Shown here: positions 1 to 37,179 of the stretch, piece after piece | How the letters are laid out: each line of letters begins with the position of its first letter | How positions within the stretch are numbered: position 1 is the first letter of the stretch | Assembly (NCBI GenBank): GCA_016222905.1 | Contig: JACRPZ010000018.1 | Coordinates: forward strand, 1-37,179 | Length of the DNA stretch: 37,179 bases | DNA from: Nitrospirota bacterium | GTDB taxonomy: Bacteria; Nitrospirota; Thermodesulfovibrionia; UBA6902 | Reading direction: 5' to 3' | The notes under the pieces: generated by a model | Database searches by the model: none | What the model was told of the DNA's origin: nothing | The model's input: only the letters and a program-made list of their open reading frames with translations | Position numbers and translations under genes: made by a program

Positions 1-63
1 CAGCAAGAGTTATACAGATTGAACGCTCAAAAACGATCTCCAAAGAAGAAAAAGGCTGCCTGA
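1..63 (+). CDS. C-terminal tail of an unidentified protein (partial)
   Basis: Frame 1 is open from the window edge to a TGA at 61-63 and encodes 20 residues ending in a lysine-rich tail (KRSPKKKKAA). The gene starts outside the window. A basic tail like this occurs in many nucleic-acid-binding proteins, but nothing here identifies the family. It could be a chance open frame, because only 60 coding bases are visible. Confidence 0.35.
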   Translation, partial: QQELYRLNAQKRSPKKKKAA

Positions 64-74
64 TGAACTATACC

Positions 75-139
75 TTTTGTATAGATTTTTACATGAGGCA
101 ACGTATATCATTTTGTATCGATTCTTATGTGAGGCAACG
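75..139. repeat. Short imperfect tandem direct repeat, period 36
   Basis: Two 29-base units at 75-103 and 111-139 match at 25 of 29 positions. Both begin TTTTGTAT and end GAGGCAACG, and 7 bases separate them. They lie just before the MazG-like remnant. There are only two copies and the gap is too short for a CRISPR spacer. Confidence 0.6.
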
Positions 140-144
140 GGACG

Positions 145-216
145 AAGAAGTTCGCTGAAAACAGAAACTGGGAACAGTTTCACAGCTCCAAGAATCTCTC
201 AAAGCCCCGTGCCACC
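145..216 (+). pseudogene. Remnant of a MazG-like pyrophosphohydrolase gene
   Basis: From 148 one frame reads KFAENRNWEQFHSSKNLS. This nearly matches KFAEERNWEQFHSPKNLS in the intact MazG-like gene starting at 957 (bases 990 onward). DNA similarity is strong over about 54 bases and fades after about 205. There is no start codon, the catalytic glutamates are missing, and the frame stops about 10 codons later. It is therefore a fragment of a second copy, separated from the intact gene by the toxin-antitoxin pair at 270-946. Several of the differences are synonymous, so the fragment may derive from a related allele rather than a fresh duplication. Confidence 0.7.
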
Positions 217-269
217 AATCCTGAAAAACCCATCATATGGTAAAATACTGACATACAGGAGGTGTTACA

Positions 270-560
270 ATGCAGACTATATCTTTAAAAAGCAATTCGC
301 CTGATATGGTTATCCCCCTTTTAATTAACGCTATAGACAGGGAAAAACGCATTCTTCTGGATACGCTTAGAATATCCAGCGAGAAGATCAAAAAACTGTC
401 AGAAAGTCACGGCGTTGATATTGATAAACTTATGAGGGGAGAAGTTGAGCATACGGAAGCGAACGATATGCAGCTTATAGAACTTGAAGGCGAGATTGAA
501 ATCTCAAAACATATTGAAGCTGAACTCAAAGAACTTGAATCAGTTGAAATATGCAAATAA
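270..560 (+). CDS. Putative antitoxin partner of a TumE-type toxin
   Basis: This 96-residue, charged, probably mostly helical protein has no recognisable enzymatic motif. Residues 25-45 and 66-95 look like amphipathic or coiled-coil helices rich in Glu, Lys and Leu. A strong ribosome binding site (AGGAGGTG) lies at the expected distance before the ATG. Its last 10 bases overlap the start of the TumE-like gene at 551, a coupled arrangement typical of type II toxin-antitoxin operons. The antitoxin role is inferred from position, size and overlap, because I do not recognise the family by sequence. A DNA-binding motif was not obvious. Confidence 0.6.
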   Translation: MQTISLKSNSPDMVIPLLINAIDREKRILLDTLRISSEKIKKLSESHGVDIDKLMRGEVEHTEANDMQLIELEGEIEISKHIEAELKELESVEICK

Positions 561-946
561 AGGATTATGTAACTTCAGTCCTTGACGTCATTTCTTCATG
601 CCCTTTCATCGAGTCGCAAAATCTTTCCTTTGAAGAACGCCCGCCCAATGCAGCATATTTAACAGGCATAATTGTCTTTATCAATGGTTCGAAAATGCAC
701 TTCAAAGAATTTATAGTTCTTAAACCGGAAGGAGTTAATGTTTTAAAGTATGGTTACAGCTATTTAAGAATAAACGACTCTCTAATATTTCGATACGACA
801 ACGCGTTAGATCCGAAAGCAAAAAAGCTGTCTACTTATCCCGAACATAAGCACTTGCCGACCGAATTGCTGCCAGCTCCAAGACCTTCACTTGGAGATAT
901 TCTAAGAGAAGTGTCATTTTTGATAGAGCAAAACAAAGAACTGTAA
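551..946 (+). CDS. TumE-family (DUF6516) toxin
   Basis: This 131-residue protein shows the layout I associate with the TumE/DUF6516 toxins. An N-terminal half contains IVFINGSKMHFKEFIVL, the centre has YSYLRINDSLIFRYDNA, then comes YPEHKHLP and a C-terminal PRPSLGDILREV segment. Members are small toxins paired with an adjacent small antitoxin gene; I know of no secure target. It overlaps the upstream 96-residue gene by 10 bases, so the two are translated together. Eleven bases further on, the intact MazG-like gene begins. The remnant of that gene on the other side of the pair suggests the module arrived with a recombination at this locus. Confidence 0.7.
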   Translation: MQIKDYVTSVLDVISSCPFIESQNLSFEERPPNAAYLTGIIVFINGSKMHFKEFIVLKPEGVNVLKYGYSYLRINDSLIFRYDNALDPKAKKLSTYPEHKHLPTELLPAPRPSLGDILREVSFLIEQNKEL

Positions 947-956
947 AAGTAAGTAT

Positions 957-1307
957 ATGGATGTAAATAAAGTAAGCAACAAACTTCGCAAGTTCGCGGA
1001 AGAGAGAAACTGGGAACAGTTTCACAGTCCCAAAAACCTCTCAATGGCTCTTGCCGCTGAAGCGGCTGAACTTCTTGAGATATTTCAATGGCTTACAGAA
1101 GAACAGTCAAAGGATATTGTTAAGTCTGAAAAAGAAATTGCACAGGTGAAGGAAGAGATCGCAGATGTATTTATTTACCTTGTCCGCCTTGCCGATAAAT
1201 TGAATATTGACATCGAAAAAGAAGTCCTAGCCAAGATCGCCCTCAATGAAAATAAATACCCCATAGACATCTCCAAAGACAACGCCGTGAAGTACAACAG
1301 AAGATAA
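957..1307 (+). CDS. MazG-like nucleotide pyrophosphohydrolase
   Basis: This 116-residue all-alpha NTP pyrophosphatase belongs to the RS21-C6/dCTPase-like branch of the MazG superfamily. These enzymes hydrolyse non-canonical or excess (d)NTPs to monophosphate and pyrophosphate, usually as dimers or tetramers with Mg2+. The metal-binding pattern is visible: EAAELLEIFQW (about residues 36-46) and EEIADVFIYLVRLADKLNID (about 63-83), followed by the family's KIALNENKYP near the C-terminus. Length is normal. The start ATG at 957 has only a weak purine-rich upstream sequence, so translation may be coupled to the toxin gene ending at 946. A partial second copy lies at about 145-216. Confidence 0.85.
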   Translation: MDVNKVSNKLRKFAEERNWEQFHSPKNLSMALAAEAAELLEIFQWLTEEQSKDIVKSEKEIAQVKEEIADVFIYLVRLADKLNIDIEKEVLAKIALNENKYPIDISKDNAVKYNRR

Positions 1308-1330
1308 TACTCACAATGTTATAATTTTAA

Positions 1331-2815
1331 ATGAAGTGCGCTCTTGTCATACCGTCATGGATTCCTGAGGATATTTTTTCCTCAAAGACAGCAGGTTCCC
1401 AGATAAATTACTGGCAGCCGCTCGGAACGCTTTATGTCGCGTCTTCACTCATGAAGGCTGGGCATGAAGTTATATTTCTGAACGGCGCTTTCATGACCCA
1501 CAGCGAAATACTCGAAAAACTTCTTGAATTCAGTCCTGATGTTGTCGGCATATATTCAACTGCTTTCGGATGGAATAAGGCGATGTTTACGGCTTCGGAA
1601 GTAAGGCGGGTTGAGAAAGAATCCCTAACAACAACCCCCCATTTCCCCTTTATTAAGGGGGAACATGCCATTTTTATTACGGTGGGCGGGCCGTATCCTA
1701 TCGCAATGCAGGAGAAATGCCTTGAAAATTCTCAGGATATTGACGCGGTGGTTACGGGGGAGGGCGAGATCACTTTTGTCGAAATGTTGGATAACATATC
1801 GCATGGAAGAAGTCTTGAAGGCGTTCAGGGGGTTGTTTACCGGGCAGGGGATGGGATAGTAAAAAATCCTCCGCGGCCTTTGATCACAAACCTCGATTCA
1901 CTTCCTTTCCCCGCAAGAGAACTGCTTGGGGATGATAGGAACTATATACCTCCTCCTGCAACTTATAAAAGAAAACCTGTAGCTGTTATCATGACCGCAA
2001 GGGGCTGCAATAGGAGATGCCTTTTCTGTTTCCAGATTGATAAGACGAGGAAGAGCGGCATTCGCTTCCGCGGCGTTGAGAATGTTATGCAGGAGATTGA
2101 GCTTTGCCTGAAGCAGGGTTACAGGGAGATTAAATTCATTGACGACACGCTTGCCGCTGATTATGACAGGGCAATGCAGATCGCTCATGAGATAAAGAAG
2201 CGGGGGCTTGATTTCACATGGTTCGCATCCGCCTGCGTGAATCAGGTTGATTACAAACTCCTGAAGGCATTCAAAGATGCGGGCTGCTGGGCGATACTCT
2301 TCGGAGCGGAGAGCGGTGTACAGAAGGATTTAAACACCATAAAAAAAGGAATAACACTTGAGCAGACGCGCAAGGCTGTGAAAGCTGCTAAAGATGCAGG
2401 TCTTACAGTTTATACTCCATTTCTTTTCGGCATCCCGGGGCAGACATATGATGACGGGCTTAAGAGTATTAAATTTGCCTGTGAGATCAACCCTGACATT
2501 GCCAACTTCCATGCGATAACGCCGTTTCCCGGCTCTGAGCTTTATGACAACCTTGAAAAGTACGGCACAATGTCTGATGACCTGAATGATTTCACTTATC
2601 AGGGGGCGGCCTTTGTCCCTTACTCAATGACGAGGGATGAGATAACAAAGCTCAGGCAAATAGCCTTTAAAAAATTTTATTCAAGGCCGGGATATGTTGT
2701 CGGCAGGTTGTTTAAACTCAGGAGCATGAATGATATTAATGCCGCGTTAAAAGGGGCCAAGAGCCTCTTCTGGATATTAGTACGAAGGGATATTTTCCAC
2801 AAAGTCAGCAGATAA
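1331..2815 (+). CDS. B12-binding radical SAM protein (with in-frame repeat insertion)
   Basis: This 494-residue protein has an N-terminal cobalamin-binding Rossmann domain (about 1-180; VTGEGEITFVEML is typical). A radical SAM TIM barrel follows, with the iron-sulfur cysteines C226, C230 and C233 in GCNRRCLFCF. Such enzymes (BchE/P-methylase type) catalyse methylations or ring chemistry on unreactive carbons; the substrate cannot be read from sequence. About residues 98-113, between VRRVEKE and IFITVGGP, are encoded by a copy of the palindromic repeat found in intergenic regions of this window (1628-1662). The insertion keeps the frame and falls in a loop before a Rossmann strand, so the enzyme is probably still functional. 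It converges on the next radical SAM gene with a 16-base gap. Confidence 0.88.
   Translation: MKCALVIPSWIPEDIFSSKTAGSQINYWQPLGTLYVASSLMKAGHEVIFLNGAFMTHSEILEKLLEFSPDVVGIYSTAFGWNKAMFTASEVRRVEKESLTTTPHFPFIKGEHAIFITVGGPYPIAMQEKCLENSQDIDAVVTGEGEITFVEMLDNISHGRSLEGVQGVVYRAGDGIVKNPPRPLITNLDSLPFPARELLGDDRNYIPPPATYKRKPVAVIMTARGCNRRCLFCFQIDKTRKSGIRFRGVENVMQEIELCLKQGYREIKFIDDTLAADYDRAMQIAHEIKKRGLDFTWFASACVNQVDYKLLKAFKDAGCWAILFGAESGVQKDLNTIKKGITLEQTRKAVKAAKDAGLTVYTPFLFGIPGQTYDDGLKSIKFACEINPDIANFHAITPFPGSELYDNLEKYGTMSDDLNDFTYQGAAFVPYSMTRDEITKLRQIAFKKFYSRPGYVVGRLFKLRSMNDINAALKGAKSLFWILVRRDIFHKVSR
1628..1662. repeat. Palindromic repeat copy inside a coding region
   Basis: The sequence reads ACAACAACCCCCC followed by a CCCCTTTATTAAGGGG hairpin and GGAA. 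It matches the intergenic copies at 21981-22016 (reverse orientation), 22114-22146, 21036-21070 and, more loosely, 20729-20760. This copy lies in frame in the radical SAM gene and adds about 16 codons, including TTPHFPFIKG. Confidence 0.8.
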
Positions 2816-2831
2816 ATATAAAACAGGCCGC

Positions 2832-4259
2832 TTATTGTTTGGCGAGGCTCTTGTTGTGAAAGGTCACATCCAGCCACTTCAGTATCTGGACAAGGAACCT
2901 TCTGCTGAAGATAAAGCTTAAGGGAAAGGTTTTGATGATCCTGAAGATCCTTCCCGGCCTAAGGTAAAATTTCCTGAAAGTATACGCCAGTAGTTTTCTT
3001 ACCTCGTCCGGCGGTACCTCTGATATGGAGCTGTCATACTCATAGTATCCCTGCCCCAGGGACTGGGGAGAGTTTTCTCCGATATATTTAGAGTATAGCT
3101 CAGTTCCTTTTTGCGGTATAGCTATGGAGAATGCAGCAGAGTGTAAATGGGAATTAGCGGCAAAGTGGATTGTATTGAGCATCTCCTTTCTCGTTTCAGT
3201 AGGGTGCCCTATCATAAAGAAACCTTCAGCGTGTATCCCGTTCTTTACGGCAACATCTATCATATTGTTTATGTTTTCAAATTTCAGATTTCTCTGCAGG
3301 AGCTTCTGCAGACGCTCTGATACAGTCTCAATGGCAAAACACATGACCTTTGTGCCTGCCTTAGCCATCTTCTCCACTATATCTTTTTCCAGCCTGTCAG
3401 CTCTCAGGCCGTTGGGAAAGTAGAGATTTATTTTCAGGCCCTTTCCCACGATAAGATCGCATATCTTTCTTGTCCTGTCTTTGTCAAAATTAAAGGTATC
3501 ATCATAAAATTCAAAATCTTTTATCCCGAAATTCTTATTTAGATATTCCAGTTCCGCAACGACCCTTTCAGCAGAGTGCGCCCTAAAACGTTTTGCGAAT
3601 ATATCGTGGCAGTATATACACTTGTATGGGCACCCCCGGGATGTGAAGAGTCCCATATAGTTGTTTTCAATCCGGAAGAAAGCAAAACTCTTTCTCTTTG
3701 AGTATTCCTTTGCGATAGGCGTATTTATGATAAGGTCCCAAGCAGGGAATGGCACTTCATCATCAAGGTCCTCTATGGTCTCCCTTCTTCCGGAGAATTT
3801 ACTCTTGCCGCTGTCGTCCCTGTATACAGCGCCCTTTATGTCTTCAAAAGAGGCGGAGCCGCCGTCAAATTTCTCTACGAGTTCAAGAAATGTCCGTTCT
3901 CCTTCATGAGCGACCGCGCAATCAATATCAAAGCGGTCAAAGAGTTCGTTGATCAGGCTCGAAACTATCGGTCCCCCTAAAACCAGCTTGCAATCTTTGT
4001 TTGCTTTTCGTATATCTTCTATAATTGTTATGAGATATAAACCGTCCCTGTTTGTTGATGAGAGCCCAACAATGTCTGCATCCCTGATATTCTCAATTAC
4101 ATAGTCTTTCTCCTGTACAGACAGGTCGAATATTTTTATGTTATCCTTGCCGGGCCTGTATTTTCTTAAATAACCGGCAAGATACATGATGCCCAGAGGC
4201 GGCGTCACTTCAGGGATGCTCACAGAGGGCTCTCTTACTTTAATTAATGATATATTCAT
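2832..4259 (-). CDS. B12-binding radical SAM protein
   Basis: This 475-residue protein opens with EVTPPLGIMYLAGYLRKY, the N-terminal cobalamin-binding signature of the BchE/P-methylase class. The B12 domain covers about residues 1-165 (VAHEGERTFLELVEKF at about 116-131). The radical SAM core follows, with C210, C214 and C217 in SRGCPYKCIYC and ETVSERLQKLLQRN later. The C-terminal 60 residues (FRKFYLRPGRIF) resemble those of the convergent neighbour ending at 2815, so the two are distant paralogues. Such proteins often act on lipids, tetrapyrroles or natural products. The substrate here is unknown. The gene diverges from the third member of the group across 95 bases. Confidence 0.88.
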   Translation of the reverse strand: MNISLIKVREPSVSIPEVTPPLGIMYLAGYLRKYRPGKDNIKIFDLSVQEKDYVIENIRDADIVGLSSTNRDGLYLITIIEDIRKANKDCKLVLGGPIVSSLINELFDRFDIDCAVAHEGERTFLELVEKFDGGSASFEDIKGAVYRDDSGKSKFSGRRETIEDLDDEVPFPAWDLIINTPIAKEYSKRKSFAFFRIENNYMGLFTSRGCPYKCIYCHDIFAKRFRAHSAERVVAELEYLNKNFGIKDFEFYDDTFNFDKDRTRKICDLIVGKGLKINLYFPNGLRADRLEKDIVEKMAKAGTKVMCFAIETVSERLQKLLQRNLKFENINNMIDVAVKNGIHAEGFFMIGHPTETRKEMLNTIHFAANSHLHSAAFSIAIPQKGTELYSKYIGENSPQSLGQGYYEYDSSISEVPPDEVRKLLAYTFRKFYLRPGRIFRIIKTFPLSFIFSRRFLVQILKWLDVTFHNKSLAKQ

Positions 4260-4291
4260 TTTGCGTTATAGTATACCGTATTCAAAATAAA

Positions 4292-4321
4292 TTGACTCTG
4301 AGATTTTTTATATAATAATAT
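4292..4321 (+). promoter_or_regulatory. Putative sigma-70 promoter for the radical SAM gene at 4355
   Basis: TTGACT at 4292-4297 and TAATAT at 4316-4321 are separated by 18 bases. A perfect TATAAT also occurs at 4311-4316, but only 13 bases from the same -35. The AT-rich divergent region (4260-4354) carries no other obvious signal. Confidence 0.4.
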
Positions 4322-4354
4322 AGTTGTCAAATAATTAGAAACAAAAGAATCTTT

Positions 4355-5938
4355 ATGAAATGTCTGCTTATTTCACTCCAGTCCAATTCATATGTTACCG
4401 GTTTGAAGTATATAGCCGCTAACGTATTGGATAAGGGGCATGATGCAAGGATTTTGTTGCTCTCCGGATATCTCGAAAGAGATCTGCATCCGGCAATAGA
4501 GGAATTCATCAGCGACTACAACCCTGATTTGATCGGCATAAGCCTTATGGCGATTGAATATTATCCAGCCAAAAATCTTACGCGTCTTTTACGTGAAAAG
4601 TTTCAAGTCCCTATTATCTGGGGCGGGGTGCACGTCACAACCGATCCTGAGGATTGTTTAAAGCATGCTGATTATCTGTGTATCGGGGAGGGAGAGTGTG
4701 TGGTCCCGGCAGTGTTGGAACACCTGCGTTCTGAAGGGAAGGGCGTTGTTCCAGATATTCCAGGCGTATGGACGCGCTTAAACGGCAAGGAAACAAGGCA
4801 GCCTTTCAGCGCTTCTGAGACAGACCTGGACAGCCTGCCTGTTCAGGATTATCTTCCTGAATATTTTTTTGGTCTTCATAAAAATAGGATATATAATTTT
4901 GCACAAAATCCGGAACTATTCCGGAGTTATGCATTGTATGGAGGCACATGCCATATGATGATCACAACAAGGGGCTGCCCTTTTAATTGCGGATATTGCG
5001 CCAATGCCTCGCTTTCGAAAGTATACGGGAGTAAAGTCAGGGAAAGGTCAGTTGAAAACTGCCTGGAAGAATTGAAGAGAGTAAAGAAAGACCCATATGT
5101 TCTGTACATAAATTTTCAGGATGATTGTTTCTTTATTCATAACAGGGAGTGGATTAAGAAATTCTGCGAAGAATATAAAAAACATATAAGCCTGCCGTTC
5201 ATGGTGCGCGCAATACCAACGCTTCTTGACAGGGAAAAACTCTTTATGCTCAAGGAAGCTGGTTTAAGCGTGGTTATTATGGGAATTCAATCGGGAAGCG
5301 ACCATGTTAATTTCGATATATATAACCGGAAGATTAAATTTCAGTCAGTCATGAAAGCCGCGGAGCTTATCTCAGAGGTGAAGGCTCTGCCCTATTATGA
5401 GATGATAGTGGATAATCCATACGAAACCGAAGATGACATGATCGAGACCATTAATTCCATGAGCAGGCTCAGAAAACCGTATACGGTTTCACTTGCGCAT
5501 CTCACTTTCTTTCCGGGGACTCCGCTTACTGAAAAAGCCTTGAAAGATAAAATTGTTGATCCTGAGGCATATCTCAGCAGGTTTATGGTCAATATTGACT
5601 ATACTTATCTGAACAAGGTCCTCTATCTGGCCCCGTATATGCCGCGCGCCCTGATAAAATTATTAAACAAACCTGCTTCTGTCAGAAGAACGATTCATTC
5701 AATATTAACTGGCAGCCTCTTCTTTTTTGCCAAGAGAAGCATTGAACCTCTTGTATATATGTTTCTTATTTCGAGATCCTTAAACTACAACATTAAGTGG
5801 ACAGCAAGAACGTTCTTCAGCAATTGGAGGTCTGCATTGGCAAAACTTCTCTTCAACTTCCTCTCCAAAGGGGATATGGAATTTAATGAACGGCTTGCGC
5901 TGGCAAGAAAAGAGATGCCGTCATTGTTCGAGAAGTAG
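4355..5938 (+). CDS. B12-binding radical SAM protein
   Basis: This 527-residue protein has a B12-binding domain at about residues 1-145 (IGISLMAIEYYPAKNLTRLL, WGGVHVTTDPEDCL, CIGEGECVVPAVLEHL). The radical SAM domain follows, with cluster cysteines C208, C212 and C215 in TTRGCPFNCGYC. A long C-terminal region after about residue 400 contains hydrophobic, basic stretches (SILTGSLFFFAKRSIEPLVYMFLISRS, split here as two parts) that could lie on a membrane. It is the largest of the three B12 radical SAM proteins and only distantly related to the other two. Membrane association would fit a lipid or lipid-linked substrate, but this is inference. It ends 14 bases from the convergent transporter gene. 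Confidence 0.87.
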   Translation: MKCLLISLQSNSYVTGLKYIAANVLDKGHDARILLLSGYLERDLHPAIEEFISDYNPDLIGISLMAIEYYPAKNLTRLLREKFQVPIIWGGVHVTTDPEDCLKHADYLCIGEGECVVPAVLEHLRSEGKGVVPDIPGVWTRLNGKETRQPFSASETDLDSLPVQDYLPEYFFGLHKNRIYNFAQNPELFRSYALYGGTCHMMITTRGCPFNCGYCANASLSKVYGSKVRERSVENCLEELKRVKKDPYVLYINFQDDCFFIHNREWIKKFCEEYKKHISLPFMVRAIPTLLDREKLFMLKEAGLSVVIMGIQSGSDHVNFDIYNRKIKFQSVMKAAELISEVKALPYYEMIVDNPYETEDDMIETINSMSRLRKPYTVSLAHLTFFPGTPLTEKALKDKIVDPEAYLSRFMVNIDYTYLNKVLYLAPYMPRALIKLLNKPASVRRTIHSILTGSLFFFAKRSIEPLVYMFLISRSLNYNIKWTARTFFSNWRSALAKLLFNFLSKGDMEFNERLALARKEMPSLFEK

Positions 5939-5952
5939 AAGAACTCTTACGG

Positions 5953-6675
5953 CTATAAAGAAGAAACGATCATTATCGCACCGAGTATTATAAGCATTAT
6001 GAGCATGATTCTTAAATAAGCCTGACGGCTTATTCTGCTGTACATCCGTGATCCGGCATATACTCCTATTAGGACGGAAAAAGCCGAAGCCGTGAAGTAT
6101 TTAAAGACTTCTTCTGTTACAAGGCCGCTTGTTATCTGCAATGCGGCTGTGAGAATGGAAGAGATAAAGAAGAAGCCGGTAAGTGTTGCCTTGATCTGAT
6201 CTTTTGACCAGCCTGTAAGAGAAGTATAAATGATCGCCGGAGGCCCTCCTGCGCTGAAGGCAGACCCTATAAAACCTGTGCAGAAGCCTGCCGGATATGC
6301 CCATAAACGATGAATTCTCCATGGCGTTGAATGTATAAGCAGAAAATAAAGGCAATAAGATACGATCAATATGCCTATGAAGAGTTTTATAATATCAGAT
6401 TCTGCGTACATCAAAAACTTTACTCCAATATAAGTGCCGGGGAGGCTTCCCAATACAAGCGGCATTATCTTTTTTCTTTCCATATGGTTTTTAAGCTTCA
6501 GAGAAAGATATGACGTAATTATAATACTGTTAAGCACGCTGAGAGGCACCGCGATCTTGGCGTCGAGAAAGAGAGTTAGTAGAGGCATGGCTAATAATGC
6601 CGAGCCGAAGCCGGAAAAGCCCTGCGTAAAACCGGCTGCCAGAAAGATCAGGGATATTAAAATTAAGGTAATCAT
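5953..6675 (-). CDS. TauE/SafE-family (TSUP) membrane transporter
   Basis: This 240-residue polytopic membrane protein has about seven hydrophobic segments. It carries the two repeated signatures of the TSUP/DUF81 family: GFSGFGSALLAMPLL near residues 20-34 and GFIGSAFSAGGPPAIIYTSL in the second half. Family members export or import sulfite, sulfoacetate, sulfolactate or other small organosulfur anions across the cytoplasmic membrane. Length (about 240-260) is normal. The substrate cannot be inferred. It lies convergent to a radical SAM gene and upstream of an inverted repeat at 6721-6796. It is not clearly in an operon. Confidence 0.85.
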   Translation of the reverse strand: MITLILISLIFLAAGFTQGFSGFGSALLAMPLLTLFLDAKIAVPLSVLNSIIITSYLSLKLKNHMERKKIMPLVLGSLPGTYIGVKFLMYAESDIIKLFIGILIVSYCLYFLLIHSTPWRIHRLWAYPAGFCTGFIGSAFSAGGPPAIIYTSLTGWSKDQIKATLTGFFFISSILTAALQITSGLVTEEVFKYFTASAFSVLIGVYAGSRMYSRISRQAYLRIMLIMLIILGAIMIVSSL

Positions 6676-6720
6676 ATATTAATTAGTTCTTCAGGCTTTT
6701 CATGGGAAAGCATACTTGAC

Positions 6721-6796
6721 ATCATTCCAGCTTGTCGGAAATCTTTCTTTTATAAATCATTTTCTTGCAAGAGGATTCCGGACAAGCCGGAATGAT
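6721..6796. repeat. Intergenic inverted repeat (long hairpin)
   Basis: Arms at 6721-6740 and 6776-6796 are complementary apart from one mismatch and one missing base. They begin ATCATTCC and end GGAATGAT, with a 35-base AT-rich loop. The element fills most of the 132-base gap between two minus-strand genes. It resembles the dispersed palindromes common in this type of genome and could also act as a transcription terminator for the upstream gene. Confidence 0.65.
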
Positions 6797-6807
6797 ACCT
6801 CCCTAAG

Positions 6808-7890
6808 CTACATCTGAAGATATTTTTTTAATAAGGCTGGATACATAAACGGGTTAAAGAGTATATTTGTCATCATGTAGCACTCGTGCGTGCAGAAGCA
6901 GCCCTTCTTCTTTATAGAACTAACCACTTTCTGCGCATCTACGCTCCTTAATACTCTCTCTATGTCATAATCACTTTCCCTGATATTGCCAAGCCTCATT
7001 GAAAAGGATTCGCATGGGAAAATATCGCCTGTCTCGGTAATGACAAGATTCAGCTTTCCGGCATAACAGGGAATTAATTGTTTTTTCTGAAGCATGGTCT
7101 CATGTATAAGTCTACGCTGAATGATATCCTGTGCCGCTTTTATTCTCGCGCCCCTGAAACGGTATATGCTTGCTCTCTTCTTCTTAAGGTTGGATTCGAT
7201 ATTTTGAATCGTCTCAAGATATTTTTTAATATCTACCCCCTTCAATCCATCATCCGATACATCGCCGCGTATCAGCGATACAGTATGCGTCTTGATATTT
7301 TCAAGGCTGTTGACAAATTCAATGAGCTCATCCATGGAATCCTGATTTTCAGAAGAGAATACAGTATTGATGCCGAGCTCAAAATTAGGGTACTTGTTAA
7401 GCAGTCTTCCAAGCGCATTGTATGTCTGCATGGTTTTTCTAAAGCTCCCCTCTGCGCCTCGCATCGAATCATGCAGGCGCTCGGGGCCGTCGAGAGAAAG
7501 CTTTACAGCGATGGTGCTCTTATTGCAATGCTTTAAAATCTCCTCAATTCTTCTGCTGATCTTATCGGTTAGTAACCCGTTAGTGGGGAAGAGCATTATG
7601 GCGGGTTTGTTATTTCTGTAAAATATCTTTGCAATCTCAACAATATCATCTCTAAGAAATATCTCGCCGCCTGAAAATGCAAGCCAGAGCAGCTTTCCCA
7701 TTGAAGCGGACAGCTTTTTAATTTCATCAAGCGACAATTCATCATTATCTCTGTTGGATAAATTTTTGTCATGAATATAAAAGCAGTGCCGGCATTTAGC
7801 GTTGCACCGTTTGGTCAGAAAGACTGTCAGGTGTATGGGAGCGCGTTTCCAGAGTATTGAATCTACATGACGAAATGGCGAATAAATCAT
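6808..7890 (-). CDS. Radical SAM/SPASM domain protein
   Basis: This 360-residue protein has the radical SAM cysteines C29, C33 and C36 in TKRCNAKCRHCF and the SAM-binding FSGGEIFLRDD at about 93-103. The C-terminal SPASM region has cysteines at about C275, C293, C331, C333 and C337 (CESF, GCFCTHEC), which would ligate auxiliary iron-sulfur clusters. SPASM proteins modify peptides (PqqE, anSME) or other substrates. No precursor-peptide gene is visible nearby. Its start overlaps the end of the glycosyltransferase gene by 4 bases, so the two are co-translated and probably act in one pathway on a glycan, lipid carrier or cell-surface molecule. The exact reaction is unknown. Confidence 0.85.
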   Translation of the reverse strand: MIYSPFRHVDSILWKRAPIHLTVFLTKRCNAKCRHCFYIHDKNLSNRDNDELSLDEIKKLSASMGKLLWLAFSGGEIFLRDDIVEIAKIFYRNNKPAIMLFPTNGLLTDKISRRIEEILKHCNKSTIAVKLSLDGPERLHDSMRGAEGSFRKTMQTYNALGRLLNKYPNFELGINTVFSSENQDSMDELIEFVNSLENIKTHTVSLIRGDVSDDGLKGVDIKKYLETIQNIESNLKKKRASIYRFRGARIKAAQDIIQRRLIHETMLQKKQLIPCYAGKLNLVITETGDIFPCESFSMRLGNIRESDYDIERVLRSVDAQKVVSSIKKKGCFCTHECYMMTNILFNPFMYPALLKKYLQM

Positions 7891-8903
7891 TTGGGCCTTT
7901 TTTTGACAGGGTTACGATTATTCAAAAAGTACTTTGCCATGCCTGCAATTGTGCCTGTGCCCACAGAGAGAGAATAAAAGACTGTGTAATAAATTGAAGC
8001 CGGAGCAATAAAAAGAGCGCCGCCTGTTTCATAAAAGGTCATTATCAACCCCTTGCTTACAAAGAGATTGCATATAAATAAGAAGGGCAGGGGATATAGG
8101 AAAATATTTTTTTGTGACAATATCCATAATGCCAGAAGAAGAAGAGACAAAAACGCTGATGCCACATTGACTTTTAATTCAGTAGATGATGACCCTGAAT
8201 CGGTGAACATATCTTTATTCCTCATGGAATACATGACCCAGTATTTTGATTTTCTCACCGCATTCTTCATGGATCTGTAGAAAGTAAAGTTAAAGATATG
8301 CCTGACCTGTATCTCAGGGTTCATAAGGAGAATGCAGCCTTCTCTCTTCAGCCTGTGGGTAAATTCAACATCTTCTATAATCGGGAGAAACTTTTCGGGG
8401 AATCCCTTGCTCCTTCTAAAGGTCTCTCTGTCTATTACCATGGCATGCGCTGCGATATAATCCGGATTTTTAGCATTTTTTGTCTCGGAATAGTATACGA
8501 AGAGAGATTGAAAGAGGTTGAAGAAGCCTTTATCATAAGATTTCTTAGCATATGTGCCGCCGACAATAGTATGCGGCTCTACTTTGGAGAATGTGCTGTT
8601 TATAATTGAAAGAGTATCCTCATTAAGCAGGCAGTCTGAATCTGTAAAGAAGATGATCTCGCCCCTGCTCTGAAACGCGCCGGTATTTCTTGCCTTCGAA
8701 GCGCCGCTATGCTTATCAAGAGAGATGAGCCTGCACGGAAATCTTTTTATGATCTCAATGGAGTTGTCCTCAGAATGGTCATCAACAACAATCACCTCAA
8801 AATTGCCATACCTTGAGGCGAATGCCGCTTCAAGGCATTTGCCTATTGTTTCAGCGCTGTTATAATTCGGGATTACAACAGAGACGTACTTTTCCAAGCT
8901 CAT
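7887..8903 (-). CDS. Family 2 glycosyltransferase with C-terminal membrane segments
   Basis: This 338-residue protein has a GT-A fold. VSVVIPNYNSAETIGKCLEA marks the N-terminus, VIVVDDHSEDNS (about 37-48) the nucleotide-sugar site, and FFTDSDCLL (about 94-102) is the DxD-type metal motif. PIIEDVEFTHRLKREG near 195-210 is the usual ED acceptor-side motif. Hydrophobic segments after about residue 245 should anchor it in the membrane. The enzyme would transfer a sugar to a lipid-linked acceptor or polysaccharide. The ATG is preceded by AGGA at good spacing. It is the first gene of a two-gene unit with the SPASM radical SAM gene, which overlaps it by 4 bases. Confidence 0.88.
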   Translation of the reverse strand: MSLEKYVSVVIPNYNSAETIGKCLEAAFASRYGNFEVIVVDDHSEDNSIEIIKRFPCRLISLDKHSGASKARNTGAFQSRGEIIFFTDSDCLLNEDTLSIINSTFSKVEPHTIVGGTYAKKSYDKGFFNLFQSLFVYYSETKNAKNPDYIAAHAMVIDRETFRRSKGFPEKFLPIIEDVEFTHRLKREGCILLMNPEIQVRHIFNFTFYRSMKNAVRKSKYWVMYSMRNKDMFTDSGSSSTELKVNVASAFLSLLLLALWILSQKNIFLYPLPFLFICNLFVSKGLIMTFYETGGALFIAPASIYYTVFYSLSVGTGTIAGMAKYFLNNRNPVKKRPK

Positions 8904-8970
8904 ATTTTCTATCCTATGTTAAATGTGAGTTAATATTTTAATCGCTCTTAGAACAGGAGGTCAAATGAAC

Positions 8971-9045
8971 TACCCCGCCGTAAGCGGACGGGGTATCAAA
9001 ATCCAAAAACACAAGCAAGATGCGTCACAAGTGGCGGGGAATTAA
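8971..9045. repeat. GC-rich hairpin and repeat-like intergenic element
   Basis: TACCCCGCCG and CGGACGGGGTA (8971-8995) form a stem of about 10 pairs with one bulged base and a TAAG loop. About 40 bases later GGCGGGGAATTAACCC appears. This reads like a dispersed, non-coding palindromic element. It lies in the 210-base gap between the glycosyltransferase start and the end of the heme/CopD gene. A good ribosome binding site followed by ATG at 8965 opens a 26-codon frame through it, but that peptide has no recognisable features. Confidence 0.45.
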
Positions 9046-9113
9046 CCCTTAAAGAAATTAAAGCTTTTCTACAAGGTGGTATACTTGGAGGAATGCAATT
9101 GCGCTGGAGTTTC

Positions 9114-10049
9114 TTAAAGTCCCCATCTCCAGTAGGCAATGACAAAGAGAACAACAAAGACTAAGAAGAGATTCATATATGCAATGAAATAAAATGCCTT
9201 CTGAGCGAATGTCTTTTGCGGTTTGAGAGCGGAATCATAGGTTCCGACCACATTTAATGTTTCAAGCTTCCCTTCTCCGTGAGGCGATTTAGCAATAGCT
9301 TCAGTCAGGTCACTGCCCGCCAGATGTTTCATATGCACTCCGTTTTTCCAGAGCTTAAGCAGGCTGACATCATATACCTTCCCCTTGCAAGCGACATAGG
9401 CTGGCGCGCTGTTCTTCCCGTCAAAGGCAGACAGCGTTACAGGATCGAAGACATTATTCTGCGGGATGCTCGCCTTTACGCTTCCTCTCTTTAATTTGGG
9501 CCCTACGAATAGTATGGTAAATAACGCAGAAGAGATCATTATTAAATACAGGAACATTTTAATTAGCAGGACATTTCCCCAATGGCTCATAAAGAGCACG
9601 TCCGGACTTTTTATTCTGGAGATGGTAAGCAGTGCGCCTGTTAAACCTACGGTTATCATAGATGTTAGCCCAAGCGCGACTTCTGCTTTGGGCAGCCCTC
9701 GTGAGGCGTAACCAGGCCTCAGTAAAATATGAACGTAGAGTATCGCGCCAAACCATACAAAGGACGCAACGATATGAAACAGCCCGATGCCCAGCCGTAC
9801 GGATTTTCGGATTGGCCCAAGAACCCTGTATCCTCCCTCAGGCGGCCATGTATAGCCGGATGCGGCAAACTCAAGCCCTTTTGTTGTAAGTTTTCCGCCT
9901 CCCTCATCAGAGAGGTGGCAAGTCATGCAGCCCTGTCCTGTTCTGCCGGAATATTCAGGAGTGGCATACGCGGGCAGGCGGGGTGCTGTTATGAATAAAA
10001 TTGTTAAAAGGATTACGCGACTGATTGCTGCCAAAGAAATATTTCCCAT
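9114..10049 (-). CDS. Membrane protein: c-heme motif, CopD-like helices and cytochrome-b5-like domain
   Basis: This 311-residue protein starts with a signal-like hydrophobic segment (about 8-28). A single c-type heme motif follows, C41-M-T-C44-H45, in the likely exported part. Three hydrophobic helices at about 88-110, 123-143 and 158-182 resemble the CopD/cytochrome-b561-like membrane fold. Residues 201-271 match the small cytochrome-b5-like heme/steroid-binding domain (FDPVTLSAFDGKNSAPAYVA, GKVYDVS), with histidines at 239, 242 and 257. A final helix lies at about 288-307. Together these suggest electron transfer at or across the membrane; partners are unknown. The gene diverges from the DsrE-like gene across 177 bases. 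Confidence 0.75.
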   Translation of the reverse strand: MGNISLAAISRVILLTILFITAPRLPAYATPEYSGRTGQGCMTCHLSDEGGGKLTTKGLEFAASGYTWPPEGGYRVLGPIRKSVRLGIGLFHIVASFVWFGAILYVHILLRPGYASRGLPKAEVALGLTSMITVGLTGALLTISRIKSPDVLFMSHWGNVLLIKMFLYLIMISSALFTILFVGPKLKRGSVKASIPQNNVFDPVTLSAFDGKNSAPAYVACKGKVYDVSLLKLWKNGVHMKHLAGSDLTEAIAKSPHGEGKLETLNVVGTYDSALKPQKTFAQKAFYFIAYMNLFLVFVVLFVIAYWRWGL

Positions 10050-10067
10050 TCTGTTATATCATACGCC

Positions 10068-10152
10068 ATTTAGCGTTTGAATTCAGCTAAATCTAACCAA
10101 TATTACCTAACATAGTCAATTGTAGAATCTTTGTTAGATTTTAAAGTATAAT
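10068..10152. promoter_or_regulatory. Divergent control region with two inverted repeats and a -10 box
   Basis: ATTTAGC (10068-10074) pairs with GCTAAAT (10086-10092), and AAATCTAAC (10089-10097) pairs with GTTAGATTT (10133-10141). A perfect TATAAT lies at 10147-10152, pointing toward the gene at 10227. No good -35 stands 16-18 bases before it. The larger repeat ends just upstream of the -10, where an activator or repressor could bind. Confidence 0.4.
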
Positions 10153-10226
10153 ATCAACGCAATATGTTCAATTCTTTATAAAGCAAAAACCTGATTTACA
10201 ATTTTATTTAAGACAGGAGGAAGATC

Positions 10227-10496
10227 ATGGCAAAGAAGGTTGCAGTACTGGTAAGGGACAGAAAACATGAGGCATTGAGAATGGCTGTAGGAGCCACGCT
10301 TGCTGATGATGAGATAAGCGTATTTATTATGGATGACAAGCTGGAGCCGGATGAGGATATGGAGCTTAACCTTGAGACACTGCCGGATCTGGATGTCAAG
10401 ATGTTTACAAATAATCCGGCCAATCCTTACCAGCAGATGACTACGGAAGAGATTGCAAAAGCACTGGCAAACTATGATGTCGTAGTTCCTTACTAA
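10227..10496 (+). CDS. Small DsrE-like protein
   Basis: This 89-residue soluble protein begins MAKKVAVLVRDRKHEALRMA, with a beta-strand then helix pattern and later ISVFIMDDKLE and ANYDVVVPY. The pattern resembles the small DsrE/DsrF-like sulfur-relay proteins, but the conserved cysteine of DsrE is absent: no Cys occurs in the whole protein. A sulfur-carrying role is therefore unlikely for this copy, and a binding or regulatory role is possible. AGGAGG precedes the ATG. The gene is transcribed alone and divergently from the heme/CopD gene. The family call is tentative. Confidence 0.5.
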   Translation: MAKKVAVLVRDRKHEALRMAVGATLADDEISVFIMDDKLEPDEDMELNLETLPDLDVKMFTNNPANPYQQMTTEEIAKALANYDVVVPY

Positions 10497-10530
10497 TCTC
10501 AATTTTTCTTGTATCTGTTTGGTATGTGAG

Positions 10531-10557
10531 ACCCTGAAAAAGGGTTCGGAGATTTTT
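10531..10557 (+). terminator. Weak terminator-like hairpin after the DsrE-like gene
   Basis: ACCCT (10531-10535) and AGGGT (10541-10545) form a 5-pair stem with a GAAAA loop. A T-run at 10553-10557 follows. The stem is short and the T-run is 7 bases away. Confidence 0.25.
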
Positions 10558-10578
10558 CGATCAGACGGCTCTTTTTAA

Positions 10579-10613
10579 TTGACGTAGTGTCAAAAGAGAA
10601 TATGTGTTCTCTT
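10579..10613. promoter_or_regulatory. Two adjacent inverted repeats upstream of the tig promoter
   Basis: TTGAC and GTCAA (10579-10592, 4-base spacer) are followed directly by AAGAGAA and TTCTCTT (10594-10613, 6-base spacer). They lie 23 bases upstream of the putative tig -35. They could be an operator or a processing stem. No CIRCE element (TTAGCACTC) was found. Confidence 0.35.
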
Positions 10614-10635
10614 ATACCTGCAAAATCCCTGTTGA

Positions 10636-10665
10636 TTGACAAACTATTTTGAATATGTCTAAGAT
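10636..10665 (+). promoter_or_regulatory. Putative sigma-70 promoter of tig-clpP-clpX
   Basis: A perfect -35 TTGACA (10636-10641), an 18-base spacer and TAAGAT (10660-10665, four of six to TATAAT) place the transcript start near 10672. That is about 27 bases before the tig ATG. Confidence 0.55.
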
Positions 10666-10698
10666 TTAACAAAAAATATATTTTAACTTGAGGTGCAA

Positions 10699-11553
10699 AT
10701 GCTGCAGGAAATTAAGGAAGTTAGCCCCACTACAAGAAGGATCACGATTAATATTCCGGCGGATGCTATAAAAGCGGAATTTAATTCTTCATATGACAAA
10801 CTCAGGGCAGTAGCCAGGATACCCGGTTTCAGGCAGGGCAAGGCGCCGCAGGCTATCCTTGAAAAGAGATTCGGCAAGGATATTGAAGCGGAAGTCATGC
10901 AGAAGATAATACCGGAATTTTACTCGAAAGCTATAACAGAGGCTGACATAGAACCTGTTGGTTATCCCAGCATTGAAGGCGATGTCGCTTTAAAGGCTGA
11001 CCAGCCGCTCTCTCTGACATTTACCGTTGAAGTGAAGCCTGCTCTCGGAGAGCTGAAATATGAGGGAATTGTGCTTGAGAAGAAAAAATTATCAGTGGAA
11101 GATGAGGAGATTGAAAGGGCGCTTAAGACCCTTCAGGATAGCAAGGTTCTATATTCTGTAACAGGAGAGGCAATAAAAGAAGGGGATCTGGCTGTAATAG
11201 ACGGTGACGCCTTTATTGCCGGCGAGAAGAAGGAGGAACTCTCTTACGGAGAATATCCATTCGTTCAGGGCTCTGAGACAATTCCTGAAGAATTCAGCGC
11301 GGCTATACTTGGAAAGAAAAAGGGTGATGAGTTTGAAGTAAAGCTGAACTTTGAAGGAGACCATCCCAATAAGACTATTGCCGGGAAAGAGATCCTCTTC
11401 AAGGTGAAGATTAAAGAGACGAAGAAGAGGAATGTTCCCCCTCTTGATGATGAGTTTGCAAAGGAGTTTGACAGCGACAACATGGAGGAACTCAGGAAGA
11501 AGGTGCGTGATAATATCTCGGAGCGCAGGGAGAGTGAGATAAAAATAAAATAA
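10699..11553 (+). CDS. tig: Trigger factor, N-terminal part (gene interrupted by an in-frame stop)
   Basis: This encodes the ribosome-binding tail and peptidyl-prolyl isomerase domain of the chaperone trigger factor. The N-terminus MLQEIKEVSPTTRRITINIP leads to PGFRQGKAPQ (about 40-50), the ribosome-binding loop. The FKBP-like domain lies at about 150-240. ATG at 10699 is chosen over GTG at 10693 because TTGAGG ends 5 bases before it. The frame stops at TAA 11551-11553 after SEIKIK, in an A-rich run, and the next codons in the same frame (KKEILNRLIKDHDFEIP) continue normal trigger factor. Read through, the product would be about 423 residues, the usual length. This is either a real nonsense mutation or a sequence error. 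Confidence 0.85.
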   Translation: MLQEIKEVSPTTRRITINIPADAIKAEFNSSYDKLRAVARIPGFRQGKAPQAILEKRFGKDIEAEVMQKIIPEFYSKAITEADIEPVGYPSIEGDVALKADQPLSLTFTVEVKPALGELKYEGIVLEKKKLSVEDEEIERALKTLQDSKVLYSVTGEAIKEGDLAVIDGDAFIAGEKKEELSYGEYPFVQGSETIPEEFSAAILGKKKGDEFEVKLNFEGDHPNKTIAGKEILFKVKIKETKKRNVPPLDDEFAKEFDSDNMEELRKKVRDNISERRESEIKIK

Positions 11554-11604
11554 AAAAAAGAGATACTGAACAGGCTTATAAAGGACCATGATTTTGAAAT
11601 ACCC

Positions 11605-11970
11605 GTGTCAATGCTGAAGTCGGAGATTGATTCTTTTATTGAACAGTTGAATGAGAGCGCTGTAAAGAGAAATGAGACTGTCAGGCCTGAGCAGGATCTG
11701 AGGAAGGAATATGAAGGGACAGCCCGCGGTAATGTCAAAAGCGTCCTTATCCTTGAGGCAATAGGGAAGAAAGAAAATATAGCGGTAAATGAAGAAGATA
11801 CTAAAAAAGCGATAAATGAGATCGCGGTGCGCCATAATCTCAAGCCTGAAGAGGTGACTAAGATTTATAGTGTAAGGGAAGGCTCTCTGGACGCCCTGAA
11901 GAGCAGATTATTCGGCGATAAGGTGCTTGAGTTTCTGCTTGGGAAGTCGGTTATCCAGGAAAAAGCATAG
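11605..11970 (+). CDS. tig: Trigger factor, C-terminal part (same frame, after the stop)
   Basis: This is the continuation of the trigger factor reading frame after the TAA at 11551. It covers most of the C-terminal chaperone arm (SMLKSEIDSFIEQLNESAVK, LILEAIGKKENIAVNEEDTK, LFGDKVLEFLLGKS). The homologous frame really resumes at 11554, 17 codons before the first usable start (GTG 11605 or ATG 11611). There is no convincing ribosome binding site before either, so independent translation is doubtful. It ends 28 bases before clpP, the usual tig-clpP-clpX order. If the stop is real, the cell makes only a trigger factor without its chaperone arm unless the stop is read through. Confidence 0.8.
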   Translation: MSMLKSEIDSFIEQLNESAVKRNETVRPEQDLRKEYEGTARGNVKSVLILEAIGKKENIAVNEEDTKKAINEIAVRHNLKPEEVTKIYSVREGSLDALKSRLFGDKVLEFLLGKSVIQEKA

Positions 11971-11998
11971 AATAGAGAGTGAGATATAAGGAGACAAG

Positions 11999-12610
11999 AT
12001 GAGCTTGATACCAATGGTTATTGAACAGACAGGAAGGTCTGAGAGGGCTTACGACATATATTCGAGGCTCCTTAAGGACAGGATTATATTTATAGGAACT
12101 CCCATTGAAGATTTGCTGGCAAATACCGTTATAGCGCAGCTCCTGTTTCTTCAGACCGAGGACCCTGATAAAGATATACATCTCTATATTAATACGCCCG
12201 GCGGTGTTGTTTCGGCAGGGCTTGCCATTTACGACACCATGCAGTATATAAAGCCTGATATTGCAACTTACTGCATAGGCCAGGCTACCAGCATGGGCGC
12301 TCTATTGCTTACGGCAGGCACAACCGGGAAGCGTTTTGCGCTTCCGCACTCAAGAATCATGATACATCAGCCTATCGGCGGATTTTACGGCCAGGCCACA
12401 GACGTGGAGATTCACGCAAGAGAGATGCTCAGGATGAAAGAAGTCCTGAATAATATACTTATAAAACATACCGGCCAGCCCATGGAGAAGATAAAGCTTG
12501 ATACTGAAAGGGATTACTTTATGTCCAGTGAAGAATCAAAGGATTACGGCATTATTGATGAAGTGATAAAGACTCTTAAAAAGCAAAAGGTAGACAAAAA
12601 TGAAAAATGA
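11999..12610 (+). CDS. clpP: ATP-dependent Clp protease proteolytic subunit ClpP
   Basis: This 203-residue serine peptidase forms the double-heptameric proteolytic chamber used by ClpX in the cytoplasm. The catalytic triad is visible: S98 in [12 protein letters not shown]123 in RIMIHQP and D172 in DTERDY. The N-terminus ([20 protein letters not shown]) is that of the mature form, with little or no propeptide. AAGGAG lies before the ATG at good spacing. The last 11 bases overlap clpX, so the two are translationally coupled, and trigger factor lies directly upstream. Length is standard. Confidence 0.97.
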
Positions 12611-13856
12611 AAAGAAGACAAGGGAATATAACGACCTGCTGAAATGCTCTTTCTGCGGCAAGGGGCAGCAGGAGGTCAAAAAACTTATCGCGGGTCCGGC
12701 TGTTTATATATGCAATGAATGCGTTGGCCTTTGTAATGAGATAATGGTTGAGGATGTTGATTCTTCCTTTGATGTCAATGTTACGCAAAAACTTCCGAAG
12801 CCAAGGGAGATAAATAACTTTCTGGGCGATTATGTGATAGAACAGGAAAGAGCCAAGAAAATACTCTCTGTTGCCGTGCATAATCACTACAAGAGGATAA
12901 ACAGTTCTCAGAAATCTGACGTCGAGCTTCAGAAGAGCAATATCCTTCTTATAGGACCGACAGGGACCGGCAAGACCATACTTGCCCAGACACTTGCGAA
13001 AACTCTTGATGTCCCTTTTACCATTGCTGACGCGACTACGCTTACAGAGGCCGGATATGTCGGCGAGGATGTGGAGAATATCATACAAAAGCTTCTGCAG
13101 GCGGCTGACTATGATGTTGAGAGGGCGCAGCGCGGCATAATATATATAGACGAGATAGACAAGATAGGCCGCAAGACAGAAAATGTATCAATAACAAGAG
13201 ACGTATCAGGCGAAGGTGTTCAGCAGGCCCTGCTGAAGCTGATAGAAGGGACTATTGCCAATATACCTCCTCAGGGAGGAAGAAAGCACCCGCAGCAGGA
13301 ATTTGTCCAGGTGAACACAACCAATATCCTATTTATATGCGGCGGGGCCTTTGTCGGTCTTGAAGAGATCATAAAGAACAGGCTAGGCAGTAAGACAGTC
13401 GGTTTTGGTTCTGAGCCGAAAAGCGCTAAGGAGAAGAAGATAGGCGATATTTACAGGATGATGGAGCCTCATGATCTTATCAAGTACGGTCTCATCCCTG
13501 AATTTGTCGGACGGCTTCCGGTTATTGCAACTCTTGATGAACTTAGCGAATCAGCGCTTGTAAGAATTCTTACTGAGCCCAAGAATGCAATTGTGAAACA
13601 GTTTCAGAGACTCCTCTCTTTTGATAATGTAAGGCTGAGGTTTACTGACGGAGCTTACTCCGCTATAGCAAAAGAGGCTATAAGACGCAAGACAGGGGCG
13701 CGCGGGCTAAGGGCAATTCTTGAAGATATAATGCTTGATGTAATGTATGAAATACCGTCTCAGTACGGGATTAAAGAGTGCCTTGTAACAGAGGACGTTA
13801 TTATCAAAAGAGAAAGACCGGTCCTTATCTATGAAAAGAAAGCCGAAACCGCGTAA
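12600..13856 (+). CDS. clpX: ATP-dependent Clp protease ATP-binding subunit ClpX
   Basis: This 418-residue AAA+ unfoldase delivers substrates to ClpP. The N-terminal zinc-binding domain has C16, C19, C38 and C41 (CSFCGKG and CNEC). Walker A is GPTGTGKT (119-126), Walker B is IIYIDEID, and [12 protein letters not shown] is the sensor/arginine-finger region. The C-terminal small domain includes [13 protein letters not shown]. The start overlaps the clpP end by 11 bases. The stop codon abuts the end of the convergent dciA gene, leaving no intergenic space and no separate terminator. Confidence 0.97.
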
Positions 13857-14294
13857 TTAAATTTTCTGTTTTCCCGTGGTTAATGCGTGCGTAAGCAGTC
13901 TCCTGAAACTCTTTTTTAATTCCTTGTCTTTAATGCTCCTGAGAGTATTTTCAATAAAGCGTTTATCGTCGCCTGTGAGCATCCTCTCGCAGTTATCAGC
14001 GACGGTATGAGCCGGAGCAGGCAGCTTGCCTAACTTGAAGCGTACTTCGCTTACATTGAATTTCTCAAGCTTGTCTAATATCTCTTCCTTAAGAAAGCTT
14101 AAATGATGCATCCATTGGGGTGTATCTACTGTCAGAATAAGGACGCCGTTCTTTATGGTAAAAGGGGAAGTGTGTGATGCTATGGCCTGCCCGGCAATAT
14201 CTGACCATTTTTTTTGTAAATTAGTTAGCGCAGCGCCGCCCTCAAGACCAAAATCCTTAACAAATTTATTGAGGACAGTATTGAGAGAGTGCAT
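13857..14294 (-). CDS. DciA-like (DUF721) protein, probable helicase loader
   Basis: This 145-residue protein carries the DUF721 core: LQKKWSDIAGQAIASHTSPF (about 25-44), then the beta-rich KNGVLILTVDTPQWMHHLSFLKEEIL, ending SEVRFKLGKLP. DUF721 proteins include DciA, which loads the replicative helicase DnaB in bacteria lacking DnaC or DnaI. The C-terminal 45 residues form a basic helical extension. The gene ends flush with convergent clpX and lies 44 bases downstream of rpmB on the same strand. Weak ribosome binding suggests low expression. Confidence 0.75.
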   Translation of the reverse strand: MHSLNTVLNKFVKDFGLEGGAALTNLQKKWSDIAGQAIASHTSPFTIKNGVLILTVDTPQWMHHLSFLKEEILDKLEKFNVSEVRFKLGKLPAPAHTVADNCERMLTGDDKRFIENTLRSIKDKELKKSFRRLLTHALTTGKQKI

Positions 14295-14338
14295 TGTCTG
14301 AAATAGCCGAGGGCAGATAAAGATTGATTAATAACCGG

Positions 14339-14527
14339 TTATACAGCCTTCTTTACTTTTCCGGAACGCAGGCATCTGGTGCAAACAGACATCCTTTTTG
14401 TGCCTTGATCGGTCGTCAGCCTGATTCTCTGGAGGTTAGGCTGAAAGACACGTCTTGTTTTGTTATTGGCATGGCTGACATTATTGCCCGTTACCCTTTT
14501 CTTTCCACAAACTGAACATACTGCCAT
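14339..14527 (-). CDS. rpmB: 50S ribosomal protein L28 (zinc-ribbon form)
   Basis: This 62-residue protein begins [20 protein letters not shown]. It then shows [15 protein letters not shown] and ends [13 protein letters not shown], all typical of L28. Two CxxC pairs (residues 4-7 and near 48-51) form a zinc ribbon, i.e. the C+ paralogue class. The ATG at 14527 is chosen because GGAGGAAG lies 6-13 bases upstream; a longer frame from 14566 adds 13 residues foreign to the family. The gene diverges from infB across about 200 bases. Its stop codon lies within a 12-base perfect palindrome (ATAACCGGTTAT, 14331-14342). Confidence 0.95.
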
Positions 14528-14732
14528 ATGAATCTTCCTCCTTAAATAATTATTTATCTTGTACAATCATTTTTACAGCAGCTGCATGATTGCAATACAA
14601 AGAGGCTTTATGATAACATTCTATGTTGCAAACTTACAACCTCTACAATAAAGCAATTTAGATGTTTCTTTTGCCATGTTTTTCAAAGGTTGTCAGCATC
14701 ACCCGTATAACTTGTCAGACAGGAAAGGATAA

Positions 14733-17120
14733 ATGGCAAAAATCAGAATTTATGAGTTGGCCAAAAAACTGGGAGTAAGCAGCAATGATCTGCGCGCCGG
14801 ACTTTCAGCGCTTGGGATAGAAGCAAAAACAAACATTTCCGGTATAGATGATGACGATGCCAAAAGAGTCGAGAAAATCTTTAAAAAGAAGGAGAAGCCG
14901 AAGACGACTGAAAAGGAATTAGCTCCTGTTGAAAAGAAAGCAAAGACTGTAACAGCTAAATTATCAAAGAAAGAAGCTGAAAAGTCTAAAGAATCTGCTA
15001 AGGAAACAAGTCCTGTTCAGGAGGGAAAAGAAGATATAAAGATCCTCAAAGAAAAGATCGAAGAATCAAAAGAACCCTCTAAAGAAAAACCCTCTGTAAC
15101 TCCTCCCGCGAAAACAGCCTCATTTACTGCAAAAGAGAAATTTCATAAGAAAACCATTCCGGATGAAGCAGATGTTAAAGAAATTGAAAGCATTGAAAAG
15201 GTAAAGAGCAAACATGGCATGCAAAGGGCTTTTGATTCCATCAGAAGAGTTGATGCTGTAAAGAGGAAGCCCGATTTCAGGCAGCCTCATAAAAAATTTG
15301 AGAAAAAGCCTCTTTTCAAAAAAGAGGAACCGGCTGCTGCTGTATTGACTACACAGCCGAGGAAGCGCGTCATAAAATTCCAGGAAGGGACGACTGTTAA
15401 GGAGTTTGCAGAGCTGATAGGGCAGAAACTTTCCGAGGTTATAAAGAAGTTTATGGAGCTTGGCTCCATGCCGACCATAAACCAGCCTGTTGATTCTGAC
15501 GCAGCTCAGATCGTTGCCGATGCGTTTGGAGTTAAGATTGAGCTTACTCACGTTGAGAGTGAAGATGACCTCATGGAGGAGGCTAATGCAGGGGCTTATC
15601 CTCTAAGTCCGCGCCCCCCGATTGTGACCATTATGGGTCATGTAGACCATGGAAAGACCACACTGCTTGATGCAATCAGGGAAACAAATGTTACTGCGGG
15701 TGAAGCAGGGGGGATAACTCAGCATATCGGCGCATATAAAGTGAAGCTTAAAGATAAAGAGATAACCTTTCTCGACACCCCTGGGCATGAAGCGTTTACA
15801 ATGATGAGGGCCAGAGGCGCAAAAGTGACGGATATCGTTGTTCTGGTAGTTGCAGCTGACGACAGTGTTATGCCGCAGACTATCGAGGCCATTGACCATG
15901 CGAAGGCTGCAGGGGTCCCGATACTTGTAGCTATTAACAAGGTGGACAAGCCAGAAGCGGATGTCGCTAAAGTTAGGAATGAGCTTTCTCAATATGGTGT
16001 AGTCTCTGAAGAGTGGGGAGGGAAGAATGTTTTTGTGGAAGTTTCAGCAAAGATGAAGAAGGGAATTGAGCACCTTCTTGAGATGATCCTTCTTCAGGCT
16101 GAAATTATGGAGCTGAAAGCGGCTTATGACAGACCTGCAAGGGGCACAATAATTGAAGCAAAACTTGATAGGGGTAAGGGACCTGTAGCAACAGTCCTTG
16201 TTAATACAGGCACACTTAAAAGCGGGGTGCCTTTTCTTGTTGGAAATATGGCCGGAAGAGTGAGGATGCTGATCGATGATACCGGAAAAAAGGTGGAGGC
16301 AGCGCCTCCTTCAACGCCTGTAGAAGTTACAGGGTTTCCTGATGTTCCAGGAGCCGGTGATATTTTTGTTGTTATGGATGATGAGAGAAAAGCAAGGCAG
16401 ATAGCCGTGAGCAGGCTGCAGAAACAGAAGTCCTCCGCTGTTTCCCATATCAAGAAATTGACACTTGATGAAATTTATGAAAAGGTAAAGCAGGGTGAAA
16501 TCCGCGATCTTAACGTCATTATCAAGGCTGATGTTCAGGGTTCAGCAGGAGCTGTTAAAGACGCGCTTTCAGGCATCGCGCACTCTCAGGTTAAGGTGAA
16601 CGTCATCCATGCAAGCGCAGGCGGTATAAATGAATCCGACGTCATGTTAGCCGCCGCGTCAAACGCAATCATCATAGGATTTAACATACGCCCGGACGCA
16701 AAGGCATCCGCGCTTATAGAGAAGGAAGGCGTTGACGTCAGGCTTTATAACATAATCTACGAAGCCATTGAGGACGTCAAAAAAGCCCTTGAAGGTCTTC
16801 TTGCGCCTACAGTCACTGAAAAGATTCTCGGCAAGGCTGAGGTGAGAAATCTTTTTCATGTATCAAGGATCGGAACAATTGCAGGCTGTTACGTGACCGA
16901 AGGAACAATTTCAAGGGCCAGCTCAGGCATGAGGGTAATCAGAGACAATGTTGTCATCTATGAAAGCAGGTTATCGTCGCTGAAGAGATTTAAAGAAGAT
17001 GTAAGAGAGGCGCAGACAGGCTATGAATGCGGTATCACGATAGAAAACTTCAACGACCTCAAGGTGGGCGACATTCTTGAAAATTACGTCAAGGAAGAGG
17101 TTGCTGGAAAGTTCGAATAA
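14733..17120 (+). CDS. infB: Translation initiation factor IF-2
   Basis: This 795-residue GTPase brings initiator fMet-tRNA to the 30S subunit. An N-terminal IF2N helix ([20 protein letters not shown]) is followed by a Lys/Glu-rich linker (about 50-200) and a second IF2N domain (about 212-262). The G-domain motifs are GHVDHGKT (302-309), [18 protein letters not shown] and NKVDKPEA. The beta-barrel domains and the C-terminal fMet-tRNA-binding domain complete the normal layout. AAAGGA precedes the ATG. It heads a gene run with ylxP, rbfA, nrnA and truB. The nusA and rimP genes that usually precede infB are absent from this locus. Confidence 0.97.
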
Positions 17121-17156
17121 AATTTCAAACGTACACTCCTCAAATTTATATTTCTC

Positions 17157-17438
17157 ATGATCGTCGGGCTTCTTACTCTGGATTTACACATTCACGAGTC
17201 ACATTCCCTGAAAGAGAAACGTTTCGTTATAAAAAGTTTAATTGACAGGATAAAGAACAAGTTCAATGTCTCAGTGGCTGAAGTTGACGCCAACGACCTC
17301 TGGCAGAGAAGCATCATAGCAGTAGCCTGCGTCTCAAATGAAACCGTAATGATAAACAAGGTCTTTGAGCAGATAAGGAATCTTGTGATCAGCAATCACT
17401 CAGTGGAATTAATAAACGCGACGACGGAACTGCTATAA
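17157..17438 (+). CDS. ylxP: DUF503 (YlxP-like) protein
   Basis: This 93-residue protein contains LTLDLHIHESHSLKEKRFVIKSLIDRIKNKFNVSVAEVD (given in two parts by position: about 6-24 and 25-44), the DUF503 signature. The family sits between infB and rbfA in many bacteria and is thought to bind RNA or ribosomes; its molecular role is unsettled. Length is normal. No clear ribosome binding site precedes the ATG, which lies 36 bases after infB, so coupling or weak initiation is likely. Confidence 0.9.
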   Translation: MIVGLLTLDLHIHESHSLKEKRFVIKSLIDRIKNKFNVSVAEVDANDLWQRSIIAVACVSNETVMINKVFEQIRNLVISNHSVELINATTELL

Positions 17439-17481
17439 TAAAATCAAATCTTGAAAATTATATTTAAATTTTGGAGAACTC

Positions 17482-17859
17482 ATGCATCCATACAAACGTT
17501 CGGCAAGGGTCGGTGATTTAATCAGGGAGGAAATCGCTGACATTATATTGAACAAGATCAAATACAAGACACTTGGTTTTGTGACGGTTACCGGAGCAAA
17601 GGTGAGTGATGACCTGAGAAATGCGACAGTATTTATAAGCGTGCTTAAAGATGAAGAAGCTGATAAGACATTGCGGAAACTCAATGAAGCAACATCGTTT
17701 ATCAAAGGCGAACTCGGCAGGAGGCTGAAGATGAGGGTCGTCCCGTCGCTTCACTTCACTATTGATGAGTCTATGCTATACGGAAGAAAGATTGATAAAT
17801 TACTCGATGATATTGAGTCTGAAAGGAGCATGCCTGTCGATGATGAAGATCTCTTCTAA
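17482..17859 (+). CDS. rbfA: 30S ribosome-binding factor RbfA
   Basis: This 125-residue KH-like protein acts in late maturation of the 30S subunit and 16S rRNA processing. HPYKRSARVGDLIREEIADI at the N-terminus, FVTVTGAKVSDDLRNATVFI in the middle and RRLKMRVVPSLHFTIDESM near the end are diagnostic. GGAGAA precedes the ATG. The last 20 bases overlap the probable nrnA start, so the two are co-translated. Length is standard. Confidence 0.95.
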   Translation: MHPYKRSARVGDLIREEIADIILNKIKYKTLGFVTVTGAKVSDDLRNATVFISVLKDEEADKTLRKLNEATSFIKGELGRRLKMRVVPSLHFTIDESMLYGRKIDKLLDDIESERSMPVDDEDLF

Positions 17860-18820
17860 ACTGCTCAGCATTATCAGGCAGAACAAATCTTTTCTGATTG
17901 TTTGCCATATTAATCCGGAAGGGGATGCAATTGGTTCCATATTGGCGCTTGCTTACGGATTGAAGATTCTTGGGAAAAAAGATGTCTGTGTCCTGAGCAG
18001 GGACGGAGTGCCTGAAACGCTGAAGTTTTTGCCGTCTTCGAAGACAATAAAACAAACTCCTCCTAAAAAAGTATTTGATGTCTTATGTATAGTGGATTGC
18101 AACACGCTGGAACGAACGGGTTTTAAAGATTTAAAAGCAAGAAATACGATTATCATAGATCACCATATCCTGCCGGATGATGCCGATAAATCAGAACTCT
18201 ACAGAAAACTGTCGGCAAGCGTCATTGATCCGGAAGCAGCAGCAGCAGGGATGCTCATTTATAGACTTTTAACTTCCCTCAAGATACCAATCGATAAAAA
18301 TATAGCCACAAATTTATACACGGCATTGCTTGTAGATACCGGAGGGTTCCATTATTCCAACGTGTCGCCTGAATCTCTTGCTATAGCCTCTCATCTCGTG
18401 GAGGCAGGCGCAAGGCCGTGGGACATAACAAAAGAGTTATATGAAAGCGTCCCCCTCAAGAGAATGGAATTGTTGGGACTTTCGCTTTCTACTCTCGATA
18501 GTAAAGATAGGATAGCCTGGATTATCACAACTATGGATATGCTTAAGAAGACCGGCACTACAGCCGAAGACACTGAGGACTTTGTCGAATTCCCAAGAAA
18601 GATAAAAGAGATAGAGGCGGCTGTCTTTTTAAGAGAAGACAATATTGATTTGTTTAAAATAAGCCTACGTTCAAAAGGAAGGGTCAATGTCGAGAAGGTT
18701 GCAAAGAGTTTCGGCGGAGGCGGACATGCGGCAGCCGCAGGATGCAGGATAAAAGGGACTTTACAGGAAGTGCAAAATAAGGTTTTTAAGGCGATCAGAA
18801 AAGAATTAAGAATAAAATAA
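17840..18820 (+). CDS. nrnA: DHH-family bifunctional oligoribonuclease/pAp phosphatase NrnA
   Basis: This 326-residue phosphoesterase degrades nano-RNA and hydrolyses 3'-phosphoadenosine 5'-phosphate. Metal-binding motifs are visible: VCHINPEGDAIGS (H23, D29), CIVDCN, IIIDHH (the DHH signature) and DTGGFHYSN. The C-terminal DHHA1 substrate-binding motif is SFGGGGHAAAAGCRI. Start ATG 17840 (with ATG 17843 next) is chosen because GAAAGGAG at 17821-17828 lies 11 bases upstream and the homologous sequence begins here. A longer frame from 17762 adds residues foreign to the family. It overlaps rbfA by 20 bases. Confidence 0.93.
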   Translation: MMKISSKLLSIIRQNKSFLIVCHINPEGDAIGSILALAYGLKILGKKDVCVLSRDGVPETLKFLPSSKTIKQTPPKKVFDVLCIVDCNTLERTGFKDLKARNTIIIDHHILPDDADKSELYRKLSASVIDPEAAAAGMLIYRLLTSLKIPIDKNIATNLYTALLVDTGGFHYSNVSPESLAIASHLVEAGARPWDITKELYESVPLKRMELLGLSLSTLDSKDRIAWIITTMDMLKKTGTTAEDTEDFVEFPRKIKEIEAAVFLREDNIDLFKISLRSKGRVNVEKVAKSFGGGGHAAAAGCRIKGTLQEVQNKVFKAIRKELRIK

Positions 18821-18841
18821 AATCAAAGATAAAGAATTATT

Positions 18842-18922
18842 GTAACTATTCAGGTGGATGGTCTGTAGGTGTTTAGGTGGTTAGTTCTAACAGACTACAG
18901 TCTAAACAACCTGAGTAGTTAC
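18842..18922. repeat. Multi-part hairpin between nrnA and truB
   Basis: Arms of 14 bases at 18842-18855 and 18909-18922 (GTAACTATTCAGGT against ACCTGAGTAGTTAC) pair with one mismatch. Inside them TGTTTAG pairs with CTAAACA, and GTTAG-TT-CTAAC forms the tip. The whole could fold as one long interrupted stem of about 80 bases. It resembles a small non-autonomous palindromic element, and no terminator T-run follows. Confidence 0.55.
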
Positions 18923-18958
18923 GAATTATGGTTATTTAAATTCTTTCCCTCCTAATAA

Positions 18959-19858
18959 ATGGATCTTATCATCAGCCTTAACAAACCAAAAGACATTACA
19001 TCTCAGGATGCTGTAACAAGAGTCAAAAAGATTTTGAAGTTTAAAAAAGCCGGCCATACCGGGACCCTTGATCCAATGGCAACAGGTCTTCTTCTTGTCT
19101 GCATCAACAAAGCTACACGTCTTGCTTCATATTTTTTAAATCTCGACAAAGAATACAGGGCGGTCATGAAACTTGGCGAGGCTACCGACACGCAGGATGC
19201 TTATGGCAAAATTATCTCAAAGACAGATCATATTGATGTAGATAAGGCTGTCATTGAAGAGACCATAAAATCATTTAAAGGCAATATACTACAGCAGCCG
19301 CCAATGTTCTCTGCATTAAAACACGAAGGGGAGCCGCTTTATAAATTGGCAAGAAAAGGAATTGAAATTGAACGCGAATCAAGGGAAGTAAATATTTACG
19401 ATATTGAACTGTTGGATATCAATATGCCGTATGTCACCTTCAGGGCTGCTTGTTCAAAAGGAACTTACATAAGAACATTGTGTGATGATATAGGAAAAAA
19501 ACTCGGAGTCGGAGCGCATCTTTCTGAACTTGAACGTACAAAAATAGGGACATTCAGGATTGAAGAGAGTTTATACATTGAAGAATTGCAGAGTTTGAAC
19601 TTAAATGAACCTGACAATAAAGGTGTCTATACAATGGATGAGGCTTTGTCATGGATGCCGGAACTTAAGATAAATGAAGAAATGATAAAAGCTGTTATGC
19701 ATGGAAACCCGATTAAGATCACGGAGGAGTTGGTGTTTTCTGTTGCCATGAAGACGGCTCTAGGCATAAGGATAAAATCGCCTGACGGTTCCTTGCTTGC
19801 TATTGGCAGCTATTCCGCTGAAAAGAATATTGTTAAGATGGATGTAGTATTTGGGTAA
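18959..19858 (+). CDS. truB: tRNA pseudouridine(55) synthase TruB
   Basis: This 299-residue enzyme makes pseudouridine 55 in the T-loop of tRNAs. The catalytic aspartate is D38 in GHTGTLDPMATGLL. Further family motifs are LDKEYRAVMKLGEATDTQDA, PPMFSALKHEGEPLY and CSKGTYIRTLCDDIG. A short C-terminal domain follows. No normal ribosome binding site precedes the ATG: the adjacent CCCTCC is anti-Shine-Dalgarno-like. The interposed hairpin at 18842-18922 separates it from nrnA. It is the last gene of the infB group here. Confidence 0.95.
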   Translation: MDLIISLNKPKDITSQDAVTRVKKILKFKKAGHTGTLDPMATGLLLVCINKATRLASYFLNLDKEYRAVMKLGEATDTQDAYGKIISKTDHIDVDKAVIEETIKSFKGNILQQPPMFSALKHEGEPLYKLARKGIEIERESREVNIYDIELLDINMPYVTFRAACSKGTYIRTLCDDIGKKLGVGAHLSELERTKIGTFRIEESLYIEELQSLNLNEPDNKGVYTMDEALSWMPELKINEEMIKAVMHGNPIKITEELVFSVAMKTALGIRIKSPDGSLLAIGSYSAEKNIVKMDVVFG

Positions 19859-19978
19859 GTTTTTCTTTTAGCGAAGCGAGTGGAGAACGAAATGGATAAC
19901 CCGACGGGGTGAACTCCAAAATAAAAATCAAAACAGCGTTACCCCAGGTTGGTGTTGATGCCATTGTTGAATGTTTCT

Positions 19979-20575
19979 TTAATTTCTTAATGAAATCAGA
20001 TTTACTAGTGCCGCCTTAATTGTCTCTGGATCGAGCGTTCGGTTAACATCAGTTCCAGTAATAATAGACCAGCGGCCAATAACTGGAATTCTCCAGCCGC
20101 TGTCAATTAATTGCCTGAAAATAACTTTTCTTGAGGTTAGATATCTTTTTGCCTCATCTGGTTTGTTTGAATAGAAATTATAACGATCGAGGTCGGAGTC
20201 ACCAGTATTCACTTTCTTGTCAAAGAGCACTTTGCTATTGATAGCATGTCCGAAGATTCTCAGTCCGCTCGTCGACCGGATATAACATTTAAGTTCTAAG
20301 TAATTTGGTGGCTGACCTTCAGGACGAGAATATGTGAGCGCGAATTTGTGCCCAGAGAACTGTCCAATTAACTTAGGCGAGTCATCAATAAAAAAAATCC
20401 ATGACTTGGAAAGGGAACCTGAAAAATGAGGAGTTAGAGCTTCCAACTTACGATAATAAGGTTTGATTTGTAGTTGATTTCTACGTATGAAAAGAAGATT
20501 TATTACGACCAAAGCCAACAGAATTGCGACTATAGCAAATGGTTGTAAATGGTTATTTATTATAAAATTCATCAT
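19979..20575 (-). CDS. Unknown protein with one N-terminal membrane segment
   Basis: This 198-residue protein has one clear hydrophobic helix at about residues 10-30 (FAIVAILLALVVINLLFI), then a soluble domain of about 165 residues. I recognise no family. The soluble part has WIFFIDDSPKLIGQFSGHKF and ELKCYIRSTSGLRI, suggesting a beta-rich fold, and a C-terminal amphipathic segment. It lies alone on the minus strand between two plus-strand housekeeping genes, flanked by intergenic repeats, which suggests an accessory insertion. An AAAGGT sequence lies about 14 bases before the ATG, farther than ideal. Confidence 0.65.
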   Translation of the reverse strand: MMNFIINNHLQPFAIVAILLALVVINLLFIRRNQLQIKPYYRKLEALTPHFSGSLSKSWIFFIDDSPKLIGQFSGHKFALTYSRPEGQPPNYLELKCYIRSTSGLRIFGHAINSKVLFDKKVNTGDSDLDRYNFYSNKPDEAKRYLTSRKVIFRQLIDSGWRIPVIGRWSIITGTDVNRTLDPETIKAALVNLISLRN

Positions 20576-20728
20576 TTAATATTTACCTTTATTTTTATTC
20601 TGCATTTTAGAGAAGTTTATCGCTATGCTCTGTTCCATGTCAAGAAAATTATAGGTAACATGCCGATAAAACCTGAGTTTTTGTATTGTAGGGAGGGTGA
20701 TAATTCAATAAAAAGATTATAATAAATA

Positions 20729-20760
20729 CACCCCTTTATCCCCTCTTTATAGAGGGGAAA
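20729..20760. repeat. Palindromic repeat, divergent copy
   Basis: ACACCCCTTTATCCCCTC then TTTATAGAGGGGAAA. CCCCTCTTTATAGAGGGG forms a hairpin. It follows the consensus of the other copies more loosely. It lies just upstream of the YggU-like gene at 20775. Confidence 0.55.
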
Positions 20761-20774
20761 TAATAAAAACGCAA

Positions 20775-21032
20775 ATGAATAAACCAAAATCAAAAAGTAA
20801 AGACGAATTGATACTGAAGATTAAGGTAGAGCCGCGATCATCGCGGTCTGGAATCATGGGTCAATATGGAGATGCTATTAAAGTTAAGCTGAACTCCCCT
20901 CCTGTTGATGGCAAGGCGAACACAGAACTTATAGAGGTTCTTGCAAAAGAATATGGGATCAGCAAAAAAGATGTGGAGATAATCTCAGGCTTTAACTCAA
21001 AGAATAAACTGGTGAGGCTGAAAGGGATTTAA
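20775..21032 (+). CDS. DUF167 (YggU-like) protein
   Basis: This 85-residue small alpha/beta protein matches the YggU family: KIKVEPRSSRSGIMGQYGDA, then VKLNSPPVDGKANTELIEVL and VEIISGFNSKNKLVRLKG. The PPVDGKAN motif is diagnostic. The function of the family is not established. Length is normal. The gene stands alone between palindromic repeats and has no good ribosome binding site. Confidence 0.9.
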   Translation: MNKPKSKSKDELILKIKVEPRSSRSGIMGQYGDAIKVKLNSPPVDGKANTELIEVLAKEYGISKKDVEIISGFNSKNKLVRLKGI

Positions 21033-21035
21033 TCT

Positions 21036-21070
21036 CAACATCCCACTCCACCCCCTTTATTAAGGGGGAA
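21036..21070. repeat. Palindromic repeat copy downstream of the YggU-like gene
   Basis: CAACATCCCACTCCA followed by CCCCCTTTATTAAGGGGG and AA. The 18-base hairpin is a nearly exact match to the copies at 21981 and 1628. Lying just after a stop codon, it could also act as a terminator or mRNA stabiliser. Confidence 0.7.
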
Positions 21071-21209
21071 TAAAAGAAAGATTTCCGATCCCGAATCTTC
21101 GAGAGGAATGACGTCTCTTGAAACTATAATTATTTTCTTGAGAGTTCCCGTAAGAACCAAATTATTAAAAAAATATTTGACTTTGACTCTATTATTATCA
21201 AAATTTATG

Positions 21210-21218
21210 TGCTATGAT
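21210..21218 (+). promoter_or_regulatory. Extended -10 promoter candidate for queE
   Basis: TGC-TATGAT at 21210-21218 fits an extended -10. Two TTGACT hexamers lie at 21177 and 21183 but at 24 or more bases, too far for a standard -35. No preQ1 riboswitch pattern was seen in the leader. Confidence 0.35.
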
Positions 21219-21254
21219 AATTTTATACTTTATGAAAATTATTAATCATACATC

Positions 21255-21902
21255 ATGCTGAAGATAAACGAGATATTCAAGAGCATTCAGGGAGAGTCAA
21301 CCTACGCAGGTCTCCCGTGCACCTTTATAAGGCTTGCCGGATGCAATCTGAGATGCACATACTGCGACACCGGGTATGCTTACTATCACGGCAAAGAACT
21401 TAGCGATGAAGAGATAATATCGAAGATTGAAGAGTACGGCGCTAAATGTATAGAGTTTACGGGAGGCGAACCGCTCCTTCAGGAAGAGACCCCTCAGATC
21501 CTCAAGACACTGCTTGATAAGGGATATACCGTTTTAATAGAGACAAACGGATCAATATGTGTCGGATGTCTTGATAAGAGGTTGACGATAATCATGGATA
21601 TCAAGACTCCTATGAGCGGCATGAGCAAGAGAATGAATATGAAAAATCTCCAATTCTTAAAAGAGACAGATCAGGTAAAGTTCGTGCTTATGGACGAGTC
21701 GGATTATATATGGGCCAAGGATATTATATTAAGCAATCATCTGATTGAAAAGTTTGGAAACAATATTCTTATGTCTCCTGCCTATGGGATGCTTTCCCCA
21801 AAATCTCTTGCGACATGGATCCTGCGTGATAACTTGCCTCTGAGAGTTCAACTTCAGATCCATAAATACATCTGGGCTTCTGATGAAGATGAAGGCGTTT
21901 AA
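21255..21902 (+). CDS. queE: 7-carboxy-7-deazaguanine synthase QueE
   Basis: This 215-residue radical SAM enzyme converts 6-carboxytetrahydropterin to 7-carboxy-7-deazaguanine for queuosine biosynthesis. The N-terminus INEIFKSIQGESTYAGLPCTF is diagnostic. The cluster cysteines are C30, C34 and C37 (CNLRCTYC), and ECTGGEP-type FTGGEPLLQ (about 74-82) binds SAM. Length is typical of the short form. No other queuosine genes are in the window. The ribosome binding site is poor. Confidence 0.93.
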   Translation: MLKINEIFKSIQGESTYAGLPCTFIRLAGCNLRCTYCDTGYAYYHGKELSDEEIISKIEEYGAKCIEFTGGEPLLQEETPQILKTLLDKGYTVLIETNGSICVGCLDKRLTIIMDIKTPMSGMSKRMNMKNLQFLKETDQVKFVLMDESDYIWAKDIILSNHLIEKFGNNILMSPAYGMLSPKSLATWILRDNLPLRVQLQIHKYIWASDEDEGV

Positions 21903-21980
21903 AAACATGCCCAAGATTAAATGATCCCGGAAAAGGCGCTTTCTCAAATTGAGCGGGTAAAGTGTTTAGAAAGTCTTTTT

Positions 21981-22146
21981 TTCCCCCTTAATAAAGGGGG
22001 ATGCAGGGGGTTGTTGTAAAGCAAATTACTATAAAATAATCTTAAAACTTGCAAGAGTATCAAGGATTTTGCTTTATAAATACCAATTGATGGACAACAA
22101 GAACGCAAATCATGACAACCCCCTAACCCCCTTTTTTAAGGGGGAA
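21981..22146. repeat. Pair of palindromic repeats in opposite orientation upstream of bioF
   Basis: One copy at 21981-22016 reads on the minus strand and one at 22114-22146 reads on the plus strand. Each has a CCCCCTT...AAGGGGG hairpin and an adjacent CAACCCCC arm. Between them TAAAGCAAA (22017-22025) pairs with TTTGCTTTA (22068-22076). The whole 166-base segment therefore has inverted-repeat symmetry, like a small non-autonomous element. It fills most of the 269-base gap between queE and bioF. Confidence 0.7.
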
Positions 22147-22171
22147 TTACCGACTAAGAACCAAAATAAGA

Positions 22172-23341
22172 ATGCGCGACTTTGCTGAAGATCTGAAAGA
22201 ACTTAAAAAGAAAGGTCTTCTCAGGAAACTCTCCTTTATCGAATCATCTTGCGATTCTCATATTAAAATCAAAGGGAAAGACTATATCAATTTCTCCTCA
22301 AACGATTACCTCAATCTTTCAGGACACCCGGAGATTGTTAAAACGGCAATAACAGCGCTTAAGAAGTACGGTTTCGGTTCAGGCTCTTCAAGACTCTTAA
22401 GCGGCTCATGGCTTCCTCACAAGAGACTTGAAGAGCGGATTTCCGCATTCAAGAAGACAGAAGCGGCGCTTGTATTTAATACGGGCTATGCAGCAAATAC
22501 AGGTATTATTCCGGCCATTGCAGGTTCCGGGGACATGATTTTAAGTGATGAGCTTAATCATGCGAGCATTGTTGATGGCGCAAGGCTTTCAAAGGCAGAA
22601 GTTAAGATTTACAGGCATAGGGATATGAACCATCTGGAGAAATTATTGAAAACCTTTTGTCTGTCCGGAAAGAGTAAAGGCAGGCAATGTCTGATAGTGA
22701 CAGATGCGGTCTTCAGCATGGATGGTGATATTGCGCCTCTTAAGGATATAGTGAACCTTGCTAAAAAGTATAATGCGCTTTTAATGATTGATGATGCGCA
22801 TGGAACAGGCGTGCTTGGAAAGAGCGGCAGGGGAGGGCTTGAGCATTTCGGCCTTAAGGGAGAGAATATAATTCAGATGGGCACTTTCAGCAAGGCCTTC
22901 GGATGTTTCGGAGCGTTTGCCGTCGGTTCAAAGAAGTTAATAGATTTATTAATAAACAGGGCAAGGAGTTTTATTTATTCCACATCTCTTCCTCCATCTG
23001 TAGCTGAAGTGTGTGTAAAAGCGATAGATATTGTTGAATATGAGTCGGTAGAGAGAAGAAGATCGCTGTTGAAAAATAGGCAGAGATTATTTGAAGGACT
23101 GAATAAACTTGGATATGATACCCTCAGTTCAGAGACACAGATAATTCCTATGCTGATTGGCGATACAGAAAATGTTTTGAGAGTAGGGAACTATCTATTC
23201 AGAAAAAAGATATTCGCTCCTGCTATCAGACCGCCGACAGTTCCTCACGGAAAATGCAGGATAAGGTTTTCCGTAACGGCGGCTCATACGGATGAGGATA
23301 TTGATCGTACATTGGAAAGCCTGAATAAATTAAAAATCTAA
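22172..23341 (+). CDS. bioF: 8-amino-7-oxononanoate synthase BioF
   Basis: This 389-residue PLP enzyme condenses pimeloyl-ACP (or -CoA) with alanine in biotin synthesis. The family motifs are FSSNDYLNLSGHPE, GSGSSRLLSGSWLPHKRLE, SDELNHASIVDGARLS, IDDAHGTGVLG and the PLP-lysine region GTFSKAFG (K241). Length is normal. It starts a tight gene run with an SDR gene (12-base gap) and bioD. bioA, bioB and bioC are not in the window. The paired repeats at 21981-22146 lie just upstream. Confidence 0.95.
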   Translation: MRDFAEDLKELKKKGLLRKLSFIESSCDSHIKIKGKDYINFSSNDYLNLSGHPEIVKTAITALKKYGFGSGSSRLLSGSWLPHKRLEERISAFKKTEAALVFNTGYAANTGIIPAIAGSGDMILSDELNHASIVDGARLSKAEVKIYRHRDMNHLEKLLKTFCLSGKSKGRQCLIVTDAVFSMDGDIAPLKDIVNLAKKYNALLMIDDAHGTGVLGKSGRGGLEHFGLKGENIIQMGTFSKAFGCFGAFAVGSKKLIDLLINRARSFIYSTSLPPSVAEVCVKAIDIVEYESVERRRSLLKNRQRLFEGLNKLGYDTLSSETQIIPMLIGDTENVLRVGNYLFRKKIFAPAIRPPTVPHGKCRIRFSVTAAHTDEDIDRTLESLNKLKI

Positions 23342-23353
23342 AATTTACGTTAT

Positions 23354-24061
23354 ATGGTGTGCTTGGTAACTGGTTCATCAAGAGGTCTTGGAAAATCGAT
23401 AGCCCTTGCGTTTGGTAAGAGAGGAGACAGGGTTATTGTTCATTACAAAGACAAGAAGGCAGAGGCTGAAAATACAGCTTCTTGTCTGGAGGATGCTATT
23501 GTTCTCAAAGCTGATAACGGAGATTACATAGAAGTCAGGAAGCTGGCAGATGATGCGGTAAAGATTTTCGGCAGCATTGATGTTCTTGTAAATAACGCAG
23601 GCATTGTAAAAGAGGCTTTACTGCTGAAAACTTCAGAAGCTGATTTTGACGAAGCGGTCTCCGCAAACCTGAAAGGCTCTTTTAATTTTATGCGCGCAGT
23701 TGCAAAACACATGATCCAGCAAAAAAAGGGGCATATTATAAATATAGGTTCAATTGCCGGCATGAAGGGCAGGGCAGGGCTGTCGGCATACTCTGCATCA
23801 AAGGCAGGTCTTATCGGATTGACATTATCGTCCGCAAAAGAGCTCAGCAGATATAATATTATGGTTAATATGGTTCTTCCGGGTTACATGCTGACGGATA
23901 TGGGAACGGCATCGCATGAGAAAGCAAAGGAATCCGCACTCAAAGATAGTCTTATAAAGGAATATTCAAATCCGGAGAAAGTCGCAGAATTTGTCTGCTA
24001 TCTTGCCGGAACATCAGGTATAACGGGGCAGATTTTTAATCTGGATTCAAGAATAATCTAA
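23354..24061 (+). CDS. FabG-like short-chain dehydrogenase/reductase in the biotin cluster
   Basis: This 235-residue SDR has the NADP-binding TGSSRGLGKSIA (6-17), NNAG (80-83) and the catalytic S133, Y146 and K150 (SAYSASK). It most resembles 3-oxoacyl-ACP reductases (FabG). Its place between bioF and bioD, 12 bases after bioF and 9 before bioD, suggests reduction of a 3-oxo pimeloyl-type intermediate, but this is inference from context. It could equally be a second general FabG. No ribosome binding site is evident, consistent with translational coupling. Confidence 0.85.
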   Translation: MVCLVTGSSRGLGKSIALAFGKRGDRVIVHYKDKKAEAENTASCLEDAIVLKADNGDYIEVRKLADDAVKIFGSIDVLVNNAGIVKEALLLKTSEADFDEAVSANLKGSFNFMRAVAKHMIQQKKGHIINIGSIAGMKGRAGLSAYSASKAGLIGLTLSSAKELSRYNIMVNMVLPGYMLTDMGTASHEKAKESALKDSLIKEYSNPEKVAEFVCYLAGTSGITGQIFNLDSRII

Positions 24062-24070
24062 GTTGCGGGT

Positions 24071-24775
24071 ATGAAACGAATGAATAAAGGTATCTTCATA
24101 ACAGGCACGGATACCGGTGTGGGCAAGACCTTTGTGGCAGCAGGACTCATTAAGGCAATAAGAAAAAAAGGAATTAACGTTTGTCCGATGAAGCCTGTTG
24201 AGACAGGCTGCAAAATAAAAAACGGAAGACTTGCACCGGCGGATGCCGTTAAACTTTTAAAGGCATCAGGCATTGATGAGTCTCTTGATGCAGTTAACCC
24301 TTACAGGTTCAGGCAGCCGCTTGCGCCTGCCGTAGCGGCTGAGAATGAAGGCGTGGTAATAAAAAAGGGAAAGATAATTTCAGCCTATAACCATCTTGCC
24401 AAGTCTTATGACTTTATTGTTATTGAAGGGGCCGGGGGCATTATGACGCCGGTTTATAAAGAATATCTCTGTCTTGATATGATTAAAGACATTGGGCTGT
24501 CGCTGATAATTGTATCAAGGCCTGGATTGGGAACTATTAATCACACTCTTCTCACAATTGAAGCTGCAAAGAACAGAGGCATTAACGTGTATGGCGTGAT
24601 AGTGAATCATACGGGCTCAGCAGTAAAAGATTTATCTGAAGAGAGCAACCCTGAAATAATCAAGAGGATAGGCAAGGTTAAAGTAATGGAGATTATCCCT
24701 TATTTTAAGAATCCTGTATTGTTGAGTTTTCAGTCAGTCTTTCGCCGTATTGCCGGAAAGATAATCAGGACTTAG
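24071..24775 (+). CDS. bioD: Dethiobiotin synthetase BioD
   Basis: This 234-residue ATP-dependent enzyme closes the ureido ring of dethiobiotin from 7,8-diaminopelargonate and CO2. The P-loop GTDTGVGKTF lies at 12-21, followed by PMKPVETGC and the IEGAGGIMTPV motif. The last part (YGVIVNHTG, EIIPYF) is normal. ATG at 24080 is an alternative start that fits the usual N-terminus MNKGIFITGTDTG. Its 3' end overlaps the convergent two-CW gene by 11 bases. Confidence 0.94.
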   Translation: MKRMNKGIFITGTDTGVGKTFVAAGLIKAIRKKGINVCPMKPVETGCKIKNGRLAPADAVKLLKASGIDESLDAVNPYRFRQPLAPAVAAENEGVVIKKGKIISAYNHLAKSYDFIVIEGAGGIMTPVYKEYLCLDMIKDIGLSLIIVSRPGLGTINHTLLTIEAAKNRGINVYGVIVNHTGSAVKDLSEESNPEIIKRIGKVKVMEIIPYFKNPVLLSFQSVFRRIAGKIIRT

Positions 24776-25088
24776 AAGAACTCTCAAAACTTTTAATCTT
24801 ATTAAGCAGCACTATGGAAAGTTCAAATTTTGAACCCTCTTCATCCCTAACGGACTGATAAAAATCGCATATTTTGCAATTATGATATTTCTGAGCAAAT
24901 GTTCCCTGAAGTTTGCCGCCGCACATGCTGCCGGCTACAATCCAGCAAGCTCTTCCTCCATGCTTGCCGCCGTGAACCCCGTCAAGATCCGCATTTGTAG
25001 TTGCGGGGCATACACCAAGTTCATGTGACTTGGCCCCTCCTGGTTCCCTGCCGCACTTTTTGAATTCCCAGCAGTTGAGCTTGCTCAT
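24765..25088 (-). CDS. Two-CW domain cysteine-rich protein
   Basis: This 107-residue protein starts MSKLNCWEFKKCGREPGG and later has GRACWIVAGSMCGG and YHNCKICDFYQSV. The two Cys-Trp motifs and the CxxC pair match the small two-CW family found in many anaerobes. The cysteines suggest metal or cluster binding; the role is unknown. The C-terminal 30 residues are helical. AAGGGGG lies before the ATG. It converges on bioD with an 11-base overlap of coding ends. Confidence 0.75.
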   Translation of the reverse strand: MSKLNCWEFKKCGREPGGAKSHELGVCPATTNADLDGVHGGKHGGRACWIVAGSMCGGKLQGTFAQKYHNCKICDFYQSVRDEEGSKFELSIVLLNKIKSFESSSKS

Positions 25089-25205
25089 ATAGTCATAACC
25101 CCCTTTATAAAATTGTTATATTCACCGAATAATTATACGCTGCTTTATTTAAATTATAACATTTCCCAACAAAAAACAATATTTTCAGGTTATTGCGTTG
25201 CTCCA

Positions 25206-25234
25206 TTGATTGTTGTCTCTCTTTTTGGTATCTT
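25206..25234 (+). promoter_or_regulatory. Putative sigma-70 promoter upstream of lipA
   Basis: TTGATT (25206-25211), a 17-base spacer and TATCTT (25229-25234), each four of six to consensus. The transcript would have about 70 untranslated bases before lipA, containing the strong ribosome binding site at 25274-25281. Confidence 0.4.
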
Positions 25235-25273
25235 AACACGTAAGCTTTGTCTGGTTTTTGCAGGGATTGATTA

Positions 25274-25332
25274 AGGAGGACGGCAGTATTTTGCCTGATA
25301 ATATATTCATATGCGCCATCCTGAATGGATAA
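25274..25332 (+). other. Possible leader peptide overlapping the lipA start
   Basis: AAGGAGGA (25274-25281) is 9 bases before TTG 25291, which opens a 13-codon frame (MPDNIFICAILNG) ending at TAA 25330-25332. This frame crosses the lipA ATG at 25311. The lipA ATG itself has no nearby ribosome binding site; the strong one is 29 bases upstream. The leader could couple translation. Alternatively the site simply serves lipA poorly. Confidence 0.35.
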
Positions 25333-26150
25333 AGATAAAGTCAACCGGAACTCACGAAACAAAAAAGATATTGAGGTCTTATGGGGTATCCACTGTTTGT
25401 GAAGAGGCAAGGTGTCCCAACCAGGGGGAATGTTTCTCAAATACCTCTGCGGCATTTATGATACTTGGCGATAGATGCACAAGAAACTGTGCCTTCTGCG
25501 CTGTGGAGTCAAGCACGCCACTGCCGGTTGATTCTTATGAGCCTGAAAGGGTTGCTTATGCAGCCTTTTCCCTTGGGTTGAAATTTGTAGTGATAACATC
25601 TGTTACAAGAGACGATCTGTCGGATGGCGGAGCCGGACAATTTTCTAAAACCATACATGCATTGAGAGAAAGAGATCCTGAAATGAAAGTAGAGATATTA
25701 ACTCCGGACTTTAAAGGGGATACAGAAGCTCTTAGGACTGTTCTCGACGCGCAGCCCGATGTCTTTAATCATAATGTTGAGACTGTTCCGGGACTTTATC
25801 CTGTCGTCAGACCCGGAGCTGATTATATGCTTTCACTGAATATTCTAAAATCAGCAAGAAGACTCTATCCTGATATAAAAACAAAATCCGGTTTTATGTT
25901 AGGTCTTGGCGAGAAGAAGCATGAAGTTTTATCTGTCATGAGAAACCTGTTAGATACAGGATGTGATTTCCTGACAATAGGGCAGTATCTTCAGCCGCGA
26001 AGAACAAATCTGCCTGTTTATGAGTATGTGATGCCGGAGATATTTGAGGAATACAGAGACAAAGGACTTAAGATGGGGTTCAAGGCTGTAGCATCATCGC
26101 CGCTTACAAGGAGCTCAATGAACGCAGAAGATATGTATTATAAAAATTAA
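25311..26150 (+). CDS. lipA: Lipoyl synthase LipA
   Basis: This 279-residue radical SAM enzyme inserts two sulfur atoms into the octanoyl chain bound to lipoyl domains. Auxiliary-cluster cysteines are C30, C35 and C41 (TVCEEARCPNQGEC). The SAM-cluster cysteines are C56, C60 and C63 (GDRCTRNCAFC). FNHNVETVPGLYPVVRPGA and the C-terminal SPLTRSSMNAEDMY, which carries the RSS serine, are diagnostic. ATG 25311 is the first in-frame start after a TGA at 25296. lipB is not adjacent. Confidence 0.96.
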   Translation: MRHPEWIKIKSTGTHETKKILRSYGVSTVCEEARCPNQGECFSNTSAAFMILGDRCTRNCAFCAVESSTPLPVDSYEPERVAYAAFSLGLKFVVITSVTRDDLSDGGAGQFSKTIHALRERDPEMKVEILTPDFKGDTEALRTVLDAQPDVFNHNVETVPGLYPVVRPGADYMLSLNILKSARRLYPDIKTKSGFMLGLGEKKHEVLSVMRNLLDTGCDFLTIGQYLQPRRTNLPVYEYVMPEIFEEYRDKGLKMGFKAVASSPLTRSSMNAEDMYYKN

Positions 26151-26168
26151 AATTTATAAGGAGATTAG

Positions 26169-27344
26169 ATGCACGAATTTAAAAGAGTAAAGAGGCTGCC
26201 GCCTTATGTGTTTGCCATAGTAAACCAGCTTAAGATGGAGGCAAGGAGAAAGGGTGATGATATAATTGATCTCGGCATGGGAAATCCGGATCTGCCCACT
26301 CCGAAACATATTGTTGACAAACTGACTGAAGCTGTCCTGAACCCCAAAAACCACAGGTATTCCGCTTCAAAGGGAATTACCCAATTGCGTCTCGCAATAT
26401 GCGAATGGTATAAGAGACGCTTTGATGTTGATCTGGACCATGAGACAGAGGCAGTGGTTACCATCGGTTCAAAAGAAGGCTTGTCTCATCTTGCGTATGC
26501 GATGATTGAACCTGGAGACCTCGTATTGACACCTGCGCCCGCGTATCCTATCCATCCGTACAGCTTCATACTTGCGGGAGGAGACGTAAGAAGCATTCCT
26601 ATTCAAAAGGACACCGATTTTTTTGAAGGCGTGGAGGAAACCTTTAAATCAGCATGGCCAAAGCCGAAGGTATTGGTCATTAACTTTCCTCACAATCCTA
26701 CAACAACATGCACTGACCTTGAGTTCTTCAAAAAGGTGGTTGATTTTGCAAAGGAGAATAACATTATCGTTCTTCATGACTTTGCATATGCCGATCTTGC
26801 ATTTGACGGTTATAAGCCGCCCAGTTTCTTGCAGGTTCCGGGAGCAAAAGATGTCGGCGTGGAATTCTTTTCCCTCACAAAAAGTTATTCGATGGCAGGG
26901 TGGAGGGTCGGATTCTGCGTAGGCAACAGGGAGGTTGTCGGAGCGCTTACCACAATAAAGAGTTATCTTGACTACGGAATGTTCCAGCCTATACAAATTG
27001 CGAGCATTATAGCATTGAGGGGACCTCAGGATTGCGTTGCAGAGATAGCCAAGACGTATGAAGACCGAAGGAACGTTCTTATACAGGCATTAAAAAGCGC
27101 GGGCTGGATTATCGAACCTCCTAAGGCAACGATGTTTGTATGGGCTCAGATACCTGAAGCCTTCAGGAAGATGAACTCGCTTGAATTTGCAAAATTTCTT
27201 ATAAATGAGGCAAAGGTGGCTGTTTCGCCGGGAATCGGTTTTGGAGAGCATGGAGAAGGGTTTGTCCGTTTTGCGCTTGTTGAGAATGAGCAAAGGATCA
27301 AGCAGGCGGCACGGGGGATAAAGATGGCGCTGAATAAAGCTTAA
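26169..27344 (+). CDS. Class I/II PLP aminotransferase (AlaC/AspC-like)
   Basis: This 391-residue fold-type I aminotransferase begins [18 protein letters not shown], typical of the AlaC-like alanine/glutamate-pyruvate branch. [10 protein letters not shown] binds substrate, NFPHNPTTT and DFAYADL bind the cofactor, and the PLP lysine is K238 in [21 protein letters not shown] precedes the ATG. It lies 18 bases after lipA. A role in alanine or aspartate-family metabolism is likely, but aspartate and LL-diaminopimelate aminotransferases share these motifs, so substrate is uncertain. Confidence 0.88.
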
Positions 27345-27352
27345 GAAATTTA

Positions 27353-28651
27353 TCAGTCCCCGATTATGTCTGTATCTTTTATTGATGCTTTAAACGCTTT
27401 TATAACCGCAGGGTCAAACTGCAATCCTGAGTTTGCTTCGATTTCATTCACTGCTGCTGTAAAATCGAGCTGTTCTCTATATGAATATTTGTTTGTGAGA
27501 ACATCAAATACTTCCGCTAAAAAGAGTATTCTTGCCTCAAGAAGAATCGCATCCCCGAGCTTTCCATAGGGATAGCCGTTGCCGTCATATCTTTCATGAT
27601 GCTGAAGTATTATATCGGCTGAACCCCTCCAGAGAGATACGCTTTTTATTATCTCATATCCTGACTTTGGATGCAGTTGATACGTATCCCTTGTTGAGCC
27701 TGTTTTCAGGAAACCAATATCATGAAACAGGCAGGCATAATGAAGTGTCTTTAAATTTTCTTCAGGCAGGTTTAGCTCCTTAGAGATTAAGTATGCGTAT
27801 TTTGCCACCCTTCTCACATGTCCCTTCTTGGTAGGATCAATAGAATCCTGAGCTGCTACAAGTATCTCAGCTATATGAATCATGTCGCTCTGCTGATTTT
27901 CCAGCAGCCTGCTTTGGGTGATTGATATGGCAGCCTGATCAGCAAGACTGCTTAAGAGATTCTCATCCTCTTCGGTGAAAATGCCTCCCCTTTTATTTAA
28001 TATTTCAAGAACGCCGATTACTTTATTGTTAAGGATTAGAGGCACACACATTATAGACTTTGTATTGAAGCCTGATCTTGAGTCAAGTTCATGGTTATAA
28101 CGCTCATCTTTAGACGCATCATTAATGCGGACAGTCTGTTTGTTAGCCGCACACCAGCCTGAAAAGCCTACGCCTGTTATCACTACTCTGTCCTTAATCT
28201 TTTCAGATGCCGGACCCGCGGCGACCTTAAACTTAAGATGCCCTGTATCATCATACAAAAGAAGCGAGCCGGCCTCGGCAGATATCAGACGCATTGCGTT
28301 TTTCACAATACTCTCAAGGAGCACATCAAGATAAGGGGTCTCTCTTATCTGTTTCGTAATCTGGAAGAGACTGGTCAATCTTTTGTGAAGATTCTGTAAG
28401 GATGAAATAGCGCTATTAGTGGCTTTGGTCAGAAGGAAGAACCCTAGTACCGACACAAAAACTGAGAGGACTAGAATAATGCCGATATCTAATGGCAGAT
28501 CCGTCAAACTGCCTTTGGTGACATATGGCAGGATATACTTTATAGAGAAATATACAAGGATTGTAAGGGGGATAATGGACGCTGTAAAGTACGATATCTT
28601 TACATTACGGCGTATAGTTGCAAAGAATTCTTTTCCAACAGAACTATGCAT
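27353..28651 (-). CDS. Membrane GAF/HD-GYP protein, putative cyclic-di-GMP phosphodiesterase
   Basis: Two membrane helices (about residues 22-42 and 52-75) are followed by a GAF domain (about 100-245; LLLYDDTGHLKF, GWCAANKQTVRINDA, VLEILNKRGGIFTEED) and an HD-GYP domain (about 270-430). HD-GYP motifs include HVRRVAKYAYLI, CLFHDIGFLKTG and HHERYDGNGYPYG. HD-GYP proteins hydrolyse c-di-GMP in response to signals sensed by GAF. Start choice is open. ATG 28651 fits the promoter at 28659-28687, which would give a leaderless mRNA; TTG 28687, ATG 28678 and ATG 28657 would lie in or before the promoter. The gene converges on the aminotransferase (9-base gap). Confidence 0.88.
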   Translation of the reverse strand: MHSSVGKEFFATIRRNVKISYFTASIIPLTILVYFSIKYILPYVTKGSLTDLPLDIGIILVLSVFVSVLGFFLLTKATNSAISSLQNLHKRLTSLFQITKQIRETPYLDVLLESIVKNAMRLISAEAGSLLLYDDTGHLKFKVAAGPASEKIKDRVVITGVGFSGWCAANKQTVRINDASKDERYNHELDSRSGFNTKSIMCVPLILNNKVIGVLEILNKRGGIFTEEDENLLSSLADQAAISITQSRLLENQQSDMIHIAEILVAAQDSIDPTKKGHVRRVAKYAYLISKELNLPEENLKTLHYACLFHDIGFLKTGSTRDTYQLHPKSGYEIIKSVSLWRGSADIILQHHERYDGNGYPYGKLGDAILLEARILFLAEVFDVLTNKYSYREQLDFTAAVNEIEANSGLQFDPAVIKAFKASIKDTDIIGD

Positions 28652-28658
28652 TAACATA

Positions 28659-28687
28659 ATTCTATCAATATAAAGCATTTGCGTCAA
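28659..28687 (-). promoter_or_regulatory. Sigma-70 promoter of the HD-GYP gene
   Basis: On the minus strand TTGACG (28687-28682), exactly 17 bases and TAGAAT (28664-28659) form a good promoter. The transcript start is predicted near 28652, at or one base before ATG 28651. This argues against the upstream in-frame starts. Confidence 0.55.
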
Positions 28688-28913
28688 TACTTTTTTTTAA
28701 GTAAGATAAAAAAATATTTCGGCCTGTAAATCGCGTCTGCTTTGCATAAAATAACAATAGGGCAGATAATCCGGCTTTGCGGCATTTAAAACTTGAATAA
28801 AACTAAGGTGTTAGAGCATAATATTAACCGAAAGTTGAGGATTGCACCGTCTGGAAACTCTCAGCTCTTGGCTTGAAATTAAATAACCGCGCTAAATTAA
28901 TACTGAGGCAAGA

Positions 28914-30224
28914 TTGAAAAAATCAGCGATATCTGTCGGGATTATAGGTTTCGGCACGGTCGGAACAGGGGTTGCGAAGATCCTTCTAAAAAAGGAGAAA
29001 GAACTTCAGGAGAGATTGGGGTTTCCTCTTCTTTTAAAGCGAATCGCGGATACGGATACAAAAAGGGACAGGGGGATAAGACTTCCGGCTGATCTGCTCA
29101 CAAAAGACGCTGATGTTGTATTAAATGACCCTGATATAGACATAGTTGTTGAACTTATCGGCGGGATACATCCTGCAAAGGAGATCATACTAAAGGCCAT
29201 AAGAAACGGTAAGCATGTGGTTACTGCAAACAAGGCGCTTATTGCTACCGAAGGAAAAAAGATATTTGATGCGGCTAAAAAGAGAAGAGTTGAAGTTGGT
29301 TTGGAGGCCGCGGTTGCGGGGAGCATCCCGGTAATCAAGATCATCAGAGAGGCGCTTGTCGGCAATACAATAGAGGCGCTCTTCGGCATAATCAACGGTA
29401 CATCAAATTATATATTATCAAAGATGACGGAAGAAAGCGTTGATTTTTCAACCGCCCTTGATGACGCTAAAGCGCTCGGGTATGCAGAGGCGGATCCAAA
29501 ATTTGATATTGAGGGTATTGACTCTGCTCATAAGCTTGCAATATTATTATCACTCTCATTTGGTGCGCCGTTTTCTTTCAGTAAGATATACACTGAGGGG
29601 ATAACAGAGATAACTCCTTTGGATATCCAGTTTGCATCGGAATTCGGCTATAAAATAAAGTTGCTGGCTATTGCAAAACTTGTAGATAGTGAAATAGAGG
29701 CAAGGGTTCATCCCACAATGCTGCCGGATGACAGTCTTATCTCAAATGTGAACGGTGTATTCAACGCAGTTTATGTTGAAGGAGATGCTATAGGACAGGC
29801 GCTTTACTATGGCAAAGGCGCTGGAGAAATGCCTACCGGAAGCGCTGTTGTCAGCGATATTGTTGATATTGCCAGAAATATCAGAACAGGGGCTGCTGAA
29901 AGGATTCGCGGGCTTGGTATGCCTGTGAATAGGAAGTTGAGCATAAGAAAGATGGAGGATATATCCTCCTGTTATTACCTCCGCTTTTCAGCTCTTGATA
30001 AACCCGGTGTACTCTCAAGGATTTCCGGAATATTAGGCGGCTGCAATATAAGCATTAAGTCTGTGATTCAGAAAGACCGTAAAAAAGAGAAGGCGGTTCC
30101 GCTGGTAATGATGACGCATAAGGCGAGAGAAAAGGATATAGTGCTTGCATTAAAGAAGATCAATAAATTACCGGTTGTATCTGGCAAGACTCTTTTTATA
30201 AGGGTAGAAGCCAAGGATGAATAG
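28914..30224 (+). CDS. hom: Homoserine dehydrogenase
   Basis: This 436-residue enzyme reduces aspartate semialdehyde to homoserine, the branch to threonine and methionine. GFGTVGTGVAKIL (about 11-23) binds NAD(P), GKHVVTANKALIA and GTSNYILSKM are catalytic-region motifs, and YAEADPKFDIEGIDSAHKLA lines the active site. A C-terminal ACT domain (about 350-430) suggests feedback regulation by threonine or another amino acid. The start is a TTG, preceded by GAGG. It begins a run of seven plus-strand genes whose products link homoserine metabolism with sulfur transfer. No homoserine kinase is in the window. Confidence 0.95.
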   Translation: MKKSAISVGIIGFGTVGTGVAKILLKKEKELQERLGFPLLLKRIADTDTKRDRGIRLPADLLTKDADVVLNDPDIDIVVELIGGIHPAKEIILKAIRNGKHVVTANKALIATEGKKIFDAAKKRRVEVGLEAAVAGSIPVIKIIREALVGNTIEALFGIINGTSNYILSKMTEESVDFSTALDDAKALGYAEADPKFDIEGIDSAHKLAILLSLSFGAPFSFSKIYTEGITEITPLDIQFASEFGYKIKLLAIAKLVDSEIEARVHPTMLPDDSLISNVNGVFNAVYVEGDAIGQALYYGKGAGEMPTGSAVVSDIVDIARNIRTGAAERIRGLGMPVNRKLSIRKMEDISSCYYLRFSALDKPGVLSRISGILGGCNISIKSVIQKDRKKEKAVPLVMMTHKAREKDIVLALKKINKLPVVSGKTLFIRVEAKDE

Positions 30225-30230
30225 ATAATA

Positions 30231-30485
30231 ATGAATGACATAAATATTAAAGCGGACAGAAAGCTGGATATAAGGGGTGTAGTCTGCCCCTATACCCTTG
30301 TGAAATCAAAACTTGCTGTCGAGGATTTAGAACTCGGGCAGGTGCTTGAAATACTACTTGATTATCCTGAGGCAGCTCAGAGCATTCCAAAGGCGATGCA
30401 TAATTATGGAAATTCTGTTCTCAAAGTGGAGCAGATAAGCCCACGAGAATGGATCATTCTTGTAAAGAAAGAGGTTGAAGACTGA
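30231..30485 (+). CDS. TusA-like sulfur-relay protein
   Basis: This 84-residue protein has LDIRGVVCPYTLVKSKLAVE, the TusA/SirA-like motif in which C19 would carry a persulfide. The usual CPxP is CPYT here, so the second proline is missing, but the surrounding KxxL pattern is kept. TusA proteins pass sulfur from cysteine desulfurases to acceptors. The gene lies 6 bases after hom, and its stop overlaps the moeB-like start by one base (TGATG). This fits a role as sulfur donor for the adjacent E1/MoaD pair. Confidence 0.85.
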   Translation: MNDINIKADRKLDIRGVVCPYTLVKSKLAVEDLELGQVLEILLDYPEAAQSIPKAMHNYGNSVLKVEQISPREWIILVKKEVED

Positions 30486-31285
30486 TGGAGTTTACCGAAG
30501 AACAACTTAAGAGATACAGCAGGCATATAATTCTGTCAGAAGTTGGCGGCAAAGGGCAGAAGAAGATATCCGCTGCAAAGGTGCTTATGGTCGGTGCCGG
30601 AGGGCTTGGCTGTCCTGTCGGTTATTACCTTGCGGCTGCGGGAGTCGGCACCATCGCAATTGTAGATAATGACGAAGTAGAGCTGAGCAACCTTCAGAGA
30701 CAGATTGCTCACAGCGTAAAAACGCTCGGCATGAAAAAGGCTGATTCGGCAAAACAGACCTTTGAGGCATTGAATCCGGATGTGAATGTTGTTGCTATTA
30801 AAGAGAGGATTAACAGCAAGAACATACTTGACCTGATAAGAGACTACGATATAATCGTTGACGGCACAGATAATTTCCCGACAAGGTATCTTATTAATGA
30901 CGCCTGTGTAATGTTAGGGAAGCCTCTTGTCACCGGAGCTATACTCAGATTTGAAGGGCAGGTAACAACAATCCTGCCGGGCGACGGGCCGTGCTACCGC
31001 TGCCTCTTTGAAGAGCCTCCGCCTGCAGGGCTTGTACCTTCATGCCAGGAAGCGGGCGTGCTTGGTGTTCTGCCAGGCGTTATCGGCGCTCTCCAGGCAA
31101 CAGAAGTTTTGAAACTAATTATCGGCAAAGGAAAACCTTTAAAAGGTGAATTGTTGATTTATGATGCCCTTGGCGTGAATTTCAGAAAGGTGAAGATTCC
31201 AAAGAATTCCGAATGTCCTGTTTGCGGCAAAGAGCCTACGATTAAAGAGCTCTCGGATATGCCGGAACAGTATTGTGAGATATAA
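30485..31285 (+). CDS. MoeB/ThiF/HesA-family adenylyltransferase
   Basis: This 266-residue E1-like enzyme adenylates the C-terminal glycine of a MoaD/ThiS-type sulfur carrier. GAGGLGCPVG (37-46) and DNDEVELSNLQRQ (61-73) bind ATP; TDNFPTRYLINDAC and RFEGQVTTI are conserved. Zinc ligands are C170, C173, C244 and C247 (CYRC and CPVC). C187 lies in the family's reactive-cysteine region (PSCQEAGVLG). There is no rhodanese domain, so sulfur must come from another protein, plausibly the TusA-like product. MoeB, ThiF and HcyF-type members cannot be told apart by motif alone. Confidence 0.92.
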   Translation: MEFTEEQLKRYSRHIILSEVGGKGQKKISAAKVLMVGAGGLGCPVGYYLAAAGVGTIAIVDNDEVELSNLQRQIAHSVKTLGMKKADSAKQTFEALNPDVNVVAIKERINSKNILDLIRDYDIIVDGTDNFPTRYLINDACVMLGKPLVTGAILRFEGQVTTILPGDGPCYRCLFEEPPPAGLVPSCQEAGVLGVLPGVIGALQATEVLKLIIGKGKPLKGELLIYDALGVNFRKVKIPKNSECPVCGKEPTIKELSDMPEQYCEI

Positions 31286-31318
31286 ATAAATTTTAAACTG
31301 TATTTTTTGAGGCGAAGA

Positions 31319-32557
31319 ATGAGTTTTATAAGAGGACTTAAATGCAGGGAGTGTGGCAGGGAATACGAGATCGCCCCTATTTACGTTTGCGAGTTCTGCT
31401 TTGGCCCGCTTGAGGTGGTTTATGATTATCAGGGGATAAAAGGCGTTCTGACGAGGGAAGTGATTCAGTCGCGGCCCAATAATTTGTGGCGTTACAGAGA
31501 GCTGCTTCCTGTTGAAGGCGAACCGACAAATGCTCTCAATACAGGTTTTACGCCGCTGGTAAAGGCGGATAATCTTGCAAAGCATCTGGGCTTAAAGGAA
31601 CTCTACATAAAAGATGATACAGTAGCCCATCCAACTCTCTCCTTCAAAGACAGAGTGGTTGCTGTTGCGCTGGCGAGAGCAAGGGAGTTTGGGTTTGATA
31701 CAGTGGCATGCGCTTCTACAGGCAACCTTGCGCATGCTGTTTCAGCTCATGGAGCAAAAGAAGGATTCAAACGCTTTATATTTATCCCGGCTTCTCTGGA
31801 GAAAAGCAAGATTGTAGCGTCTCTCGTATATGAGCCGAACCTTATCGCTGTTGACGGCAATTATGACGATGTCAACAGGCTCTGCAGCGAGATCGCCAAT
31901 AAGTACCGCTGGGCCTTTGTAAATATAAATATCCGGCCGTTCTATGCCGAGGGCTCCAAGTCTCAGGGGTTCGAGATAATCGAGCAGCTTGGCTGGAAAG
32001 CGCCTGACGCGGTTGTTGTCCCATGCGCGAGCGGTTCTTTGCTGACCAAGATATGGAAGAGTTTTAAAGAGATGAAAGAGGTCGGATTGATTGACGAGGT
32101 TCATACAAAAGTTTTCGCTGCTCAGGCCACAGGCTGTTCGCCTATTGTCGCGGCCATAAAACAGGGGATTGATGTTATAAAACCCGTAAAGCCTGACACG
32201 ATCGCAAAGTCGCTTGCAATAGGAAATCCTGCCGATGGTTTTTATGCAATACACGTAATACGTGAGACCGGCGGGTATGGAGAGGATGCATCAGATCAGG
32301 AGATCATTGATGCAATGAAGCTGCTTGCAAGGACAGAGGGAATATTTGCTGAGACCGCCGGAGGCGTAACTCTCGCTTCTGCTATTAAACTTATCAATTC
32401 GGGAAAGATTGATAAAAATGGAACAACCGTGCTTTGCATAACCGGCAACGGACTGAAGACACAGGAGGCGCTCAGCGGACATACTCCTGAGCCGCATTAC
32501 ATTAAGCCGAACATTAATTCCTTTGAAGAGGTTTTGGCGAAGATTAAAAAGGTTTGA
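31319..32557 (+). CDS. Divergent threonine-synthase-like PLP enzyme with N-terminal zinc ribbon
   Basis: This is a 412-residue fold-type II PLP enzyme. The N-terminus has a four-cysteine ribbon (C9, C12, C24, C27: CRECG and CEFC). The PLP lysine is K110 in PTLSFKDRVV; canonical threonine synthases have [24 protein letters not shown] binds the cofactor phosphate, and ITGNGLKTQ is conserved. The canonical thrC lies two genes on, so this paralogue probably differs in function. Its neighbours (TusA-like, E1-like, MoaD/ThiS, NIL) suggest use of a protein thiocarboxylate, but this is inference. ATG 31319 is preferred to TTG 31307 because GAGG lies 7 bases upstream. Confidence 0.85.
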   Translation: MSFIRGLKCRECGREYEIAPIYVCEFCFGPLEVVYDYQGIKGVLTREVIQSRPNNLWRYRELLPVEGEPTNALNTGFTPLVKADNLAKHLGLKELYIKDDTVAHPTLSFKDRVVAVALARAREFGFDTVACASTGNLAHAVSAHGAKEGFKRFIFIPASLEKSKIVASLVYEPNLIAVDGNYDDVNRLCSEIANKYRWAFVNINIRPFYAEGSKSQGFEIIEQLGWKAPDAVVVPCASGSLLTKIWKSFKEMKEVGLIDEVHTKVFAAQATGCSPIVAAIKQGIDVIKPVKPDTIAKSLAIGNPADGFYAIHVIRETGGYGEDASDQEIIDAMKLLARTEGIFAETAGGVTLASAIKLINSGKIDKNGTTVLCITGNGLKTQEALSGHTPEPHYIKPNINSFEEVLAKIKKV

Positions 32558-32579
32558 TATATGAAAGGAGGGAAATATC

Positions 32580-32855
32580 ATGGCTGTTAAAGTAAAAATA
32601 CCGGTGCCGTTACAGCGTATAACGCAGGGCAAAGAAGAGGTCGAGGCTGAGGCCGGCACAGTGATCTCACTTGTTAATGACCTTAATCAAAAGTATCCCG
32701 GCCTTGCAGAACGCATATCCGAAAATGGAAAGATAAGAAGGTTCGTCAACGTCTATATCAATGAAGAGGATATCAGGTTTTTGAAGAGCGAGGACACATC
32801 TGTAAAAGACGGCGATGTTGTCTCAATAGTGCCTGCGATCGCAGGCGGCATTTAA
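32580..32855 (+). CDS. MoaD/ThiS-family sulfur-carrier protein
   Basis: This 91-residue ubiquitin-like protein contains VKIPVPLQRI, ETVSL-type VISLVNDLNQKYPGL and VKDGDVVSIVPAIAGG. These carriers are activated by an E1-like enzyme and hold sulfur as a C-terminal thiocarboxylate. The sequence ends GGI, not GG, so a terminal isoleucine would have to be removed to expose the reactive glycine. GGAGGG precedes the ATG. The gene lies 22 bases after the divergent threonine-synthase-like gene and directly before the NIL gene. It could serve molybdopterin or thiamine synthesis instead, but no such genes are nearby. Confidence 0.9.
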   Translation: MAVKVKIPVPLQRITQGKEEVEAEAGTVISLVNDLNQKYPGLAERISENGKIRRFVNVYINEEDIRFLKSEDTSVKDGDVVSIVPAIAGGI

Positions 32856-32869
32856 AATCAGGGGGGCGA

Positions 32870-33106
32870 ATGAAAAGAAGAATAAAATTGACCTTTCCGC
32901 AGGACCTTATAAAAGAGCCGGTCATATTTACAATGGCAAAGAAGTTCGACATAATGCCGAACATCAGAAGGGCGCGGGTCACCGAGACAGTCGGCGAAAT
33001 GATTCTTGAGCTTGAGGGCGAAGAAGAGAATCTTAACATGGGAGTGAAGTTTCTCAAGGAACGGGGAATTGTTGTAGAGCCTGCCGAAGGTGACATCGTA
33101 GAATAA
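32870..33106 (+). CDS. NIL-domain protein
   Basis: This 78-residue stand-alone NIL domain begins [24 protein letters not shown]. It has [19 protein letters not shown] in the middle and [14 protein letters not shown] near the end. NIL domains are found in methionine ABC transporters as ligand-binding regulatory units and in proteins of sulfur-amino-acid metabolism. GGGGGG lies before the ATG. Its place between a sulfur carrier and thrC supports a role in sensing or making a sulfur amino acid. It is too short to be an enzyme. Confidence 0.88.
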
Positions 33107-33107
33107 T

Positions 33108-34175
33108 ATGAAACTCTGGAAAGGATTAATTGAAGAATACAGGGAATTCCTCCCTGTATCGGAAAAAACACCTGTAATTACTCTTCAGGAAGGCAATACC
33201 CCTTTAATCAAAGCCTCGCATACTGATGAGATTCTCTCTCAGGATGTTGCTTTATATTTCAAGTTTGAAGGCTTAAATCCCACCGGCTCATTTAAAGACC
33301 GTGGGATGACGGTCGCCATATCAAAAGCTGTTGAATCCGGCGCAAAGGCTGTTATATGCGCGTCAACCGGCAATACATCCGCGTCCGCAACCGCCTACGC
33401 GGCAAGAGCCGATATATCCACTATCGTTCTGATACCTGAAGGGAAGATAGCAATGGGCAAACTGGCGCAGGCAATGATACACGGAGCTATGGTGCTTCAG
33501 GTTGACGGTAATTTTGATGAGGCATTGACGATAGTTAAAGAGGTCGTGGCCAAGCATCCGATCGCATTAGTCAATTCAATAAATCCCTTCAGAATCGAGG
33601 GACAAAAGACAGCGGCATTTGAGGTATGCGACCAGCTCGGTTTTGCCCCTGTCTACCATGCTCTTCCAGTAGGAAATGCCGGAAACATTACTGCATACTG
33701 GAAAGGCTACAATGAGTATATGAAAGCTGGGAAGAGCGGTTCTTTGCCCAAGATGTTAGGGTTTCAGGCTGCCGGAGCAGCGCCTATAGTCTTAGGCCAT
33801 CCGGTTGAAAAGCCTGAGACAGTTGCCACTGCCATCAGGATCGGCAACCCCGCAAGCTGGAAAGGCGCGGTTGCTGCAAGGGATGAATCAGGAGGAATAA
33901 TAGACGCTGTCACCGATGATGAGATACTTGAGGCATATAAATTAATCGCGGCCAAGGAAGGGATATTCTGCGAACCTGCATCAGCCGCATCTCTGGCAGG
34001 CGTGATTAAACTCTCAAAGCAGGGCTATTTTAAAGGCGGGGACAGCATCGTCTGCACATTAACAGGTAATGGTTTGAAAGACCCGGACAATGCTATTAGG
34101 CTCTCTGAACCGCCTATAAAGGTTAAAGCAAATATCGCGGCAGTAGAGGATGTTTTGAGAGGCTGCTGCATATAG
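33108..34175 (+). CDS. thrC: Threonine synthase
   Basis: This 355-residue PLP enzyme converts O-phosphohomoserine to threonine. Motifs are [27 protein letters not shown] with the PLP lysine K63, [18 protein letters not shown] (cofactor phosphate) and TGNGLKDPD near the end. It is the compact form without an N-terminal zinc ribbon. It begins 2 bases after the NIL stop codon, so the two are coupled. It is the canonical enzyme of the pair; the other lies at 31319-32557. Confidence 0.93.
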
Positions 34176-34187
34176 AAGTTAGGTCTG

Positions 34188-35675
34188 ATGAAGTCTCTTT
34201 TCAGTTCCGCCGATTTCAGCAAGTTTCCGTGCACTACTATGAAAATTCTTATACAGAACAAAAAAGAAACAGCCCTTGGTTGTGACGTATTGATATTACC
34301 CCTGTTGGAAGGCGAAGGAATCACTTCTTACAAAGATATAAACAGATCATTAAACAATATGCCTGACAAAATTATTTCTTCGGGGGAATTTAACGGCAAG
34401 CTCAGCGAAATTTGCCTGATCCACACAGGGGGAATGATAAAACCTGACAGGCTTTTCCTTATCGGCCTCGGGAAAAGAAGCGAAATTACTGCCGAGAAAC
34501 TGAGGCAGGCAGGCGGCAAGGCTTCTTCGTATTTGAGCGGCCTGAAGATAAAAGAGATCGCTCTCTCAGTAAAGACGATTGCTTCTTTGAAACAGACTCC
34601 CATTGCCTTTCTTGAAGGAGCGCTGCTTGCCAATTACAATTTCCATATATACAAGAAGGAAGAGAACCATAAAGAGATTAAAAAGATCACCATCCTTACA
34701 AAAGAAAAGCTGGAGAAACAGATCAAGTGGACGGAGGCCGCTGTAAGCGCCGCACACTTTGCGCGAAACCTGGTCAACACCCCCTCAAACGACATGACCC
34801 CATCCGCGCTTGTCAAAGCCGCTCGTTCTCTGAAAAATGTCTCTGTGAAGGTAATCGAAAAAAATGAGGCCGAACGGCTTGGCATGGGCGCGTATCTTTC
34901 AGTCGCAAGGGGCTCCAATGAACCGCCGAAATTTATTGTCATCACTTATAAGGGCAAAAAGACCGCCCCTGTTGTGCTCGTGGGTAAGGCGATAACATTT
35001 GACAGCGGAGGGATCTCCATCAAACCGAGCGAGGGGATGGAGAAGATGAAGTACGACATGGCGGGCAGCGCCGCCGTGTTAGGCGTAATAAAGGCCGCAT
35101 CTGAATTGAAGATGCCCGTGCACATAATCGGCATCCTTCCCGCTACTGAAAACCTTCCGGGCGGCAAGGCATTCAAACCGGGCGATGTAGTGAAAACAAT
35201 GAGCGGCAAGACCATTGAAATAATCAGCACAGACGCTGAAGGCAGGCTCGCGGTTGCGGACGCTATCGAATACGCGAAACGATTCAAGCCCTCTGCAATT
35301 ATTGATATCGCAACCCTCACAGGGGCCTGTTCAATAGCATTCGGCAATGAAGCTGCTGCGATGATGGGAAATGATAAAGCGCTCATGAAAAAGATGATGG
35401 ACGCTTCATTGGAAACTTACGAACGCGTATGGCAGATGCCTCTTTTTGAAGAGTATAAAGAATACCTTAAAAGCGATATTGCAGATTTAAAAAACGTTGG
35501 AGGCAGGCCCGGCGGTCTTATCACAGCAGGATACTTCCTCAAGGAATTCGCGGGCGATACTTCGTGGATACATCTTGATATCGCGGGCACGGCATGGACT
35601 GATAAAGACAAGCCCTATATCCCCAAGGGTGCAACCGGGATCGGGGTGAGACTGCTGCTTAGTTTCTTAAGATAG
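34188..35675 (+). CDS. pepA: Leucyl aminopeptidase (M17) PepA
   Basis: This 495-residue dimetal aminopeptidase is usually a cytoplasmic hexamer. VGKAITFDSGGISIKPSEGM, KYDMAGSAAVLG and STDAEGRLAVADA (usually NTDAEGR) hold the metal ligands, and NTPSNDMTP precedes the catalytic domain. The family N-terminus fits ATG 34239 (MKILIQNKKETA), which would give 478 residues; ATG 34188 has a weak AGGT upstream. The end of the gene is duplicated at about 36283-36479. It stops 7 bases before the end of convergent hicB. A short perfect inverted repeat (AAGATA-GG-TATCTT, 35669-35682) at the stop may end transcription from both sides. Confidence 0.94.
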   Translation: MKSLFSSADFSKFPCTTMKILIQNKKETALGCDVLILPLLEGEGITSYKDINRSLNNMPDKIISSGEFNGKLSEICLIHTGGMIKPDRLFLIGLGKRSEITAEKLRQAGGKASSYLSGLKIKEIALSVKTIASLKQTPIAFLEGALLANYNFHIYKKEENHKEIKKITILTKEKLEKQIKWTEAAVSAAHFARNLVNTPSNDMTPSALVKAARSLKNVSVKVIEKNEAERLGMGAYLSVARGSNEPPKFIVITYKGKKTAPVVLVGKAITFDSGGISIKPSEGMEKMKYDMAGSAAVLGVIKAASELKMPVHIIGILPATENLPGGKAFKPGDVVKTMSGKTIEIISTDAEGRLAVADAIEYAKRFKPSAIIDIATLTGACSIAFGNEAAAMMGNDKALMKKMMDASLETYERVWQMPLFEEYKEYLKSDIADLKNVGGRPGGLITAGYFLKEFAGDTSWIHLDIAGTAWTDKDKPYIPKGATGIGVRLLLSFLR

Positions 35676-35682
35676 GTATCTT

Positions 35683-35892
35683 TTATGCAAAGACCAATCG
35701 GCCTTTAGGCTGGGGGATAGGGCGTCCTAATTCTTTTGCAGTTGCAATCCACTCTTTAATAATTACTTCAACATTAGTAAGCGCTTCCTTATAGGTAGCG
35801 CCATCCGCTGCACATCCCGGCAGCTCAGGGACTTCAGCAATAAAAGCCCGGTCGTCTGCGCTCCAGTAGATAATTATCTCGTATTTACTCAT
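35683..35892 (-). CDS. hicB: HicB-family antitoxin
   Basis: This 69-residue protein has the partial RNase-H-like HicB fold: YEIIIYWSADDRAFIAEVPE, then LPGCAADGATYKEALTNVE and WIATAKELGRPIPQP. It neutralises HicA, an mRNA interferase. AGGAG lies before the ATG. It has no added DNA-binding domain after the core, so it is the short form. The gene follows hicA by 1 base on the same strand and converges on the pepA end. Confidence 0.9.
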   Translation of the reverse strand: MSKYEIIIYWSADDRAFIAEVPELPGCAADGATYKEALTNVEVIIKEWIATAKELGRPIPQPKGRLVFA

Positions 35893-35893
35893 C

Positions 35894-36145
35894 TTATTTT
35901 TCTCCTAATTTATATTTCAGAATTATATTGCGAACCTGTTTAACTTGATAAGGTTTTGATTTATTGCCTTTGGGTTGTAAATTGAGTATCTCCTCAACCT
36001 CGTCTTTTGTAAAAATATGATGACTACCACGGATTCTTTCGTCAAAACCTAAATTTTTTAATAAACCACATAATCCATCAAAAGGAATGTTAGCGTCAGA
36101 TGTTCCACTTAAAATTTGTAATAATAGTTTCTGTTGTTTACCCAT
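35894..36145 (-). CDS. hicA: HicA-family mRNA interferase toxin
   Basis: This 83-residue protein has the HicA double-stranded-RNA-binding-like fold: IPFDGLCGLLKNLGFDERI, then the active-site GSHHIFTK with the catalytic histidine, and QVKQVRNIILKYKLGE. The GLCGLLKNLGF and GSHHIF motifs are diagnostic. HicA cleaves mRNA and is held by HicB. It is the first gene of the pair. A perfect TATAAT 8 bases before the ATG implies a leaderless mRNA. Confidence 0.9.
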   Translation of the reverse strand: MGKQQKLLLQILSGTSDANIPFDGLCGLLKNLGFDERIRGSHHIFTKDEVEEILNLQPKGNKSKPYQVKQVRNIILKYKLGEK

Positions 36146-36282
36146 CTTTTGTAATTATACAATATTTAAATGCTTCACTGGTGTTATGGGTTACCTTACT
36201 ATACAGAAAACTTAGAACTATTACATTCGGGGATGAATAGCGTAAGGAGCGAGGCGGGACCGACTTAAACCGGGTTAGAGCA
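36146..36282. other. Non-coding spacer upstream of hicA
   Basis: The stretch from hicA to vapC (36146-36485) has no intact gene. Its first part holds the hicA -10 box and then GC-rich bases with no clear open frame or known repeat. The rest is the pepA fragment at about 36283-36479. Confidence 0.5.
36154..36159 (-). promoter_or_regulatory. -10 box of the hicA promoter
   Basis: TATAAT on the minus strand ends 8 bases before the hicA ATG, so the transcript would begin at or next to the start codon. No good -35 was found at 16-18 bases. hicA also has no ribosome binding site. Confidence 0.4.
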
Positions 36283-36479
36283 ATGTAAAGAACGCGGGAG
36301 ACAGGTCAGGCGGTCTTATCACCGCGGGATACTTCCTCAAGGAATTTGCAGGCGATACACCGTGGATACATCTTGATATCGCAGGCACCGCATGGACTGA
36401 TAAAGACAAGCCCTATATCCCCAAAGGCGCAACCGGGATTGGGGTAAGGCTGCTGCTGAGTTTCTTAAGAACTGTTTGA
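36283..36479 (+). pseudogene. Second copy of the pepA 3' end
   Basis: About 195 bases match bases 35482-35675 of pepA. The frame reads KNAGDRSGGLITAGYFLKEF and on to GATGIGVRLLLSFLRTV, where pepA ends LLLSFLR. Most DNA differences are at third codon positions. From GGLITAG onward only one residue differs (Pro for Ser) before the added TV. Upstream of about 36283 there is no pepA sequence, so the gene is a fragment without its active-site region. It ends 6 bases before the convergent vapC end, as pepA ends 7 bases before hicB. Confidence 0.85.
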
Positions 36480-36485
36480 ACTCGC

Positions 36486-36878
36486 TTACAGCAGTGTTAT
36501 CGGCAAATATTTCTTGTAATTTTCAAAATCTTTATCGGTTGTAAAGATAATAATATTTTCAATGTTTGCAACAGCGCAGATCAAAAAATCTATCGTTGAT
36601 CCCTGAACGCCTCTTTTTCGGCAGATATTGCTAAATTCAGCAGCCTTTATATAATGGTCGGTTTCAAGAGTCAAATCCTCGAAAGCGGCAAGCGTATCTT
36701 TTAACTTGTTAAATTGTGAGCCATTGGATATGCCAGAAAGAAGCTCCTGCCGGATCGGCCCAATCATAACTACCGATCCGTTTTTTATAAGTTCTATGGT
36801 TTTATCGCTCATCGCCGCGTCTGAAGACTTATGTCTGAGTACTTTAGACCAGACGCATGTGTCAATGAGAACTTTCAT
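36486..36878 (-). CDS. vapC: VapC-family PIN-domain toxin
   Basis: This 130-residue PIN-domain ribonuclease has the acidic metal-binding residues D6 (LIDTCVWSK), E45 (RQELLSG), D97 (GSTIDFLICA) and D115 (FTTDKDF). VapC toxins cut tRNA or rRNA and are neutralised by VapB. Its start overlaps vapB by 4 bases. It converges on the pepA 3' fragment with a 6-base gap. Length is normal. Confidence 0.9.
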   Translation of the reverse strand: MKVLIDTCVWSKVLRHKSSDAAMSDKTIELIKNGSVVMIGPIRQELLSGISNGSQFNKLKDTLAAFEDLTLETDHYIKAAEFSNICRKRGVQGSTIDFLICAVANIENIIIFTTDKDFENYKKYLPITLL

Positions 36879-37069
36879 CTTGTCCTTGCTTTTTTATAGT
36901 CATATTTTTTATCGAAAACGATCTTGCCGAACAAGCCAATTACCTCAATCTGTTTTTTTCTTGCAATGTATTCTTTTAATGCGGTAGTTACAGCATCTTT
37001 TTTTGTTTTATGATGCCCCACCTTTTGAGCCTGAGAAATTAAATTGAGACTGCTGAAAAAGACTGGCAT
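36875..37069 (-). CDS. vapB: VapB-family antitoxin
   Basis: This 64-residue protein carries the VapB core VGHHKTKKDAVTTALKEYIA and the C-terminal VapC-wrapping tail GLFGKIVFDKKYDYKKARTR. The N-terminal beta-strand region (MPVFFSSLNLISQAQK) is unusual: LNL runs directly into ISQA, where family members have about three extra residues. A small deletion or altered DNA binding is possible. It is the first gene of the pair, overlapping vapC by 4 bases, and diverges from the transposase gene. Confidence 0.8.
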   Translation of the reverse strand: MPVFFSSLNLISQAQKVGHHKTKKDAVTTALKEYIARKKQIEVIGLFGKIVFDKKYDYKKARTR

Positions 37070-37072
37070 TAA

Positions 37073-37093
37073 GTTTGCATAAATAAAGCAAAC
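37073..37093. promoter_or_regulatory. Palindrome between vapB and the transposase gene
   Basis: GTTTGC (37073-37078) and GCAAAC (37088-37093) are an inverted repeat with a 9-base AT spacer. It lies 4 bases upstream of the vapB start and could be the VapBC operator, since these complexes repress their own promoter by binding palindromes. It could instead lie at the end of the transposable element. Confidence 0.4.
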
Positions 37094-37111
37094 ATAAAGT
37101 CAGGAGGGACG

Positions 37112-37179
37112 ATGATAAAGAAGGATTACGGGCAGGTCAGTTTCTACAGCTATATATACGACGCGGTAATACCGAAAGA
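37112..37179 (+). CDS. Transposase N-terminus (partial)
   Basis: CAGGAGGG precedes an ATG that opens a frame running off the window, MIKKDYGQVSFYSYIYDAVI (22 full codons visible). The opening resembles the N-terminal helix of IS5/IS1182-type DDE transposases, where a similar SFYxYIYDxVIPxDH stretch starts the DUF772-like region. The catalytic domain is outside the window, so the family is not certain. An insertion sequence next to three toxin-antitoxin genes would fit this being an accessory edge. Confidence 0.5.
   Translation, partial: MIKKDYGQVSFYSYIYDAVIPK

Follow-up and report, generated by a model that had tools for sequence, protein, structure and literature searches.

A gene in the analysed window, which comprises the whole 37,179-nucleotide stretch of the Nitrospirota contig JACRPZ010000018.1, encodes a B12-binding radical SAM enzyme and very probably owes 16 of its codons to a small palindromic repeat, non-autonomous and referred to here as element A, which inserted in a lineage-specific event, landing undirected and passing the filter of selection. 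At least three repeat classes have independently occupied the same enzyme loop in these genomes, with empty sister sites at hand for comparison, and in-frame palindromic repeats, which are best known from Rickettsia, are here encountered in another phylum. The respective features are collected in Table 1.

The inserted DNA reads TCCCTAACAACAACCCCCCATTTCCCCTTTATTAAGGGGGAACATGCC and lies in a gene whose reading frame (1331-2815) remains open despite the insertion, the affected protein stretch being ESLTTTPHFPFIK. As judged from an automatic alignment of about 105 orthologues, the loop from W81 to GGPYP consists of 37 residues in the window copy versus 20-23 in the insert-free orthologues, with 21 as the commonest value, which accounts for the 16 extra codons. 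The additional peptide is absent from the three nearest orthologues, which are up to 84% identical, and from most of the about 105 others. In a tree built without the loop columns, the window copy forms a clade with the sister genes L017, L018, and L032 at an SH-aLRT value of 100, and since all of these are insert-free, the insertion is to be regarded as a gain in the lineage of the window. These data bear out the proposal of an earlier note, made from the letters alone, that about 16 codons were added in frame, and the alignment with orthologues lacking the peptide, which it had suggested as a check, comes out in its favour. The repeat is indeed present at the proposed span of 1628-1662, but the insertion proper is slightly larger than that, extending over 48 nt (1622-1669) versus about 36 nt of recognisable repeat, and some flanking bases are unaccounted for by the repeat. 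A clean target-site duplication is not visible at this position, the closest empty site, at a DNA identity of only 78.5%, being too diverged for it to be read. The genome is a draft of 90 contigs with repeats found at contig ends, which might raise the suspicion of an assembly or annotation artefact; this carries next to no probability, as the insertion is located inside a contig, with an intact frame and conserved residues on either side, and equivalent insertions are present in independent assemblies (e.g., L046, L048, L049, and L056).

Table 1. Features of the host gene, copies of element A in the window, and further open reading frames of the same genome containing element A.
Feature	Position	Strand	Basis
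Host gene, B12-binding and radical SAM domains, 494 aa	1331..2815	+	Pfam, folds, cysteines
Helix 81-97 of the B12 domain, terminates at insertion	1571..1621	+	AlphaFold2 DSSP
In-frame insertion, 48 nt, codons 98-113, peptide SLTTTPHFPFIKGEHA	1622..1669	+	Orthologue loop comparison, tree
Element A core, ACAACAACCCCCCATTTCCCCTTTATTAAGGGGGAA	1628..1663	+	Leave-one-out profile, covariance model 47.3 bits, repeat family D2
Strand 115-119, directly after insertion	1673..1687	+	AlphaFold2 DSSP
Element A, intergenic, diverged variant	20721..20766	+	Profile and covariance model
Element A, intergenic	21033..21077	+	Profile and covariance model
Element A, intergenic, left hairpin of compound unit	21974..22019	-	Profile and covariance model
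Element A, intergenic, right hairpin of 21941-22146 compound unit	22110..22153	+	Profile and covariance model
ORFs with element A: HypB, fused NifE/N-like protein, CobB/CbiA-like (weak match)			Pfam
ORFs with element A: two transglutaminase-like, DNA methylase, AddA-like helicase			Pfam
ORFs with element A: reverse transcriptase (two compound inserts), O-methyltransferase			Pfam
ORFs with element A: beta-propeller-type ORF, FeoB, others			Pfam

The Pfam assignments of the host protein comprise a B12-binding domain at residues 27-152 (8.5e-16) and a Radical_SAM domain at residues 222-382 (1.3e-20), its best-matching solved folds are those of AprD4 (6fd2), CysS (9n1b), TsrM (6wte), and MgmA (9ccb), and the cysteines C226, C230, and C233 are invariant in the orthologue alignment. 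Comparison with L017 yields a dN of 0.104 and a dS of 1.43, the latter being so near saturation that only the dN/dS contrast is meaningful; at a ratio of 0.07, the gene outside the insert is under purifying selection. An AlphaFold2 model (mean pLDDT of 81.5, 51 sequences) places the 16-residue insert in a floppy loop of the B12 domain that connects helix to strand and is of low confidence, with pLDDT values below 50 at residues 101-103 and 106-110. Domain assignment and model therefore agree with the previously suggested placement in a loop of this domain. In Rossmann-like B12 domains, helix-to-strand loops of such type generally face away from the cofactor. Because the frame is kept and the insert resides in a flexible helix-to-strand loop, the radical SAM enzyme presumably still works.

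Element A is a dispersed repeat with the consensus nnnnAACAACCCCCTnnATCCCCCTTTnnTAAGGGGGAATAAA, a core of 29-33 nt, a match length of 46 nt, and an insertion length of 48 nt. A profile that omits the window copy and was derived from 24 others recognises the stretch 1628-1663 at E = 9.7e-8 and also matches the four intergenic copies in Table 1, confirming that the same hairpin occurs at 20729, 21036, 21981, and 22114, as had been noticed before, with the first of these copies being more diverged. The exact core pattern CCCCTTN{2,8}AAGGGG is present at 31 genomic places versus 0 for the reversed control pattern, and a covariance model based on 25 copies (cut-off 19.7 bits) retrieves 85 matches in 58 clusters from the same genome (2.84 Mb in 90 contigs, with the window as contig C5), in which the stretches around the repeats were read. 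Element A is further found in 49 of 61 relatives and in 65 of 198 sampled genomes, representing 48 of 96 genera; none of the Rfam families matches in the window. Folded as a single strand, the window copy does not stand out from shuffled sequences (z -1.15), so hairpin stability alone does not make the case for this copy, while the copies of L024 and L019 and the element C described below fold far better than their shuffles (z -8.0, -4.9, and -7.4, respectively). Two inverted element A hairpins constitute a compound unit of about 200 nt at 21941-22146 of the window, and similar units open the contigs C62 (1-340) and C66 (1-335), an arrangement which suggests a REPIN/MITE-like unit that breaks the assembly.

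The loop of the radical SAM protein is occupied by repeats in several other genomes as well. Element A hairpins account for inserts of 90 nt in L034, 60 nt in L024, and 45 nt in L019/L046; also found at this loop are the tandem heptamer (AGTCAGA)n, termed element B, in L022, L023, L026, and L028 (27 nt), and the GTAG-tagged hairpin CGTAGGGGCGGGTTTCAAACCCGCCC(C/T)TAC, termed element C, in L020, L021, and L122 (net gain of 6 nt), with decayed-looking versions of the latter in L030, L042, L043, and L084. Each of the two additional classes is dispersed in its own right and occurs in 9 of 13 genomes, versus 0 for the respective control, element C in its GTAG-ended form GTAGGGGCGGGTTTN..AACCCGCCC accounting for 1-106 strand-counted matches in these. 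Empty sites again accompany filled ones on the tree, since the very close sister of L024, L036, is empty (clade at 100, 88% DNA identity, likewise too diverged for a target-site duplication to be read), as are the relatives L089 and L079 of L122. Parsimony requires four changes for element A, two for C, and four for B (seven for all states together), by which count element A appears to have arisen four times at this loop. A single clade for element A is rejected in the AU test (p-AU 2.4e-56), with the tested group picked after the loops were seen and the loop columns excluded from the tree; one ancestral element A insertion is rejected on this basis. Within the genus g14, it is uncertain how B and C were gained and lost, because the inner branches are weakly supported there. 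Orthologues from distant genomes with the same residues as part of the normal fold would have spoken against an insertion, as stated in the earlier note; three distant orthologues do show similar residues at this loop (SPFVKGG, PLNKG, and PLDKG), but as independent insertions from the same class of repeat, as indicated by the empty sister genes and the rejection of one origin.

Every insert seen in the radical SAM gene (27, 45, 48, 60, and 90 nt) has a length divisible by three and is devoid of stops, which argues for translation of the repeats. If the ribosome bypassed the repeat or if it were removed from the RNA, resulting in a protein without the peptide, such frame-keeping and stop-free inserts would not be required; despite the bypassing of palindromic inserts in mitochondria of Magnusiomyces, an example cited in PMC6649704, this possibility must be considered as highly improbable. 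The recurrence of P-[FL]-x-K-G-like peptides at the loop in four genomes could point to a functional adaptation, e.g., a selected binding or regulatory loop. This is very unlikely, too, given that length, sequence, and repeat family of the inserts vary by genome (B giving rise to SEVRSQKSEV and C to RGGFQTRP), that most orthologues have no insert, that the low-confidence prediction shows the insert as a floppy loop, and that the same repeats also turn up in intergenic positions and in proteins unrelated to this one.

The distribution of element A over the genome bears on how such insertions arise and survive. Only about 17 of the 58 clusters lie within ORFs of at least 190 aa, although coding sequence makes up a fraction of 0.83-0.84 (binomial p about 2e-21). 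The element is therefore present in other coding regions, as the earlier note had proposed to check, yet it is depleted from genes, and the rarity of such copies indicates that insertion is not aimed at genes. Moreover, 3.56 of the six frames are open per element A, equal to the value of 3.56 for random 36-mers, which speaks against an intrinsic coding bias; of the in-frame bias for which a scan had been suggested, there is no sign in the element itself. The likeliest and simplest mechanism we infer is undirected insertion filtered by selection: element A and the two unrelated classes would spread through the genomes and insert without regard to the reading frame, and selection would purge nearly all insertions in genes, the survivors being those of 3n length that are free of stops and placed in an insertion-tolerant loop. 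As selection would spare only insertions in tolerant loops, a few loops would gather repeats again and again. A RAYT/REPtron association of elements A, B, and C was considered and is rejected for 33 Y1_Tnp loci (3 in the same genome and 30 in nine relatives), among which no mobilising enzyme was identified and which have none of these repeats close by, the only ones around them being three degenerate copies of A and one GTAG hairpin at distances of more than about 0.8 kb.

It may alternatively be assumed that insertion is targeted, with a feature of the loop, such as an existing repeat, a DNA or mRNA hairpin, or single-stranded DNA of the lagging strand, drawing repeats to it as to a landing pad. 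The sharing of one radical SAM site by unrelated repeat classes is consistent with such targeting, as are the compound or nested inserts (90 nt in L034, 52-80 aa in a reverse transcriptase ORF, and two hairpins in AddA) and the occurrence of different REPs at a similar position of recB in Xanthomonas (PMC3733652). We nevertheless regard it as unlikely, in view of the strong overall depletion of the copies from genes and the lack of an earlier repeat in the sister genes of the window insertion. Furthermore, the radical SAM protein has hardly another indel-tolerant place, and the same pattern is thus expected from selection alone: among 109 sequences, the only other position with large inserts is at residues 141-143, where three Desulfobulbaceae/Desulfurivibrio sequences contain inserts with no repeat in them. 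It is similarly doubtful that loops of conserved proteins in these Nitrospirota generally serve as true landing pads to which one shared mechanism steers unrelated repeat classes; if they did, selfish DNA would keep rewriting the linker length and sequence of core enzymes. The insertions provide a natural experiment on how selfish DNA makes new protein segments and on which positions tolerate random peptides.

A comparable hot-loop pattern is observed in all three further genes that were compared with their orthologues. For the methyltransferase, 5 of 11 orthologues are insert-free and the rest contain different hairpins or a heptamer-like repeat, the AddA orthologues carry A, C, or compounds in the loop, and the NifE/N-like protein exhibits three separate loops with different palindromes or heptamers across the genomes. 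This latter, fused nitrogenase-type protein is encoded at L182:1455-4100 (contig C27:14354-16999 of the same genome). The ORF at L179:1413-3476 (contig C53:7012-9075), which shows a reverse transcriptase domain and a match to MutS domain I, harbors two compound in-frame inserts of about 52 and 80 aa from element A hairpins. Several of the intragenic clusters are N-terminal (e.g., in FeoB) and may be located upstream of the true start. Repeat-encoded peptides in other ORFs of the relatives G041, G021, G024, and G013 produce protein matches that are spurious, partly in frames that stay open over 368-1093 aa and partly in frames interrupted by stops. As unrelated proteins share element-encoded peptides, repeat inserts mislead gene and protein comparisons and represent a trap for homology searches.

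Insertions within genes are known from the Rickettsia palindromic elements (RPE), as had been stated in the earlier note; these are dispersed palindromic repeats with several families per genome, occurring in frame in unrelated protein genes at positions compatible with the protein fold (PMC10969869, PMC6649704). Element A is likewise a dispersed palindrome found in frame in protein genes, but it measures about 36-48 nt versus the roughly 150 nt first reported for RPE (PMC10969869), is mostly intergenic, does not have the CGTC end of RPE-4/RPE-6, and occurs in Nitrospirota from groundwater or other environmental samples, according to the record titles, rather than from hosts. To call such cases rarely noted elsewhere was too strong, since intragenic GTAG/CGTC REPs have been catalogued in several bacteria as hairpins of 20-40 nt, single or grouped, within ORFs (Di Nocera et al., 2013; PMC3733652). 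The grouped ones encode 20-82 aa, their hosts include RecBCD/UvrD-type genes, and the recB genes of two Xanthomonas species carry different REPs at roughly the same position (PMC3733652). Element C, GTAGGGGCGGGTTTNAAACCCGCCCCTAC, starts with GTAG like these REPs, whereas element A lacks both tags and is not located near a RAYT gene; another difference is that one loop receives several repeat classes here, in several genera and documented by a tree and empty sister sites. The three similar units in which two inverted hairpins flank a spacer, among them window 21941-22146, resemble REPIN, BIME, and MITE structures, but no terminal inverted repeat belonging to a resident IS was identified, with Y1_Tnp genes as the transposase type covered. 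Element B corresponds to the rotated complement of the class-3 heptamer MTYCTGA of Geobacter metallireducens, where other heptamers sit within and between genes (PMC2700814); the Geobacter heptamers have been described as putative regulator sites (PMC2700814), while element B lies in frame in protein loops. In the open-access literature, no paper was found on such repeats in Nitrospirota. New aspects are the lineage, the absence of a tag on the repeat, and the clear recurrence, supported by the tree, with which repeats of different classes fill one loop of a protein.

The window contains some further repeats. In the segments 35485-35672 and 36283-36470, the 3' end of a leucyl-aminopeptidase-like gene is partially duplicated over 188 nt at 89% identity, adjoined by a PIN-like ORF at 36486-36878 on the minus strand. 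A 66-nt piece at 148-213 is 83% identical to positions 990-1055 in the start region of the downstream MazG-like gene (957-1307) and is probably a gene remnant. Finally, the 29-nt sequence TTTTGTATAGATTTTTACATGAGGCAACG is directly repeated within 75-139, the other copy being 86% identical and the two lying 36 nt apart.

Follow-up and report, generated by a model that had tools for sequence, protein, structure and literature searches.

Trigger factor is among the most widespread of bacterial chaperones, its gene having been found in 97.86% of 15,575 genomes and mostly in a single copy (PMC11559001). The same source describes a GFRxGxxP motif in the N-terminal domain, through which the protein binds the ribosome. 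The C-terminal domain is presented as the main trigger factor module, with a chaperone activity of its own (PMC5587573), and the account given for the Chlamydomonas protein has this domain composed, in this order, of a long linker helix, arm 1 and arm 2 (PMC9527764). The locus described here encodes a protein of this type, in which the reading frame is interrupted by a single stop codon in the C-terminal domain.

The gene lies in a stretch of 37,179 nucleotides, hereinafter the window, in which profile matches recover tig, clpP and clpX consecutively on the forward strand. The tig gene (10699-11970) runs from an ATG at 10699, with a Shine-Dalgarno-like GAGGTG just upstream of it, to a TAG at 11968-11970; the alternative start, GTG at 10693, shows no Shine-Dalgarno pairing. 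An in-frame TAA at 11551-11553 divides the gene into two pieces. The front piece (10699-11550) comprises 284 codons covering the ribosome-binding part, the PPIase part and the start of the C-terminal domain. It corresponds to positions 2-273 of the 410 positions of TIGR00115 (E 2.2e-73), matches Trigger_N (E 7.6e-39) and has GFRQGKAP as its version of the ribosome-binding motif. The back piece (11554-11970) comprises 138 codons and the TAG and supplies the remainder of the C-terminal domain, which is predicted to include both arms; its coding part (11554-11967) matches positions 277-410 of 410 of the same profile (E 5.1e-24), in register with the front piece. Relative to the curated TIGR00115 cut-off of 180.2 bits the front piece alone scores above (247.5) and the back piece alone below (84.9). 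The Pfam Trigger_C match spans the interruption and contains one TAA. Thus, as written, the C-terminal chaperone domain is not present in one chain, though it may be so in the living organism should the TAA prove to be an error of the assembly. Downstream, clpP (11999-12610; TIGR00493, E 2.7e-99) and clpX (12600-13856; TIGR00382, E 4.2e-196) are intact open reading frames.

These observations bear out most of an earlier note on this DNA, which had placed the stop in the same frame as both its flanks, recognized trigger factor on either side and dismissed a frameshift: the position and the frame are right, and, as both pieces share one frame and match TIGR00115 in register, there is no net frameshift. 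Of the two origins that it proposed for the TAA, a change of one codon is the simplest account, given that the site is normally a tyrosine, while a pair of compensating errors is possible but not needed. Its description of the codon as preceding an A8 run requires correction, in that the run (11552-11559) begins inside the TAA and not after it. Its suggestion that slippage in this run could also occur offers no route around the stop; such a bypass is impossible because the T of the stop codon lies 5' of the run.

Elsewhere in the window a row of forward-strand genes (28914-34175) encodes a homoserine dehydrogenase (by our own reading), TusA, a ThiF-type enzyme, a threonine-synthase-like enzyme of the PALP fold, a ThiS-type carrier ending in GGI, a NIL-domain protein and a second PALP enzyme. 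We take this row to resemble the carrier-dependent homocysteine synthesis of Wolinella, and by this analogy the residue after the GG of the carrier would need to be removed. On the reverse strand, domain matches identify a HicB-like and HicA-like toxin-antitoxin pair (35683-36145), and a PIN-domain protein overlaps a small partner (36486-37069) that appears VapB-like upon reading its sequence.

By our own count on an alignment, the TAA falls at about residue 287 of the Escherichia coli trigger factor chain, before the arms. Translation of the gene as written would end after 284 codons. Both arms would be expected to be missing from the product, which would retain the ribosome-binding and PPIase parts along with much of the linker helix. 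The absence of the chaperone arm from such a product, which the earlier note had anticipated, is thus consistent with the alignment. If this fragment is indeed made, it would be a ribosome-binding and PPIase module devoid of arms.

A survey of related genomes indicates that the stop is not shared. A trigger factor match was obtained in 59 of the 61 genomes searched, including the source genome itself, and the 29 family relatives that were read codon by codon have no internal stop. The residue aligned with the TAA is a tyrosine in 28 of these relatives and a histidine in the remaining one. Likewise, no stop is seen in the matched part of 47 loci from named genomes, a set that largely overlaps the 29 relatives, in which the aligned residue is tyrosine (34), glutamine (11), histidine (1) or isoleucine (1). 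Most of these loci are attributed to Nitrospirae, Nitrospiraceae or Thermodesulfovibrionia, a few to Deferribacteres, and one distant locus to Chloroflexi. At the level of the class, Trigger_C is matched in 219 of 230 genomes (154 of the 158 of good quality), and among the 150 best-scoring matches, which are those the count rests on and beyond which broken, lower-scoring copies could escape notice, that of the window alone contains a stop. Ten relatives were initially flagged as having a stop inside the match, as would be seen if the stop were conserved; eight of these have only their terminal stop, and in the other two, which are more distant, the frame stays open over 434 and 427 codons. The TAA is therefore private to the source genome among the relatives read. 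The genus search returned a single genome, the source genome itself, and a 29-base piece had no exact match in viral contigs. One relative (G003) has three trigger factor matches, on contigs C159, C164 and C165, possibly reflecting mixed strains or contamination.

The region behind the stop shows no measurable decay of the kind seen in pseudogenes, be it in conserved columns or in branch share. For columns with conservation in 27 or more of the 29 relatives, the window agrees at 61 of 66 positions before the TAA and at 42 of 45 behind it; at a laxer threshold of at least 24 of 29 the corresponding figures are 83 of 101 and 59 of 68. The share of the tree taken up by the terminal branch is 0.040 before and 0.049 behind the stop, ranking 5 and 3 of 30 respectively, the slightly larger value behind it being a point against the explanation preferred below. 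The back piece is thus conserved to about the same degree as the front piece, and the change is therefore either recent or an error in the consensus. The result on conserved columns is compatible with a very recent lesion, whose age is only loosely bounded because the nearest relative found is 61% identical.

The preservation of both frame and conservation across the TAA could also be explained if the codon were recoded, with a suppressor or near-cognate tRNA reading through it. The site being a tyrosine in most relatives, near-cognate reading by a tyrosine tRNA is plausible, and this tRNA could not be inspected since it was not found in the assembly. Nevertheless, several observations make recoding the most improbable of the explanations considered: the TAA is not conserved in relatives; at least four further genes in the window use TAA as their terminator; no UUA anticodon occurs among the 38 tRNA matches (E 0.001 or better), which include no tRNA-Tyr; and the RNA downstream of the stop (11554-11640) folds no better than its shuffled versions, with 171 of 200 shuffles folding at least as well (z +1.01, for folds free of pseudoknots). 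As a separate observation, tRNA-Tyr, tRNA-Thr and the Gly tRNAs other than gcc are all missing from these 38 matches despite a rated completeness of 100%; our guess is that a repeat, tuf for instance, may account for their loss.

The open and conserved back piece might alternatively point to a split but working gene: translation would reinitiate behind the stop, for example at GTG 11605 or ATG 11611, and the resulting second chain would pair with the front one. The nearest start codon in this frame is found 17 codons downstream of the TAA. Yet Shine-Dalgarno pairing is absent from the candidate restart codons at 11605, 11611 and 11647, whereas values of -4 kcal/mol or better are attained by 12 of the 25 starts that were scored in the window. 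This absence speaks only weakly against reinitiation and is not decisive, since seven of the 25 scored starts, among them the alternative start of tig, are likewise unpaired. Further, the break precedes arm 1 and probably falls inside the linker helix, and such an arrangement occurs in none of the relatives read. We accordingly regard a split gene as very unlikely. Equally doubtful is a combination in which the TAA is real but tolerated, the cell making mainly an arm-less, ribosome-bound trigger factor and, by readthrough at the A-rich tract or by reinitiation coupled to it, some protein that is either full-length or composed of two chains; this would then explain why the back piece has not decayed.

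In light of the above, it is highly probable that the locus represents an isolated and recent nonsense change, either real or in the consensus, at one codon of an otherwise intact and single tig, in an uncultured bacterium that, judging from its relatives, belongs to the Nitrospirota. The TAA is embedded in an A-rich tract (11539-11559) with 18 A in 21 bases that contains runs of A5, A4 and A8, and it occupies the 5' edge of one such run. The tract presumably promoted the change, by way of a transient misalignment in the cell or of a miscall in the consensus. An A-rich tract could favour misalignment mutations as well as miscalls. In a sample of 432,179 bases, composed of the window and 20 other stretches of the same genome, only two 21-mers on both strands contain at least 18 A, the tig tract included, and the sole match in the genome to a 25-base version of the tract, at up to three mismatches, is the tig site itself.

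In the same sample, 231 pairs of same-frame open reading frames separated by one stop were collected (each side having at least 60 codons) and ordered by the weaker of the coding scores adjoining the stop. The tig pair ranks first, and its split is thus more than what chance would produce. Inspection by eye of the best 30 of the 231 pairs revealed no second clear interruption by an in-frame stop. One pair, in stretch L079, was checked by translation and proved by our reading to be a histidine kinase and a response regulator, i.e. ordinary neighbors; the other pairs inspected were judged solely by how far away the next start codon lay. This survey of in-frame, stop-separated pairs lends no support to the notion of a widely broken assembly.

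The alternative that the cells carry a sense codon, with the TAA existing in the assembly alone, is a subset of the preferred explanation to which we give a little under an even chance. It would account for a stop that is private and followed by no measurable decay, and that lies in one of just two such A-rich 21-mers of the 432 kb. Moreover, at four neighboring codons of the site the sequence deviates, towards A, from what most of the family has, and among residues 283-286 three depart from columns that are otherwise conserved, as compared to a maximum of two within any four residues in the 29 relatives. However, a permutation test did not find this clustering to be significant (3400 of 20000 when the stop is included, 19434 of 20000 when it is left out), and a wider test with five columns is unremarkable (four departures here and up to five in relatives). 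Hence, a local burst of errors was not counted as evidence. The lack of any other clear in-frame interruption in the 432 kb also argues against the assembly being generally error-ridden.

The other subset, namely that the nonsense mutation is real and recent, whether fixed or polymorphic, and gives rise to an arm-less trigger factor, is likewise slightly below an even chance, and the odds of the two are about equal. The apparent soundness of the sampled assembly with respect to in-frame stops favors such a mutation, as does its location, the edges of homopolymer runs being known places for misalignment substitutions. The tig gene can be deleted in E. coli, and the present genome contains a stop-free gene of the HSP70/DnaK type; because this gene is open, and by analogy to E. 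coli, the loss of trigger factor would be survivable. Against a real mutation stand the wide retention of Trigger_C in the class and the lack of any other stop among the 150 matches listed. In the source genome (2.84 Mb in 90 contigs, with completeness rated at 100%) Trigger_N and Trigger_C are each matched once, at the tig locus, which is hence the sole trigger factor found in it. If the change is real, the organism would offer a case from nature of a bacterium with a single trigger factor that is devoid of arms. More generally, caution is called for when a core gene carries a lone in-frame stop and the assembly is fragmented; the reads should be checked before a loss of function is claimed.

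In conclusion, the interruption is most probably of an ordinary kind, either a recent nonsense change private to this genome or an error of the consensus, and not a new mechanism. It can be set against three known situations. With the trigger factor of E. coli (TIGR00115; structure 1w26) the gene product shares the N-terminal and PPIase parts and a C-terminal part that continues in frame, and as with the bacterial trigger factor gene in general tig precedes clpP and clpX; the distinction lies in the in-frame TAA ahead of the arms. Recent pseudogenes created by a single nonsense change occur in bacterial genomes, and they are comparable in having one stop, conserved halves and no counterpart in the relatives read. 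The present case differs in that a nearly universal chaperone gene is affected and in that it is known from an assembly alone. Trigger factor forms without one of the domains are also represented by the plastid Tig2 and by shortened bacterial duplicates. Tig2 seems to hold the ribosome-binding domain only and accompanies a full-length TIG1 (PMC5587573; PMC11731035), whereas the extra bacterial copies described in PMC11559001 are devoid of the N-terminal domain and occur beside one complete copy. In contrast to both of these, it is the sole copy that is affected here, and the part that it loses is the C-terminal one.
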